Both the position numbers and the translations under genes were made by a program. DNA of 64,000 bases. Source: an uncultured Elusimicrobia bacterium (GTDB lineage: Bacteria; Elusimicrobiota; Elusimicrobia; Elusimicrobiales; UBA9959). Where the stretch lies: contig CAISZM010000030.1 in assembly GCA_903889965.1 (NCBI GenBank), positions 1-64,000 on the forward strand, written 5' to 3'. This document shows, one piece after another, positions 1-64,000 of the stretch. The notes under the pieces were generated by a model. That model was given only the letters and a program-made list of their open reading frames with translations. It ran no database searches and was not told the DNA's origin. The stretch's first letter is position 1, and each line of letters begins with the position of its first letter.

Positions 1-297
1 GGCTCCGGCCGTTAGCATGGAAAAATCCTTAAGGCGCGGCTCGGCGAAGACCATGTGCGTGTGACTGTCGACGAAACCGGGCAGGCACACCCCGTTAACC
101 TCTATCTTAACGGCTTTTTTTGCCAGGCGGTGCCGCGACACGGCCCCCTTGGGGCCGGCGGCTACTACCATGCCCCCGTCCACCAGCACAGCGGCGTTCT
201 TTACCAGCCCGGTTTCGCGCATGGCCGCGCCGGCGCGGGGGCCGTCGTCCCCGGCGAAGGTCAGGAGTTGCTTGATACCGGTGAATAGTGTAGCCAT
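1..297 (-). CDS. hutI: Imidazolonepropionase (partial, N-terminal part; gene runs off the left edge)
   Basis: Reverse-strand translation MATLFTGIKQLLTFAGDDGPR...VNGVCLPGFVDSHTHMVFAEPR has the amidohydrolase metal motif DSHTH; next to hutU/hutH. Confidence 0.85.
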   Translation of the reverse strand, partial: MATLFTGIKQLLTFAGDDGPRAGAAMRETGLVKNAAVLVDGGMVVAAGPKGAVSRHRLAKKAVKIEVNGVCLPGFVDSHTHMVFAEPRLKDFSMLTAGA

Positions 298-320
298 AAT
301 TTTGCCGCCGCGGTTTTTTC

Positions 321-818
321 CTACCTGAAATTATCGAACTGCAGCGTTATGCCGAAATCCCCGCCCCGCAGCAGCGTCATCACGTTCTGCAGCTCGTCCT
401 TGGACTTTGAAGTCACGCGCAGGGTATCTCCCTGTATGGAGACGTTGGCCTTCAGCTTCTGCTCCTTGATGGCCTTCACTATCTCCTTGGCCTTATCCTG
501 CGGTATGCCCTGCTGTATCTTGATGACCTGCTTCGCCTGGCCGCCGAGCGCGTTGTCTATTTTCTGCGGCTCGAAGTTTTTCAACGGCAGGCCGCGCTTT
601 GAAAGCTTGGTCAGGAGAGCGTCGTAGAGCGCCTTGATCTTGTAGTCGTCCGAGGACATGAGCAGGAGGGTATTCGCCTTTTTGTCGAAGTTTATGTCGG
701 AATTGGAACCTTTGAAATCATAGCGGTTCACGATCTCCTTCATGGCCACGGCTATCGCCTCGTCCACGATGTTATAATCCACCTTTGAAACCACGTCGAA
801 ACTGAATTCTGAAGCCAT
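321..818 (-). CDS. yajQ: YajQ family (DUF520) nucleotide-binding protein
   Basis: MASEFSFDVVSKVDYNIVDEAI..NRYDFKG..GDFGITLQFDNFR is typical of YajQ over its full length. Confidence 0.93.
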   Translation of the reverse strand: MASEFSFDVVSKVDYNIVDEAIAVAMKEIVNRYDFKGSNSDINFDKKANTLLLMSSDDYKIKALYDALLTKLSKRGLPLKNFEPQKIDNALGGQAKQVIKIQQGIPQDKAKEIVKAIKEQKLKANVSIQGDTLRVTSKSKDELQNVMTLLRGGDFGITLQFDNFR

Positions 819-886
819 ACGGAACCTCCGGTTGATTTTTATTTAGCTTAACTTCCTAAAATATCCCGCGGTTTGCGCCCTGCCGC

Positions 887-2539
887 CTACTTCTTCATCG
901 GTATCTTCACGCCCTTCTTTTTAGCGAAGTCACGCGCAAGCTTGTAGCCGGCGTCGGCATGGCGCAGCACGCCCATGGCCGGATCGTTGGTCAGCACGCG
1001 CTCAAGGCGCAGCGCCATCTCCCGCGTTCCGTCGGCCACCGTGACCTGCCCGGCGTGCAGCGAATAACCCATTCCCACCCCGCCGCCGTGGTGGAACGAC
1101 ACCCAGCTGGCTCCCGAGGCGGTATTCACGAGCGCGTTCAGTATAGGCCAGTCCGCTATGGCGTCGGAACCATCCTTCATGGCCTCGGTTTCGCGGTAAG
1201 GGCTCGCCACGGAACCGGAATCCAGGTGGTCGCGCCCTATAACTATCGGCGCGGAGATCTTGCCCTTTTTCACAAGGTCGTTAATGCGCATGCCCATAAG
1301 GTGCCGCTCGCCGTAACCGAGCCAGCAGATGCGGGACGGGAGGCCCTGGAACTTAACTTTTTTGGAAGCCATGTCGATCCAGCGGCGCAGGTGCGCGTTT
1401 TTCGGGAACAGGTCAAGCGCCAGTTTGTCGGTAAGGGCGATGTCCCTGGGATCTCCGGAGAGGGCGGCCCAGCGGAAAGGGCCCTTGCCCTCGCAAAACA
1501 GGTCGCGGATGTAGGCGGGAACGAAGCCGGGGAAATCGTAGGCGTTTTTAACCCCCTGTTTAAAGGCCATGGTGCGGATATTATTGCCGTAGTCGAAGGT
1601 CACGGCTCCGGCCTTTTGGAGCTTCAGCATGGCCTCGACGTGTACGGCGATGGATTCCATGGCGAGCTTCAGATATTTTACGGGATCGGCTTCGCGCAGA
1701 AGAGCGGCTTCGCGCACGCCGTAACCTTTTGGAATATACCCCTTGAGCGGGTCGTGAGCGGAGGTCTGGTCGGTCAGCACGTCTATCTTGACGCCGCGGC
1801 GGGCCATCTCGGGCAGCACCTCGGCGCAGTTGCCCAGGAGCCCTATGGAAAGAGGCTGTTTCGCCTTCAGCGCCTTATCGGCCAGAAGGAGCGCCTCGTC
1901 CAGCGTGCGGGCCATCGTATCCACGTACTCGGTATCCAGCCGCTTGCGTATGCGGGTCTCGTCGGCTTCCACAACGATGGCCACGCCGCCGTTCATCGTG
2001 ACCGCGAGCGGCTGGGCGCCGCCCATGCCGCCGAGGCCGCCGGTAACGGTCAGTTTGCCCGCCAGGTCGCTCTTAAAATGTTTACGTGCGCACGCGGCGA
2101 AGGTTTCGTACGTCCCCTGCAGTATGCCCTGCGTGCCGATGTATATCCAGGATCCGGCCGTCATCTGGCCGTACATCATCAGGCCCTTTTTTTCCAGCTC
2201 GTCGAACACTTCCCAATTGGCCCAGTTGCCGACCAGGTTGGAGTTCGCGATTATCACGCGCGGGGAATGCTCGTGGGTGCGCAGTACGCCCACCGGCTTG
2301 CCGGACTGCACCAGCAGGGTTTCGTCGTTCTCGAGCTTCCGCAGCGAGGAAACTATCGCGTGATAGCATTCCCAGTTCCGGGCCGCCTTGCCCCGACCGC
2401 CGTAAACTATCAAGTCCTCCGGCCGTTCGGCCACTTCCGGGTCAAGGTTGTTCATCAGCATGCGCAATGCCGCTTCCTGCTGCCAGCCTTTGCATGATAT
2501 TTTATTGCCTCTCGGCGCGCGTATGATCTTACCGTTCAT
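887..2539 (-). CDS. hutU: Urocanate hydratase
   Basis: 550 aa; [71 protein letters not shown] motifs. Confidence 0.97.
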
Positions 2540-2586
2540 CTGTTATCCTCGCCTTTTCACAAGTCTTGCGCTTCGGCCGCTTCGCC

Positions 2587-4134
2587 TTACTTTTTACGTT
2601 TAGTTATTTCCATTTTATCCTGATCCGGAACGAAGCGCCCGTCCAGTATGGCCCCGGACAGCGCTTCTATGCGCCCGGAGAACACTTCGTCGCCCTTGAA
2701 GGCCGGGGATATCTTCCTGAGCCCGGCCATGGCCGCCTCTATAACGGGCCCGGACCGGAGCGGACGGTGAAAATCCAGGCCTTCGGCCGCGGCCATCATC
2801 TCTATGGCGGTTATGTACGCCACATTGCGCACCACGGTCTTCAGTTTAAGGGCGGCGGTCATGCCCATGCTGACGAAGTCTTCCTTGTTGGCGGAAGTGG
2901 AGATGGAATCGGAGCTTGCCGGGTGGCTGAGCACCTTATTTTCGTTGCAGAGGGCGGCGGCCGTGACGTGGGCTATCATAAAGCCGGATTCAAGGCCCGG
3001 GTTGCGGGCCAGGAAGGGAGGCAGTATCTTAAAATCACCGACCAGCTGCGCTATGCGGCGCTCCGAGATGTTTCCGAGCGCGGTAAGGGCTATGGCGGCG
3101 AAATCCGCCGCAAAAGCCACGGCCTGCCCGTGGAAGTTGCCGCCCGACAACACCTCTATGGAACCCCGCTTTTTACCCTCCACCACCAGGGGGTTGTCCG
3201 TTACCGAGGCGAATTCGGTCTCGAAAACGTCCAGCGCGTAATCTATGGCGTCGAGAACCGCGCCCATGGCCTGCGGCATGCAGCGCAGGGAATACGGGTC
3301 CTGCACGCGTTTATCGTTGACGGCGTGGGAGGAGCGGATGGCGCTGCCTTTCAGCATGGCCTCGAGCATCCTCGCCACTTCCAGCTGGCCGGGATGCCGT
3401 TTAAGCGCGTGTATGCGCCGGTCGAAAGCCGTCGGAGTGCCTTTAAGCGCCTCCAGGCTCATCGCTCCGGCCAGCACGGCCGAATAAAAGAGGTTCATCG
3501 CCTCAAAAAGCGCGAGACCTCCCACGGCCTTCATGCCCTGCGTGCCGTTTATGAGCGCCAAGCCCTCTTTTTCGGCCAGTTCCACCGGTTCTATGCCGGC
3601 CCTGGCCAGCACGAGCCTGGACGCTTCCCAGCCGCCTGAGCCGAGCCTGGCCTTTCCCTCGCCTATCAGCACCAGGGCCATGTGGGCGGAGGGCGCAAGG
3701 TCCCCGCTGGCGCCTACCGACCCCTTGGAGGGTATATGGGGGATCACGCCCTTGTTGATCAGTTCCGCGAGTTTTTTAACGAGCATCGGCCGCACTCCGG
3801 AATTTCCCATGGCCAGCTCGTTCGCGCGGGCGAACATTAGCGCCCTCGCCTCGGCGTCCTCCAGCGGCTCCCCCACTCCGCAGGCGTGGCTGCGTATTAA
3901 ATTGACCTGCAGGCTTTTCAGGCTTTCGCGCGATACCCGCTGACTGGCCAGTTCGCCGAAACCGGTGTTTATTCCGTACATCACGCGGTCCCCGGCCAGC
4001 AGGGCCTCGAGGCTGGCGCGCCGGGCCGCGATAAGCTTAAGCGCCCCGGGAGGGACGACGACTTTCCGCAGTCCGTAAGCCACCTCGGCAAAATCCGCTA
4101 TGTCGGGGGCGGACCCCAGCGTAAAAGGTTTCAT
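2587..4134 (-). CDS. hutH: Histidine ammonia-lyase
   Basis: 515 aa; MIO-forming ASGDLAPSAH motif in GSVGASGDLAPSAHMALVLIGEGKA; YGINTGFGELASQRV. Confidence 0.96.
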   Translation of the reverse strand: MKPFTLGSAPDIADFAEVAYGLRKVVVPPGALKLIAARRASLEALLAGDRVMYGINTGFGELASQRVSRESLKSLQVNLIRSHACGVGEPLEDAEARALMFARANELAMGNSGVRPMLVKKLAELINKGVIPHIPSKGSVGASGDLAPSAHMALVLIGEGKARLGSGGWEASRLVLARAGIEPVELAEKEGLALINGTQGMKAVGGLALFEAMNLFYSAVLAGAMSLEALKGTPTAFDRRIHALKRHPGQLEVARMLEAMLKGSAIRSSHAVNDKRVQDPYSLRCMPQAMGAVLDAIDYALDVFETEFASVTDNPLVVEGKKRGSIEVLSGGNFHGQAVAFAADFAAIALTALGNISERRIAQLVGDFKILPPFLARNPGLESGFMIAHVTAAALCNENKVLSHPASSDSISTSANKEDFVSMGMTAALKLKTVVRNVAYITAIEMMAAAEGLDFHRPLRSGPVIEAAMAGLRKISPAFKGDEVFSGRIEALSGAILDGRFVPDQDKMEITKRKK

Positions 4135-4730
4135 TATTTTTTCCCTTTGCTCTTTTCCACTATATCCGCCACGGTCACCGCGCCGGCGGCGCGGAAGGCG
4201 GCTATGAAATGCTCGAAGATCTTCCTTGTCATCTCCACGTCGCTCAGCGCGCGGTGCCAGTTCTCGTTCGAAATATTGAGTTCGGCCGCAATGCTGCCGA
4301 GCTTATTGCTCTGGAACTTCCAGTGCCTGCGGGCTATGTCCAGAGTGTCCACCACCGGCAGTTCGGGGAATTTAAGGCCCAGGCGCTCGAACTCCATGTT
4401 GAAGAAACCTAGGTCGAAACCCGAGTTGTGAGCCACTATCACCGAGCCCTCCACCGCGGCCAGCAGCCTTGGCGCCACGTCGCCGAACGACGGCCTGCCG
4501 CGCACCATATCGTCAGTTATGCCGTGTATGGCGGAGACTACCGGCGGTATGGGCACGCCGGGGTTGATCAGTTCCGCTATGGTTCCCACGCGCTCCGAGC
4601 CGCGGAAACTTATGGCGGCCACCTCGCAGACACGCGCTGACCTGGGAGAAAGCCCCGTAGTCTCCACGTCGATGAACGTAAACAGCGCCTCATCTATTTT
4701 TGTCTTCTCGATCAGTTCCAGTAAAGCCAT
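4134..4730 (-). CDS. DnaQ-like 3'-5' exonuclease (DNA pol III epsilon/PolC-type domain)
   Basis: FTFIDVETTGLSPRSARVCEVAAI (ExoI), VIVAHNSGFDLGF (ExoII), HRALSDVEMT (ExoIII). Confidence 0.88.
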   Translation of the reverse strand: MALLELIEKTKIDEALFTFIDVETTGLSPRSARVCEVAAISFRGSERVGTIAELINPGVPIPPVVSAIHGITDDMVRGRPSFGDVAPRLLAAVEGSVIVAHNSGFDLGFFNMEFERLGLKFPELPVVDTLDIARRHWKFQSNKLGSIAAELNISNENWHRALSDVEMTRKIFEHFIAAFRAAGAVTVADIVEKSKGKK

Positions 4731-4781
4731 ATCAGAACGCCTCTTTTCCCGCTGCCTTGTCCCGCGGCCCGCAGCCGCCTC

Positions 4782-5495
4782 TTAAAAGCTCCCGTAGTAG
4801 ATATACCTGGTGCAGACCCCGAGAGCGATAGTAATTACCACGCTCAGTCCCACGTTCATTTTGGAGAGATCTATTATCCGCCTGTTCCGCACGTAAAATA
4901 TCTGGAAAGTCCAGGCCGCCGCGAAAGGCAGCCACCAGTAGCCTGCGACGAAGAAAAAGGCCCAGAGCACCACCCGCTCGAATATGAGGAAATACTTTTC
5001 GTCGAACCGGGGAAACTCCTTCCCGAACAGGTCTTTTTCTATGAAGTAGATGAGAACCGTGGTGAAGTCCGTTACGAGGACCATCATGGCCGCTATGGCT
5101 ATCCATTTTTCGGCTATCCGGGTGTTGCCCGCGGGTATCAATATCGGCGAGATCATGAACAGGACGTAGAAATGCAGCAGCTGGTCCACGAGAAAACTGA
5201 GCGTCCCGTCCCTGTAGCCCAGGCCCTTCATGCTGTAAACGCGCAGTTCGTCCACCCCGAAGTGGACGATCAGCATTATCGCCAGCGCCCACCAGCCGCT
5301 CACCTCGAACGGCCCGATTTTTACCCAGGTCAGAGAGAGGTAGGGCCAGGTCAGAGCCGCGGAAACCACGAAGTGGGTCATGCAGTGCAGCAGCATCCCC
5401 CACACGCATTGCCGCTTCAGCCGGTTCACGATGTCGAACTGCAGCGTAAAATCCGCTATGAGGTGCGAGAGGAGAAGGCGCCAGAATATTATCAT
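4782..5495 (-). CDS. DUF3307-like multi-pass membrane protein
   Basis: N-terminus FWRLLLSHLIADFTLQFDIVNRLKR..HCMTHFVVS resembles DUF3307; several hydrophobic helices. Confidence 0.65.
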   Translation of the reverse strand: MIIFWRLLLSHLIADFTLQFDIVNRLKRQCVWGMLLHCMTHFVVSAALTWPYLSLTWVKIGPFEVSGWWALAIMLIVHFGVDELRVYSMKGLGYRDGTLSFLVDQLLHFYVLFMISPILIPAGNTRIAEKWIAIAAMMVLVTDFTTVLIYFIEKDLFGKEFPRFDEKYFLIFERVVLWAFFFVAGYWWLPFAAAWTFQIFYVRNRRIIDLSKMNVGLSVVITIALGVCTRYIYYGSF

Positions 5496-5502
5496 CGTGC
5501 TC

Positions 5503-7686
5503 CTATTTGGCCGTCAGGTTGAAGGACCCGTCCCAATCCCCGGGGACTTCCCTGGCGTATTTTTCCGCCAGTTCAAGGTAGAACCGCGAGGGCCCGTCGC
5601 CGGGCCTGGCTTCAAGCGCGGCTTTAAAATCCTCAGCCGCGGCGGAATGTCTGCCGCCGGAGAAATTATCCATGCCCTTGTTGTAGCTCACGAGCATTTT
5701 CATTATTTCGGGCGCTGCCTCGCCCCTGCGGGCCAAAGGCTCGTAGACCTTCACCGGGATGGCCTTGCCCACCACCCGTATCTGCCCCAGGTAGCGGGCT
5801 TCGAGCAGGTCCCTGGCCTCTTCGAACGTTTCGCCGCTTACCATGATGCGGGAGTGGAAGAATTTGTTGGCGCCTTCAAGCCGCGAACCGAGGTTAACGG
5901 CGTCGCCCATCACGGTGTAGGAGAAACGGGTCATGGAACCCATGTTGCCGACCACCATAGGACCGGTATTGAGGCCGATGCGGCAGGAAAGCCTGGCTGA
6001 TGACTCGGCCTGGGCCGCATTCAGGCGGTCCATTTCGGCTACACAGTCCACGGCGGCCAGGCAGGCCAGCTTGCGGTGGTCCTTCTGGTCCAGGGGGGCG
6101 TTCCAGAAAGCCATTATGGAGTCGCCGATGAACTTGTCCACCACGCCGTCATGCCTTAGTATGACGTCGGTCAGGCCTGACAGGTATTTGTTCAGCAGGG
6201 CGGTAAGCTGCTCGGGAGGGAGTTTTTCGGACATCGTGGTGAAGCCGGCTATATCCAGAAAGAACACCGTCATCTCCCGTTTCTCGCCGCCAAGGGTCAG
6301 GCGGGACGGGTCCCTGGTGATAATTTCCACCACCTTGGGCGACAGGTATTGTCCGAAGGTGTTCTTTATCCACTTCTTCTCCCGGCCCTCGGCGAGGCCT
6401 TTGTCCAGCGTTATATAGGAGAACGGCAGGAAAAAAGCCAGGAAAACGGAACTGAAAGGCATGACCACGCAATTGGAAAGGAGGACGATGTCCGTTATAA
6501 CCAGGGCGCCCATGAAGGCGAAAGAAACGGAAAGCAGGGTTTTCATCGATAATTTTCTCAGGAAAACCGGCAGCCAGGGGAACAGAAGGACCAGCAGCGT
6601 AAAGTATTCCAGCGGGAGCGGGCGGCGGAAATCCCCGGCGATAAGGTTATCGAGAAAAGTGGCGTGGACTTCTACCCCGGGGAGCTGATTGCTGAAGGGG
6701 CTGGGTACATGGTCAAAGGCCGCCGTAGCCGTAGAACCTATGAAAGTTATCCCGCCCCTCAACGCCTCTTTTTCCTGCTCGCTGAGCTTCCCGCTCAGGA
6801 TATCGGCCGCGGAGATGTGCCGGAAGGTGGAAGTTTTAACATCCTTCGCGTTCTTGTCCCAGCCAGGATGCCCTTTCCTGACCGACAGGTACCGGTAATT
6901 GAGCATCTCTTCCTGATCGTACTTCACGACCAGTTCCGCAAGAGGCACCCCTGAATAAACGGCGTAAGCGGCCATGCCCAGTGACGGCACCGGCAGCCCG
7001 GCGCAGCCCTTTCCGCATCGCAGATCTTTAATTTCAAATCCGGCGTCCTTGTAGGTGAACCACTTTTCAAGAGTACCGTCCATGTCCTCGTCCGTGGATA
7101 AAAAAGGCCGGTAGCGGCGCACCTGCCCGTCGGAATCCTTCGTAGCCCCCACCTCCGGGTGGGCGATAAGAGCGCTGGCGCCGGCAAGCCCTTCTATCGG
7201 ATGCTTTATGAGGTTCGTGTCCGGATCGACGAAGGTAAGGTTTACAACATTGCCGGCCCTCGCCGCGGCTTCCACGTACGCCCTGTCGTTTTCAGGGTTA
7301 TCGCGGTCCGGCTCCGCCAGTATTATGTCGACCCCGATACTTTTAACTCCGAGCTTGTTCAGCCGGTCCACCAGTTCGCCGTAAAAGCGCCTTTTAATGG
7401 GCCAGCCGTACTTCGACAGCGTCAGCTCATCCAGCGCGGTTATCGTTATTTTCGGGTTCGGGGCCCTGTTGACATATTTCCCGTAGATATATTCCGGGGA
7501 AACTTCCTTGACGGAGGGATCGAAGAAAGACAGCATCTGCGGCAGGTTAACGACAAAATAGTCCCAACTGTAATCGAGCCGGCGCGTGGCGGGAAAGATC
7601 ACGGAAAGGAAAAGCCAGGCCAGCGAAAAGATCACCGTGCCGAAGTAGAGTTTTTTATGCCCCGGTACCTTGCTCTTTGTTTTCAT
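5503..7686 (-). CDS. CHASE2 domain class III adenylate/guanylate cyclase
   Basis: N-terminal CHASE2-like extracellular region (ITITALDELTLSKYGWPIKRRFYGELVDRL..IGVDIILAEPD), TM segments, then cyclase core MTVFFLDIAGFTTMSEKL..VDKFIGDSIMAFWNAP..FSYTVMGDAVNLGSRLEGANK. Confidence 0.92.
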   Translation of the reverse strand: MKTKSKVPGHKKLYFGTVIFSLAWLFLSVIFPATRRLDYSWDYFVVNLPQMLSFFDPSVKEVSPEYIYGKYVNRAPNPKITITALDELTLSKYGWPIKRRFYGELVDRLNKLGVKSIGVDIILAEPDRDNPENDRAYVEAAARAGNVVNLTFVDPDTNLIKHPIEGLAGASALIAHPEVGATKDSDGQVRRYRPFLSTDEDMDGTLEKWFTYKDAGFEIKDLRCGKGCAGLPVPSLGMAAYAVYSGVPLAELVVKYDQEEMLNYRYLSVRKGHPGWDKNAKDVKTSTFRHISAADILSGKLSEQEKEALRGGITFIGSTATAAFDHVPSPFSNQLPGVEVHATFLDNLIAGDFRRPLPLEYFTLLVLLFPWLPVFLRKLSMKTLLSVSFAFMGALVITDIVLLSNCVVMPFSSVFLAFFLPFSYITLDKGLAEGREKKWIKNTFGQYLSPKVVEIITRDPSRLTLGGEKREMTVFFLDIAGFTTMSEKLPPEQLTALLNKYLSGLTDVILRHDGVVDKFIGDSIMAFWNAPLDQKDHRKLACLAAVDCVAEMDRLNAAQAESSARLSCRIGLNTGPMVVGNMGSMTRFSYTVMGDAVNLGSRLEGANKFFHSRIMVSGETFEEARDLLEARYLGQIRVVGKAIPVKVYEPLARRGEAAPEIMKMLVSYNKGMDNFSGGRHSAAAEDFKAALEARPGDGPSRFYLELAEKYAREVPGDWDGSFNLTAK

Positions 7687-7728
7687 TTTGCCTATCCCCG
7701 TGCCGTTCGGCCCATGCCCGCCAGGCCG

Positions 7729-9744
7729 TCACTTTACCGTGAATTTGAACACCCCGCCCCGTCCGGCTTCCGTCCATATTCTGCCGCCGTGCAGTTCCAC
7801 TATCTTGCGCGCTATGGCAAGCCCCAGGCCGAAACCCGCTTCGCCCTCGCCGGACTTCAGCCGCTTGTACTTTTCGAAAACCGCTTCGGTCTGGTCCGCC
7901 GGGATGCCGGGGCCGGTATCGGCCACCGTGAACAGCAGCGTGCCGAACCCGGCCTGAACCGAGGCCGTAACCCTGCCGCCCGCCGGAGTGAACTTCCAGG
8001 CGTTGGAAAGCAGGTTCTCCACGACCCTGCGCAGCAGGGAGGAGTCCGCGGAGAACTCGAGCTTTTCCGCACCCCCCTTTTCCACCAGGAACTCTATTTT
8101 TTTCTCCTCGAACAGCGCGCGGAAACCCTCGGCCGCGGAAGAAAGGAAGTCGGCCGCGTTGACTTTGCGCAGGTCCGGTTTCAACTGCCCGGCCTCCATG
8201 CGCGAAATATCCAGTATATTTTCCAGCAGCTTAAAAAGCCTGTCGCTCGAATCTTTGACGTTCCTGACATAACCGGCCTGCCTAGCCTCCGGAGGGAATT
8301 CCAGCCCCAGGAGCTTTATGTAGCCCTGCATTGTGAGCAGCGGCGCGCGCAGGTCATGGGCGACGGATTGGAAGAATTCCTCTTTCATGCGCTGCATCTT
8401 CTGTTCGAGAGTGATATCGCGCAGCACTATGAAGACCGCCGGCTCCTGGACCTTGGACGCGAGGGTCTGCACGCTGACCCGGTAAAAACGGTTCTCCCCT
8501 CCGGAGTCCAACTCTATCACCCCTCCCTTGGAGGCCGCTTTCTTATGGATCAGCCCGGCGACCTTGCGGCGGAGCTGCTCGCTCTCGGCAATGGGCTCGT
8601 CCCCTATCCCAAGGAGCGCCCGTGCGGAGGCGTTGGCGTAAAGGAGTTCCCCGCGCATATCACAAAGCATGATGGAGTCGTGTATAAGGCTCACCAGCAG
8701 TTCCAGCTTCTGCTTCTCGGCAAAGATCTTTTCCACCTGTATGCCGTGGTAGCGGTCCACTTCGCGCATCATGGAATTGAAGGCGCGGAGCAGCTGCTCG
8801 AGTTCGTAAAACTCGGTGCGTTCGCTTACCGCAGTCTTGAACTCTCCGGCCGAAACCCTCCCGGCGCCTTCCATGAGCGCCGCGACCGGCCCCGCCAGCC
8901 TGCGCGTGAACAGCAGTGCGGAGAAATAAAACACGGTAGCCACCGCCAGCAGGAAGAAGGCCATCAGCCAGGCTATCCTGTTGATCCCGGAAAAAGCTTC
9001 AGCGCGGTTCTCGAGCGCAACCACGAACAGGTCCAGCCCTTGCGCCTTGGCGGCCGCCCCGATATAATCTCCGGCGCGCCCCTTTATCTCGAATACCGGG
9101 CCGCGCTTCAGTATGTCCCTCACCTCGGCGCTGTCGAAACGCTCGAAAGCCCCGGAGAGCGGGAGAGCGTTCCCTTCCGCGTCCGACAGCAGGAGTCCGC
9201 CGGTTGCCCCCAGCCGCTGCGAGCGCAGTTTCTCGAAGAGATCCCTCAGGTTTACCGCCGCGAATGCGTAATAGCCCCCGCCGAGCGGATAGACCATCCG
9301 GCAGATCGGCATGTCATAGATCATCTCGAAATGGCCCAGCGAGGGCCTCCCGTTGACCGAAGCGGTCAGGAACTGCTGGTCGCGCCTCAGGTCAAGATAG
9401 CCGAAGTAACGCTTCAGCTCCGGCACCCCGCCGCTCAGTATTTCCCTGCCGTCGGGCCCCGTAAAGGCCAGGTAGAGGAATTCAGGATTGATCTTAAGGA
9501 CCTTGTCCAGCGCGGCCCGGTTGACATGGGGCCCGTCGCCGGACCACATGCGCTCGAACCGGCGAGACAGGTCCTGCGCTTCCCGCTCTATCGTGATGGA
9601 GGCCATCTGCGAAACGTTCTGCTGCAGGTTCGAGATGTCCTGTTTCGCCCGGGCCTGGAAATAATACAGCACGAAGCCGGCCGGGACTATGGGGATGAGC
9701 CCGGCCCCGAACACGATAAGCAGCAGCCTGTTGAGCAATTTCAT
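7729..9744 (-). CDS. Membrane sensor histidine kinase (sensor domain-HAMP-PAS-HisKA-HATPase)
   Basis: H-box FFQSVAHDLRAPLLTMQGYI, N-box LLSNAWKFTPAGG, G boxes DTGPGIPADQ and GFGLGLAIARKIVELHGG. Confidence 0.93.
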   Translation of the reverse strand: MKLLNRLLLIVFGAGLIPIVPAGFVLYYFQARAKQDISNLQQNVSQMASITIEREAQDLSRRFERMWSGDGPHVNRAALDKVLKINPEFLYLAFTGPDGREILSGGVPELKRYFGYLDLRRDQQFLTASVNGRPSLGHFEMIYDMPICRMVYPLGGGYYAFAAVNLRDLFEKLRSQRLGATGGLLLSDAEGNALPLSGAFERFDSAEVRDILKRGPVFEIKGRAGDYIGAAAKAQGLDLFVVALENRAEAFSGINRIAWLMAFFLLAVATVFYFSALLFTRRLAGPVAALMEGAGRVSAGEFKTAVSERTEFYELEQLLRAFNSMMREVDRYHGIQVEKIFAEKQKLELLVSLIHDSIMLCDMRGELLYANASARALLGIGDEPIAESEQLRRKVAGLIHKKAASKGGVIELDSGGENRFYRVSVQTLASKVQEPAVFIVLRDITLEQKMQRMKEEFFQSVAHDLRAPLLTMQGYIKLLGLEFPPEARQAGYVRNVKDSSDRLFKLLENILDISRMEAGQLKPDLRKVNAADFLSSAAEGFRALFEEKKIEFLVEKGGAEKLEFSADSSLLRRVVENLLSNAWKFTPAGGRVTASVQAGFGTLLFTVADTGPGIPADQTEAVFEKYKRLKSGEGEAGFGLGLAIARKIVELHGGRIWTEAGRGGVFKFTVK

Positions 9745-9766
9745 TGATAACCGTCCGAACCGCGCC

Positions 9767-10975
9767 CTATTTTCCCTTCAGCGCCTCTATAAGCTTCGGC
9801 ACTATTTCGTGAGCGTCGCCCACTATACCATAGCGCGCCACATTGAATATCGGCGCGTTCGGATCCTTGTTGACGGCGACTATCACGTCGGAAGCCTTCA
9901 TCCCTACTATGTGCTGCACGGCGCCCGAGATGCCGAAAGCGAGATACAGTTTCGGCGAGACGGTGGTGCCGCTCTGGCCCACCTGGTGGTGTTTTTCCTT
10001 AAAACCGAGATCCACCGCCGCGCGCGAGGCCCCTACCACTCCTCCCAGCAGACCGGAGAGTTCCTCGAGCTGTTTAAATCTCTCCTTCGACTTCATGCCG
10101 CGGCCGCCCGACACTATGATATCGGCGCTCTCTATCCTGACGGTCCCCGTGTCGCCGGCCATGCTGCGCTCAAGCACTTTAACGCGACGCAGGCTGCGGT
10201 CGAGTTTAGCGGTCTCGCGCACCACAAGCGCGGATCGGCCGTGTACCGGCTCGTTTATCTTCATCACGTTGGGGCGCACGGTGGCCATCTGCGGCCTGGA
10301 ATTGGGGCTCAGGATATCGGCCATAATATTGCCGCCGAAGGCCGGGCGCGACTGCAGCAGCAGCCCGTCCTTTATGGCGAGGGCGGTGCAGTCGGCGGTC
10401 AGGCCCACGTACAAGGTGGAGGCCACGCGCGGGGCCAGGTCGCGGCCCTGTATGCTGGCGCCGTAAAGGATCACGGAAGGCTTGTGGCGGTTCACGAGGG
10501 AAACTATAACCGTCGAAAAGATATCGGTATTGTATTCAAAAAGTTCGTCGTGCTCCACCATGTAGATCTTGTCCGCGCCGTAGGGTCCCAGCTCTTTTTC
10601 ATAGCTGTGGTTTTTGTCGGTCAGGAGCACGGCGCAAAGGTCCTCGCCGAGCTCGTCCGCCAGCCTCCGCCCGGCGGAGAGCAGTTCCAGAACGACCTTC
10701 CTGATCTTCCTGGGCCCGGCCTTCGCCGCCCCGCCGCCGTCCGTCTCGGAGAGTTCCACGTAAACCCATACGCCCTTATAGCCGGTCAGGTCCCTGGCCG
10801 AAGCTTCTTCGCGGGTTATGGTTATCGCCTGCACCGGGCAGACCTGTACGCAGGCGCCGCACAGCGTGCACGCCTCGTTCATAACGGCTTTTTTATCCGA
10901 CATGCTGACGGCGGCAAAAGGACAGACAGGCACGCACTTTGAGCAGCCTATACATTTTTTTGAAACCTCGATCAT
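9767..10975 (-). CDS. etfA: Electron transfer flavoprotein alpha subunit with N-terminal 2x[4Fe-4S] ferredoxin domain
   Basis: CIGCSKCVPVCPF and CTLCGACVQVCPV motifs fused to EtfA (VSGGRGMKSKERFKQLEELSGLLGGVVGASRAAVDLG..VGQSGTTVSPKLYLAFGISGAVQH). Confidence 0.95.
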   Translation of the reverse strand: MIEVSKKCIGCSKCVPVCPFAAVSMSDKKAVMNEACTLCGACVQVCPVQAITITREEASARDLTGYKGVWVYVELSETDGGGAAKAGPRKIRKVVLELLSAGRRLADELGEDLCAVLLTDKNHSYEKELGPYGADKIYMVEHDELFEYNTDIFSTVIVSLVNRHKPSVILYGASIQGRDLAPRVASTLYVGLTADCTALAIKDGLLLQSRPAFGGNIMADILSPNSRPQMATVRPNVMKINEPVHGRSALVVRETAKLDRSLRRVKVLERSMAGDTGTVRIESADIIVSGGRGMKSKERFKQLEELSGLLGGVVGASRAAVDLGFKEKHHQVGQSGTTVSPKLYLAFGISGAVQHIVGMKASDVIVAVNKDPNAPIFNVARYGIVGDAHEIVPKLIEALKGK

Positions 10976-11010
10976 CGCAGTTTTCTCCTTAGGATCGCAG
11001 CCTGCCGCGC

Positions 11011-11799
11011 CTACTCTATAAAGTGCTCGCCGCGCATTATTTCCAGGATCTTGCGCGCACCTTCCTGCCCTGAGCCGGAGAACATGGCGGCTTTCTCCTT
11101 TTGCGCCGGCGGGTAAATTTTATTGACCTGGGTAGGCGAGCCCTTTAACCCGAGGTACTGGTCCTCGGCGCCTATATCCGCGGCGCTCCAGACGTGGAAA
11201 GGTTTTTTGAGGGAGCCGTGCACGGCCGGGAAGGACGGGTACCTGGCAACGTACTCCCTGTCCATGATCATCGTCAGCGTCACCGGCGCCTTGGCTTCCA
11301 CCGTTTCATGGCCGCCGTCTATCAGGCGGCGCGCTATTATCCGGCGTCCGTCCACCTCGACGCTCTCGCAAAACGTTATCTGGGCCATGCCAAGCTGCTG
11401 CGCAACTCCGGGACCGGTCTGGGCGGTATCGCCGTCTATGGCCTGCATGCCGCAGAATACCATATCCGTCTTGCCTATCTTTTTTATGGCTTTAGCCAGG
11501 GCATAAGAAGTGGCCCAGGTATCGGAGCCCGCAAAAGCCATGTCGGAGAGCAGCACGCCCTCGTCCGCACCAAGCGCCATAGCCATCTGCACCACGCTCT
11601 TGGCCTGCGGGGGCCCCATGGAAAGCGCCGTAACCTTGAAATTATGCTTCTTCTTCAGCTCCAGCGCGGCCGCGAGCGCGAAATGGTCGTACGGGTTTAT
11701 GATGCTGGGCACCCCCGCACGGATCAGCGTGCCGGTTTCCATGTTTATCTTGACCTCTGTAGTGTCCGGCACCTGCTTTACGCAAACTACGATATTCAT
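11011..11799 (-). CDS. etfB: Electron transfer flavoprotein beta subunit
   Basis: MNIVVCVKQVPDTTEVKI..INPYDHFALAAALELK..GMQAIDGDTAQTGPGVAQQLG. Confidence 0.95.
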   Translation of the reverse strand: MNIVVCVKQVPDTTEVKINMETGTLIRAGVPSIINPYDHFALAAALELKKKHNFKVTALSMGPPQAKSVVQMAMALGADEGVLLSDMAFAGSDTWATSYALAKAIKKIGKTDMVFCGMQAIDGDTAQTGPGVAQQLGMAQITFCESVEVDGRRIIARRLIDGGHETVEAKAPVTLTMIMDREYVARYPSFPAVHGSLKKPFHVWSAADIGAEDQYLGLKGSPTQVNKIYPPAQKEKAAMFSGSGQEGARKILEIMRGEHFIE

Positions 11800-11818
11800 G
11801 CGTTTTTCTCCTTGAAAT

Positions 11819-13462
11819 TTATTTGGCCTTAAAAGCCTGCTTCAGCTTTAGAGCGACCAGGTCCATGTCGGCCAGCATTCCCTTCTGCGCGGCCTGAACG
11901 GCATCGATATTTACCGCGTCGGAAAGCGTACCGGCGTTTTCAGCCACTCCGAGCACCAGCGCCAGGCCTTCCGCGGCGGCGGCAAGGGCGGTCTCACGGG
12001 CGAATATCCTTGCCATAGCCTGCCAGCCCTGTTTATCGAACCGCACCGTCTCGCTGTATTTGTCCGCGGCGGCGGCGCGGGAGAAGCAGGCGGCCACCTC
12101 TGCGGCGGCTATCAGTTTTCCCAGCTTAAAAGTCACGTGCTGGTGCCGGGTAAGCTTCTGAACGCGGCATTCTTCCATTACGGCGCCCAGCGCCCGGAGC
12201 GCCAGCGCCGAAGCGTGCGCGCCGGTGTCCGGATTTTCAGCGTGCAGCGCGTCCATCTTATCCGCCATGTCAAAGTAATAGCGGCCACGCGTTTTAAGAT
12301 GCTCCTGCCAGCGGCCGCGGTAAATGGTCATTTCCATTATCTCGCTGGTGCCCTCGTAAATGCAGGTGATCTTCACGTCGCGCTTGATCTTCTCCACGGG
12401 GAAATCCTTGGTGTAGCCGTACCCGCCCAGCGCCTGTATGGCGTCCTCGGCCGCATGGTTGCCGGCCTCGCTGGCGGAATATTTCGCTATCGAACCTTCG
12501 GTCTGCAGGCCGTGCTCGCCGCCATCCAGGCGGTTAGCCGTCTCCTCTATGTAGGAACGCGCGGCTTCCAGGCGCACGGCGTTGGGGACTATAAGCTTGT
12601 GCGTGTAGCCCTGCTTTTCAGAAAGCGGGGTTCCGGCCTGTATGCGCTGCTGACTGTAGCGTACCGCCTGTTCCAGGGCCTCCGAGCCGGCGCCAAGTCC
12701 GAAGGCGGCCACCATCAGCCGGGTGTAGCCGAACACCGCCTGAGCCTGCAGCAGCCCTTTCCCCTCCTCCATGCCTATCAGGTTCGCGGCCGGCACCAGT
12801 ACATTGTCCAGCGAGAGCCCTGCGGTGTTGGAGAGGCGTATGCCGTGTTTATCCTCGTGCTTATTGGGCGAAAAACCTTCCATATCCTTTTCCACTATGA
12901 ACCACGACGGTCCGCCCGGGGCCATGGCCAGCACCGTGTACATGTCGGCGACTCCGCCGTTGGATATCCATTGTTTGTTCCCGGTTATGCGGTAGCCGGT
13001 TATCCTGCCGTTGGCGACCACGTGCTCGGCGCGGGTGCGCAGGTTCACCAGGTCCGAACCGGCGTCGGCCTCGGTGGCGGCGTAGGCCACCAGCAGTCTC
13101 TCGGAAGCGATGCGGCGCAGCCACTTTTCCTTCTGTTCCACGGTGCCCCCGACATTAAGCGGGTCGGTGCCCAGGAAAGTTGCGAATACACCCGTGGCTA
13201 TTCCCAGGTCTATGCGGGCCAGCGCCTCGCAGATCCTGTAAATGTCATAGGACCCCCCGGACACCCCGCCGTATTCCTCGGGTATCATAAGCAGGTGGAC
13301 GCCCAAAATAGCCGGATCGTACATTTCCTTCAGGATGTCGGCCGGGAACTCGTTTTTCGCGTCCAGTTCCCGGATAAGGTCGTAAGGTATGCGCCTTTTG
13401 GCGTACGCCATCAGGCTGTCCAGCATTAAATTACGTGAAATAGCGTCTATGCTTGCCATCAA
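11819..13462 (-). CDS. Acyl-CoA dehydrogenase family protein with extended C-terminus
   Basis: ATEADAGSDLVNLRTRAE, ITGNKQWISNGGVADMYTVLA, QALGGYGYTKDFPVEKIKRDVKITCIYEGTSEIM. Confidence 0.93.
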   Translation of the reverse strand: MMASIDAISRNLMLDSLMAYAKRRIPYDLIRELDAKNEFPADILKEMYDPAILGVHLLMIPEEYGGVSGGSYDIYRICEALARIDLGIATGVFATFLGTDPLNVGGTVEQKEKWLRRIASERLLVAYAATEADAGSDLVNLRTRAEHVVANGRITGYRITGNKQWISNGGVADMYTVLAMAPGGPSWFIVEKDMEGFSPNKHEDKHGIRLSNTAGLSLDNVLVPAANLIGMEEGKGLLQAQAVFGYTRLMVAAFGLGAGSEALEQAVRYSQQRIQAGTPLSEKQGYTHKLIVPNAVRLEAARSYIEETANRLDGGEHGLQTEGSIAKYSASEAGNHAAEDAIQALGGYGYTKDFPVEKIKRDVKITCIYEGTSEIMEMTIYRGRWQEHLKTRGRYYFDMADKMDALHAENPDTGAHASALALRALGAVMEECRVQKLTRHQHVTFKLGKLIAAAEVAACFSRAAAADKYSETVRFDKQGWQAMARIFARETALAAAAEGLALVLGVAENAGTLSDAVNIDAVQAAQKGMLADMDLVALKLKQAFKAK

Positions 13463-13474
13463 ATTCTCCTGTGT

Positions 13475-14971
13475 TTATGCCCCCGGCTGGCCGCACCCCG
13501 CGGCCTCCAGGTAACCCCTGACCTCGCCGGATATCTTTTGGGAGTAAGCCCGGTCCTCCAGGCCCTCCGCGTTTATAAGGACGTTCTCGGCGGCGCAGCG
13601 TATGGCGGCTTCCAGCAGGTAGCGCGCGCTGCGGTAATCGGATCTCACCTGCGGCGAAACCGAGGCGGCACAGACGTCCAGCCCGGCCAGGGCCTCGGAG
13701 GCCAGGCGGGCGGTGCGCAGCGGCACCTCGGCGGCGTGCTTCAACGCGGCCTGCATGCGCGCCTTGCGCTCCGGTGCGTCCTTCGGAAGCTTAAGAGCCT
13801 CCATAAAACCGTCGAAAGAGGCCGAATCTTCGGCGACGCATCTCTGCAGGGCGGCCTTGTGCCCGCCGAGGCTCTCGAGCAGAGAACGCAGCGCCGGCTT
13901 TTTGGCTTCCTCCAGTTTTTTACCCCTGAGCGTTATGCCGAGGGCCATCTGACCCAGCGCGCAGCCCATGGCGCCGCTCACCGCTCCGGCGGAACCGCCC
14001 CCGGGAGTGGGATCGGTATTGGCAAGCGCGTCCACGAAAAGGTTCGCTCCCGCCTGCCAGGAGCTCAGCAGTTTCAGAAGCTTGGTTTCCAGCACCTGCC
14101 CGTCTTTTTTAAAATCCTTTACCCGCAGGGCCTCGACCGCGTAATCGGTGATGGCGTCCTGCGTGGTCAGCCCTATAAGCTCCGTACCGGTAACGGCTAT
14201 GTTGCGGGGGCCGAGTTCTTTCTCCATCTCGTCCATCACGCGCTTCAGGCTGGTAACGCGGTAATCGGTAAGGACGGTGGACATCTGCACCTGTCCTTTT
14301 GATTCAAGGAATATCTCCTTGGCCCTCAGGGACGGCAGGCCGCCTCCGGAAGTGCGTATCTTTTTAGCCAGCCCCTTGGCGAATTCCATGTCGGTGGTGG
14401 CCAGGTTCACATTAAAATTGACTATCTGGTTCCTCGCCCCCACGGCCGTGGCGCCCGCGGTAGGATGTATGCGGTTAGGTCCGAAATCCGGCACGCGTTC
14501 GGGGTTGGTGCCTATCTCGGTACGCAGCCCCTCGAACTGTCCCTTTCGCACCTTGGCCAGGTCGCGCCGGTTTTCGCTTCGGGCGGCCCTGTCATAAAGG
14601 TAAACCGGGATATTCAGCTCCCTGCCTATACGCTCGCCTGCGGCTTCCGCCAGCTTCACGCATTCCTCTATGGTGGAGTCCATTATAGGGATGAAGGGGA
14701 CCACGTCCGTGGCGCCCATGCGGGGATGCTCCCCCTTATGGAAATTGAGGTCTATAAGCTCGGCGGCTTTCTTCGTCACCGCGAACATAGCGTCCGCGGC
14801 GGTTTCAACCGGGGCGATAAAAGTCAGCACGGTGCGGTTATGATCGGCGTCCTTCTCCACATCCAGCACCAGCACCCCCGGGACGGCCCTGGCGGCGTCT
14901 ACTATGGCTTCGATCTTCGAGATATCCCTTCCCTCGCTGAAATTCGGAACGCATTCCACGAATTTTCCCAC
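13475..14971 (-). CDS. Bifunctional glutamate formimidoyltransferase / formimidoyltetrahydrofolate cyclodeaminase
   Basis: N-terminal MGKFVECVPNFSEGRDISKIEAIVDA; C-terminal cyclodeaminase NTDPTPGGGSAGAVSGAMGCALGQM. Confidence 0.94.
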   Translation of the reverse strand: MGKFVECVPNFSEGRDISKIEAIVDAARAVPGVLVLDVEKDADHNRTVLTFIAPVETAADAMFAVTKKAAELIDLNFHKGEHPRMGATDVVPFIPIMDSTIEECVKLAEAAGERIGRELNIPVYLYDRAARSENRRDLAKVRKGQFEGLRTEIGTNPERVPDFGPNRIHPTAGATAVGARNQIVNFNVNLATTDMEFAKGLAKKIRTSGGGLPSLRAKEIFLESKGQVQMSTVLTDYRVTSLKRVMDEMEKELGPRNIAVTGTELIGLTTQDAITDYAVEALRVKDFKKDGQVLETKLLKLLSSWQAGANLFVDALANTDPTPGGGSAGAVSGAMGCALGQMALGITLRGKKLEEAKKPALRSLLESLGGHKAALQRCVAEDSASFDGFMEALKLPKDAPERKARMQAALKHAAEVPLRTARLASEALAGLDVCAASVSPQVRSDYRSARYLLEAAIRCAAENVLINAEGLEDRAYSQKISGEVRGYLEAAGCGQPGA

Positions 14972-15065
14972 AAAATCCTCCCTGAAAGCCGCATGGTAAG
15001 GGCGGCGTTTACATATAAATTATACTAATTATAAGGGGGACGGACAGAGAACGCGGGCCGCAAAT

Positions 15066-15094
15066 GCGAAAACCCGCTTTTGGCGGGTTTTCGC
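15066..15094. terminator. Rho-independent-type hairpin
   Basis: Perfect 12-bp inverted repeat gcgaaaacccgc-ttttg-gcgggttttcgc; lies downstream of the minus-strand epimerase gene and upstream of FTCD. Confidence 0.75.
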
Positions 15095-15236
15095 TTCCCC
15101 TTATTTCGGGGAGTTCACATTTGGCGGCCGCGTATTAGCGGCGCCGAGGATAGTATGGCAGAAAACTATTGACTTGTCAAGGGGTACGCCGCATCTCCCT
15201 TTTCCCGGATCTTCCCGAACCCGGCTTCGCGGGGAT

Positions 15237-16319
15237 TCAGCGGCCGCGCGGCCGGATCCCGATGCCGGCTTTTATCCCCGCCAGGGAATACACCCCGTCG
15301 TCTGAAAGGAAAGCGCCGCCTGTCATGCCGCTGTCCTTTATAAAGAAAGGCGTATCCAGGTCTATAAAATCGAAACCTCCGAGCCCCCCGGCGAACTGCG
15401 CCGCCGCGGCCGAAGCCAGCTCGCTCTCCACCATCTCACCCATCATAAGTTTTATCCCTTTGGCGCGGGCCAGCGACCACACCTCCCGCGCCCGCAGGAA
15501 CCCCAGCTTGGTGAGTTTTATGTTAACGGCGCTGACCGCTTTTTTACGTATCAGTTCAAAAACATCGTCGAGCGAATAGGCCGACTCGTCCGCGCATACC
15601 GGCATCGCCAGCCTCCTGGTCAGGTAGGCAAGGCCTTCGACGTCTTCCTTGGCCACCGGCTGCTCCACCACCGCCGGCCTTATGCCGCGCCGGGCCAGGT
15701 CTTTTATGAATTTTTCCGCCTCTTTGGCGCCGTAGGCGCAGTTGGCGTCCAGGTAAATGGCGCAGCCCGGCGCGGCCTTTTTAACCGCCTCCAGGCGCTT
15801 AAAATCCTCGTCCATGTCGCGGCCCGTCTTAACCTTGAAGATACTAAAGCCCCTGCGCCTCATTTTTTTCGTAAATTCGTACGCCGTCGCGGCCCCTCCT
15901 ATCACTACGGTGATGTCCGTCTTCAGCTCGGGGGACCTGCCGCCGAAGAATTTCCACAGCGAAACGCCCTGCAGGCGGCAGGCGAGGTCGAGTACGGCCA
16001 TCTGCGCCGCGGCGAGCGCGGCCCGGTTCCCGCCCAGTTCCCCCTCAAGCAGGCACAGCGCTCCGAGATAATCCGCCGCGTCGCGCCCGGCCAGCAGGGC
16101 GCCGGCCCGCTCTAGGCTTTGCGCTGTGCGGCCGCGGGTTTCACCGGTGATGTGGGTGGCTATCGCCGCCTCGCCGTAGCCGGCGGCGCCCCCGTGCGCC
16201 TCCAGGCGGAAGACCAGGTTTTCAAGACGGCTATGACTCCCGCTTGAAATAGTAAAGGGCATGAACAGCTCCGCGTTCAATTCCTTCACGGAAAATTTTT
16301 TAAGTATCCCGTCTTTCAT
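15237..16319 (-). CDS. Dipeptide epimerase (enolase superfamily, L-Ala-D/L-Glu epimerase-like)
   Basis: Mandelate racemase/MLE-type protein: FKVKTGRDMDEDFKRLEAVKKAAPGCAIYLDANCAY..VVEQPVAKEDVEGLAYL..VCADESAYSLDDV..INIKLTKLGFLRA (read VNIKLTK). Confidence 0.87.
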   Translation of the reverse strand: MKDGILKKFSVKELNAELFMPFTISSGSHSRLENLVFRLEAHGGAAGYGEAAIATHITGETRGRTAQSLERAGALLAGRDAADYLGALCLLEGELGGNRAALAAAQMAVLDLACRLQGVSLWKFFGGRSPELKTDITVVIGGAATAYEFTKKMRRRGFSIFKVKTGRDMDEDFKRLEAVKKAAPGCAIYLDANCAYGAKEAEKFIKDLARRGIRPAVVEQPVAKEDVEGLAYLTRRLAMPVCADESAYSLDDVFELIRKKAVSAVNIKLTKLGFLRAREVWSLARAKGIKLMMGEMVESELASAAAAQFAGGLGGFDFIDLDTPFFIKDSGMTGGAFLSDDGVYSLAGIKAGIGIRPRGR

Positions 16320-16433
16320 GCTTTCTCCTTGATTACCAAAAGCCCCGGCGCGGGCGGGAACGGAGCCGGGAAAAGAAAAAGGCGGCGGAACCTCCCGCGC
16401 CTTCCGGCCTTCCGCCGCTCCAGGTCTCCGTCC

Positions 16434-17681
16434 CTACATCTTCGTCCATACGGCACAGGAAGGACCTTCGGCAGCCAGTTTCCACCCGGCCCCGGGAGAC
16501 CAGTCCTTGTCGCCGAGTTTTAAGGCCACTTTCGAATCTATCACCGCGGCGTAAAGCCCCTGCTCGGCTTTAAGTATGCTGACGCTGCTGGTGGAAGTTA
16601 TCCCCGCGTCGCGGCGGATCTTTATCAGCGCGGAAATAGAGTCCTTCATCCCCCAGTCGAAGAAATGCGGCCAGTAAACGCAGGGGATCCCGGGATGCGT
16701 CAGGATGTAGGCGTATCCGGCTATCACCTTGTCCGCGGGAAAAGGCCAGGCGTTATCCTTCAGCCTGGCCCCGGGGCTGGGACCGGTGTCATGGTTATCG
16801 ATAAAAGTGACCGCGTTGGCCGGCCACCAGCCTATTAACCCGGATGGTTTATTATTGGAATCCGCCAGGCGCCAATATTCCCCGGTTTTCACGGCCTGCT
16901 GCAGTATGCCTTTAGTGGTGAAATCGAAAACCTTTACCTCCCCGTTAACGGACTGCATCCAGTCGCATAAAGCCTGCCTGTGGGCGTCGGGATTATTCAG
17001 ATCCAGGTCATCCCAGATCTCCGCCACCGCGAAAGAGGGGTTTGTGGCGCGGTTATAGCCCAGCAGGTAGCCGGGCCCGTAGCCCCGGGCGTAATCATAA
17101 CGCCAGCCGTCGTAGCCGATATTATCCTTAAGCCCGTTCATCCAGGCCTTTATGGACTCCTGCACATAAACCTTGGTGTGGTCTATGTCACGGGCGAAAG
17201 GAACCCCTTTGCCCGTATCCGGGGCCCCTTTTCCGGAGCCCCACTCGTCGTCGGAGCATATTGAATCCGCTCCCCAGGCGGGCTCCGTAAAATCGGCCCA
17301 GCCCTTCGTCCCCACGCGGTGGTTCACCACTATGTCCGCGATAACGCGTATACCGGCCGAGTGGAGGGCCCGGACAGCGGAGGAGAGCTGTGCGGCGGTG
17401 CCGTAGCTGGAATCCTCCGAGTTAAGCTTGCGCGGCATGTAGCCCTCGGGGGCAGACGAATCGTTGGAAGGGGGCAGCCAGATCAGGTTTATGCCGGCCC
17501 GTGAAATTTCTCCGGCTTTGCCCCCGACCTCGTTCCACCACGGAGATTTTTTCCAGGAGGTCCAGTGGAAGCCCTGGAGCATCACCGCGGATTCCCCCCT
17601 TTGCACGGCGCAAAGAGGCGGGCTCTGCCACAGCAGCAGTCCCGCGCATACCAGCGCCGCACGTAAGAGGTTTTTAAACAT
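16434..17681 (-). CDS. Secreted alpha-amylase (GH13)
   Basis: Signal peptide; VMLQGFHWTSWK, VIADIVVNHRVG, GWRYDYARGYGPGY, VAEIWDDL, VTFIDNHDTGPS. Confidence 0.92.
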   Translation of the reverse strand: MFKNLLRAALVCAGLLLWQSPPLCAVQRGESAVMLQGFHWTSWKKSPWWNEVGGKAGEISRAGINLIWLPPSNDSSAPEGYMPRKLNSEDSSYGTAAQLSSAVRALHSAGIRVIADIVVNHRVGTKGWADFTEPAWGADSICSDDEWGSGKGAPDTGKGVPFARDIDHTKVYVQESIKAWMNGLKDNIGYDGWRYDYARGYGPGYLLGYNRATNPSFAVAEIWDDLDLNNPDAHRQALCDWMQSVNGEVKVFDFTTKGILQQAVKTGEYWRLADSNNKPSGLIGWWPANAVTFIDNHDTGPSPGARLKDNAWPFPADKVIAGYAYILTHPGIPCVYWPHFFDWGMKDSISALIKIRRDAGITSTSSVSILKAEQGLYAAVIDSKVALKLGDKDWSPGAGWKLAAEGPSCAVWTKM

Positions 17682-17788
17682 CCGTATATCTAGTTTTGCA
17701 GATTTAAAAGTGTTGTCAAGGGTCCAACGGGTCGATGGAGCCGGAAAAGCGGCCCCGCCGGGCTCTTCCAGGATCCCAGAACCGGAAT

Positions 17789-18841
17789 TTACCCGAGATT
17801 TTTCCTAAGATAGTCGGCGCGGAACACGTCGCGCGCCTCCGGCGCAAGGGGACGGCCGGCGGCTGCCTGTATATGGGCGGGCTGCATCAGGAGCGTTATC
17901 TGGTTAAAAGCGCTGAAATCCACCTCGATGCCCAGGCCCATAGCCGCGCCCATGCGGGCCAGGGAGACATTCTGCATGAATTCCTCGTAGGAAAGCGAGC
18001 GGGCGTACTTCAGCAGGCCCAGCGCCCTGAACACGGAGTCCTCGGTCCTGATCCGCATCGGCCCCGCAAGCAGTTCTTCCCGGGCGGTTATCTCCTGGCG
18101 TATCAGGTTGCGTATGACCGTATCCATGTTCCTGCAGAATTCCTCCTCGCTGCGTCCCAGGCAGGTGGCGTTGGATATCTGGTAGAAATCCCCCAGGACA
18201 TAGGTACCCTCGCCGTAGATCCCGCGCGCGGTAACCCCGAGGTGCGACAGGCTTTCAAGCACCTGCGGCATCCGCCCCAGGCGCGAAAGCGCCGGAAGGT
18301 GTGCCAGGCAGGAAACCCGCATACCGGTCCCGACATTAGTGGGGCAAGCGGTGAGAAAACCGAATTTCACGCCGTAGGCCAAAGGCAGCGCACGGCCCAG
18401 GGCCTCGTCCAGCTTGAGGGCGGAGCCGAAGGCCTCGTCTATGGCAAAACCTGAACGCAGGCACTGCAGGCGCAGGTGGTCCTCCTCGTTTATCATCACT
18501 GACAGGTCTTCGTCATTGGACACCGCGGCGCCGGTGGGCAGCGCGGATGTGGCCAGGGCGTGTGAGACATGGTGCCTCTCCACCAGGAAACGCCTTTCCA
18601 CCTGGTCCAGCGCCTCCAGTTTGAAATAATGACCCCGCGGGAATAGCCCGCTCCCCCTGACCGCCGCGAAGGCAAGGCGGCGCACCTCCTCGAGCTGGCG
18701 GGGCTCGGCGTGGCCGGGAAAATTGAAGCCTTCTATATTCCGCGCGAAGCGCACCCGCGTGGAGAAGATCATGTCCGGCCAGGCGCCGCCGGCGTTGGCC
18801 CAGGCGACGCAGGGGCGGAAGCTCTTTATGACATCAGCCAT
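17789..18841 (-). CDS. mcsB: Protein arginine kinase McsB
   Basis: Phosphagen kinase catalytic core: IFSTRVRFARNIEGFNFPG, VINEEDHLRLQCLRSG, LTACPTNVGTGMRVSCLAHLPAL; overlaps mcsA. Confidence 0.93.
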   Translation of the reverse strand: MADVIKSFRPCVAWANAGGAWPDMIFSTRVRFARNIEGFNFPGHAEPRQLEEVRRLAFAAVRGSGLFPRGHYFKLEALDQVERRFLVERHHVSHALATSALPTGAAVSNDEDLSVMINEEDHLRLQCLRSGFAIDEAFGSALKLDEALGRALPLAYGVKFGFLTACPTNVGTGMRVSCLAHLPALSRLGRMPQVLESLSHLGVTARGIYGEGTYVLGDFYQISNATCLGRSEEEFCRNMDTVIRNLIRQEITAREELLAGPMRIRTEDSVFRALGLLKYARSLSYEEFMQNVSLARMGAAMGLGIEVDFSAFNQITLLMQPAHIQAAAGRPLAPEARDVFRADYLRKNLG

Positions 18842-19346
18842 GGCTTTTATCCAATCCCTTCAGGGCGTCGCGCAGGCGGGCGGCGCACTCAAAATCTTCT
18901 TTAGCCACGGCTTCCCGGATCGCGGCGCGCAACTCCTCCCGCCTGCGGGCGGCCGGGGCCGGGGACCGCTTCAAGGCGGCGCCGCCGGAATAAACCCTCC
19001 CCGTGTGCTGCGAGGCCCCGTGTATGCGGGCCATCAGCTCGGTAAGCTGCGGCTCGAAACTCGAATAGCATCCGGCGCAGGCGAGCCTGCCGGTTTCCTT
19101 GAATTCGGAGTACTTCAGCCCGCAGGAGCGGCAGCAAAGCGTCTTTCGTTCCGAAGGAAGGAAATCCTTGAAATAGCCGCTCATGTTGCCGACTATATCC
19201 GAAATATTGAATGCGCCGGTCTCCAGGCCCATGCCTTTCCTGGCGGCACAGGCCTGGCAAAGGTGAGCCTCTGTAACCTTGTTATTGACCGCAAGCTTAA
19301 GGAATACTGTAGCCTGCGCCTTGTGGCATTCTTCGCAGAGTTTCAT
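18834..19346 (-). CDS. mcsA: McsA-like zinc-finger activator with UVR motif
   Basis: CEECHKAQATVFLK..CQAC, CRSCGLKYSEFKETGRLACAGCYSSF, UVR-like ELRAAIREAVAKEDFECAARLRDALKGL. Confidence 0.9.
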   Translation of the reverse strand: MKLCEECHKAQATVFLKLAVNNKVTEAHLCQACAARKGMGLETGAFNISDIVGNMSGYFKDFLPSERKTLCCRSCGLKYSEFKETGRLACAGCYSSFEPQLTELMARIHGASQHTGRVYSGGAALKRSPAPAARRREELRAAIREAVAKEDFECAARLRDALKGLDKSHG

Positions 19347-19364
19347 GATTCGCGCGGAGACCGT

Positions 19365-20036
19365 TTATGGAACGGAGTCCCCCAGTTTTCCTCCTGACAT
19401 GCGCAGCACGCGGTCGGCGCGGCGCGCGGCCTCGTCGTTATGCGTCACCATCAGCACGGCCGCGCCCAGCCCGGCGGCGCGGCGCAGATCGTCAAGGATT
19501 ACCCCTGAGTTGTGACGGTCCAGGTTGCCGGTCGGCTCGTCCGCTATAAGAAGGGCAGGCCCGTTCCTGAGGGCGCGCAGCATCGCCGAACGCTGCTTCT
19601 CGCCGCCGGAGATCTCCATCGGGAATTTCCCGGCTATGGCTTCAAGATCGAAACGTTTCAGCAGCTCCAGCCCGCGCCCGGCATCCCCGCCCCCGAGCAC
19701 CCTCGCCGGCATCTCGATATTCTCAAGCACCGTGAATTCCGGCAGCAGCGAGTCGAACTGGAACACGAAACCTATATTTTTAAGGCGCAGCACGGCCTTC
19801 TCCGACTCGTCCAGGTCCTCTATTCGCCGCCCGAAAAGCCTCACCTCTCCGCTGTAAACGTCATCGAGAAGGCCTATGATGTTGAGGAAGGTGGATTTGC
19901 CCGAACCGGACGGACCCACGACGGAAACGAACTCCCCTTTTGAAATGGAAAAATCAAGGTTCTCGAGCACCAGTATCTGCTCGTGTCCCTGCGTATAAGC
20001 CTTGCTCAGCCCCGAAATTTCAACGACTTTATCCAT
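19365..20036 (-). CDS. lolD: ABC transporter ATP-binding protein, LolD-like
   Basis: Walker A GPSGSGKST, signature ISGGEKQRSAMLRAL, Walker B LLIADEPTGNLD. Start assigned at MDKVVEISGL; the longer ORF extends into a hairpin-rich intergenic stretch. Confidence 0.9.
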   Translation of the reverse strand: MDKVVEISGLSKAYTQGHEQILVLENLDFSISKGEFVSVVGPSGSGKSTFLNIIGLLDDVYSGEVRLFGRRIEDLDESEKAVLRLKNIGFVFQFDSLLPEFTVLENIEMPARVLGGGDAGRGLELLKRFDLEAIAGKFPMEISGGEKQRSAMLRALRNGPALLIADEPTGNLDRHNSGVILDDLRRAAGLGAAVLMVTHNDEAARRADRVLRMSGGKLGDSVP

Positions 20037-20092
20037 ATCAAGATCCGTTCCGCATTCTACTTTCAAGGAGGCAGGCATGGGATTGCCCGCCG

Positions 20093-20138
20093 CCCCCCTT
20101 GCGGAAAGGGGGCCCCGACCTAATTCTCCCGGTCGGGG
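20093..20138. repeat. Two consecutive GC-rich hairpins between lolE and lolD
   Basis: ccccctt-gcgg-aaaggggg followed by ccccgacc-taattctccc-ggtcgggg. Confidence 0.55.
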
Positions 20139-20222
20139 GGAAACCGGCGCAAGCGTGGACTCTTGGACACTGTAGCGTTTCCTCTGCCCGGGGGCGGAAG
20201 GTAATTCCATGCCTGACTCCCC

Positions 20223-21446
20223 CTACCCATATCTTATCGCGTCGACCGGGCTTACCCTCGAGGCACGCAGCGCCGGGTAAACGGCGCTGAGCATGCAGAG
20301 CAGGTAGCTCACCAGAGCGGTAGACAATATATCGCGCAGCTTGAGGTCCACCGGGACCTTGGTGATATAGTAGATATCGGACGGCAGCTCCACCACGGGG
20401 TACACGGAAATAAAAACGGAGATGCCAACGCCCAGGATCACGCCCACCGTTATGCCGGCGAGGGCTATAAGGTTCCCCTCCCAGAAAAAGACGCGACGTA
20501 TGAAGCCGGGGCCGGCGCCCATAGCCCGCAGTATGCCTATATCGCGCAGCTTCTCCACGCTCATCATCAGCAGGTTGGACGCTATGTTGAAAGTGGCGAC
20601 CAGTATTATAAGTGCCAGGATCAGCGTCATCACGAATCTCTCCAGTTTCAGCGCGGCAAAAAGCGTCTGGTTCATATCGGCATAGGTCTTTACCGTGTAG
20701 GAGAAGCCCAGCGCTTTACGGAGCCCGGCCGCGGACTCGCCCGCGTCATTTATGTCCTTAAGCCTGACGCCCACGCCGTTGGCCCCGCCGCCCATCCCGA
20801 AAAAGTCACCGGCAGCGCCGATAGCGCAGTAAGCCATGGTATTGTCGAATTCATAATAACCGGTGCGCACCAAGCCTGCGACCCTGAACTTTTTCATCCT
20901 GGGAAGCACTCCCATGCCGGTAACCGACCCCTGCGGGGAAACCAGCACGGCGTCGTCGCCCACCCAAAGGCCCAGGTTCTTGGCAAGCTCCTCGCCCAGC
21001 ACGATGGGCGGAGGCCCGTCCGCTTTTTTGGAAAGCGGCGCCCAGGAGCCCTTCGTAATATAGCTCCCCAGGCTGTTCACCGTGAACTCCCCGGCCGGGT
21101 CAAGGCCCTTGACCACCACGCCGGTGGAACGGTTGTCGAAGGTCAGTATGGCCTGGCCCAGCACGAACGGGGACTGGGCCGCCATGTGCCCGTCGCGTTC
21201 CAGAGCGGAACGCACCATCGCGAGGTCGCGCGGCTGCATGCGCCCGTAGATAGTGATGTGCGCCTGCGCGTCGATTATTTTTTTCTTGATGTCGGACTGG
21301 AAACCGTCCATTATGGCCAGCGTAACTATCAGCGCGGCCACGCCGAGAGCCACCCCGGCCACGCCTATGAGGGTGGTGATCATGGCGAAGAGGCCTTTCC
21401 TCTTTGCCAGCAGGTAGCGTCGGGCTATAAAAAATTCTGTGGACAT
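20223..21446 (-). CDS. Lipoprotein-releasing ABC transporter permease LolC/LolE family
   Basis: FIARRYLLAKRKGLFAMITTLIGVAGVALGVAALIVTLAIMDGF; FtsX-type C-terminal helices; adjacent to lolD. Confidence 0.93.
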   Translation of the reverse strand: MSTEFFIARRYLLAKRKGLFAMITTLIGVAGVALGVAALIVTLAIMDGFQSDIKKKIIDAQAHITIYGRMQPRDLAMVRSALERDGHMAAQSPFVLGQAILTFDNRSTGVVVKGLDPAGEFTVNSLGSYITKGSWAPLSKKADGPPPIVLGEELAKNLGLWVGDDAVLVSPQGSVTGMGVLPRMKKFRVAGLVRTGYYEFDNTMAYCAIGAAGDFFGMGGGANGVGVRLKDINDAGESAAGLRKALGFSYTVKTYADMNQTLFAALKLERFVMTLILALIILVATFNIASNLLMMSVEKLRDIGILRAMGAGPGFIRRVFFWEGNLIALAGITVGVILGVGISVFISVYPVVELPSDIYYITKVPVDLKLRDILSTALVSYLLCMLSAVYPALRASRVSPVDAIRYG

Positions 21447-21504
21447 AGGGGACGCTAAAAAGCGGCGGCACGCGGGTTGCGGGCTCTGTGCCCTGCGGCG
21501 CCCG

Positions 21505-22995
21505 CTATTCCGGGTCGGCGGGGCGCAGCAGCGGGAACAGTATAACCTCGCGTATGGACGGCTTTCCGGACATCAGCATGCAGAGGCGGTCTATGCCTAT
21601 CCCGATGCCGCCCATCGGGGGCATGCCGTATTCCATGGCTTCGATGAAATCCTTGTCGAGGACGTCGGCTTCGCCGTTATTCTCCTCTTCCTTCTGGCGC
21701 AGCTGCTCCACCAGGCGGCCCTTCTGGTCCTCCGGGTCGTTCAGCTCCGTGTAAGCGTTGGCTATCTCCTCGGTGCCGGCGAAAAATTCGAAGCGCTCCA
21801 CCAGCGTTTCATCGCCGGGCTTGCACTTGGCCAGCGGCGTAATTGCCGTAGGATGGTCGAAAACGAAGGTAGGCTGCTGCAGGTCCGCCAGGATATTATC
21901 ATCCATGATGCGATCGAAGATCTTGGCGGAGGTGGTGTCCGGGCCGTACTCGATGTGCAGCTTTTTCGCGAGCGCCACGAGGTTCGGGCGGTTGAAGCGC
22001 TTGCCGTCGAGAATATTGTGTATGTCCTCGCCGGTCTTTACCTTCCACTCGTCGGGCAGCGACAGGCGGCGGAACGGCGGCTTCAGGTTGATCTTCTGGC
22101 CGTTGTACTCCACGGTCTCCGAGCCGGTGACCTGGATAAGGCGCTCGAAAAGCTTCTCCACCAGCGCGGCCATCCCGTGGTAGTCGGAGTAGGCCTTGTA
22201 GGCCTCCACCATCGTGAATTCGGGGTTGTGGCGGGCATCCACGCCCTCGTTGCGGAACACGCGGCCTATCTCGTAGGCGCCCTGGAAGCCGCCGATCAGC
22301 AGCTTCTTGAGCGGCAGCTCCAGCGCGATGCGCATGTACATTTCGTACTTGTAAGCGTTATGGAAGGTTATGAAGGGCCTGGCGGACGCGCCTCCGGCCT
22401 GCGAGCACAGCACCGGGGTTTCCACCTCGAGCATGCCCTCGCCATTGAGCACCTCGCGCAGCGTGGCCACTATCTGCGCGCGCTTCACGAAGATGTCCCG
22501 CACGTCGTCGTTGCAGATCAGGTCCAGGTAGCGGTCGCGGTAGCGGGCCTCGGCGTCGGTCAGGCCGTGGAACTTTTCCGGCAGCGGGCGCACGGCCTTG
22601 GACAGCACGGTCAGTTTTTCCGCGTTGACGGTCAATTCCCCGGTATGGGTGACGAAAAGTTTCCCCTCCACGCCGAGGAAATCGCCGACAGCCAGCTGCT
22701 TTTTAAAAAGTTCGTAGGCCTCTTCGCCCACCAAATCCTTCTTCACGTAGATCTGCATCCTGCCCGTCCCGTCTTTAAGATGGGCGAAGGCGGCTTTCCC
22801 CATGACGCGCATCAGCATCATGCGGCCGGCTATCGTCACCGGCGTCTCGGGCGGCAGTTTAGCCGCCTGCGCTATCTTATGGGTCAGGCTGAAGCGGTGC
22901 GGGAACGGGTCTATGCCCTTTTCCCTTATGGCCTTAATCTTGGCGTAGTTGTTGGCGACTATGTCGCTGATGCCTGAATTGGTTGGAGTGTTCAT
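21505..22995 (-). CDS. lysS: Lysyl-tRNA synthetase, class II
   Basis: RYRDRYLDLICN (motif 1 region), FRNEGVDARHNPEFTMVEAY (motif 2), GGIGIGIDRLCMLM (motif 3). Confidence 0.97.
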   Translation of the reverse strand: MNTPTNSGISDIVANNYAKIKAIREKGIDPFPHRFSLTHKIAQAAKLPPETPVTIAGRMMLMRVMGKAAFAHLKDGTGRMQIYVKKDLVGEEAYELFKKQLAVGDFLGVEGKLFVTHTGELTVNAEKLTVLSKAVRPLPEKFHGLTDAEARYRDRYLDLICNDDVRDIFVKRAQIVATLREVLNGEGMLEVETPVLCSQAGGASARPFITFHNAYKYEMYMRIALELPLKKLLIGGFQGAYEIGRVFRNEGVDARHNPEFTMVEAYKAYSDYHGMAALVEKLFERLIQVTGSETVEYNGQKINLKPPFRRLSLPDEWKVKTGEDIHNILDGKRFNRPNLVALAKKLHIEYGPDTTSAKIFDRIMDDNILADLQQPTFVFDHPTAITPLAKCKPGDETLVERFEFFAGTEEIANAYTELNDPEDQKGRLVEQLRQKEEENNGEADVLDKDFIEAMEYGMPPMGGIGIGIDRLCMLMSGKPSIREVILFPLLRPADPE

Positions 22996-23375
22996 TTTTT
23001 TGATACTATGGCGTCTTTCACTATTTTCACGAGGCTCTTGGGTTCAAAAGGCTTGTCCACGAAGGCGAAAATATTCGAGGACAGCTCGAACAGGTCTTTC
23101 ATCTGGCCCTTGGCTGTCAGGATGACTATCGGGATGTCGCGCAGCTCATCTATTTCCTGAAGCTTGGACTGCAGGGTGTAACCGTCCATTTCGGGCATCA
23201 TTATATCCAGTATGATGACGTCGGGGATGATCTTGCCCGGATCGGTAGAGGTCAGGCGGTTATAGGCCTCCAGCCCGTTATAGGCTTCCAGGACTTCGAG
23301 CTTCTCCCTCTCCATCAGCACCTTTATCAGGTACACCACGTCTTTTTCGTCGTCTACGATCATTACTTTGGACAT
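22992..23375 (-). CDS. Stand-alone response regulator receiver domain protein
   Basis: MSKVMIVDDEKDVVYLIKVLM..VIILDIMMPEMDGYTL..IVILTAKGQ..FVDKPFEP; start trimmed to MSKV; 4-bp overlap with lysS. Confidence 0.93.
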   Translation of the reverse strand: MSKVMIVDDEKDVVYLIKVLMEREKLEVLEAYNGLEAYNRLTSTDPGKIIPDVIILDIMMPEMDGYTLQSKLQEIDELRDIPIVILTAKGQMKDLFELSSNIFAFVDKPFEPKSLVKIVKDAIVSKK

Positions 23376-23537
23376 ATTTTTCCCGTCACCCCGTATCCGT
23401 AAATTCCGCAGGCCCGGCCGCAGCAGGCCGCTAATGTAATAATATGATATTTTACTGAAAGGGCGCGCAAAAAACAAGGAACAGCCCTAAATCCGCAAAA
23501 AGATGTAAAATGGGTTTATACAACTCATGGAGGCCGC

Positions 23538-24011
23538 ATGGCTATTGAAAGAACACTTGTACTGATAAAACCCGACGGGATGCAGCGTCACCTGACCGGG
23601 CTGTCCATAGACCGCCTGGACAACACAGGCTACGAAATGGTGGCGGCCAAGGTGGTTTCCGTCACAGAGGAACTGGCCCGCAGGCACTACGCGCTGCTCG
23701 AGGGCCACGGAGTATTCACCGACAAGGCGAAATACGAACAGCTGATAAATTTTATAAAAGGCGATTTCCACGGCGTCTCCAGGCGCCGCGTGGTGGCGCT
23801 GATATACCAGGGGGAGAACGCTGTAAAGGGAATAAGGACCGTCGTAGGCGCCACCAACCCGGAGGACGCCGACCCCTGCACGATACGCGGAGCTTTCGGC
23901 CGCATCTGCCGCAAGCACGGCTACTTTGAGAACGTCGTTCACGCCTCCGGGAACCCGGAGGAGGCCGAACGCGAGATCGGCATCTGGTTCAAACCCGAAG
24001 AAATAGTGTGA
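23538..24011 (+). CDS. ndk: Nucleoside diphosphate kinase (divergent)
   Basis: TLVLIKPDGMQRHL..VGATNPEDADPCTIRGAFG..NVVHASGNPEEAEREI. Confidence 0.9.
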   Translation: MAIERTLVLIKPDGMQRHLTGLSIDRLDNTGYEMVAAKVVSVTEELARRHYALLEGHGVFTDKAKYEQLINFIKGDFHGVSRRRVVALIYQGENAVKGIRTVVGATNPEDADPCTIRGAFGRICRKHGYFENVVHASGNPEEAEREIGIWFKPEEIV

Positions 24012-24018
24012 CACAGCG

Positions 24019-24906
24019 ATGAAGACCGAAGCCACGATAAGGGCGGCCTTTGTTTTCTTTTGCGCCGCTCTGTTTTCCCTGGCCGCTCCCTCGAACGGCG
24101 CCGGCCAGGGGCGCGTGGAAGAGCGCGTGACCCTTACCACCGATGACGGCTGGAACCTCAGCGCGCGCTACCTCAAGGCGGCGGACCAGTCGCCCACCGT
24201 GGTCATGATACACGCGCAGAAAAGCGACCTGACCGAGTGGGAGCCCTGGCTCAGGCAGATGAACCGCTACGGCTTCGGTTACCTTGTTTTCGACCTGCGC
24301 GGACACGGCAACAGCTTCGTTATGCCGGACGGTTCAACGACCACCTGGCACTCCTTCAGCGTCAGCGGTTCCGACAACGAATATAACAAGATGCTGCGGG
24401 ATGTGGAGGCCGCGCTGGTCTTCCTGTCCACGCGCTCGGTCCCCGGCGATAAGACGGTGCTGGCCGGTTCGGTACTGGGCGCCAATCTCGCCATCAAGGC
24501 CGCCGCCATACACCCGGAGATCTCGATGGTGATAGCCGTTTCGCCTGCGCTCAACGTGAACGACGTCCTGTCGGTGAACCCGCTCAGGGCGTACGGCCGC
24601 AGGCCGCTCCTTATACTGGCCGGCGCGGACAGGGAAAGACAGTACACCGAATTCCAGATCCTGCACAGCACGGCCAAGATCGCCTGCGGAAAAGGGAACG
24701 TAGCGGTAATAGTGGAGGCTAAGGGATTCGGGCCGCAACTTATCAACAAGTACACCGCGCGCCGGGTACTGGACTGGATAAAGAACCCGAGGCTGCCGGA
24801 AATCGTGGAATTCTCCACCGCCGCCGCCGGCCCCGAACCGCTGAACACCCCCGGGACGCGGACGGACGGCTCCGAGGACGAAACGCCGGACTATTCGCAG
24901 GAATGA
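24019..24906 (+). CDS. Secreted alpha/beta hydrolase
   Basis: Signal peptide; VVMIHAQKSDLTEW, YLVFDLRGHGNS, catalytic-elbow-like VLAGSVLGANLA. Confidence 0.8.
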   Translation: MKTEATIRAAFVFFCAALFSLAAPSNGAGQGRVEERVTLTTDDGWNLSARYLKAADQSPTVVMIHAQKSDLTEWEPWLRQMNRYGFGYLVFDLRGHGNSFVMPDGSTTTWHSFSVSGSDNEYNKMLRDVEAALVFLSTRSVPGDKTVLAGSVLGANLAIKAAAIHPEISMVIAVSPALNVNDVLSVNPLRAYGRRPLLILAGADRERQYTEFQILHSTAKIACGKGNVAVIVEAKGFGPQLINKYTARRVLDWIKNPRLPEIVEFSTAAAGPEPLNTPGTRTDGSEDETPDYSQE

Positions 24907-25811
24907 CCATGGGCAGGGATATTTCAAGCCGGTACTCAAAACTCCCCACGGAGCAGGAAAATCCGCGCACCCGGGACCTGGACCGCGTGCCGCTGAGACG
25001 CGTTCTTGAAAAACTCAACCGGGAGGACGCGCTTGTCCCCGCGGCCGTGGCCCGGGCCATACCGCAGATAGAAAGAGCGGCGCGCGCTGTCTCAAGGACC
25101 TACCTTTCGGGGGGGAAGATATATTTTATCGGGGCCGGCACCAGCGGCCGCCTTGGAGTGCTGGAAGCCGCCGAGATCCCCCCCACCTATGGCGTAGGGC
25201 CGCATGTCTTTACCGCCCTTATGGCAGGCGGCAAGAAAGCCGTTTTCCACTCCAAAGAAGGCGCCGAGGATGTTTTTTCCGACGGCAAAGAGGAGATCCT
25301 GAAACTGGCCCGCCGCGGCGACACGGTAATAGGCATAGCGGCCAGCGGCATCACCCCGTACGTAAAAGGCGCCCTGTCCGCGGGCCGGAAGGCCGGCGCC
25401 ATAACGGTACTTGTAACCTGCAACCCGCGGGAAAAGGCGAAAGAAGCCTCCATACGCGTGGCCATCGACGTGGGCCCCGAGCCCGTTTCGGGCTCCACCC
25501 GCATGAAGTCGGGGACCGCCACGAAGCTCGCCCTCAACATGCTTTCCACGGCCTCTATGGTGATATCCGGCAAGGTCTACCGGAACTGGATGGTGGACGT
25601 CAGGGCCACTTCCAGGAAACTGGCGCTGCGCGCGGAAAGCATAACAGCCGCCGTAGGCGGCGTCACCAGGAAGGAAGCGGCCCGCCTGCTCGGCGTCACA
25701 GGCAAAGACGTCAAGACGGCCATAGTCATGGCGCGCCTGGGCGTTTCGAAGCCGGAAGCGCGGGCCCGCATAAAGAAAGCCCGCGGTTTCCTGAAAGACA
25801 TCCTGGGTTAG
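24903..25811 (+). CDS. murQ: N-acetylmuramic acid 6-phosphate etherase
   Basis: IYFIGAGTSGRLGVLEAAEIPPTYG, GIAASGITPYVKGAL, GPEPVSGSTRMKSGTATKLALNMLST; ATGA overlap with upstream ORF. Confidence 0.96.
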   Translation: MTMGRDISSRYSKLPTEQENPRTRDLDRVPLRRVLEKLNREDALVPAAVARAIPQIERAARAVSRTYLSGGKIYFIGAGTSGRLGVLEAAEIPPTYGVGPHVFTALMAGGKKAVFHSKEGAEDVFSDGKEEILKLARRGDTVIGIAASGITPYVKGALSAGRKAGAITVLVTCNPREKAKEASIRVAIDVGPEPVSGSTRMKSGTATKLALNMLSTASMVISGKVYRNWMVDVRATSRKLALRAESITAAVGGVTRKEAARLLGVTGKDVKTAIVMARLGVSKPEARARIKKARGFLKDILG

Positions 25812-25842
25812 ACTTTTCAGCGCCGGAGCAGCGGCGCATAAA

Positions 25843-25874
25843 AAAGCCCGCGGCTCATATCGGCCGCGGGCTTT
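25843..25874. terminator. Bidirectional Rho-independent terminator between convergent genes
   Basis: aaagcccgcggc-tcatatcg-gccgcgggcttt, flanked by A-run and T-rich tail. Confidence 0.85.
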
Positions 25875-25893
25875 ATTTTCCAAGGCCGTCCTT

Positions 25894-26331
25894 CTATTTT
25901 TTACCCTCCCCTGTTTTATCTTTCCCGGCTTTATCCCCGCCGCCTTTAAACTCTTTCCTCATTTCTTTTTTACCTGGAGCTTTTTGCACCATGACCGACT
26001 TAACAACGGGGTTCTCTTTAGTCCCGGTGTAGAGGATGTGCACTTTATCTCCAGCCTTTATGTCGGCAAGCTCGGCCGTCTTGCCGGCTTTCATTATCTT
26101 GGCCCCGGCTGTCACCGGCAGGACCATGACCGAGCCCTTACGCTCGCTTACGCTGATCGTGCCGGCGGCGGCGTCAACAGCCTCGACCACGCCCATACAG
26201 GCGCTGGTCCTCCCCGCCTTCCCCATTTCCTGCCTGACCTCTTTTTTAGTTTCTTTCCCCGAAGGCTGCTGGGCCCACGCGACACCCATACCTATGCCGC
26301 CCGCTAACAACGCTAACAGGATTTTCCTCAT
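25894..26331 (-). CDS. Small secreted protein with OB-like/DUF5666-like domain and Lys-rich tail
   Basis: MRKILLALLAGGIGMGVAWAQQ signal peptide; GVVEAVDAAAGTISVSERKGSVMVLPVT..ADIKAGDKVHILYTG. Confidence 0.65.
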   Translation of the reverse strand: MRKILLALLAGGIGMGVAWAQQPSGKETKKEVRQEMGKAGRTSACMGVVEAVDAAAGTISVSERKGSVMVLPVTAGAKIMKAGKTAELADIKAGDKVHILYTGTKENPVVKSVMVQKAPGKKEMRKEFKGGGDKAGKDKTGEGKK

Positions 26332-26497
26332 TTTAATTTCCCCCTTTGACAGTGCCTGGTTCCAGGGTCCGCGCCCATACCGGAAAATACGGCGCAAGCG
26401 CCAGCCTGGCGCCAAAACGCGTCGTTGCTATTCAATATGACCGGACTCCCCCTGCGTGTATTATATTTCCCGCCGCGGAGGCTGTCAAGCGTGAAGA

Positions 26498-27922
26498 TCA
26501 GCGGCTATTGTACAGTTCAAGGAGCAGCGTCTCGTGCATGCTGTCGAGCGAGGCCCCGGGGAGGGAGTAGTTGTTGACGATGGACGTAAAAACCAGGGTC
26601 CGGCCTTTCTTCGTCTTAAGGTAGCCGGTGTAGGAGCGCACGCCGGCGAGGGAACCGGACTTCGATCTTAAATTCTTCTCAAGCGCCGTGCCCTTGCCCA
26701 TATTCCGAAGGTGCCCCGAGGCTTCCGGGTCTCCGGGGGAGACAAGAGAATCATAAAAATCGGGGAAATATTTCTTTTTCGAAACCGCCCGCAGGAGGTC
26801 CGTAAAAGACGCGGCCTTTGCCGTGTCGCGTGTGGACAGGCCGCAGGCGTCCGACAGTTCCAGCTCTGACACTTCCACCCCGTTCGCGGCCAGGTAAGAC
26901 CTTACCGCCGCCAGCCCCGCCTCCGGACTGCCGCCGCCCAGTTGCCTGAGCAGCAGTTCCGCGTAGAGGTTGAAACTGTGCTTATTGGCGACGCGCACGA
27001 TATTCCGCAGCGGCACTGAAACGGTCTCGGCCAGCAATTTAAGGCCGGCCGGAGCGGTTCCCTTCCGGGGCTTTTTATTGGCATTTATCCCGGCCTTCGT
27101 CAGGTAGTAACCGAAACTCTGCGCCGCAAAAAGGGCTGTATCCGGAAGCGCACCCTTGATCGCGAACTCCGGGCCGCCCTGCGGTATGAAACCGCGCAGG
27201 ACGGCCTGATACTGCCCGGGGAAAGCGTAGATGTAGCTGTTGTCGCCTGAGCCGGCGGGGCCGGTCTTGATGTGGTTCTCGAAGCGCAGGTCATCGATAT
27301 ACGGCTCCGTGCGCAGCACCACGGCGTCGCCGCCGACCTCGGCGGAGGGCTTAAGATAGAGCGTGTAAAGGCCGTCGTTGACGGTCAGCGCCGACGGAGG
27401 GGCGGCGTAGTAGTTGCCGATATCCTCCCAGGCCCAGGAACCGGGCTGAACGCTTTCGAAAGCCGTCTCATCGGCGACAACGGCGCCGTTGATCACGTTG
27501 ATGCCCCCGGCCCTTATGGCGGCGGTCCAGCCTTTGAACACCTCTTCTATCGGGACCGCGCCGCTGATGAGGCGGGAACCCAGCGAAGGGTCTCCGCCGC
27601 CTTTTATGTAGATATTGCCGTTCAGGAACCCGTCCGATATGGCGCCGTCGTAATAAAGGCGCGTCGCGAAAGTTCCTTCCGGACCCAGTTTTTCCAGCGC
27701 CGCGGCGGTCACGAACACTTTCATTATGCTGGCCGGCACCAGGTTCAGTTGCGGGTTCCGTTCAACCACGGTCTTGCCGGTGGCGGCGTCTTTTACGCTC
27801 AGGCCCCAGGAAGCGTTCTTCATGCCCGCGGCCGCGGCCATGCCCCTGATCTTCGCGTTTATGTCCCCCGCGTTCAGGCGGCAGGTCGGCAGCAGCAAAA
27901 ACACCAGCAGGACCGTTTTCAT
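26498..27922 (-). CDS. dacB: D-alanyl-D-alanine carboxypeptidase/endopeptidase, S13 (PBP4) family
   Basis: LVPASIMKVF (SxxK), LRSKSGSLAGVRSYTGYL (KSG box); signal peptide. Confidence 0.92.
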   Translation of the reverse strand: MKTVLLVFLLLPTCRLNAGDINAKIRGMAAAAGMKNASWGLSVKDAATGKTVVERNPQLNLVPASIMKVFVTAAALEKLGPEGTFATRLYYDGAISDGFLNGNIYIKGGGDPSLGSRLISGAVPIEEVFKGWTAAIRAGGINVINGAVVADETAFESVQPGSWAWEDIGNYYAAPPSALTVNDGLYTLYLKPSAEVGGDAVVLRTEPYIDDLRFENHIKTGPAGSGDNSYIYAFPGQYQAVLRGFIPQGGPEFAIKGALPDTALFAAQSFGYYLTKAGINANKKPRKGTAPAGLKLLAETVSVPLRNIVRVANKHSFNLYAELLLRQLGGGSPEAGLAAVRSYLAANGVEVSELELSDACGLSTRDTAKAASFTDLLRAVSKKKYFPDFYDSLVSPGDPEASGHLRNMGKGTALEKNLRSKSGSLAGVRSYTGYLKTKKGRTLVFTSIVNNYSLPGASLDSMHETLLLELYNSR

Positions 27923-27959
27923 AGGGGAAAGTATAGCAAAAATGCTAAATTATGAGTCC

Positions 27960-28883
27960 ATGAAATTCGCGCTCGCCGCCGCGCTCCTCCTGTTCCCCCC
28001 GCTGCTTTACGCGGGGGAAGCCGCGGACCGTAAAACCACCGTAGAGGTGGAGCTGGACCCTTACTACTCCTCCATAGGCCTCTATAACAGCCTTACGGGC
28101 GCACCCATACCCCACATGAAAGTGGATTCGGAGCTGGAGATCTATAAGGAGTTGATCAGCCGCTTCTACCAGCCCCGGACCCTGGTTATAGAGGCGAGCA
28201 TCAACCCGCTGCCTTACGCCGGGGCGCTGATAAGGGAACACCAGCCTAATTTCTACCATGACATGCAGTGGAGCAGCAACTTCAACGCCGTGCAGGCCGG
28301 GACCGCTGGCTTTGAGGAACCCTGGGCGCTTTCATTTTTCCTGGGGAACGTCGTCTCCTTCGACACTATTAACAAGTCCTTCCAGGGCAAGCGCAACGGT
28401 TATTCAGGCCTGCTCCTGGACTTGGGAAACTACCACATAAAGGACAACACCCTTATCAGGGAAAAATGGGTGCAGTTGGAGGGCAAACTTAAAGGCGAGC
28501 AGATACTGGCGGACCGCAGCCTGAGGTGGAGCTTCCGCGGCGGGGCGAAATTCCACGAGAACCGCTACATAGCCGACTCTTTTTTCGTGGGATTCAGGCG
28601 CAGCCGCACCGATTTTAAGGAGCGCGGCGGAAGCTTCTGGCTGCACAACAGCGGCTTCGAATACGTCTCCGACTTCTCCCAGAAGAAACTGGAGCCGATA
28701 CGGCACTACCTGGTAGTGGAAAAGAAATTCCCGATGAAGAACTCCCGGATGGCTTTCACTCTGGGCCTGGGCTTTGTCTGGAACGCCGACAAAAAATATT
28801 CCGGGCCGCTCTCCGATCCCGACAGGAAGAACCGCACCCAGAGCAGCCTGCAGTTCATATTAAGGCCCAATCTCGAGTTTTGA
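27960..28883 (+). CDS. Hypothetical secreted/outer-membrane protein
   Basis: Signal peptide MKFALAAALLLFPPLLYA; alternating hydrophobic strands; C-terminal aromatic residue (LRPNLEF). No family recognised. Confidence 0.6.
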   Translation: MKFALAAALLLFPPLLYAGEAADRKTTVEVELDPYYSSIGLYNSLTGAPIPHMKVDSELEIYKELISRFYQPRTLVIEASINPLPYAGALIREHQPNFYHDMQWSSNFNAVQAGTAGFEEPWALSFFLGNVVSFDTINKSFQGKRNGYSGLLLDLGNYHIKDNTLIREKWVQLEGKLKGEQILADRSLRWSFRGGAKFHENRYIADSFFVGFRRSRTDFKERGGSFWLHNSGFEYVSDFSQKKLEPIRHYLVVEKKFPMKNSRMAFTLGLGFVWNADKKYSGPLSDPDRKNRTQSSLQFILRPNLEF

Positions 28884-28910
28884 ACAAGACCCGGCGCCGG
28901 ACGCGGGAGC

Positions 28911-31598
28911 TCACCGCGTACGCTGATCCGCATCGCCGCCCGTTCCGCCGCCGGAAGGATCGGCCCGGAACTCGGCGGCGGCGAAGGCGCGTCGGCCATC
29001 GGGCCACTGCGCCTCCGCCTCTATCCATTGAATGCCAGGTTTAACCGGCGTAAAATCATAGGCGGCAGCTATCACCGGCTCCTGGTCGCTCCCCTCCCAG
29101 ACGATGCGCGCCGCGGCGGGGTCCAGGCCATCGACCTCCAGCCGCAATCCAATTTTCTCTCCGACCTTCGCCGCGGACGGAATTCCCGCGATACGGGCGC
29201 GCGCGAAGGTCCAGGGCTGTTTCCCGGCCGGCGTGCGCGCCATCAGCCAGGCCAGCCACGCCAGTCCGCGGGCCTGATTTGAGATGACGAATTCGGTCTT
29301 GGTATTGAACGTGTCGCCCCAGCGGTCATAGAACGGATAGGGGTCGTCCTTATCCCCGTCTACCGGAAAGGTCAGGATGCCGAGCTCCCGTTTGTAGTGT
29401 TTAATGAAGGGGAACCCTTTCTGTATGGCGCCCAGCGGCAGTCCCGTGGGGGGCAGCACACGCCGGTCATTCTGGGCGAACTGGTGAACGATCTCGCGCT
29501 GGCGCCTCCAGCCCAGCCCCGTGATAAAAGTGACGTTGTTCGGGTTCAGGCCGCCTTCGTAGTTCAGGTTTCCGACAGCCGCCTCCAGCAGGCCCGGTTT
29601 CGGCTCGAGCTGGTCGGCCGCTATCAGATCGAGCGCCGCGGCGATGGGGAAATACCAGCCGGCGGTGCGAAACCTCTTGGATTCAAGGGGAAAGCTAGTC
29701 CCGTAGGCGCACGCCCCGGCGCGCGACAGCGCATCCTGCCCGGCGGCGGAGATCTCGGCCCGGCATTTGGCCAGGTAAGCCGCGTCGAGCCTGCGGCCCG
29801 GGGCCGAGCGGTCGGCAAACGCGTAACTGCGGATCGCGTTCCCGTAGGATTCCGTCAGGTGAACCCAGCCCCACCGCCAGGTCTTGGGATCCGCCGGATC
29901 GAATTCCCCCGCGAGGCGCTCGTGGTACTTCTGCTCCCCGGTCGCCAGATATAATTCGGCGGCCGCCCAGGCCACCTCATCCGCGTCACCGAAGTTGTTG
30001 CCGTAGTGCGTTATCTTCTGGTAGGCCCCCTGCCTGCCGTACTTGGCCCAAGCCCGCTCCAGGAACTCCCATCCTTTCCGTGCCTGTTTGAGATAGCGCG
30101 CGGCGTCCCCCGGGAACTGCCTGCGGAAGAGCGGCGAGCGCGCGGCCTGGGCCAGGGCCGCCACGCCGGCGGCTGTCACCGATGTCGTCTTTGGATAGAC
30201 CACCTGCGGATCGCCCTGGTCCGGAGTGACGTTGCCCTCGTACTTGCGGTCGCGGGGATAAACCAGGAAATAGAATCCGCCGTCACTGTCCTGCATTTTA
30301 GACAGGAATTCGGTCTCCCAGCGGACGATCTGGAGAATATCGCTTTTACCGTCGCCGCTTTCCGGCAGGCCAAGGTTGTCCAGCGCGCCGACACCGGGGA
30401 GCACATCCGCCGCCCACACCAGGTAGTGGATCAGCGCCGCGGAATTGATTGTGTATTTGCTGTAGTCGCCCGCGTCATGGTGTCCACGGGTCACGTCCAC
30501 CTTGCCCTCCTTGACGAAGGGATACAGGCAGGCCTGCAGGTTTGCCATGCGCGGGGCTTTAGGCGGCGGAAGGTCATCACCCTTCGCGGTATCTCCGTCG
30601 AGCACGCGCTGAACCATCTTGAAAGCCGGGGTCGGTATTTCGGCCGGCGCGAGATGACACGCTTTATGGGCGAAACGCGTGAAGGGCAGACCCAATTCCG
30701 CCCCGCACCGCTGATGATAAAGCCCCAGCGCGTAGGTTCTCGCGAACGCCGCCGCTAGGCCCTCGTCGATGGCGAACGGCAGCGACGCTCCCATTCCCGG
30801 CACGGCCACCCTGTACTGCCCCGGAGTCTCCAGGGCTGAAAAATCCGCTTCGTAAACCTTCTGGTACGGCGCAACGGCGTATTGGAAGCCCTGGTCGCGG
30901 CGGGACTTCAGATCGCCCCTGAACACCTCGCGCCCCGTAGCGGCATCCACGACCTTGAAGCCGGCGCCGGGATCCACCGGCAATTCGCCCAGGCTGCCAA
31001 GGTAGTACCCGACGACAGCTTTCTTGGTCAGGGATGGCGCGTAACCTACCTGGTTGACATGGATGGCCGGATTAAAACGAAGAATATCAGCGGAGCCGCT
31101 GAATGTCCGCCCGCCTGGTACGGTCGCGGCCACCGCCGCGCCATCCGGCAGGGGAGAAGCCAGTTGAAGATAAATGTAATTCCCTATCCGGAGATCACGG
31201 GACTTCAAGGGCGCGTAAAGCGGCCTCCGTTTGAAACCTGCTGCAGCAATAGGGACAGGCTTACGGTTCACGGTCACGGTAAAGTCGGCCGCAGGCGGGA
31301 GGTCCAGCTTAAAACCGCTGTCGACAAAATTCCATTCCTCAGGAGGCGCCTCAATGGATGCCTTGGTAGTTATCAGCGTCAGTTCCAGCAGCGTCGGCGA
31401 CAATATCCGCATCTGCTGCCATCCTACCGGCGGCATCAGCAGCATGTTTTCCCCGGGCAGGGCGACAGCCGGCGAGGGCGCGGCATTGGCGGCCGGACCC
31501 GCGGCGGGCGCCGGGAACAGCGGCGGAGCCCATATCACGCAGCATGCTAAAATGGCCGCCGCTCCCGGGATTACCCGTTTTTTATCCATGTTCGACAC
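28911..31598 (-). CDS. Secreted GH9 family glycosidase (endoglucanase-like) with N-terminal Ig-like domain
   Basis: GHHDAGDYSKYTINSAALIHYLVWAADVLP, GGLNPNNVTFITGLGWRRQREIVHQFAQNDRRVLPPTGLP; CelD_N-like N-terminus (IHVNQVGYAPSLTKKAVV). Confidence 0.88.
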   Translation of the reverse strand: MSNMDKKRVIPGAAAILACCVIWAPPLFPAPAAGPAANAAPSPAVALPGENMLLMPPVGWQQMRILSPTLLELTLITTKASIEAPPEEWNFVDSGFKLDLPPAADFTVTVNRKPVPIAAAGFKRRPLYAPLKSRDLRIGNYIYLQLASPLPDGAAVAATVPGGRTFSGSADILRFNPAIHVNQVGYAPSLTKKAVVGYYLGSLGELPVDPGAGFKVVDAATGREVFRGDLKSRRDQGFQYAVAPYQKVYEADFSALETPGQYRVAVPGMGASLPFAIDEGLAAAFARTYALGLYHQRCGAELGLPFTRFAHKACHLAPAEIPTPAFKMVQRVLDGDTAKGDDLPPPKAPRMANLQACLYPFVKEGKVDVTRGHHDAGDYSKYTINSAALIHYLVWAADVLPGVGALDNLGLPESGDGKSDILQIVRWETEFLSKMQDSDGGFYFLVYPRDRKYEGNVTPDQGDPQVVYPKTTSVTAAGVAALAQAARSPLFRRQFPGDAARYLKQARKGWEFLERAWAKYGRQGAYQKITHYGNNFGDADEVAWAAAELYLATGEQKYHERLAGEFDPADPKTWRWGWVHLTESYGNAIRSYAFADRSAPGRRLDAAYLAKCRAEISAAGQDALSRAGACAYGTSFPLESKRFRTAGWYFPIAAALDLIAADQLEPKPGLLEAAVGNLNYEGGLNPNNVTFITGLGWRRQREIVHQFAQNDRRVLPPTGLPLGAIQKGFPFIKHYKRELGILTFPVDGDKDDPYPFYDRWGDTFNTKTEFVISNQARGLAWLAWLMARTPAGKQPWTFARARIAGIPSAAKVGEKIGLRLEVDGLDPAAARIVWEGSDQEPVIAAAYDFTPVKPGIQWIEAEAQWPDGRRAFAAAEFRADPSGGGTGGDADQRTR

Positions 31599-31643
31599 CG
31601 CCCGTTTTAACCCTTCCGCCCGTATCGCCCGCCCTTTACCGCG

Positions 31644-32528
31644 TCAAACCAGGCCGTTTCTTCTTTGGAAAGGAACGTCGGGGTCAGCCCCGCGCCCCCG
31701 AATACAATCCAGAATATAGAACAGGGCGGTAAGCACTTCGTTTACCGCCTCCATGTCCCCCCTGCCCTCCAGCGCATCAGGACCGCAGTACAGCGCCTGG
31801 TCCGGGGACAAGATATTGGCGGCCATGAACGCTGTGCCGTAGCGCGCGAGCGCCGCGGCGTTATGCGCGGAAAGCCCGGGTGAGAGCGCAACGGCAGGAT
31901 AGGCCGGAAGCGCCAGCCTCCGCCTGATAGTTTCGTTGACCGCCGCGTTCAGCTCCAGCGCGCCTTCCATCCCGGCGTGGGATACGGCCAGGCCGTGGTT
32001 GGCCAGGAAGAAGATCTGCGGCCCGCGCGCTGCGGCGCGTTCATTTATGGCCGCGCAGAGCCGCGGCCCGGGAGACCTGTAAGGGATAAATTCGGCGTTA
32101 GGAAAAAGCTTGCGGGCGAGGGCCGGGCCCTCAGCGCTCATATTCAGTATATTCGCATATGCGGAGTGCGTGTGTATGACCGCGGTATTGAGCAGCGAGT
32201 GAAAACCCGCCTCCACCGAGGGCCTGGCCGGCCTCATGCCTTTCACCGGGAGAGCCTGCGCACAGATGAACCCGGAGAGCTCTTCCTCCCCGCACGGGCC
32301 GGAGGCTATGCGACGGCGTATATTGCCGCAGTTCACAAGCGCGTAGCCGCCGCGCGGCGAAACGTCCCTGAGCCTTACACCCGAAGCCTTTATAAGCATG
32401 CGCTCGGAATTCAGCTTCAAAGAAACATTCCCGCCGCCGCCCTGGGTGAGGTCGGGGCTTGCCCCCGCGGCGCGGGCGAGGCGGGCCAGAAGTTCGGCAG
32501 CTTTGTCGAGCGAAGGGTCAAAAGGCAT
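31644..32528 (-). CDS. Class II aldolase/adducin family protein
   Basis: LTQGGGGNVSLKLNSERMLIKASGVRL, VIHTHSAYANILNMS, FFLANHGLAVSH. Confidence 0.85.
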   Translation of the reverse strand: MPFDPSLDKAAELLARLARAAGASPDLTQGGGGNVSLKLNSERMLIKASGVRLRDVSPRGGYALVNCGNIRRRIASGPCGEEELSGFICAQALPVKGMRPARPSVEAGFHSLLNTAVIHTHSAYANILNMSAEGPALARKLFPNAEFIPYRSPGPRLCAAINERAAARGPQIFFLANHGLAVSHAGMEGALELNAAVNETIRRRLALPAYPAVALSPGLSAHNAAALARYGTAFMAANILSPDQALYCGPDALEGRGDMEAVNEVLTALFYILDCIRGRGADPDVPFQRRNGLV

Positions 32529-32552
32529 AAAAAAGCACCAGCCCGGCGGGCA

Positions 32553-33512
32553 CTATCGGTCTTCCCCCTCGTCGGTCGGCTTGCCGCCGGCGGGAGGCGG
32601 GGCGCTGTTCTTGGCGCGCGGGTGCGCCTTATTGTAAACGTCCTTCAGGCGCTCCAGCGACACGTGGGTGTAAATTTCCGTTGTCTGTAAATTCTTGTGG
32701 CCCAGCATTTCCTGCAGCGACTTAAGGTCGCAGCCGCGGTCCAGCATGTGAGTGGCGAAAGAATGCCTCACCGAGTGGGGGTTCATCGGCCGCGCGAAGC
32801 GGGCGCGCCTGGCCATTTTTCTAAAGATCAGCGCTATGCCCGCGCCGGTAAGCCGGGTGTTTTTGTTGTTGAGGAAAAGCGGCATCCCGTGGGCCAGGGG
32901 CTTCGGCCGGGTATCGAGGTAATCCCGCATGGCCGCCAGGGCCTTGTCCCCGATCGGCGCCAGCCGCTCGCGCGAGCCTTTGCCCATGACACGGGCGAAG
33001 CCGGAATAAAAATCCAGGTCGCCTATATTCAGCCCGGCGGCCTCCGAACGGCGCAGGCCTCCCGAGTAGACAAGCTCGAAGAGGGCGAAGTCGCGCAGCG
33101 CGAAATAATACCCCTTCTCCCTGGCGTTCACCTCCTCGGGCCGGTTGTAATCCTGAAGCTTCCCCACCTCGCCCTCGGTCATGAAACGCGGCAGGCGCTT
33201 TTCTTTTTTGGGTATCGTTATCAGGTCGAAAGGGTCCGTCTCTATCTGGGCGTTGGAAAGGAGGTAGCTGACGAAAGAGCGTACGACCGAGATCTTTCTG
33301 AGCAGCGTATTGCGGGAAACCTTCCTGTCGCTGATGGCGGCAATGTAGCCCCGCATCAAAAGGCGGTCCAGCTGAGCGGGGGAAGCGGCCTTGTTGGCCG
33401 CGGCATAAGAGAGGAACTCCCCGAGGTCGAACTGGTAGGCCTTTATGGTATTGCGGGAAAAATTGCGCTGCGCCTTCAAATGCAGCAAAAATCTTTCCGC
33501 CAGCAGTTTCAT
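32553..33512 (-). CDS. Tyrosine recombinase XerC/XerD-like
   Basis: YSGGLRRSEAAGLNIGDLD (R), PHSVRHSFATHMLDRGCDLKSLQEMLGHKNLQTTEIYTHVSLERLKDVYNKAHPRA (HxxR..Y). Confidence 0.92.
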   Translation of the reverse strand: MKLLAERFLLHLKAQRNFSRNTIKAYQFDLGEFLSYAAANKAASPAQLDRLLMRGYIAAISDRKVSRNTLLRKISVVRSFVSYLLSNAQIETDPFDLITIPKKEKRLPRFMTEGEVGKLQDYNRPEEVNAREKGYYFALRDFALFELVYSGGLRRSEAAGLNIGDLDFYSGFARVMGKGSRERLAPIGDKALAAMRDYLDTRPKPLAHGMPLFLNNKNTRLTGAGIALIFRKMARRARFARPMNPHSVRHSFATHMLDRGCDLKSLQEMLGHKNLQTTEIYTHVSLERLKDVYNKAHPRAKNSAPPPAGGKPTDEGEDR

Positions 33513-33677
33513 GCTGAAATTCTACCATTTACGAAATAAATAACTATCCCATGCGGTTTTATGCCGCTGATTTAATAAAGTTAAGACCGGCAGACAAATA
33601 GTTGGAGCGGGTGACGGATAGCCATAGGCCGTTAGGGCTATTTAAGGTGGGCCCAATAACTTGATTTTAGCGGCCGC

Positions 33678-35576
33678 ATGGCCCTTTTGCTTTTGCGCCG
33701 CAGAGTGTATCCTATTAAAATGAGAGAAACCTCCTGCCGCGCGCGCGGAGCCATAACCCTGTTTTCCGGCCACGCTACCCTGATCAATATCGCGAAACGC
33801 CTCTTCCTAGCCGGTTCCGTTTTCCTTCCGTCTTTAGCCCAGGCCCAGTCCTGGCCGCCCGATATGATCCTCGCCTCGGCCGCGGCCCTGCCGCGGACCT
33901 CACCGGCTTACCAGGAACAGTCCTCCGGCATAAAGGCGGGCCAGAACAGCCTGGCCGATTACCTCGCGAACACCAAACCATGGCTGGCCATCGCCGCCAA
34001 TTCCGAACAGCGCCAGCCGGTCTATTTTGGACGGCGGCCCCGGGAAATAGAATTGGGCCTGGGCGGCTCGGCGAACGGCATACCCCCCTCGCTGAAGAAC
34101 GAAGGCGAGCGCCAGATAAATGAGATCAGGCGCGCCATGCTGAAAAAAAAGCTTATCTCGCCCCGCGAAGCCGTCGAAATAGAGGGCTGGCCGGTGCGCG
34201 ACGACCACGGCATGCTTACGTGGGCCTTCGCCACATGGAAGCGGGGGTCTTCCGGGGCGCGGGCCTGGCTTGACGTTAAGCTGCCGGGATCGGAGAAGCT
34301 GGCGCCCTTCCTGCCGGAATTCCTCCACCCTTCCTCGCGCCGCGACCGATCAAAGCTTTTCGCTGACGTACTTGAGTATAAGGACCTCTACCAGAAGCCC
34401 CTGTTCGGCGATGCTATCTGGGTGGACCAGAAAGGCCGCGTACAAAGCCTCTGGCTGCCGCCTGACAGCCGGGCGGATTTCGCCGCGGGCGAGGCCGCCT
34501 CCAGGCTTACCGCGGTAGTCCTGCCGCAACCCGCGCGCTTTGACGGCGCTCCGGTCTCCTATAAGATCCTGTCACAGGGCGGTTCCGTACAATGGCCCGC
34601 CTCGCTTAAATGGGGCGCGCCCCCGGCGGCGCCGGCTTCCGCGGGGCTTTCGGATGTTAAAATATCCGCGTGGCCAGCCGATTTCACCGAGTCTTACAGA
34701 AAGGACGTCATGCTCCTTGCCGGAGAGATCAACGCCGTGTTCCCCATGAGCAAACGACAGGCGCGCTTCGTAAAAAAGAACAATATAGAGCCCTCTAACC
34801 AGCTGGACGCGATGATCTCCTATCTCCAGGAAAGGTACGCGCTCCTGGGTATAGCTTCTCACAGGCAGGATTTCACCTGGAGGGGTGAGAAGCAGACCAA
34901 CCTGGTAGCGGTCATACCGGGCGCCGACCACAGCAGGCCCATACTGATGGCCGACCACATAGACACGGCTTTTTGCGAGGACGTCTTCGGGTCCGGGGGC
35001 AGGAGGGTTTCCGCTCCGGGGGCCGACGACAACATGTCCGCGGCCGCGACGCTGCTGCGCGCGGCGGAGATATTCAAAGGACGCAAACTGGCCAGGGATA
35101 TCTGGCTGGTTCACCTGACCGGCGAGGAATTCCCGGCCGACGATCTGGGCGCCAGGTATTTTATAAGCAGCCTCCTCTCCTCGAAGACGGACATAGGCGG
35201 TTTGGTCCTTATGGATATGATCGGCTGGCGCCAGGGGAAGGACCCTGTGTTCCAGATAAGCGCCGGCGAATCAGCCGAATCGCTGGGAATGGCCCAGGTG
35301 GCCGTGAAGGCGGCGCAGGATTTCCAGGGCCTTTCCCCGGCCCTGCGCACGCGCTTCGACCCCAAAAGCTATCTTTACAATACCGACGGCCTGATCTTCT
35401 CGGACGCGGGTTTTCCCGTTATACTTTTCAACGAGCATCTTAACTCCGCCGAGAACATCTCCCGCCCCGGCTACCACGACACCACCGACACCTCGGCCCG
35501 CATAGACTGGGAATACGCCACCGGCATCGCTAAAATAGCGATCACCACCGCTGCGCGCCTCGCCGGGATGCAGTAA
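33678..35576 (+). CDS. Secreted M28-family zinc metallopeptidase (start uncertain)
   Basis: ILMADHIDTAF, APGADDNMSAAATLLRAAE, LTGEEFPADDLGARYF, VLMDMIGW. Confidence 0.85.
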   Translation: MALLLLRRRVYPIKMRETSCRARGAITLFSGHATLINIAKRLFLAGSVFLPSLAQAQSWPPDMILASAAALPRTSPAYQEQSSGIKAGQNSLADYLANTKPWLAIAANSEQRQPVYFGRRPREIELGLGGSANGIPPSLKNEGERQINEIRRAMLKKKLISPREAVEIEGWPVRDDHGMLTWAFATWKRGSSGARAWLDVKLPGSEKLAPFLPEFLHPSSRRDRSKLFADVLEYKDLYQKPLFGDAIWVDQKGRVQSLWLPPDSRADFAAGEAASRLTAVVLPQPARFDGAPVSYKILSQGGSVQWPASLKWGAPPAAPASAGLSDVKISAWPADFTESYRKDVMLLAGEINAVFPMSKRQARFVKKNNIEPSNQLDAMISYLQERYALLGIASHRQDFTWRGEKQTNLVAVIPGADHSRPILMADHIDTAFCEDVFGSGGRRVSAPGADDNMSAAATLLRAAEIFKGRKLARDIWLVHLTGEEFPADDLGARYFISSLLSSKTDIGGLVLMDMIGWRQGKDPVFQISAGESAESLGMAQVAVKAAQDFQGLSPALRTRFDPKSYLYNTDGLIFSDAGFPVILFNEHLNSAENISRPGYHDTTDTSARIDWEYATGIAKIAITTAARLAGMQ

Positions 35577-35648
35577 ACCCGGCGCCGGTCCGCGCGATAG
35601 ATAGGTAATTTTCCTAAAAACTAGGCGTCAGGATTTAGCCTGGATACT

Positions 35649-35783
35649 GGCCAGCCATGGGGTTGCCCATTCCGCCGCGCAGGAACCGTTGCGCGGTTCC
35701 CCCCGAAGCGGCCGTCTGATACGCATAGCGCCTGTCACGGCACCTGCACAAGCATTGGCTCCAGAGCAACCCCATGGCTGGCC
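35649..35783. repeat. Inverted repeat with 18-bp perfect arms in an otherwise non-coding gap
   Basis: ggccagccatggggttgc (35649-35666) and gcaaccccatggctggcc (35766-35783), with an internal ggaaccg-ttgcg-cggttcc hairpin. Confidence 0.75.
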
Positions 35784-35945
35784 CTCGTCTGTTTTACCTG
35801 CGGATGCACAGTTTTCCGGCTGACTATCGATATTTACCCACAGGGAACCAGGATGGACTTTGCAGGCTTGCGTCGTCAATGGACACAACCACAGGACCCC
35901 GACCGCGCTATATTGCGGATCACTTACCCAAAGTTGGATATCTGA

Positions 35946-36581
35946 TCAATTTGTGGGTGTTAGGGCCGAAGGAAAGTTTTCCAGGTGGGTTTTTCCGCTT
36001 ATGAAGACCGCAAGCCGCTCGTTGTTCCAGACCTTGCCGCCCCTGTCCTCATAATCGCGCCAGCGCTCCATAAGTTCTGAAACAGGGATATAAGTGTAGC
36101 CCGTGCCGATGGCGGGGTCCATGAAATACGCGTACTTCGCGTCGAGCGCCGTCAGAACCACATAGTGGCCGTCCTCGCGCCTCCGGCTCCATGGCAGGCC
36201 GGGCTTGTCAGGCCAGGCCTGGATGTCCAGTATTACCGTATCGCCGCGCACCAGCGAAGCCCTGAGATCTTCAATAGTGACGCCTTCCCTGAAATAGGCT
36301 TTCAGGCCGAATTTTTCAGCGCCCTTTACCAGCCCCTGAGGAGGCGCGCCGTCCAAGGGACGGGTTTCCGTAACATCCAGCAATTCCCCCTCCCGGCCGT
36401 CGTAAACCCGCCAGTAGAAAAGCGTTGAGAGAAGCGCCGCCGCCCCGCACGTATAATCCAGTGATTGGCGGACTATCGGGACCGGCAGCGCGTTGCCGGG
36501 CAGGGCGTGACGCTCCGCGCTCCCGCGGGCGCAGGCCGCAAGTGACGGCAGGGCGGCCATGATCAATATCAGCTTATGCAT
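35946..36581 (-). CDS. C39-like (papain-fold) peptidase, putative lipoprotein
   Basis: VRQSLDYTCGAAALLSTLFYW, GHYVVLTALDAKYAYFMDPAIGTGYTYIPVSELMERW; lipobox-like SLAAC. Confidence 0.82.
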   Translation of the reverse strand: MHKLILIMAALPSLAACARGSAERHALPGNALPVPIVRQSLDYTCGAAALLSTLFYWRVYDGREGELLDVTETRPLDGAPPQGLVKGAEKFGLKAYFREGVTIEDLRASLVRGDTVILDIQAWPDKPGLPWSRRREDGHYVVLTALDAKYAYFMDPAIGTGYTYIPVSELMERWRDYEDRGGKVWNNERLAVFISGKTHLENFPSALTPTN

Positions 36582-36597
36582 TCTGGCGCATCTCCGA

Positions 36598-37893
36598 TCA
36601 GTCGTCGATATTCCCGATGGATCTGTGAATAGGTTTTATGACGAGGAATATCAGACAGGCCGCGAGGGCGGCTATGCCCACCTGCAGCATGAAAAAACTG
36701 CTTTTGGGTATCTGCTCCCACAATCCGCCGACCTGCCCGGATATGTAATTGCCGGCGAAATAGGACATGAACCATACACCCATAAGCATGGAGACGAAAC
36801 GCGGGGGCGCGAGCTTGGTCACCAGCGACAAGCCTATGGGGGAAAGGTACAGCTCGCCCACCGCCATCAGGAAAATGCAGCTGAGAAGATACCAGGGCGC
36901 GACTTTGCCGGTGTGCGCCGCTATCCTGGCCGCAAAGACCATCGGGACGAAGCAAATGGCCAGGAACACGCAGCCTATGGCCATTTTGGCTATACTGGTG
37001 GGCTCCTTGTCTTTCCTGGACTGCCAGGCCCAGAAAGCGCACAGCGTAGGGGTCATAAAGAATATTACGGCGGAATTGACCGACTGGAACCACGAGGCGG
37101 GAATTTCCCACAATCCCCCCAGAACGGTCCGGCGGGTGTAATCATCGGCCCAGAGAGAAAGTGTATTGCCTTCCTGCTCATAGGGTATCCAGAAAAGGAT
37201 ATTAAGGGCGCACAGAGCGAGCAGCGCCCATATCCGCTTTTTCTCTTCCGGGGTGAGAGGAGGGTGCACGATCTTTTCCCCCCTGTGTTTTGTTATTTCG
37301 TCGGAAGCCAGATATTTCTGCCCCCAGATATATATCACAAGCCCTATAAGCATGCCGACGCCGGCCGCGCCGAAGCCGTAATGCCAGCCGTATCGTTCGC
37401 CCAGCGTGCCGCAGATCAGCGGCGACAGGAAAGCGCCGACATTGATGCCCAGGTAAAAGATGTTGAAAGCGCGGTCCCGCCTGTGGTCATGCTCGTGGTA
37501 AAGGCTGCCGACCTGCGTCGAGATGTTGGGCTTTAAGGCGCCGTTGCCGATTATTATGCAGATAAGCGCGGGGAAGAAAAGAGATTCGAAGGCCATGAAG
37601 AAATGGCCCAGGGCCATGATGACCCCGCCGATGATGACCATTTTCTTCTGCCCGAACCATTTGTCCGCCAGGATGCCGCCGAAAAACGGCGTAAAATAGA
37701 CGAAACCGGTGTAAAGGCCGTAGATATTGGAGGCCTTCCCCTGGGTGAACATCAGCTGCTTCATCATGTAGTAAACCAAGATGGCGCGCATGCCGTAAAA
37801 CGAGAAACGCTCCCACATTTCGGTGGCGAACAGGATATAGAGACCCTTGGGATGCCCGAAAAGGTCATTGCTCGTATTGTTTATGGCGTCCAT
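36598..37893 (-). CDS. POT-family (PTR2) proton-dependent peptide transporter
   Basis: ATEMWERFSFYGMRAILVYYM, GGILADKWFGQKKMVIIGGVIMALGH, NIFYLGINVGAFLSPLICGTLGE. Confidence 0.93.
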   Translation of the reverse strand: MDAINNTSNDLFGHPKGLYILFATEMWERFSFYGMRAILVYYMMKQLMFTQGKASNIYGLYTGFVYFTPFFGGILADKWFGQKKMVIIGGVIMALGHFFMAFESLFFPALICIIIGNGALKPNISTQVGSLYHEHDHRRDRAFNIFYLGINVGAFLSPLICGTLGERYGWHYGFGAAGVGMLIGLVIYIWGQKYLASDEITKHRGEKIVHPPLTPEEKKRIWALLALCALNILFWIPYEQEGNTLSLWADDYTRRTVLGGLWEIPASWFQSVNSAVIFFMTPTLCAFWAWQSRKDKEPTSIAKMAIGCVFLAICFVPMVFAARIAAHTGKVAPWYLLSCIFLMAVGELYLSPIGLSLVTKLAPPRFVSMLMGVWFMSYFAGNYISGQVGGLWEQIPKSSFFMLQVGIAALAACLIFLVIKPIHRSIGNIDD

Positions 37894-37894
37894 A

Positions 37895-39034
37895 TTATTT
37901 TTTCACCGCCTTAAGCCCCGCCGCGCCCGCCAGAAGCAGCCGCAAACGGTCATGCGGAATGGCGTAGATGGTATTCCCGTCGCGCCCCACGGAGGTCCGG
38001 GCGGCCAGCATCGAATTCAGAACGGCTTCTTCCGCGGCGTCCGCCGCGGCTTCAAAAAGCGGGTCGATAAAGAAATCCGAAAGAAGGCTTAATTTATGAA
38101 CGGGCTTCACGGGGCGATGAGCCACGCGGTTGGCGGTAGAAAAAGCCATGGCGACGTCCCCGCTGGAATGCATGGATACCGCGCCGGTGCGCACCACGCC
38201 CAGCATGGCCCTTTTCGCAAGCCTGGACAACTGCCTCGAATCCAGCGGCGCATCGGTGGCGACCGCCACGGTTATGGAGCCGTCCTTCCATTCCAGGGGC
38301 TTAAGGTCCGTTATTTCCAGCCCGACGGCTACGCCGTTGACGCGCAATTGATGCCGCTTGCCGTGATTCGAGTTCAACAGCACGGCCACCGTATAGCCGC
38401 CGGCCTTTCGCGGCAGCCGCCTGGAGGAGGTGCCTATACCTCCCTTAAATTCGTACGTCACCATGCCGGTTCCGGCGCCCACCCCCCCCTCTGCGACCGA
38501 ACCGGGGGACGCGTTCTCTAAAGCGGACAGGACATGCCGGCGTTTCACGTGCCGGCCGCGTATATCGTTCAAGGTGCTGTCGTCGCACTCCATGACGACC
38601 GGCGTCATGGTATCGTCGGATATCCCTATGCGCGGATATTTGGAAAGCATGTAATCAACCATGGCCGCCTGCACGTCCCCTACGTTCAGCGTGTTGGTGA
38701 AAGCTATGGGAGTTTCCAGGACACCGGATTCCGCGAGCCACATGAGCCCGGCGGCCTCGCCGTTACCGTTAAGGACGAAACTGCCCGCCGCTAGTTTGGA
38801 CCGCCACAGGTCGCCGGCGGCGGGAATTATTACCGTAACGCCGGTGCGCACGGGCCCCCTGCCGGGTTTCATCCTGCCGCTGCCGTGGGAGAGCGTGACG
38901 TGTCCGACCCTGACGCCCCTGACGTCGGTAATAGCGTTATGCCCTCCGGAGGGATAGCGGCCGATGTTTATTCCGAAGTCGCGGGCGCGCAGCGCTGTTC
39001 TTGATTTTTTTGTCATATTTTCTCCGGCGTTCAA
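37895..39034 (-). CDS. P1 family (DmpA-like) aminopeptidase
   Basis: GGHNAITDVRGVRVGHVTL, GEAAGLMWLAESGVLETPIAFTNTLNVG, GTSSRRLPRKAGGYTVAVLLNSNHG. Confidence 0.92.
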   Translation of the reverse strand: MNAGENMTKKSRTALRARDFGINIGRYPSGGHNAITDVRGVRVGHVTLSHGSGRMKPGRGPVRTGVTVIIPAAGDLWRSKLAAGSFVLNGNGEAAGLMWLAESGVLETPIAFTNTLNVGDVQAAMVDYMLSKYPRIGISDDTMTPVVMECDDSTLNDIRGRHVKRRHVLSALENASPGSVAEGGVGAGTGMVTYEFKGGIGTSSRRLPRKAGGYTVAVLLNSNHGKRHQLRVNGVAVGLEITDLKPLEWKDGSITVAVATDAPLDSRQLSRLAKRAMLGVVRTGAVSMHSSGDVAMAFSTANRVAHRPVKPVHKLSLLSDFFIDPLFEAAADAAEEAVLNSMLAARTSVGRDGNTIYAIPHDRLRLLLAGAAGLKAVKK

Positions 39035-39094
39035 GTATGCCGCCGGCCGTTTCCGGGCCGTCGGCCGCAGTACAGGCGGGGCGCTGCCGCCGGC

Positions 39095-39946
39095 CTATTT
39101 TCTTTCGCTGGGCCTGATCTCGTAAGTCTTCAGGTTGCTTTCGGTTATCGTGGTCCCTTCGGAAATAAGCCCTTCGGCCTTTAGATGCTCGACGGCGAAA
39201 ATGGGCACGGTTTTTAAAGTGACGAAATCCTTGCCCGTCGCCTCCCCAAGCAGCCCGATCGGGCGGTTGGTGCAGCTGTTTTTGAAGGTGTTATAGTATT
39301 CATGCGTGGGCATGACGGATTCCCGTATGGCGGCTTCGAGCATCTTCACCTTCTGCGCCATGGTTATGTGCAGGGGATAGATATCCAGCGGGCGCTTGCT
39401 GTAAGTAGCCTCGTAATCGGCGAAACTGGTCCAGGTGTTGAGGTCCCACAGCAACGGGTAATGGTCCTGCACGCCGAGCGTCAGAGGCCTGTACTTCTCG
39501 CCGTGCTTCTGCCAGGCTTCCACGCTCACGATCAGGCCTTTCAAGTTCCGCCCCTTCTGGTCCACCATGCCGCCCTTTTTGAACGCGAAGAGCAGGAAAC
39601 TGTGGCCGATATGTCCGCCTTCATAGCCCCAGTAAGCCTCGTCCAGCTGGCCGGCGTTAATGGACATCGTGTCCCAATCCCACACATAGTCGCCTGTCTC
39701 TTCGCCCCGTATGCCCTGTATGACATAGGTGCCGCCGGAGCCGGCAAGCTGCGTCGCCGGCCGCTGGCTATTGTCGTACTGGGAATATTTGTCTACCGGG
39801 GTGACCCCGGACGTAAGGTCGGGGACCGATACCGCCACATCCCTGGCGCCGGCTATAACCCCGCTTATATCGGTATTGAATTCCTGGGCTGAAACCGCCC
39901 CCGCCGCGAACATCAGCGCGTATACCGCGTATATTATGTTCTTCAT
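39095..39946 (-). CDS. Secreted protein, weakly DUF4105-like
   Basis: Signal peptide; EGGHIGHSFLLFAFKKGG and EYYNTFKNSCTNRPIGLLGEATG reminiscent of the DUF4105 Y..F..NCT pattern. Confidence 0.5.
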   Translation of the reverse strand: MKNIIYAVYALMFAAGAVSAQEFNTDISGVIAGARDVAVSVPDLTSGVTPVDKYSQYDNSQRPATQLAGSGGTYVIQGIRGEETGDYVWDWDTMSINAGQLDEAYWGYEGGHIGHSFLLFAFKKGGMVDQKGRNLKGLIVSVEAWQKHGEKYRPLTLGVQDHYPLLWDLNTWTSFADYEATYSKRPLDIYPLHITMAQKVKMLEAAIRESVMPTHEYYNTFKNSCTNRPIGLLGEATGKDFVTLKTVPIFAVEHLKAEGLISEGTTITESNLKTYEIRPSERK

Positions 39947-40164
39947 GTACCTCCTGATTATTATCCCGTTCCCGCTTTAGTTTGCTGCGCCGCCAGCCCT
40001 TCAACGGGCGGGCTATATTCCGGCACATATACTTTACCATGCGGGACGGCCGCCGGCATGAGAACAAAGGCCCGGGAAAACAAAAATAAAGACCCATGCC
40101 GGGCTAGGACTTATGAGCCCGAATCTTCCGCTATTGCGGGGGTTGAACGGGATGGGGGCAAAAA

Positions 40165-40193
40165 AAAAGCCCGGGCTGGCTGCCCGGGCTTTT
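40165..40193 (-). terminator. Rho-independent terminator downstream of topA
   Basis: aaaagcccgggc-tggct-gcccgggctttt; T-run when read on the minus strand. Confidence 0.85.
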
Positions 40194-40209
40194 CGCCGCC
40201 TTTGAGGCT

Positions 40210-42372
40210 TCAGGCCGGCTTGTTCCTGGAGCTTATCAGCCTTTCCACCTCTTCCGGTGTCGGCTGTTCTATATTCCGGCATTTAGGGAATCCGGAGCAG
40301 GCCAGGAAATAGCCGCGCGCGCTCTTGCGGAGCAGCATGGCGTTCTTATTGCACTTGGTGCAGATCTTCTCCGTCTTTATGGGCGCGAAATACTCCTGTT
40401 TGTTGCCTTCCTTATCCAGCGGCATTTTGCCTTTGCATTTGGGGAAACGGGAACAGGAGAGATATTTGCCGAAGCGGCTCTCGCGCTGTACCATCAGGCT
40501 GAGGCACAGGGGGCATTTTTCGTTGGTTTTCACAACGTTCGGGCGGGACTTGGTCATGTCCTTTTCCGCCTTGGCCAGTTCTACCGCGAAAGGCCCGTAA
40601 AAATCCCGCATGAACTTGACCCAGTCCATGTTGCCGTCGGCTATATCGTCCAGCTTGTCCTCTATGGAAGCGGTATAGGATATCTCCATGATATCCTTGA
40701 AGAAATCCTTCAGCTTCTCGGTGACCAGGGCGCCCAGCTCTGTGATAAGGAGCTTGCGGTCCTTCTCCCTGTTTATATAGCCGCGGTCAATAATGTTCTT
40801 TATGATGGCCGCGTAAGTCGAGGGACGGCCTATGCCGTGCTTCTCCAGGGTCTTTATGATGCTGGCCTCGTTGTAGTTCGGCGGCGGACTGGTCTTGTGC
40901 GCCTTGGTGGAAACGTCCTTCAGGGTTACAATGTCGCCCTCTTTCAGCGGCGGCAGTGAGGCCTGGCCTTCCTCGTCCTCGCCGGCCACCTCAACTTCCT
41001 TCTCTTCCATGTAGATCTTAAGGTAGCCTTCGAATTTCACCGTGCGCCCGCTGGTGCGCAGCACTGCGCGGCCCTTATCGTCCGAGAACTCCACGCTGAG
41101 CGAGTCAAAAATGGCCTCTTCCATCTGGCTTGCCATGAAACGGCGCCAGATCAGGTCGTAAAGCTTGGCCTGGTCCGAGTTCAGAAAACTCGCCACTTCC
41201 TCGGGCCTTTTGTAAGCCGCGGTGGGATGTATGGCCTCGTGGGCTTCCTGGGCGCCCTTCACCTTCTTAAGGTACATGGGCGGCTTGGCCGGGCAGAATT
41301 CCTTGCCGTAGGTTTCGGTGATGAACTTCGCGGCTTCTTTCTGCATTTCAGCGCTGACATTAAAAGAGTCCGTGCGCATATAAGTGATGAGGCCGGAGCG
41401 CTCGCCGCCCATCTCCACGCCTTCGTAAAGGCTCTGGGCCGTCTTCATGGTGCGGTCCGAGGAAAAACCAAGCTTGTTATATGCGTCCTGCTGCAGCGTG
41501 CTGGTGATGAAAGGAGGCTTCGGCTTCTGGCGAACGGCCTTGGCCTCCACCTTTGAAACCGTAAGCGTTGAATTGCGCAGGTGCGTGGCCGCCTCCACAG
41601 TATCCTCTATCTTCTTGAAGACGGAAGTCTTGTAGCGGTAATCCTCGGCGAAAAGCTTCAGCAGCACTGTCTGCTCCACCGCGGCGCCTTCCCAGCGCAC
41701 GAGCTTAGAGTCGAAATCCCTGGAATCGCCCTTCGCCAGCTTGGTGTCGACAGTATAATAGTCCTCTTCTTTGAAGGCGGCTATCTCTTTGGCGCGCTCG
41801 GCTATGAGCCGCACCGTTACCGACTGCACGCGCCCGGCCGAAAGGCCGCTCTTTATCTTGGACCAGAGCAGCGGCGAAAGCTTGTAGCCCACTATGCGGT
41901 CTATGATGCGGCGGGACTGCTGGGCATTGACCAGCGCCATGTCCAGGTCGCGGGGGCTCTTGAGGGATTCCTCGATCGCGGCCTTGGTGATCTCGTGGAA
42001 ACTGATGCGTTTAAAACCCGCCTCGGACTTGATAACCTCGCTCAGGTGCCAGCTGATGGCCTCGCCTTCGCGGTCGGGGTCGGTTGCCAGGTAGATAACG
42101 TCCGCGTTCCTGGCCAGGAGATTGAGTTCCGCTATTATCTTCTTGGCGCGCTCGACGGGCACGTACTTGGGTTCGAAATTGCCCTTTACGTCCACGCCCA
42201 GTTCGTCCTTCGGCAGGTCACGCACGTGTCCATAGGAGCTCCGTACGATATAATCGGAGTCAAGGAAGCGGCTTATGGTCTTTTCCTTGGTCGGAGACTC
42301 GACTATGACAAGGTGCTTCTTACCGGTTTTCACCGGCTTGGGGGCTTTTTTAGGTATGGTTTTTTCTGGCAT
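40210..42372 (-). CDS. topA: DNA topoisomerase I with C-terminal zinc-finger repeats
   Basis: HLVIVESPTKEKTISRFL, YLATDPDREGEAISWHL, GLITYMRTDSFNVS, C4 zinc motifs near the C-terminus; start trimmed to MPEKTIPKK. Confidence 0.97.
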   Translation of the reverse strand: MPEKTIPKKAPKPVKTGKKHLVIVESPTKEKTISRFLDSDYIVRSSYGHVRDLPKDELGVDVKGNFEPKYVPVERAKKIIAELNLLARNADVIYLATDPDREGEAISWHLSEVIKSEAGFKRISFHEITKAAIEESLKSPRDLDMALVNAQQSRRIIDRIVGYKLSPLLWSKIKSGLSAGRVQSVTVRLIAERAKEIAAFKEEDYYTVDTKLAKGDSRDFDSKLVRWEGAAVEQTVLLKLFAEDYRYKTSVFKKIEDTVEAATHLRNSTLTVSKVEAKAVRQKPKPPFITSTLQQDAYNKLGFSSDRTMKTAQSLYEGVEMGGERSGLITYMRTDSFNVSAEMQKEAAKFITETYGKEFCPAKPPMYLKKVKGAQEAHEAIHPTAAYKRPEEVASFLNSDQAKLYDLIWRRFMASQMEEAIFDSLSVEFSDDKGRAVLRTSGRTVKFEGYLKIYMEEKEVEVAGEDEEGQASLPPLKEGDIVTLKDVSTKAHKTSPPPNYNEASIIKTLEKHGIGRPSTYAAIIKNIIDRGYINREKDRKLLITELGALVTEKLKDFFKDIMEISYTASIEDKLDDIADGNMDWVKFMRDFYGPFAVELAKAEKDMTKSRPNVVKTNEKCPLCLSLMVQRESRFGKYLSCSRFPKCKGKMPLDKEGNKQEYFAPIKTEKICTKCNKNAMLLRKSARGYFLACSGFPKCRNIEQPTPEEVERLISSRNKPA

Positions 42373-42467
42373 GGCGATATCTATGATATTATATTCCGTC
42401 TTATAAGGCAAAAGCTGGCGGCAATGACGGCCGGGACAAGAGCCCCTTCCGGCCGCCTCTCTCCCAC

Positions 42468-43598
42468 CTATAAATTTTTATTATACCGGCCGCCCCGCGA
42501 GATCACAAGCGAGGAGGCCTCCAGTTCGAAAAGCGCGGCGGCGGCCCGCTGCACCGGCCAGTCAAGCTTTATTGTAACCTCGTCCGCGCTTAGCCCCCCG
42601 CTCTCCCCGGAGATGGCAGAGTAGGACTCCAGGGCGTCTGGAGAAAGCCCTTTAAGCGCCGCGGGCGGGGCGTACACTGATTCCGGGATGGAGCCGCGTT
42701 TAACCCCGGGCAGGGCTTCGTCCGGGAAACATGAAATAATATCCGCGCCGCACTCCGCGGGATAGGCCCCGTTCTTTATGAGGTAGTTGGGGCCGCGGCT
42801 GGCCGGGGAATCTATGGGCCCGGGCACCGCCAGCACCTCCCGCCCCTGGTCAAGGGCGAAACGCGCCGTGATAAGGGCGCCCGATTCGAAACCTCCCTCG
42901 ACTACAACGACCGCCAGCGAAAGCCCTGAGATTATCCGGTTGCGCCGCGGGAAATTGGGCGGCAGCGGTCCTTTATCTAGCGGGAACTCCGAAACAAGGG
43001 CTCCCCCCGACCCGACGATCGTTTCGGCCAGCCGTTTATTCTCGTCCGGGTAGATGCAGTTAAGGCCGGAGCCCAGCGCCGCCCAGGTCGCGCCTCCTGA
43101 CTCCACTGCGGCCTTATGAGCGGAGGTATCTATACCCCTGGCGAGCCCGCTGGCCACGGCAACCCCCGCGCCGGCCAACTCAGCTGCCAGCCGGGCGGCC
43201 ACCCGTAACCCGTAGGCCGTTGCCTTGCGTGTGCCGACAATGGCGGCCGCAGGCGCCGGCTTCAGCTCGCCGCGCACATACAGGACCAGCGGAGGATCGT
43301 ATATTTTTTTAAGCAGTTCAGGGTAAACCGGGTCGAGGACCGTAAGAACGGAGATACCGGATTTCCGGGCGGCCTCGAGCTCTTTTTCAGGATCGGCCGA
43401 GGCCGCTTGGGCGGCAAGGCGCTGCGCCGTTTCCAGCATCACCCCGCCCTGGGCGGCCAGCTCCTCAGGGGGCCTTTTAAGCAGTTCCGCCGCCCCGCCG
43501 TAAATATCTATAAGGCGCAGCAGCCAGTCGCTCCTGTGGCAGGCGAAGAAATTCAGCCTAACGCGCGCCAGCTTTTCAGTTTCCGCAGAAACCCCCAT
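42468..43598 (-). CDS. dprA: DNA processing protein DprA
   Basis: AAIVGTRKATAYGLRVAARLAAELAGAGVAVASGLARGIDTSAHKAAVESGG; FPRRNRIISGLSLAVVVVEG. Confidence 0.95.
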   Translation of the reverse strand: MGVSAETEKLARVRLNFFACHRSDWLLRLIDIYGGAAELLKRPPEELAAQGGVMLETAQRLAAQAASADPEKELEAARKSGISVLTVLDPVYPELLKKIYDPPLVLYVRGELKPAPAAAIVGTRKATAYGLRVAARLAAELAGAGVAVASGLARGIDTSAHKAAVESGGATWAALGSGLNCIYPDENKRLAETIVGSGGALVSEFPLDKGPLPPNFPRRNRIISGLSLAVVVVEGGFESGALITARFALDQGREVLAVPGPIDSPASRGPNYLIKNGAYPAECGADIISCFPDEALPGVKRGSIPESVYAPPAALKGLSPDALESYSAISGESGGLSADEVTIKLDWPVQRAAAALFELEASSLVISRGGRYNKNL

Positions 43599-43611
43599 AC
43601 TTCCCCCGGGG

Positions 43612-44433
43612 CTACCTTTTCTTGACCAGCTGGTCCTTGGTGACGGCCGTAGTGTAATCCAGCACTGTGGCTTTTACCACGGAACCTCTCACGCTGAGCA
43701 CCTCAAGGAGGCCCGTACTTTGTATTTCGCGGCCTATTTTTTTGCCCGCCTTATCCCGCGCGGCGCCGCCCTTCAGATAGGAAACCAGGTAGTCGCCCTG
43801 CCTGACGATATCCGGTTTGTTCATTGATACGGTGACCACAGAGCCCCTGGTAGAAAAGCTGTCCGCCATGCTTTCATCGTCGCCTTTTTCCTTGCCCGTG
43901 ATGATCCCGTCCGGCCTCCAGCCGTCCGCGACCACGGCGCCGGCGGAACCCCACTCCTTCTGGTGTTCGGGCAGCTCCTCGGAAAGATCGTCCGCTTCGA
44001 AGGCGGGCAGTTCCTCTTTGATCTGGTCGGGCGCTTCGGCCCTGACCGCCGCGGCGGCCGGAGCGGCGGGACCATCTTCCCTCGCGTACGGGATATCTGA
44101 AGCGGTGAATTCAGCTTCCTTGGCGGTATCGACTTCCCCCGCGAAAGACTCCCTCATCTCCTGGTTAAGCCCTTCGCCCAGGTCCGGGATGATAAGCTCT
44201 TCGCTGGGATAGATCCGGTCCGGGTTTGAAACAGTGTCAAGGTTGGCGTTGTATATCTTCCCCCATTTATAGGGGTCATTGTAGTACCTGCCGGAAAGGC
44301 CCCACAGAGTGTCGCCTGTGGTCACGACATGGGTCCTGTTGGCTGGGATATTCTCGCCGGCAGCAGCGCCCTGCTGGGCCTGAAGCAGCGCCGGACAGCA
44401 GGCCAGGATCGCGGTTAATATGAACTTTTTCAT
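43612..44433 (-). CDS. Secreted LysM domain protein
   Basis: HVVTTGDTLWGLSGRYYNDPYKWGKIYNANLDTVSNPDRIYPSEELIIP. Confidence 0.88.
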   Translation of the reverse strand: MKKFILTAILACCPALLQAQQGAAAGENIPANRTHVVTTGDTLWGLSGRYYNDPYKWGKIYNANLDTVSNPDRIYPSEELIIPDLGEGLNQEMRESFAGEVDTAKEAEFTASDIPYAREDGPAAPAAAAVRAEAPDQIKEELPAFEADDLSEELPEHQKEWGSAGAVVADGWRPDGIITGKEKGDDESMADSFSTRGSVVTVSMNKPDIVRQGDYLVSYLKGGAARDKAGKKIGREIQSTGLLEVLSVRGSVVKATVLDYTTAVTKDQLVKKR

Positions 44434-44451
44434 TGTGTCCTCCATTAATGT

Positions 44452-45987
44452 CTAAATTCCGGTGGCCAGCCCCGAAGCCCTGTCGAGCATACGGTACTGC
44501 ACGGCTTCTATCACGTGCTCCCGCTTAAGGGCGGGGACGCCTTCCAGGTCCGCTATGGTGCGGGCTATCTTGAGTATTTTATCAAGCGACCGCGCCGAGA
44601 AGCCCAGCTTATTCATCGCCGTTTCCAGGACCGAAGCCGCGCCCTCGGGCAGGGCGCAATGCAGGCGCAGCTCCGCGCCCGTCATGAAGGCGTTGGCCCT
44701 GGTGCCGCCCTTAAATCGCCCGCGCTGTATTTCTATGGCCTTCAGGACGCGTCCGGCGACCGCAGATGAAGGCTCTCCTTTCGGCAGCGACTCCCAGTCG
44801 GAGTATTTCACGGCCGAAAGCTGCACCTGCAGGTCTATACGGTCCAATATGGGGCCCGATACCCGGGAGCGGTATTTGTGTACCTGCAGCGGCGTGCAGG
44901 CGCACTCGCGCGTTGGATGCCCGAGGTAGCCGCACGGGCAGGGGTTCATCGCGGCCACCATGAGGAAGCGCGCCGGATAGGCCACGCTTTCCTTCACCCT
45001 GGAAACGGTCACTTTCCACGCTTCAAGAGGCTCGCGCAGCGCCTCTATCGCCGGCCTGGAGAACTCCGGGAATTCATCCAGGAAAAGCACCCCGTTATGC
45101 GCCAGGGAAACCTCCCCCGGCCTTGGGCTGGAACCGCCGCCGATAAGCGCGGCATCGGAGATGGTATGGTGGGGTTCCCGGAATGGCCTTTCGCTTACAA
45201 GGCGCCCCGCGGCGCCAAGACCGCTGATGGAATAAAGCTTCGTCGTTTCAAGCGCCTCATCGAAGGTCATGGGCGGCAGCAGCGCACCGAAGCGTTTGGC
45301 CAGCATGCTCTTTCCGGCTCCGGGAGGACCGACAAGGATTATGTTGTGGAAGCCGGCGGCGGCTATTTCCATAGCGCGTTTTGCGAAAGCCTGGCCCTTT
45401 ACCTCGCTCATATCGGGGATCTGGTCCGCCGCCGGTTTGCGTTCCGGGGCCGCCGCACAGCATTCCAGTTCCCCCTCGCCCGCCAGCCAGGCCGCGACGC
45501 CCTTAAGCGTGGAAGCCGCCAGGCACTTGACGCCGGAAACGGCCGCCTCCGCGGAATTGCCCGCGGGAACTACGGCGGTCGCCCCCAGGCCCTTGAGGGC
45601 AAGAAGCATCGGCAGCACTCCGGCCACCGGCCTTACAGCGCCGTCCAGGGCCAGCTCGCCTATAAAGAACGTATCGCCCATCCTGGCAGCGGCCTTTTGC
45701 CCAATTTTCCCGGAGGCGGCGAGGACGCCCAGCGCTATGGGCAGGTCGAAATGCGTGCCGGTTTTTTTAATTTCCGCGGGAGCGAGGTTTACCGTTATGC
45801 GCTTCGAGGGAAAATCAAAGCCGGAGTTCCGCACGGCGGCCACCACGCGGTCCTTGGCCTCCTTAACGGCTGCGTCGGGCAGGCCTACCACGACGTAGGC
45901 TGGCAGGCCCGAGGCTATGTAAACCTCGGCGCTTACCTCCCTTCCGTCTATGCCCTTAAGGCACAGTGTGCGCAACTTGGATAACAT
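44452..45987 (-). CDS. comM: YifB/ComM-family Mg-chelatase-like AAA+ ATPase
   Basis: GPPGAGKSMLAKRF, HHTISDAALIGGGSSPRPGEVSLAHNGVLFLDEFPEF, AAMNPCPCGYLG. Confidence 0.95.
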   Translation of the reverse strand: MLSKLRTLCLKGIDGREVSAEVYIASGLPAYVVVGLPDAAVKEAKDRVVAAVRNSGFDFPSKRITVNLAPAEIKKTGTHFDLPIALGVLAASGKIGQKAAARMGDTFFIGELALDGAVRPVAGVLPMLLALKGLGATAVVPAGNSAEAAVSGVKCLAASTLKGVAAWLAGEGELECCAAAPERKPAADQIPDMSEVKGQAFAKRAMEIAAAGFHNIILVGPPGAGKSMLAKRFGALLPPMTFDEALETTKLYSISGLGAAGRLVSERPFREPHHTISDAALIGGGSSPRPGEVSLAHNGVLFLDEFPEFSRPAIEALREPLEAWKVTVSRVKESVAYPARFLMVAAMNPCPCGYLGHPTRECACTPLQVHKYRSRVSGPILDRIDLQVQLSAVKYSDWESLPKGEPSSAVAGRVLKAIEIQRGRFKGGTRANAFMTGAELRLHCALPEGAASVLETAMNKLGFSARSLDKILKIARTIADLEGVPALKREHVIEAVQYRMLDRASGLATGI

Positions 45988-46038
45988 AAAAGCACATTCC
46001 CGCGCGCGGCCGTAAAGCGGAACGGGTCCGCGGCCGGC

Positions 46039-46977
46039 TTATTTAGCCATCCGGCAGATGTCGCCCGATTTGGCCGAAGCGCCTGACTTGTCGAACCGCG
46101 CCGCTGCGCAGTCTCCGGCGTCGCCGCACGGGCCGGTAACTTCGGCGCGGCCGAGATAATTCTCCACATGTCCTATTACCAGGTTGGAGCGCGGATCGCG
46201 TATCTCGGAGCCCTGGGCGTAACAGTCAAGCTTCATGCCGGCCATAACCCCGGACTCCTGCCCGGCGTTCAGGTATATCTGGCCGGGGGCCGGGGCGGCC
46301 GCTATCATGCAGGACCAGGCCTTTTTGTTGAGCTGGCTCGAAATATTTGTCACAAATTGCACCAGCGCGGCGCGCAGCGCCTCTCCCTCGAGAGTCTCGT
46401 CGTAACCGCCTTTCGTACCCATGCCGAGGAAGGACCCCTTGGTGGATTTCGCCTCACCCTTGCCGGAATCAGCAAGTATGATACGGCCGTCCTGCACGTC
46501 GATCAGCCTTATGTCGACCGTTACGTCGGCCACCTGCCGCTTGGACTGCGTCAGCAGGTAATCGGAGCCCTCTTTCTTTACGCCGAACTGTGAAATGGAC
46601 CCCACCACTATGGCCTCGAGGCCCAGCAGCTGCCCCATCTTGGCGGCGGTCTGGGGATCGGTCATCCCCTGGCCCTGGAGCTTCTGCTCCTCCATTATCT
46701 TGTTGATACGGTCGCGCTCGACCACTATGAATTTACCGGACTTGACCAGCTCGGTGACCAGTATGTCCGAGGCGGCTCCCCCCAGACGTCCCTGCCCGTA
46801 AGCCGACTTGTTTTCGAACTCGACCACGCCTATGCGCCGTTTAGGGCCGGTATATTTCGAATTCACCTGTTCCGTCTCGTTTACGCTCAGCGCCTGCTGG
46901 GTCTTGACCGACTTTGAAGGGGCGCAGGCCGCCATGAAGACCGCCGCCGCTGCAACCAGAAGTTTTTTACCGTTCAT
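46039..46977 (-). CDS. CsgG/HfaB-family lipoprotein
   Basis: RRIGVVEFENKSAYGQGRLGGAASDILVTELVKSGKFIVVERDRINKIMEEQKLQGQGMTDPQTAAKMGQLLGLEAIVVGSISQF; lipobox AAC. Confidence 0.9.
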   Translation of the reverse strand: MNGKKLLVAAAAVFMAACAPSKSVKTQQALSVNETEQVNSKYTGPKRRIGVVEFENKSAYGQGRLGGAASDILVTELVKSGKFIVVERDRINKIMEEQKLQGQGMTDPQTAAKMGQLLGLEAIVVGSISQFGVKKEGSDYLLTQSKRQVADVTVDIRLIDVQDGRIILADSGKGEAKSTKGSFLGMGTKGGYDETLEGEALRAALVQFVTNISSQLNKKAWSCMIAAAPAPGQIYLNAGQESGVMAGMKLDCYAQGSEIRDPRSNLVIGHVENYLGRAEVTGPCGDAGDCAAARFDKSGASAKSGDICRMAK

Positions 46978-47010
46978 TTTTTTACCTCCGTCCGAATTAT
47001 GTCAGCTCAC

Positions 47011-47622
47011 TTACCTGCGCGGCAGGCCGTCCAGGGCCTGCCAGGCGGCCTTTTCCGCCTCACGCTTCAAAGGCACCTTCATCATATTGTCCGCCAGTTT
47101 GATTGCCATCTGCTCCACGAAAGCCCTGGTCGCTTCATCCCGGTCCAGGTACACCTTGATATCCTTGCCTGAACCTGAACCTTCGTAAAGGGTTTCCCCG
47201 GTGGCGGCCGAGACCAGCTTTACTTTCAGGGCCGCGGACTTGCGTATGACGAAACCGAGGTTCTGGAAATTAAAATCCTCCACTTCGCCGTAACAGAGCA
47301 GGTCGACGCCCAGCGCCGCGCCGATGTCCTTCGGCTTCACTCCTCCGGTCTGCCCGCCTTCCGAGATCCCCAAAGCTGAAAGTTTTGTATCAACATCAGC
47401 CGCCGGCAGGGGCGCGTATCCCCTTAAGGATAAATTTTCTGCCGCCAGCTTGCGCATTACGTCCGGCGCGCTTATATCCACCGCCTGGCTGTCAAAGGGC
47501 AGTACGGCCACTCTTAAGTCCGCGGCGGCGCTTAACGCGGGCGACACGAGATAGGCCGGTTTGACCGCGCAGGCGCAGGCCGCCGTCAGCAGCGCCATAG
47601 GTATCAGGAGACTGCGCGCCAT
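47011..47622 (-). CDS. GNA1162/DUF799-like lipoprotein
   Basis: Lipobox LTAAC; LRVAVLPFDSQAVDISAPDVMRKLAAENLSLRGYAPLP..DIGAALGVDLLCYGEVEDF; next to CsgG-like gene. Confidence 0.65.
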   Translation of the reverse strand: MARSLLIPMALLTAACACAVKPAYLVSPALSAAADLRVAVLPFDSQAVDISAPDVMRKLAAENLSLRGYAPLPAADVDTKLSALGISEGGQTGGVKPKDIGAALGVDLLCYGEVEDFNFQNLGFVIRKSAALKVKLVSAATGETLYEGSGSGKDIKVYLDRDEATRAFVEQMAIKLADNMMKVPLKREAEKAAWQALDGLPRR

Positions 47623-47625
47623 GGC

Positions 47626-48726
47626 TTACCTGGCCAGCGAAAATGAGACTTCCCGGGCGGCTACCCCGTCCAACTGAAGTCCAAGCGAGTCTCCCTTCAG
47701 CACGAAGCTCGCGAACTCCTGGGGGTCCGGCCGGAGCGGTATCACGTCGAAATACGCCGTACCGTCCGAGTAACTGTCCAGGCGCAGGCCCTTCAGGCCG
47801 AAACCCAGCAGTTCCGCCTTGAGTTTTTCCAGGGTTTCAAATCCGTCCAGCCCGGCTACCTTGAGCCGTATCAGGGACTCCGGTTTCACCAGCCTGTCCG
47901 TCTTGACCGCGGTTTCATGCGCAAGCAGCTCGCCCGCGGCCGCCAGCGCTTTTTCAAAAGAGGCGGTCTCGGAAGAATCCACGGCATTAGCCTGGCTGGA
48001 GAGATTAAAAAGCAGTTTCCCGGATTTGGCGTCATAAACCCTGACGGAGGCTTCCGCCGTGGAAGGGTAAAAACCGGTGCTGAGGCCGGAGCCGGAGGCG
48101 CTGGCGGAAGCGGAGGCGGAAAACAACAGGTCCGCGCCGGAGGAGGCGGCCGCGCTCAACAGCAGGTTATCCGGCCCAGCCGGCACAGCTCCCGCGCGCG
48201 TGAACGGGAAATCCTTTATGCTGAGGACAGAACGTTTAACAAAAGCTTCCTTGAAGGCCTTAAGAAAGGCGGGAGCCGGAGCACCGCGGAACGCCAGGGC
48301 GGCCGAAGTGCCGGCTGCCGAGGGCCTGGGAAGGGAGCCACGGAGGTCTGCCGCCACCCTGGAATGATAAACCCACACTTTTTCCCTTACACGGTATGAG
48401 TCGCCGTCCCGGCTTTCATAAATTATCTTATGCTTCGCCACGTAAAGGCCGGCGTTGGCGAGCAGGCCGCTGTCCAGACGGGAATAATTTTCGGCCATGG
48501 AGGTCTCATCCATAAAAAGCTCCGCTACCCTGCGCACGGCCGCCTTCTCGGCTTCCATGCCTGCGCGCTCCCTTGATATAGCAAGGTCCCTGGAGTCGAA
48601 ATCGGCAGAGCCTTCCGCCGTCACCGCCTCCGGGGACGCCTTGTCCGGGTTAAGCGAGGGCGCGTGGGCGCAGGCGCCCAGCGCCGCCAGAGCGGCCGAT
48701 AGTATCATTGCAGTGTATATTTTCAT
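47626..48726 (-). CDS. LPP20-like/LPS-associated-type lipoprotein (hypothetical)
   Basis: Lipobox LGAC; EGSADFDSRDLAISRERAGMEAEKAAVRRVAELF resembles LPP20-type N-termini. Confidence 0.5.
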   Translation of the reverse strand: MKIYTAMILSAALAALGACAHAPSLNPDKASPEAVTAEGSADFDSRDLAISRERAGMEAEKAAVRRVAELFMDETSMAENYSRLDSGLLANAGLYVAKHKIIYESRDGDSYRVREKVWVYHSRVAADLRGSLPRPSAAGTSAALAFRGAPAPAFLKAFKEAFVKRSVLSIKDFPFTRAGAVPAGPDNLLLSAAASSGADLLFSASASASASGSGLSTGFYPSTAEASVRVYDAKSGKLLFNLSSQANAVDSSETASFEKALAAAGELLAHETAVKTDRLVKPESLIRLKVAGLDGFETLEKLKAELLGFGLKGLRLDSYSDGTAYFDVIPLRPDPQEFASFVLKGDSLGLQLDGVAAREVSFSLAR

Positions 48727-48760
48727 GTTGCCCCCTGTGCGGCCCTACGGCGGCCGAGGT

Positions 48761-50683
48761 CTATTTTTTAAAAACCGGCAGGGCGAAGCAGAAGCGGGAA
48801 CCTTTCCCCGGCTTGGACTCGACCCAGATCTTGCCGCCGTGCTTCTCGACTACCGATTTTGAAATTGCAAGGCCGAGGCCGGTGCCGGGCACCTGGTTCG
48901 CGCTGGCCTTGCCGCGGTAAAACTTTTCAAAAACCATCTTCTGCTCTCCGGGAGGTATGCCCGGACCGTTATCCTCTACGCAGATCATCACGGCCTCGCC
49001 CTTATCCGTTCCCGACACGTTAACACTGGCGCCCTCGCCGGCGTATTTGATGGCGTTTATCAGCAGGTTCTCTATCACCTGCCCTATCCAGCGGGTGTCC
49101 GCCTGGACTACCGGCAGGCCCGTGCCGAGGGAGCTGGAGATGGAGATATTCTTTTCGCGCGCCTTTATCAGCATGGAGGAAACGGAACCGCGCACCAGCT
49201 CCACCAGGTCAACCTTTTCGAACTCCATTTCCACCTTGCCGTTGAGGCGGGACAGGTCGAGCAGGTTCGAGATCAGGTGCGTAAGGCGGTTGACCGACTG
49301 GTCCACCACCGTGAGAAAATTCAGCTGCTGCTCGTTAAGCGGCCCGACTTCTCCGCTGAGTATAACGGAGACGAACCCCTTTATGGTCGTCAGCGGGGTC
49401 TTCAGCTCGTGGCTGACGGTGGAAAGGAACTCGTCTTTCAGCTTATTCAGCTGCGCCAGTTCCTGCGCGGTCCGGGAAAGGTTATCGTAAAGCGTGACCA
49501 TCTCTATGATAATGGCAAGCTCGTCGGCGATTATGGTCAGGAATTCCAGCTGGTCGGCGGTGAAGAAGTCCTTGCGGCGGCTGCCCACGCGCATCACGCC
49601 TATGATGCGTTCGTGCAGGGAGATGGGAACTATCATCAGGGAATGTATCTCCCAGAGTTTTGCGTAATGGGTCAGCACGTCCGGGTCGTTCTGTGCGTCC
49701 GCGGTGATAAAGGGTTTCCGGCTGAGGAAGGTGCGCACGGAGGCGGAGGAGTGGTTGCTGACGGGTATGCTGTAAAGCATCCGTTCGGATTCCGCTATGC
49801 CGTAAGAGCCGGGGCTGACCACGAGCTCGCCCTTGGCCTCGTCGAAAAGCAGGCAGGCGACCACGTCCGCCTCCACCATCTTGGCTACGATATTCAGGAT
49901 AGCCGCGCAGCCGCCCTGCGCGTCGGCGGGGCCGGTCACTTTGGTCACCACTTCGTAAAGGGCCTTGCGCTCCCGGGCCCGCTGTATCAGCCGGGTACCG
50001 GCAACGTCAAGTTCCTTAACCACGGCGCTGACCTCGTTTTTGAGGTGGTCGGTTTCTTTTTTAAGCGAGAAGACCTTGTCCGAGACCCTGGAGATAGCCG
50101 TCAGCTGCGAGGCCACGAAACGCAGGTAAGGCTGCGCCGCCTCGAAGGAGGCCGGGACGGCCGCCCCGAAAAGTATCAGGCGTTCCTCGCCGCCGCCGGC
50201 CGGCCGGAACGGGCAGAGCAGCGCGGACTTTATATCGAACACTGAAAACAGCTCCTCCATCTCGCGGTAATCGCCGGTCTTTACGTCGTCAAAACGCAGG
50301 ATCTCGCCGTCGGCCGCGCTGCGGTCGAAAGCGCTCCACTTGTAGGAGGCGATGAGCTTGGGCTCGACCTTGAAATGCTTCAGGTAGTTCACAAGGCGCC
50401 ACTGCCCCAGGCCTTTTTCAAAGACGAGCATCGAGCTGTCCGGGAAGGCCTTGTGAAGTTTTATCAGGTAGTAGTTGGTAATATCGCCGTAATGTTCCGG
50501 CTGCTCCGGCGCATAGGCGCGCTCCATCGTTTCCCGCGTAAAAAGCGTAAAATCGGACAGGGTTTTGCGCGATAAGTTGAGGCCGCGCTCCATGGGCAGG
50601 ACATACTTGAACTTCAGGAACCAGTAGGCGCCAAAGGCTCCCGCCGTCCCGATCACGCCCGCAGCGATCAGCTCGTTGAACAT
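48761..50683 (-). CDS. GAF-domain sensor histidine kinase with N-terminal membrane anchor
   Basis: H-box EFLSTVSHELKTPLTTIKGF, N-box NLLINAIKYAGEG, G boxes EDNGPGIPPGE and GTGLGLAISKSVVEKHGG; GAF-like central region. Confidence 0.93.
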   Translation of the reverse strand: MFNELIAAGVIGTAGAFGAYWFLKFKYVLPMERGLNLSRKTLSDFTLFTRETMERAYAPEQPEHYGDITNYYLIKLHKAFPDSSMLVFEKGLGQWRLVNYLKHFKVEPKLIASYKWSAFDRSAADGEILRFDDVKTGDYREMEELFSVFDIKSALLCPFRPAGGGEERLILFGAAVPASFEAAQPYLRFVASQLTAISRVSDKVFSLKKETDHLKNEVSAVVKELDVAGTRLIQRARERKALYEVVTKVTGPADAQGGCAAILNIVAKMVEADVVACLLFDEAKGELVVSPGSYGIAESERMLYSIPVSNHSSASVRTFLSRKPFITADAQNDPDVLTHYAKLWEIHSLMIVPISLHERIIGVMRVGSRRKDFFTADQLEFLTIIADELAIIIEMVTLYDNLSRTAQELAQLNKLKDEFLSTVSHELKTPLTTIKGFVSVILSGEVGPLNEQQLNFLTVVDQSVNRLTHLISNLLDLSRLNGKVEMEFEKVDLVELVRGSVSSMLIKAREKNISISSSLGTGLPVVQADTRWIGQVIENLLINAIKYAGEGASVNVSGTDKGEAVMICVEDNGPGIPPGEQKMVFEKFYRGKASANQVPGTGLGLAISKSVVEKHGGKIWVESKPGKGSRFCFALPVFKK

Positions 50684-50686
50684 TCG

Positions 50687-52438
50687 TTACACCAGGTCCA
50701 TGAGTATCTTCGTATAAACTGATTTTGACTTCAGTTTGTCAAGCGGAAGCCAGGCGCCCTTAACCAGGAAACTGTCCAGTATCTTGAAGGATATGTGCCG
50801 GAATTCGGCGTCCTGCGCGCCAAGCGCGGAGGTGGGATGGGGCCCCAGTATTATCACGCCGTTCACCCCCCGTTCGGCGGCGTAGTTGCCTATCTTGAAC
50901 GGGATGCCGTAAAGCTCGTCGGAGTTGTATTCTTCTATGAAGACCTGGCTCCACTCTGTGTTGAGCCCCAGCTCCTTGGCGCGTTCATGCAGGCTGAACA
51001 GGGCGAATTCCGCTTCACGGCGCATGCCGCGCGGGTGGAAGACCCCCCATTTGAACCAGGCATCCTTGGCGGAAGGCTGCCAGGAGGAGGCATGCCTCAT
51101 ATCCTCCTCCGTCACGGGGCCGGCGGGTACAGGCGCTTCGCCAAGGCCGAGCAGCGTATCAAGAAGCTCGGCGTGCGTGGCGCTGTTAAGCTGGTTGACC
51201 AGGAACTTCTCCAGCTTCTTCATGTTTTCCAGGGTTTTTATGGCCTCGCCGAAAGGCACCTGTTTCTTCACGAAGATGGAGTTAAGTTCGTCTTCGGAGA
51301 GCCTGGCGTCCATACCCTGCAGCAGCTGGTTCAGTATGGCCCGGTAAGACTGCGCGCCCGGCATTTTAAGGTCCACCATCCACCCCTGGGTGAACTGGAA
51401 GCCGACCGAGTCCTCAAGGCCCGACAGCGACTTGGGCGGGAATACCGTGGTGACGACTATCTGCTTGTTCTGCGCCACGAAATTATTGAGCCACTTGGAA
51501 ATATATTTCTTGTTCGCCTCCGAAATAATAAGCAGGTGCACGTCGTCTATTATAAGCACTTTCACCTTTGCGAACATTTCCTCCAGGCGGGCAATGCCTC
51601 CCTCTTTTATGGCGACCTCTACGCCCTTGGAAAGTTTTATCCCGTCCGTGAGGAAGATATCGCTCTGCCCTATGGAGGCCGAGAGGCCGTAGGAAATGGC
51701 GTTAACAAAATGGGTCTTGCCAGAGCCGGGAGGCCCGAAAAGCATCAGCGGGTTATATATGACGCCGGGATTTTCCACCACGGCCATGGCGGCCGCGTGG
51801 GCGAAGCGGTTGTGGGAACCGGCCACGAGGGTCTGGAAACTATAAGTCGGGATGAGAGGCAGTTCCATCGACCAGCGCGTCTTGCTCCGCGTGGAGGCGG
51901 AGACCGCGGCGATGGCCGGGGCTGCCGCAGCCGCCGGCTTGGGTTCGTCGTGCCTGGTGCGCGCGGAAATGGACGGCACGCTCATGCCGGACTGCGAGGA
52001 GGACTGGAAAACAGGGGGGATCTGCCGGGGGGCGGGCTCGGGTGCTGGAGCTGGCTGCGGCATTGCCGGTCCGGGCGCCGGGGCCGGCGCAGGCCCGGGC
52101 CCGGTTTGCGGCGCCGGGGCGGCATGGGGTTCAATATTTATCTTCGGCTTCGGTATATCGAACGGGGCGAACTCGTCGACGGGTGACTCCTCCGGTACGG
52201 CGGCAAGACCGCTGAGCTCAGCGGTAACGGCCTTCAGTTTGACCATCGTGTCCATATCCAGTTTGGACAGGTAGATGACGAAATCGAAATCCCCGGAAGT
52301 TTTTTCCGGCCGCGAGCAAACGCTGCCCAGCTTCTTCACTATCATGAAGATGTTCTTCATTTCCCCTTTTATAAGCAGCTTGTGGCGGCCGGGGTTTTTC
52401 TCGCTGGGGGCGGGGGAGACTTCCCACTTTTTTAGCAT
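50687..52438 (-). CDS. DnaA-family AAA+ ATPase domain protein with novel N- and C-terminal regions
   Basis: YSFQTLVAGSHNRFAHAAAMAVVENPGVIYNPLMLFGPPGSGKTHFVNAI aligns by eye with DnaA domain III; Walker B VLIIDDVHLL; KQIVVTTVFPPKSLSGLED. Pro/Ala-rich linker and about 130-aa non-DnaA C-terminus. Confidence 0.85.
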   Translation of the reverse strand: MLKKWEVSPAPSEKNPGRHKLLIKGEMKNIFMIVKKLGSVCSRPEKTSGDFDFVIYLSKLDMDTMVKLKAVTAELSGLAAVPEESPVDEFAPFDIPKPKINIEPHAAPAPQTGPGPAPAPAPGPAMPQPAPAPEPAPRQIPPVFQSSSQSGMSVPSISARTRHDEPKPAAAAAPAIAAVSASTRSKTRWSMELPLIPTYSFQTLVAGSHNRFAHAAAMAVVENPGVIYNPLMLFGPPGSGKTHFVNAISYGLSASIGQSDIFLTDGIKLSKGVEVAIKEGGIARLEEMFAKVKVLIIDDVHLLIISEANKKYISKWLNNFVAQNKQIVVTTVFPPKSLSGLEDSVGFQFTQGWMVDLKMPGAQSYRAILNQLLQGMDARLSEDELNSIFVKKQVPFGEAIKTLENMKKLEKFLVNQLNSATHAELLDTLLGLGEAPVPAGPVTEEDMRHASSWQPSAKDAWFKWGVFHPRGMRREAEFALFSLHERAKELGLNTEWSQVFIEEYNSDELYGIPFKIGNYAAERGVNGVIILGPHPTSALGAQDAEFRHISFKILDSFLVKGAWLPLDKLKSKSVYTKILMDLV

Positions 52439-52443
52439 AATGT

Positions 52444-54528
52444 TTAGCGCAGCAGAAGGTCAGCCACAAGGTCAAGCGCCGCCGAATGGCTGAATGACTG
52501 GAGATCATAGTGCCTGAAAAAACCGCCGGAAGACGAAATGACGTTTTCCACCTCGTACACCTTTTCCTGCGGCACGTCGCCCAGGCACACCACGCCCACC
52601 GCGCCCGAGTCGGTCGCCAGCTGATGCACGTAGTTGGCATTTATTTCAAGCTCGCACTCCTTGAGTATCGCGCGCTTGAGGAACATGGGCTTGGAAACGG
52701 ATTTTAGACAAATTGCGTCAAGCTCGGCCAACACGGTGGCGCAAAAGGCCTTATCGTCAGGCGCATAGAGGAACATTACAGGCCTGACGCGCTCCGGAGG
52801 TATACCCTCGGGAACAGGCTTCCTGCCCAGGTCTTCAAGGTCCCCGGCCTTTAAATTAGAAACCGGCGACGGCGCGGCGCCAGGCGTATAAATAACGGTC
52901 TTATCTTCATGGGCCGGTCCGGGCACGGCATCCGGCGGCGGGACCGCAAGCAGTTCATCACCGGAGGGACCGTGCTGGGCGTCGCCGCCCTGTCCGGGGA
53001 CGGGAACGGGGGACGCATCCGCCGGTTTTGAAGGCAGATTTCCATCAGCCCGGGGCGCTGACATCGGGCTTACGCTCAACTCCACGCCGGGAGCGGGCCA
53101 CGCCGGGGATATTTCTCCCGCGGCCGGATTCAACCCGCTTTCGGGCACCGGGCCAGGAACGGCCCCGCCGGAATCGGGCTTTATATTTTCTTCTATAGGT
53201 TCTTTATCGGGCTTTTTGTCCATAGTTTCCCCCTCCGGCTCTGCCGCTTTTATCATCCTGGAAAAATCCGCAACCTCTTCCGCGGTAGGCTCAGCAGTCC
53301 CCCGGGCCGCGGGGGAGTCCTCAACTGGCTCAGGTACCGGTGAAAGTTCCCCGTCCGGCTCCCCGCTTGAGAGCTGCATAAGATCATCTATATCCGGCAC
53401 TCCGAAATCGTGCGTAACGGCAAAAACGGGTTCAGGCCGCGGAGCGGGCGCGCCGGCCAGGGGCAGCAGAGCGGCTTCAGGCTCATTTTCCGGAGCCAAG
53501 ACGGGTCCTGCGGCCGGAGGCTCGGGCTTGGCGGGTGCGGCGCTTTCGTCTTGAGAAGGCGACAGGAGATCCTTGTCGCAATTAAATCCGGGGATGGCCG
53601 CGCCGGCCTGCGGCAACTGTGCTTCAGGCCCGCTTTCCGGAGCGGCCACAGGCCCGGAGGCGGCGGTTTCGGGAGCGATACCTTCGGGCCGGGCGGGCGG
53701 GATATCCGTTCCATCTCCGAATCCTGGTATCGATTCGCCGGCCTGCGGCAGCAGGGCTGCTTCAGGCTGATTGTCCGGGGCTGGAACTAAACCGCCGGTC
53801 TGAGTCTCGGGCTCGGAAGGTATTGCGCCTTCGACAGGGGCGGGAGGCGTGAGATCCGCGCCGCCGTTAAGTCCGGGGAAAGCAGCTTCGTCCTGCGGTA
53901 AAGCGAATTCAGGCGCATTTTCCGGAGCGGCGGAGGACCCGGCGTCCGGCGGCCCGGGCTCGGGAGGTGTTGCGCTTTCGGCCGGAGAAGGCGGCGGAAG
54001 ATCCGCACCGGAATTTAATTCGGTCATGACGGCTTCAGGCGTCTTTGCCGGAGCAGGATCGGGCCTGGGAACTGAAACGGTTTCCGCCTTTGGGAACGGG
54101 AGCCGCTCCCTCGGAGCCGGCGGTTCAAGCGGGGCGCCGGAAAGCTTGGACAGGCCGGACGTTTGAAGTTTCCTCTCGGGCTCCGCCTCCCCGAACATAA
54201 AATCGCCAAGACTCTGCGGAACAAGTTCTCCGCGCACAGGCTCCACCGGGGTTTCAGGGACCGGCGGGGGCTCGGGAACCGCGGCGTCAGCCGCCGCTTC
54301 AGGGGCGGCCGGAGCAGGGGGAGCGGCCGCGCGCACGGGCTGTTCCACGGAAAGGACAGGGGGTTCCGGCTTGCGGAACTCCATCGGCTTTATTTCCGGC
54401 ATACGTATGCCTTCCAGGATCGACGGCATCCTGTTAAGAAGACCGTTCAGATCGGAAAGTATATCTTCGATGGATTCTTTTTTTCTGCCGTCTTTATGAT
54501 CCATAAAAAAGTCAACCCGGAAGGCCAC
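52444..54528 (-). CDS. Large Pro/Glu/Ala-rich protein with N-terminal helix, tandem repeats and C-terminal globular domain
   Basis: 694 aa ORF in operon with the DnaA-like gene (5-nt gap); N-term KESIEDILSDLNGLLNRMPSILEGI; C-term VRPVMFLYAPDDKAFCATVLAELDAI... Confidence 0.75.
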   Translation of the reverse strand: MAFRVDFFMDHKDGRKKESIEDILSDLNGLLNRMPSILEGIRMPEIKPMEFRKPEPPVLSVEQPVRAAAPPAPAAPEAAADAAVPEPPPVPETPVEPVRGELVPQSLGDFMFGEAEPERKLQTSGLSKLSGAPLEPPAPRERLPFPKAETVSVPRPDPAPAKTPEAVMTELNSGADLPPPSPAESATPPEPGPPDAGSSAAPENAPEFALPQDEAAFPGLNGGADLTPPAPVEGAIPSEPETQTGGLVPAPDNQPEAALLPQAGESIPGFGDGTDIPPARPEGIAPETAASGPVAAPESGPEAQLPQAGAAIPGFNCDKDLLSPSQDESAAPAKPEPPAAGPVLAPENEPEAALLPLAGAPAPRPEPVFAVTHDFGVPDIDDLMQLSSGEPDGELSPVPEPVEDSPAARGTAEPTAEEVADFSRMIKAAEPEGETMDKKPDKEPIEENIKPDSGGAVPGPVPESGLNPAAGEISPAWPAPGVELSVSPMSAPRADGNLPSKPADASPVPVPGQGGDAQHGPSGDELLAVPPPDAVPGPAHEDKTVIYTPGAAPSPVSNLKAGDLEDLGRKPVPEGIPPERVRPVMFLYAPDDKAFCATVLAELDAICLKSVSKPMFLKRAILKECELEINANYVHQLATDSGAVGVVCLGDVPQEKVYEVENVISSSGGFFRHYDLQSFSHSAALDLVADLLLR
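53446..54027 (-). repeat. Four degenerate ~45-50 aa tandem repeats inside the Pro-rich protein
   Basis: Units start LNSGADLPPPSP, PGLNGGADLTPPAP, PGFGDGTDIPPARP, PGFNCDKDLLSPSQ, each with a later (A)APEN/PAPDN/AAPES/LAPEN-xxPEA block. Confidence 0.7.
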
Positions 54529-54562
54529 GGCTTATAAATATATAATTCGCCCCTATAAATTA

Positions 54563-54568
54563 ATTATA
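54563..54568 (-). promoter_or_regulatory. Putative extended -10 promoter element upstream of the Pro-rich/DnaA-like operon
   Basis: Minus strand TTGCTATAAT (TGn extension + consensus TATAAT), about 35 nt before the start codon; weak -35. Confidence 0.5.
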
Positions 54569-54647
54569 GCAAGTTGCCCGCGCAAGTTTAACCCTCTTTA
54601 TTTCCGGCAAAGCAGGCCCCGGTCTTGGCGCGGCCGCGGCATGGATT

Positions 54648-55889
54648 TCACAGGGCTTTGGCAAGGCAGACGCCGCCCCTTGCGGCGATGACCCGGCAGC
54701 GCAGCAGCGCTCCGGGCTTGGCGGGCCCGTCCAATTCCACCGTGACAAAATTAGAGGCCAGGGCCAGGGCGCGTCCTTCTTTGTTCTTCAACGCAAGGAC
54801 GGTCGTTTCCGAGCCAAGCATGGAGGCGGCAAAGGCCGCGCGCAACTCCAGGTCAAGGGCGCGCATGGCCGAGGAGCGGGCAGCCACCGTCTTCGGCGGC
54901 AGCGGCTTTAAGGCGGCGGCGCGCGTCCCGGGCCTGGCGGAAAAACTGAAGACGTGCAGTCCCGACAGCGCTATGTCGCGGACGAACTTAAGCGCTGTTT
55001 CGAAATCCTCACCGGTTTCAGAAGGGTAACCGGCTATGATGTCCGCGTAGATACCGGCTCCGGGGAACAGGAGGCGGAGCTGCTCGACCTTGGCCCTGTA
55101 GGCGCCGGTGTCGTACATGCGGCCCATATCTTTCAGCACCTTGTCGGAACCGGCCTGGAGCGGGAGATGGAAGTAGTCGCAGAACCGGGGGCCGGCGGAC
55201 GAGAGCACTTTGAGCAGCTCAGGCGTAAGCTCCCCGGACTCTATGGAGGAGAAACGCAGGCGGAAATCGCCTTTGAGCGCGAAGAGACGGGCCATAAGGT
55301 CGGAAAGCCTGGCCCCGGTCTTATGGCAATTATATATGCCGAGACGCGTGCCGCAGAGGACTATTTCGGAGAAGCCGGATCCCACAAGCCTTTGTACTTC
55401 TGCCGCCGCGCTTTCCAGCGGTTTGGATTTCAATTCGCTGCGCGCGAGATTAACCAGGCAATAGGCGCATTTGAGGTTGCAGCCGTCCTGTACTTTCACG
55501 AAGGCCCGCGCCCTGCCGTAGGATCCGGTCACGGGGAAAAAATCGCCGGAAGCCGGCGAGCCGCAGAGGCGCGCGGGAATGTTCTCCTTTTCTTTGTTGG
55601 TGAACAGTACCGCGCCGGGGACGGCAGCCAGGATCTTCCCGGGCTCGAGCGTGGCGAGGCAGCCGGTTACCGCTATTACGGCTTTAGGGTTGGCCGCGGC
55701 GGTTTTGCGGAGGAAAGCGAGGCAGTCGCGGTCGGCTTTGGAGGTTACGCTGCAGGTATTTACTACGACGAGGTCGGCGTCTTCGGGCCCGGCGTCCGCC
55801 TGATGGCCCAGGGCGGAGAATTTCTCCCGCAGGCTTTCGGTCTCCACCTGGTTCACCCGGCACCCCACGGTCTTAAAATGGATCTTCAC
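54648..55889 (-). CDS. mtaB: MiaB-family radical SAM methylthiotransferase, MtaB-like
   Basis: FKTVGCRVNQVETESL, VVNTCSVTSKAD, VKVQDGCNLKCAYCLVNLARS (CxxxCxxC). Confidence 0.9.
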   Translation of the reverse strand: MKIHFKTVGCRVNQVETESLREKFSALGHQADAGPEDADLVVVNTCSVTSKADRDCLAFLRKTAAANPKAVIAVTGCLATLEPGKILAAVPGAVLFTNKEKENIPARLCGSPASGDFFPVTGSYGRARAFVKVQDGCNLKCAYCLVNLARSELKSKPLESAAAEVQRLVGSGFSEIVLCGTRLGIYNCHKTGARLSDLMARLFALKGDFRLRFSSIESGELTPELLKVLSSAGPRFCDYFHLPLQAGSDKVLKDMGRMYDTGAYRAKVEQLRLLFPGAGIYADIIAGYPSETGEDFETALKFVRDIALSGLHVFSFSARPGTRAAALKPLPPKTVAARSSAMRALDLELRAAFAASMLGSETTVLALKNKEGRALALASNFVTVELDGPAKPGALLRCRVIAARGGVCLAKAL

Positions 55890-55948
55890 CCCTACATTCT
55901 AACAATAATGAGCCGGTCGCCTCACCGGGCCGCCATACCGCGGACCAG

Positions 55949-56659
55949 TCAGCCCAGCCTGGTAAGCAGGGCCGAAGAAGCCGCAAGACAGGCGGACTCC
56001 GCGCGCAGCGTGTATAAACCCAGGTTCATAAAAGCCGCGCCCCGTGAACGCGCCAGGTCCAGTTCCTCTTTGGTAAAGCCCCCTTCCGGACCGACAAAGA
56101 GCCTTACATCCATTTTACCGGCCAGCCCCCCCGCCGTCTCGTCGGGAGACTTCCCTTCCGCCGAGGCCACTACCGCCGGTCCGCCGGAAATAAGCAGGTC
56201 GGCGAACTTCTCCGGCCTGCGCAGTTCCGGCAGCCTGCCGCGGCCGCATTGCTTGGCCGCGGACATCAATATCTGGTTAAACCGCGCCAGGCGCCGCTCC
56301 CAGCCCCCCAGGAGGTCGAACTGCGTCCGCGCAGAGATCACGGGCTGAAAAATTTCCACCCCCGCCTCTGTGCAGTGCTCGAGAACGCTCTCGAGGGCTG
56401 CGCGCGCCACCGCGGAGAAGCATAGAGTTATCCTGGTTTTATATTCCGGACTGGGAAGCCGGTCCGTAACTGTTCCGGAGACCGCCTCCCGGGAGGAGGA
56501 TTTAATTACCGCGCGATACCGGTTCCCTTTCCCGTCGAAAATATCTATCCCGTCGCCCGCCCTGGCGCGCGCCACCCTGGCGATGTGGAGGGATTCTTCG
56601 GGCCCGGCCGAAAACTCGCCGTTGCGTATATTCTCAGCGGGGATGAAGTACTGTGGCAT
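55949..56659 (-). CDS. rsmE: 16S rRNA (uracil1498-N3)-methyltransferase RsmE
   Basis: LEHCTEAGVEIFQPVISART, LFVGPEGGFTKEELDLARSRGAAFMNLGLYTLRAESACLAA. Confidence 0.93.
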   Translation of the reverse strand: MPQYFIPAENIRNGEFSAGPEESLHIARVARARAGDGIDIFDGKGNRYRAVIKSSSREAVSGTVTDRLPSPEYKTRITLCFSAVARAALESVLEHCTEAGVEIFQPVISARTQFDLLGGWERRLARFNQILMSAAKQCGRGRLPELRRPEKFADLLISGGPAVVASAEGKSPDETAGGLAGKMDVRLFVGPEGGFTKEELDLARSRGAAFMNLGLYTLRAESACLAASSALLTRLG

Positions 56660-56713
56660 ATGGGCGTCAGCATGTTCCGGATCTAAAGCGCGCCGGCTGG
56701 AGCCGGCGCGCGG

Positions 56714-57841
56714 TTATCCCAGGATCTTCTTAAAAAAGCTGTGTTCCTTCTCGTCATGAGCCGGGGGCGCGTGTCCCGCGATATTGGAAAGCTCCTCGAA
56801 AAGCTCGCGCTGGCGAGGCGTGAGATCGTGGGGAACCTCCAGCTTCACTTTTACCAGCAGATCGCCGCGGGCCTTCCCGCCGGCGGAAGGCATACCTTGT
56901 TCGTGAACGCGGAACACCTTGCCGTGCTGGGTGCCCGGCGGTATCTTTATCTTTATACGCCCCCCCTCTATCACCGGCACTTCGGCCTCCCCGCCGAGAG
57001 CCGCCTGCCACACGGCCAAGGGGCACTCGTACGTGAGGTCCCGGCCCTGGCGTTCAAAATGTACGTGGTGCTTAAGATTCACCTGTATATAGAGGTCCCC
57101 GGAATCCCCCCCGCGCTGTCCGGCGTCGCCGCCTCCGGAAACGCGCAGCACCGCGCCTTCCTCCACCCCGGACGGTATTTTAACGTTTATCGAGGCTTTC
57201 TTCTTCTGCCGGCCGGCGCCGCCGCAGGCCTTGCAGGGAGAGGAAATAACCTCCCCTTGTCCGCCGCAATCCGGGCAGGCCTGGCTGAAGGAGAAAAAAC
57301 CCTGGGAGTATTGCACCCTGCCCGCTCCATGGCAGGTGGGACACTTCTTTATGCCTGCCTTGCCGCGCGCGCCGGTGCCTTCGCATTCCTGGCAGACCTC
57401 GGTGCGGTCGAAATTCACCGGTACCTTCACCCCCGTCAGCGCCTCTTCCAGGGTTATGGCGACTTCATATTTAAGGTCGGCTCCGCGCCTGGAACGCGGC
57501 TTGCCGCGCCCCCCGCCGCCGCCCTGCGTGAAGATATTTTCAAAGATATCCCCGAACATGTCCCCAAGATCCGCGCCTTGGAAACCGCCGAAACCGCCGC
57601 GCCCCCCGCCGCCGGCCTTAAGACCTTCCGCGCCGTACTGGTCGTATACCTGGCGCTTCTCCGGGCTGGAAAGCACTTCGTAAGCCTCGTTTATTTCCTT
57701 AAAAGTCGACTCGGAATCCTTGTTGCCCTGGTTGCAGTCAGGATGATGCTTGAGCGCAAGCTTCCTGTAGGCGGATTTTATCTCGTCGGGGCCTGCGTTC
57801 CTGGCTACTCCCAGGATTCGGTAATAATCGGTGGATGACAT
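56714..57841 (-). CDS. dnaJ: Molecular chaperone DnaJ
   Basis: J domain [33 protein letters not shown], four CxxCxGxG-type zinc motifs. Confidence 0.97.
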
Positions 57842-57954
57842 AATTAGTGTTAAAGACCAAAGGGCAAAGCGCGGGATTCAGGACGCGGGTCCGGAGAATA
57901 AAAGCCGAACATCGGACATTTCATTCTCCGGGCCTCCGCGCCGTATGCCGCGGG

Positions 57955-59820
57955 TTACTTCTTATTCTCGTCCACAACTTCGGCATCGACGACATCGTCC
58001 TTGCCGCCGGCGGAAGCCTTGGCGCCTTCGGGAGCGGGTCCGGCGCCTGCGCCCGGCCCTGCCTTTTCCTGTGAGGCCTTGTAGACGGCCTCGCCCAGCT
58101 TCTGAGAGACGCGCAGCAATTCTTCCTTGGCCTTCTTCACCTTTTCCATATCGTCGCCTTTCAGCGAGTCTTTCAGCTCGGTTATGGCGCGGTCCACCGC
58201 CAGGCGGTCCTCGGGGCTTATCTTGTCGCCGTGGTCGCGCAGGGCCTTCTCGGTGCTGTAAAGTATCGCGTCGGCCTCGTTCTTCGCTTCCACCTTCTCC
58301 TTGTACTTCTTGTCGGAGTCGGCGAACTGTTCGGCCTGGTTGACGTACTTGTTTATGTCTTCCTTGGACAGCTTGTTGGGCGCGCTTATGGTGATATGCT
58401 GCGCCTTGCCGGTTCCGAGGTCCTTGGCGTGCACCTGCAATATGCCGTTGGCGTCTATATCGAACGCCACCTCTATCTGCGGCATGCCGCGCGGCGCAGG
58501 CGGAATGCCGTCCAGGTCGAATTTACCCAGAGATACGTTGTCGCCGGCCTGCGCGCGTTCACCCTGCAGGACGTGTATGGTGACGGCGGGCTGGTTATCG
58601 GAAGCCGTGGAGAACACCTGCGTTTTTTTCACGGGTATCGTAGTGTTCTTGTCTATCAGCTTGGTCATCACGGAACCGAGCGTCTCAATGCCCAGCGACA
58701 GCGGGGTGACGTCCAGCAGCAGCACGTCCTTCACGTCGCCGGTCAGCACGGCCGCCTGCACGCCGGCGCCGGTAGCGACGCATTCCATCGGGTCTATTCC
58801 GTGCTCGATCTTCTTGCCCACATAATTCTCCACGAACTTCTGAACTATGGGCATGCGGGTCGGGCCGCCTACCAGGATGATGCGGCTGATGTCGGAGGTC
58901 TTCAGCTTCGCGTCGGCGAAGGCGGTGTCTATGGATTTCTGACAGCGCTTGACTATGGACTCCACCAGCGACTCCAGGCGCGCGCGGCTGAGCTTCAGAG
59001 CCAAATGCTTGGGACCGGAGGCGTCGGCCGAAATGAACGGAAGATTTATCTCGGTTTCCATCACGGTGGAAAGCTCTATCTTGGCCTTTTCGCAGGCCTC
59101 TTTTATGCGCTGGGTCGAGGTCGCGTCCGCCATCAGGTCTATGCCAGTGTCCTTGCGGAACTCGCCGGCAATGTACTCTACGAGCGCGCGGTCCATATCG
59201 GTGCCGCCCAGCTGCGTGTCGCCGGAAGTGGAGATAACGTCGAAGGTCCCCTCCTTCCCCAGTTCCATGATAGTAACGTCGAGCGTCCCGCCGCCGAGGT
59301 CGAACACCATTATCTTCTGGTCGCGCCCTTCCTTGTCTATGCCGTAGGCCAGAGCGGCCGCGGTGGGTTCGTTCACCAGGCGCACCACTTCGAGGCCGGC
59401 TATGGTGCCGGCGTCCTTGGTGGCCTGGCGCTGGTTATCGTTGAAATAGGCGGGAACGGTGATGACGGCTTTTTCAACTTTTTCTCCGAGGAAGGCCTCG
59501 GCGTCGCGCTTCACTTTCTGCAGCAGGAAGGCCGACAACTGCTGCGGGGTGAATTCCTTGCCCGCTATTTTATATTTATGGTCGGTGCCCATCTTGCGCT
59601 TGAAGGCGGAAATCGTGCCCTCGGGGTTGGCGACGGCCTGCCTGCGCGCGGGTTCCCCCACCAGCATCTGGCCATCCTTGGCGAAAGCCACGTAGGACGG
59701 GAAAGCCTTCCCGCCCAGCGTTGTGCCTTCGGCCGATGGTATGATAGTCACCTTCCCGCCCTCCATCACCGCGGCTGCGGTGTTGGAAGTTCCGAGATCT
59801 ATTCCTATTGTTTTTGCCAT
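57955..59820 (-). CDS. dnaK: Molecular chaperone DnaK
   Basis: [62 protein letters not shown]. Confidence 0.98.
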
Positions 59821-59840
59821 ATTAATATCCTCCGATCCTT

Positions 59841-60476
59841 TTATATGTCTAAATTTTCCGAATTTGTCGTCTCTCCCGGGGCGGCCGCTGGTTTGCCGCC
59901 GGCGGACGGTTCCGGGGCGGCCGCCTTCTTCGCTATCTTAACGCGCGCGGGCCTCAGGATCTTATCGCCGTAGTAGAACCCTTTCTGCAGCTCCTCCACC
60001 ACGAGCCCGTCGTTTTCATCCGTGCCGTTCACCACTCCGAGTATTTCGCAGGCCATCGGATCGTAGGGCTTGCCCAGGGGAGCCATCTGGCGCAGGCCCT
60101 CCGCTTCGAACACTTTCGAGAATTCTTTAAAGATCATCTCCAGGCCCTTCAGCACATCGTCCGAGCCGCAGCTTTCCTTTGCATTGTTGATATGCAGGTG
60201 CGCCGCGAGAAGCAGGTCGTAGAGCGGAAGCAGCTTCAGGAGTATCTCCGCCTTGCCCCACTTTATGAATTCCGGCTTTTCCTTCTCGACGCGCTTGCGG
60301 TAGTTTTCGAAGTCCGCCTGCAGGCGCAGCAGCTGGTTGTAGTAATCATCGGTCTGCGCCTTCTGCTTTTCCAATTCCCCGGCCGCGGCCTGGGATACCT
60401 CGCCGCAAACGCCCTCTGTTTCACCGGCCTTTTCCGGGCGCTTGTCCTTCTTTTCCTCGCCTTTTTGGTTTTTCAT
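59841..60476 (-). CDS. grpE: Nucleotide exchange factor GrpE
   Basis: [66 protein letters not shown]. Confidence 0.95.
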
Positions 60477-60528
60477 GATCGCTTTTTCACCGATTACCCA
60501 GTTAACTCCAAATCCGCGCGAGCGCGTT

Positions 60529-61638
60529 TTACTCCTCGAAATCTATGCTTTCCCATTCGCCAAGCATGCCTTCCATCATGGAACTGACGGTGTCCACGAG
60601 GGAAATCATGCGGGGGTATTCCATGCGCTTGTAGCCAAGTATCCCCACCAGCCCGACCGCCTTGCCGTTTATCCAGTAGGAGCTGGAAACCAGGCTGAAA
60701 TTCTTAAATTCCTTAAGACTGTTCTCCGAACCGATGGTGACATCCACCACGTGGCGCTTGCCCGGACCGGTCAAGGCCTTGGTCTTGACGGCGCAGTCGC
60801 GGAGGCGTTCCCGGAGCAGTCCGGAAAAACGGTCCTTTTCCTCCAGCAGGCGGGAAATATTGCGCATATCCTCGATATTTCCGTCTTCGAGATTGGAATA
60901 AATGCGGCTCAACCCTTCAAGGTAAAGCGCGTCTTCGCCTTTTGCAAGCCCCCTGAAGTATTCCACTAATTTTTTCAGCAGCTCTTCAAGACCCTTATCC
61001 TTTTCTTTTACAAGGAATTCCTTAAATATCAACTGCGGCAGATCCGCGATGGGCAGGTCTTTCAGGCGGCGGTTAAGCCGCATGGACAGCGCCCTTACCG
61101 AAACATTGTCGACGCCGTGGCCCAGTGAGAAGGTGGCGTGCTTTACTAGGCCGGAATGGGCGAACAGCACGGACAGCACGTTCCTCGGCCCAATACTGAG
61201 GAGGTTCAGGCTCTTCACGCTGTCCAGATCGGTGTCGGCGCTCATCACGAAGCCGGCCCACTTGGACGTGTCGGCCAGCATACGGGAGGTGTGCTTTAGA
61301 AAATCGTCCAGCTGTTCCTCGCGGCGTTCGTATTCATGTTCCAGGCGCTCCTTCTCCGCGGCGGCCAGGCGCTGCATCTTAAGAACGTTGTCCACGTAGG
61401 CCCTGTATCCCTTATCCGACGGGATGCGTCCCCCCGAGGTATGGGCCTGGTAAAGGTGGCCGCTTTCCTCAAGCTCCTTTAATATATTCCTTATAGTTGC
61501 GCTTGAAACGTTAAACTTGCCTTCTTCGGCTATCAGTTCGGAACTTACCGGGCGGCCGGTGCTCACATAGTTATAGACCACCCAGTTAAGGATCTTCTCT
61601 TTTCTGTCCTGCGCAACTTCCGGTTTCAGAACTCTCAT
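60529..61638 (-). CDS. hrcA: Heat-inducible transcription repressor HrcA
   Basis: DRKEKILNWVVYNYVSTGRPVSSELIAEEGKFNVSSATIRNILKELEESGHLYQAHTSGGRIPSDKGYRAYVD. Confidence 0.96.
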   Translation of the reverse strand: MRVLKPEVAQDRKEKILNWVVYNYVSTGRPVSSELIAEEGKFNVSSATIRNILKELEESGHLYQAHTSGGRIPSDKGYRAYVDNVLKMQRLAAAEKERLEHEYERREEQLDDFLKHTSRMLADTSKWAGFVMSADTDLDSVKSLNLLSIGPRNVLSVLFAHSGLVKHATFSLGHGVDNVSVRALSMRLNRRLKDLPIADLPQLIFKEFLVKEKDKGLEELLKKLVEYFRGLAKGEDALYLEGLSRIYSNLEDGNIEDMRNISRLLEEKDRFSGLLRERLRDCAVKTKALTGPGKRHVVDVTIGSENSLKEFKNFSLVSSSYWINGKAVGLVGILGYKRMEYPRMISLVDTVSSMMEGMLGEWESIDFEE

Positions 61639-61666
61639 GTTCCAGCCGCCCAGCCTTAATCTTAAA

Positions 61667-61693
61667 TTAGCACTCTTGCCATCAGTTTGCTAA
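61667..61693. promoter_or_regulatory. CIRCE operator (HrcA binding site)
   Basis: TTAGCACTC-N9-GTTTGCTAA versus consensus TTAGCACTC-N9-GAGTGCTAA (16/18 arm positions), 28 nt upstream of hrcA. Confidence 0.9.
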
Positions 61694-61697
61694 AAAT

Positions 61698-61726
61698 ATT
61701 ATACACCTTGAGCAAATAATCGTCAA
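61698..61726 (-). promoter_or_regulatory. Sigma70-type promoter for hrcA-grpE-dnaK-dnaJ
   Basis: Minus strand TTGACG-N17-TATAAT immediately upstream of CIRCE. Confidence 0.85.
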
Positions 61727-61734
61727 GCCTACGG

Positions 61735-61817
61735 CTGTGCCGTAACTAGGCTATGCCTGTGCCGTAACAAGAGCTATGCTCATCAGACGGCCAGGGGCTA
61801 TGCCCATCAGACGGCCA
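61735..61817. repeat. Short direct repeats
   Basis: ctgtgccgtaac x2 (61735-61746, 61757-61768) and gctatgcYcatcagacggcca x2 (61773-61793, 61797-61817). Confidence 0.8.
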
Positions 61818-61873
61818 TACGCATACGACGCACCGACGCTCCAGTAGAAAACGGCATGCGCCATGTCCGGCGT

Positions 61874-62692
61874 TTATACTCCCAATATTTTTCTTATACC
61901 CCAGTCCAGCACCCTGTCCGGCAACAGCCTTTTAAGGAAAATAATGACGGAGGCGCTAAACGGTACAGCATAACGCGCGGCCGGGCGGGAAGATCTGACG
62001 GCTTTCAGGATCACCGCCGCTACCGCTTCCGGCCCCGGCGCGCCCGCGCGGTAACCGGCCCTGAGCTTCGTAGTGACCCGCCTGACCAGCGGACCATACC
62101 CCCCCGAACCCGAATATTTTTCCAGGTTAACCAGGGCCGTATTATCCCACTCCGTCCTGACCGGGCCGGGCTCTATGAGGACCACCTTTATACCGAACTG
62201 CGCCGTCTCGAGCCGCAGGGCGTCGGAGTAGGCTTCGACGGCGTGCTTGCTGGCGTGATACCAGCCTCCGGTCGGCATGGTTATCTTGCCGGCGATAGAG
62301 GAGATGTTTATTATCCTGCCGCCGCCCTGCGCCCTCATATATGGCAGCGCAATCTGCGTAAGCCTGGCCAGCCCGAAAACATTTACCTCGAATTGCCGCC
62401 TGGCCTCCGCCATCGGCACGTCTTCGATGGCCCCGTGCGCCCCGTAGCCCGCGTTGTTGATAAGGATATCGAGGCGCCCCTCGTTTTTGATGACAAAGTC
62501 CACCGCGCTTTCAAGCGAGACCCCGTCGGTCATATCCAGCGCCACCACTTTCGCGCCCAGCCCCGCCAGGGCGCTCATTTTACCCACGCGTCGCGCTCCG
62601 GCATAAACCCTGTAGCCGTGCTTCAGCAGCAGTTCCGCAGAGGCATAACCGATACCGGAGGAAGCACCGGTTATCAGAACTATATTTTCCAT
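61874..62692 (-). CDS. Short-chain dehydrogenase/reductase
   Basis: VLITGASSGIGYASAELLLKHG, ILINNAGYGAHG, NISSIAGKITMPTGGWYHASKHAVEAYSDALR; start trimmed to MENIVLITG. Confidence 0.92.
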   Translation of the reverse strand: MENIVLITGASSGIGYASAELLLKHGYRVYAGARRVGKMSALAGLGAKVVALDMTDGVSLESAVDFVIKNEGRLDILINNAGYGAHGAIEDVPMAEARRQFEVNVFGLARLTQIALPYMRAQGGGRIINISSIAGKITMPTGGWYHASKHAVEAYSDALRLETAQFGIKVVLIEPGPVRTEWDNTALVNLEKYSGSGGYGPLVRRVTTKLRAGYRAGAPGPEAVAAVILKAVRSSRPAARYAVPFSASVIIFLKRLLPDRVLDWGIRKILGV

Positions 62693-62710
62693 ATTTGGTA
62701 ACATTGGGGA

Positions 62711-63121
62711 ATGAACGGCGCTGATATTTTCCCGCCCCACGGGTCTTTCGAAGAAAAATTCATCAGGAGCGGGGGGCACGGCGGGCAGAACGTGAACAAG
62801 GTGGCCACCACCGTGCAGCTGCGCTTTTTTCCCCGCCTGGCAGGGCTGACCCGGGAGGTACGGGAGCGGCTGGAAATGCTGGCCGGCTCCAAATTGACGG
62901 CGGACGGCGATATAATTATAATCGCAAGCGAGCACCGCACTCAGGAACAGAACCGGCAGGCCGCCAGGGAACGCCTGAAAGAACTCCTGGCCCGCGCCGC
63001 CTGCCGGCCCAGGCGCAGACGCCCGACCAAACCCTCCTACGGTTCAAAACAGCGCCGCCTGGAAGGCAAAAAGCGCAGGGCCGATATAAAGCGCGGCCGG
63101 CGCGGCGACGGGCCCTACTGA
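62711..63121 (+). CDS. arfB: ArfB/YaeJ-like peptidyl-tRNA hydrolase (class I release factor GGQ domain)
   Basis: FIRSGGHGGQNVNKVATTVQLRF, basic C-terminal tail. Confidence 0.88.
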   Translation: MNGADIFPPHGSFEEKFIRSGGHGGQNVNKVATTVQLRFFPRLAGLTREVRERLEMLAGSKLTADGDIIIIASEHRTQEQNRQAARERLKELLARAACRPRRRRPTKPSYGSKQRRLEGKKRRADIKRGRRGDGPY

Positions 63122-63816
63122 GACTTGCCGCCGCAGTATATCTTCCTGATCTGCCCGTCCATATACTCGAAACTGTAGGTTTTATCCAGCAGATACTTGT
63201 AGGAGATCCTCTCGTCCCGCATGGCGAATTCCACCGCCATGCGGTACTCGTAATCGCGGAGAAGCGTGCCCTCTGCGGCCGTCCCGGAGCAGATATCGGA
63301 CGGCACATGCGCGCCCGTACCGGACACAAGTTCCGAATAACCGCGAAGCTTCCATTCGCTCATGCCTAGATAGGTGAGGGGAAGGAGAGCGCGCCTGGTC
63401 ATCTCGCGGGTCGCGGCAGCCGCTACCACGGAATTGAACGGCCTGAATTCCCCGCCCGAAGGCACGCCGGGAGAGGAGTCCCGCGCCAGCTGCGGAGGCG
63501 CCAGCATAATATTGCCGTTCAAAGGGTCAACGCACGCGTAATGGTCGTGGCAGAAAGGGGTAAAGAACGAATAGTCTCCCGGGCCGGAACTGATATAAAT
63601 TTCAAAGCGGGTTCCGGGAGCAAAGAACTCGGAGGCCGCGATCTTCTCCCGGGCGCGCGACAGGGGCGCGGCCGCGGCGTCCCCGAGCGGGCCGCGGGAA
63701 TGAAGCGTAAAATTATCGTAAACGACCGTATCCGTATAATATACGCCCGGGTACCGCACCGCCAAGAGGTACGCCGCTCCGGAAAGAACCAGAAGTAAAA
63801 ACAGGAATTTTTTCAT
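63115..63816 (-). CDS. Hypothetical secreted/membrane-anchored protein
   Basis: N-terminal hydrophobic segment MKKFLFLLLVLSGAAYLLA; no family recognised. Confidence 0.55.
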   Translation of the reverse strand: MKKFLFLLLVLSGAAYLLAVRYPGVYYTDTVVYDNFTLHSRGPLGDAAAAPLSRAREKIAASEFFAPGTRFEIYISSGPGDYSFFTPFCHDHYACVDPLNGNIMLAPPQLARDSSPGVPSGGEFRPFNSVVAAAATREMTRRALLPLTYLGMSEWKLRGYSELVSGTGAHVPSDICSGTAAEGTLLRDYEYRMAVEFAMRDERISYKYLLDKTYSFEYMDGQIRKIYCGGKSQ

Positions 63817-63836
63817 ACCCCCCCCTTTTTCGAAGC

Positions 63837-64000
63837 TTACTGCGTCAGCGCCAGGTCGTTCCCGACATTATAGCTGCCTGACAGCCAGTCCACCACCTCG
63901 CGGGCGGCCTGCGCCGTGTCATTCTCCCGCGCCTCCAGGAAAAAGGAATAATCCGCCTTCAGGCTTTCTTTCTCCTCTCCGGTCAGGGCATCCAGCCCCC
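63837..64000 (-). CDS. Hypothetical protein (C-terminal part; gene runs off the right edge)
   Basis: Minus-strand frame GLDALTGEEKESLKADYSFFLEARENDTAQAAREVVDWLSGSYNVGNDLALTQ-stop. Confidence 0.5.
   Translation of the reverse strand, partial: GLDALTGEEKESLKADYSFFLEARENDTAQAAREVVDWLSGSYNVGNDLALTQ

What the first reader, a model, noticed from the sequence alone, without database searches (positions are those of the whole stretch)
50687..52438. DnaA paralogue that appears to have lost the arginine finger, sensor-II arginine and domain IV
Residues ~195-410 align by eye with DnaA domain III: Walker A GPPGSGKTH (nt 51713-51736), Walker B LIIDDVHLL, KQIVVTTVFPPKSLSGLED. The E. coli DnaA segment EDRLKSRFGWGL corresponds here to EDSVGFQFTQGW, so both box-VII arginines are replaced. 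The sensor-II region (NVRELEGAL) corresponds to PFGEAIKTL with no arginine. There is no domain IV DnaA-box-binding signature; residues ~445-583 form an unrelated region. Inference: it probably binds nucleotide but does not form DnaA-type ATP-dependent filaments or bind DnaA boxes. A separate true dnaA should exist elsewhere in the genome.
Basis: partly seen in the sequence, partly recalled or inferred. Interest (0 to 1): 0.8.

Follow-up and report, generated by a model that had tools for sequence, protein, structure and literature searches.

The report
DnaA relative rebuilt without DNA-binding parts
The gene encodes a descendant of the bacterial replication initiator DnaA that has lost the parts needed to bind DNA and, in this lineage, to use ATP as DnaA does; it is kept under strong selection in most Elusimicrobiota families sampled, usually beside a histidine kinase and/or a protein sharing its tail domain, so it probably does a non-replication job, perhaps signalling.

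Summary
Window 50687-52438 encodes a 583-aa protein with a DnaA domain III (Pfam Bac_DnaA 8e-30). Walker A and B are intact. The positions of sensor-I Asp, both box-VII Arg and sensor-II Arg are V, S, Q and G. Domain IV is absent and a true dnaA lies on another contig. No nearby shifted arginine is conserved.

New here: it belongs to a widespread Elusimicrobiota family (missing from one large family of the phylum) that forms a single clade apart from true DnaA (100/100). Outgroup copies keep a canonical ATPase (EDRLRSRFEWGL, NIRELEG) yet already lack domain IV and H/B-motif residues K243 and R245; the ATPase losses came later, in one branch. The C-terminus is a conserved Rossmann-like domain, shared with the gene immediately upstream. 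That gene and a downstream GAF histidine kinase flank nearly every copy in the window's own family. dN/dS is 0.04-0.10.

Most likely: a former initiator ATPase reused as a nucleotide-bound protein scaffold or switch in a signalling module. That function is inference; the anatomy, ancestry and gene order are shown.

The parts
50687..52438 (-). DnaA-derived AAA+ paralogue, 583 aa
   Evidence: ORF; Bac_DnaA 8.4e-30; orthologues in all genera searched
52193..52438 (-). N-terminal domain, residues 1-82, no Pfam match, predicted beta-beta-alpha-beta-alpha
51869..52192 (-). Pro/Ala-rich linker, residues 83-190, predicted disordered (pLDDT mostly 25-41)
51143..51868 (-). DnaA-type AAA+ domain III with lid, residues about 191-432
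51710..51736 (-). Walker A GPPGSGKTH, residues 235-243
51530..51556 (-). Walker B LIIDDVHLL, residues 295-303
51380..51418 (-). Box VII LEDSVGFQFTQGW, residues 341-353; S344 and Q348 stand at R281 and R285 (Arg finger)
51227..51256 (-). Sensor II region PFGEAIKTLE, residues 395-404; G397 stands at R334
50690..51085 (-). C-terminal Rossmann-like domain, residues 452-583, in place of domain IV
   Evidence: AF2 pLDDT 89.9, pTM 0.85; conserved across the phylum
52444..54528 (-). Upstream partner protein, 694 aa, no Pfam match; long Pro-rich linker
   Evidence: upstream in 27/28 loci of the window's family
54436..54474 (-). Conserved helix motif SIEDILSDLNGLL near the N-terminus of the partner
   Evidence: seen in partners of other families
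52447..52842 (-). C-terminal domain of the partner, homologous to the paralogue's CTD
   Evidence: hhalign 97.8%, E 1.2e-12
48761..50683 (-). GAF-HisKA-HATPase histidine kinase, starts 3 bp after the paralogue's stop codon
   Evidence: Pfam; downstream in 41/43 loci of the window's family

Best explanation
Shown: the gene belongs to a single old clade of DnaA-derived AAA+ proteins in Elusimicrobiota that lack DnaA domain IV and the basic ssDNA-contact residues of the H/B motifs, and that carry their own N-terminal domain and a Rossmann-like C-terminal domain. Shown: in the window's lineage the residues DnaA uses to sense and hydrolyse ATP between subunits (sensor I Asp, box-VII Args, sensor II Arg) have also gone, while Walker A/B, the CTD and a new box-VII motif (GFQFTQGW) are strongly conserved. 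Inferred: it binds ATP or ADP as a structural ligand or slow switch, does not assemble DnaA-like nucleoprotein filaments, and does not act at oriC. Inferred: it is a protein-protein scaffold or switch in a signalling module with the upstream partner (which shares the CTD) and the downstream GAF histidine kinase; the long disordered linkers let NTD and CTD reach partners while the AAA+ core holds the complex. In outgroup lineages the intact Arg finger and sensors suggest that ATP-driven self-assembly is still used.
For: Single clade against all true DnaA, 100/100. One PF00308+PF08299 dnaA plus one PF00308-only paralogue in nearly all of 26 genomes checked. Residue table: outgroup 12/12 keep D269, R281, R285 and R334 but 0/12 keep K243 or R245; window family 0/44 keep R285. 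V211/R245 as ssDNA contacts and R285 as Arg finger of DnaA: PMC12122000, PMC11853086. CTD homologous across the phylum (hhalign 99.8%) and found once per genome in 78 of 120 genomes, in the paralogue, with two extra weak matches close by on the same contig. Partner CTD homology E 1.2e-12. Gene order in the window's family: partner upstream 27/28, HK downstream 41/43. Purifying selection, dN/dS 0.04-0.10.
Against: No functional data. The neighbours are not universal: the sister family f2 has neither partner nor HK beside the gene, and some outgroup lineages have only one of the two. Gene adjacency does not show physical interaction. Nucleotide binding is inferred from Walker motifs only. The CTD fold gives no function.
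Confidence: 0.5

Rival explanations
1. Hda-like regulator of replication: the paralogue meets true DnaA through AAA+ to AAA+ contacts and changes its nucleotide state or assembly.
For: Same overall idea as Hda (DnaA domain III without domain IV); outgroup copies keep the Arg finger that Hda uses; NCBIfam Hda model matches weakly, E 2e-7 against 2e-38 for DnaA, both far under the curated cut-offs.
Against: No beta-clamp-binding motif in the N-terminus of the window protein or of 20 relatives; no Arg finger in this lineage; the conserved neighbours are a kinase and a CTD twin, not replication genes.
Confidence: 0.15
2. Regulator or polar adaptor of the type IV pilus retraction machinery.
For: pilT lies directly upstream or one gene away in several outgroup, f7, f8 and f10 lineages; the window's genome has several pilT-family genes.
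Against: No pilT upstream in the window's family or f2; in the outgroup the pilT gene itself sits in a metabolic cluster, so the adjacency may be passive.
Confidence: 0.15
3. A DNA-binding or transcription role by new contacts, or a further unknown role of the N-terminal and C-terminal domains.
For: NTD and CTD have no assigned function.
Against: All known DnaA DNA contacts are missing; the CTD fold is Rossmann-like, not HTH.
Confidence: 0.15
4. Decaying duplicate of dnaA without function.
For: Loss of several catalytic residues.
Against: dN/dS 0.04-0.10, many invariant positions in 39 aligned sequences, presence across the phylum.
Confidence: 0.02

Closest known systems
DnaA (Pfam PF00308 + PF08299), chromosomal replication initiator
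   Same: Homologous AAA+ domain III; outgroup copies have all catalytic motifs
   Different: No domain IV, no H/B-motif basic residues, unrelated NTD and CTD; in this lineage no Arg finger, sensor I Asp or sensor II Arg; the genome has a separate true dnaA
Hda (DnaA regulatory inactivator)
   Same: DnaA domain III without domain IV
   Different: No clamp-binding motif found; long linkers, own NTD and CTD; no Arg finger in this lineage
DnaC/DnaI/IstB-type AAA+ proteins
   Same: Initiator-clade AAA+ fold, weak profile matches
   Different: Bac_DnaA scores far higher (E 8e-30 against 6e-10 for IstB); no CTD or NTD of this kind is known for them (own knowledge)

Membership tests
DnaA initiator | Bac_DnaA AAA+ domain III | tested here: met
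   PF00308 E 8.4e-30, over the curated cut-off
DnaA initiator | Domain IV, DnaA-box-binding HTH (PF08299) | tested here: not met
   Only one PF08299 match in the genome, in the other gene
DnaA initiator | Arg finger R285 and box VII R281 | tested here: not met
   Q348 and S344
DnaA initiator | Sensor II Arg R334 and sensor I Asp D269 | tested here: not met
   G397 and V332
DnaA initiator | Walker A and B motifs | tested here: met
   Walker A Lys and both Walker B Asp in 44/44 of the window family; Walker A Thr is Ser in 5. Nucleotide binding itself was not testable
DnaA initiator | ssDNA-contact residues V211, K243, R245 (H/B motifs) | tested here: not met
   V211 is E or D in 44/44, K243 is S, T or A in 44/44, R245 is mostly A, T or S
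DnaA initiator | ATP-dependent assembly and origin unwinding | not testable with these tools
   Needs biochemistry
Hda | Clamp-binding motif near the N-terminus | tested here: not met
   Pattern Q[LMI][STDPVA][LMI][PLF]: none in the window protein; in 3 of 20 relatives single matches far from the N-terminus, two of them part of the AAA+ core
Hda | Arg finger acting on DnaA | tested here: not met
   Absent in the window lineage, present in outgroup copies
Hda | Stimulates DnaA-ATP hydrolysis | not testable with these tools
   Needs biochemistry

The most novel reading that the evidence does not exclude
A DnaA-type initiator ATPase was duplicated early in (or before) Elusimicrobiota, shed its DNA-binding parts, gained a Rossmann-like CTD shared with a neighbouring protein, and became the core of a signalling module with a GAF histidine kinase; in one branch it then became a nucleotide-binding pseudo-ATPase with a fixed new box-VII motif. 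This would be a non-replicative use of the DnaA filament machine.
Probability: 0.4. Interest if true: 0.8.

Novelty: new variant of a known kind. Interest (0 to 1): 0.62.

Why it matters
DnaA is thought of as a DNA machine. Here natural variants show its ATPase features separated from DNA binding: outgroup copies have a complete ATPase core and no domain IV, and derived copies have neither. They offer ready-made material to ask which DnaA properties (nucleotide-driven assembly, Arg-finger coupling) can be reused away from DNA. The module is also a conserved feature of most of a poorly studied phylum, and no paper on it was found in the library searched.

Tried and rejected
Argonaute MID homology of the CTD: suggested by eye and by fold hits (7yfx TMq 0.68, rmsd 2.9), but lumazine synthases have equal or better E-values, the CTD profile has no significant PDB sequence match (best E 0.21, NadR), and no Piwi-family gene was found in 60 genomes of the phylum; treated as a generic Rossmann-like fold. 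BFVD search of the CTD: nothing under E 1e-3. Hda role: no clamp motif. The first comparison of partner CTD with paralogue CTD, using close relatives only, was negative or weak (0.1% and 43.6%); it became convincing only with a broader partner profile (97.8%). A shifted Arg finger or sensor II Arg in the window family: none conserved. Members outside the phylum were not tested: the one scan of genome contigs finds close relatives only, and the genome search was used within the phylum. Literature searches gave nothing on a DnaA paralogue of this kind.

Full report
OBSERVATION. The reading frame at 50687-52438 is on the minus strand. It encodes 583 residues: a small N-terminal domain (1-82), a Pro/Ala-rich linker predicted disordered (83-190), a DnaA domain III (about 191-432) and a C-terminal domain (452-583). 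PDB sequence and fold searches put the AAA+ part closest to DnaA domain III of B. subtilis and T. maritima. In an alignment with E. coli DnaA and the family, Walker A Lys and both Walker B Asp are kept, whereas sensor I D269, box-VII R281, Arg finger R285 and sensor II R334 are V332, S344, Q348 and G397. In 42 members of the window's family no Arg is conserved anywhere over residues 242-440, so a shifted finger is unlikely, although invariant lysines exist there. Domain IV is absent; the genome's only PF08299 match lies in a separate 451-aa dnaA on contig 3 that keeps RLISRF and SIRELEG.

FAMILY. A search of 248 Elusimicrobiota genomes finds relatives in most families. A profile of the C-terminal domain finds it in 78 of 120 genomes, once per genome apart from two weak extra matches; it is missing from the large family f12 and from the f4 and f5 genomes listed there. 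In 26 genomes tested, nearly all have one ~450-470 aa DnaA with both domains and one paralogue with PF00308 but no PF08299 (a full-length true dnaA was not found in assemblies G097 and G227). A maximum-likelihood tree of the AAA+ domain puts all 29 paralogues on one side of a branch and all 23 true DnaA, including E. coli and B. subtilis, on the other, support 100/100. Several derived copies sit on long branches, so placements inside the paralogue clade are less certain.

ORDER OF LOSSES. Outgroup copies (L094-L105) look like canonical ATPases: GVGLGKT, TSDRPP, EDRLRSRFEWGL, NIRELEG, with D269, R281, R285 and R334 in 12 of 12. Yet domain IV is missing and the H/B-motif positions are non-basic: K243 is S, V or A, R245 is S in 12 of 12; V211 is I, as in the true DnaA. 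V211 and R245 are the ssDNA contacts and R285 the Arg finger of E. coli DnaA (PMC12122000, PMC11853086). The derived branch (f10, f7/f8, f2, f1) shows erosion of sensor I, box VII and sensor II: f10 keeps FRFDWGL, f2 keeps R or K at the finger (FRLDSGW), f1 has Q at the finger in 39 of 44. Caveat: four early f1 members have an Arg in the sensor II column (DFRTV and similar).

SELECTION. dN/dS over the last 400 residues is 0.04-0.10 for four pairs of orthologues, and many positions are invariant in 39 aligned sequences. This is not a decaying duplicate.

C-TERMINAL DOMAIN AND NEIGHBOURS. AlphaFold2 models the CTD alone with pLDDT 89.9 and pTM 0.85 as an alternating beta/alpha Rossmann-like fold. 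Fold matches are weak and mixed: lumazine synthase and PIWI/Argonaute MID domains at E about 1e-3. It has no Pfam or PDB sequence relative. CTDs of the window family and the other lineages are homologous (hhalign 99.8%, E 8.7e-28). The gene immediately upstream (52444-54528, 694 aa, no Pfam match) ends in a homologous domain (97.8%, E 1.2e-12 with a broad profile) and begins with a conserved helix motif of the type IEDILSDLNxLL. In L103 the upstream protein also seems, by eye, to carry the N-terminal domain, so it looks like a twin of the paralogue without the AAA+ core. A GAF-HisKA-HATPase kinase starts 3 bp downstream of the stop codon. In the window's family the partner is upstream in 27 of 28 loci with room and the kinase downstream in 41 of 43; loci are drawn partly from the same genus. 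Kinase and/or partner also flank the gene in most other lineages, but f2 has neither. In several outgroup lineages pilT lies upstream, inside a nucleoside/pentose metabolism cluster. Since the wider surroundings differ between outgroup and window, the partner-paralogue-kinase set is the most likely functional unit.

MECHANISM. Shown: ancestry, losses, domain make-up, gene order, purifying selection. Inferred: nucleotide binding as a structural ligand or slow switch, no DnaA-type nucleoprotein filament, protein scaffold or switch in a signalling module with the partner and kinase. Rivals: Hda-like regulator (no clamp motif, no Arg finger here), pilus regulator (pilT adjacency outside f1/f2 only), new DNA-binding factor (known DNA contacts lost). 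Each has a direct test listed under next steps.

KNOWN OR NEW. It is a descendant of DnaA but fails the tests for being a DnaA initiator or an Hda. The library searched holds no paper found on a DnaA paralogue in Elusimicrobiota. Presence outside the phylum was not tested.

Noticed in passing
L072-L076 (family f2): In the sister family f2 the paralogue is expanded to about 870-1625 aa by very long low-complexity linkers and has no partner or kinase beside it.
   Followed up: partly
L081:8926-10272 (-); G017:C27:80352-81185; G021:C6:28775-30094: Some members of the window's genus carry shorter or more diverged extra copies of the paralogue; L081 has LEAAMGGIAGAGW in box VII and no partner or kinase nearby.
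   Followed up: no
G122:C73, C123, C33, C8; G138:C14, C30; G104:C14: Several 335-355 aa open frames match Bac_DnaA_C (domain IV) away from any DnaA AAA+ match; they may be transposase-like proteins with a DnaA-type HTH.
   Followed up: no
L093, L100, L101, L105: Outgroup and f10 paralogue genes sit in or near a cluster of sugar and nucleoside catabolism genes (tpiA, rpiB-like, deoC, transketolase halves, phosphopentomutase, nucleoside phosphorylases), with a microcompartment-shell-like gene in L093; identified by eye from the translations.
   Followed up: partly
window 46039-48726 (-): Downstream run of envelope proteins (CsgG, GNA1162-like lipoprotein, and a 366-aa protein without Pfam match); relatives of the 366-aa protein also lie downstream of the paralogue in f2 and in some f8 and f10 loci.
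   Followed up: partly
G045:C1:1066269-1066715; G038:C1:86947-87411: Two f2 genomes have a third, short (231-257 aa) Bac_DnaA match that could be an Hda- or DnaC-like protein.
   Followed up: no
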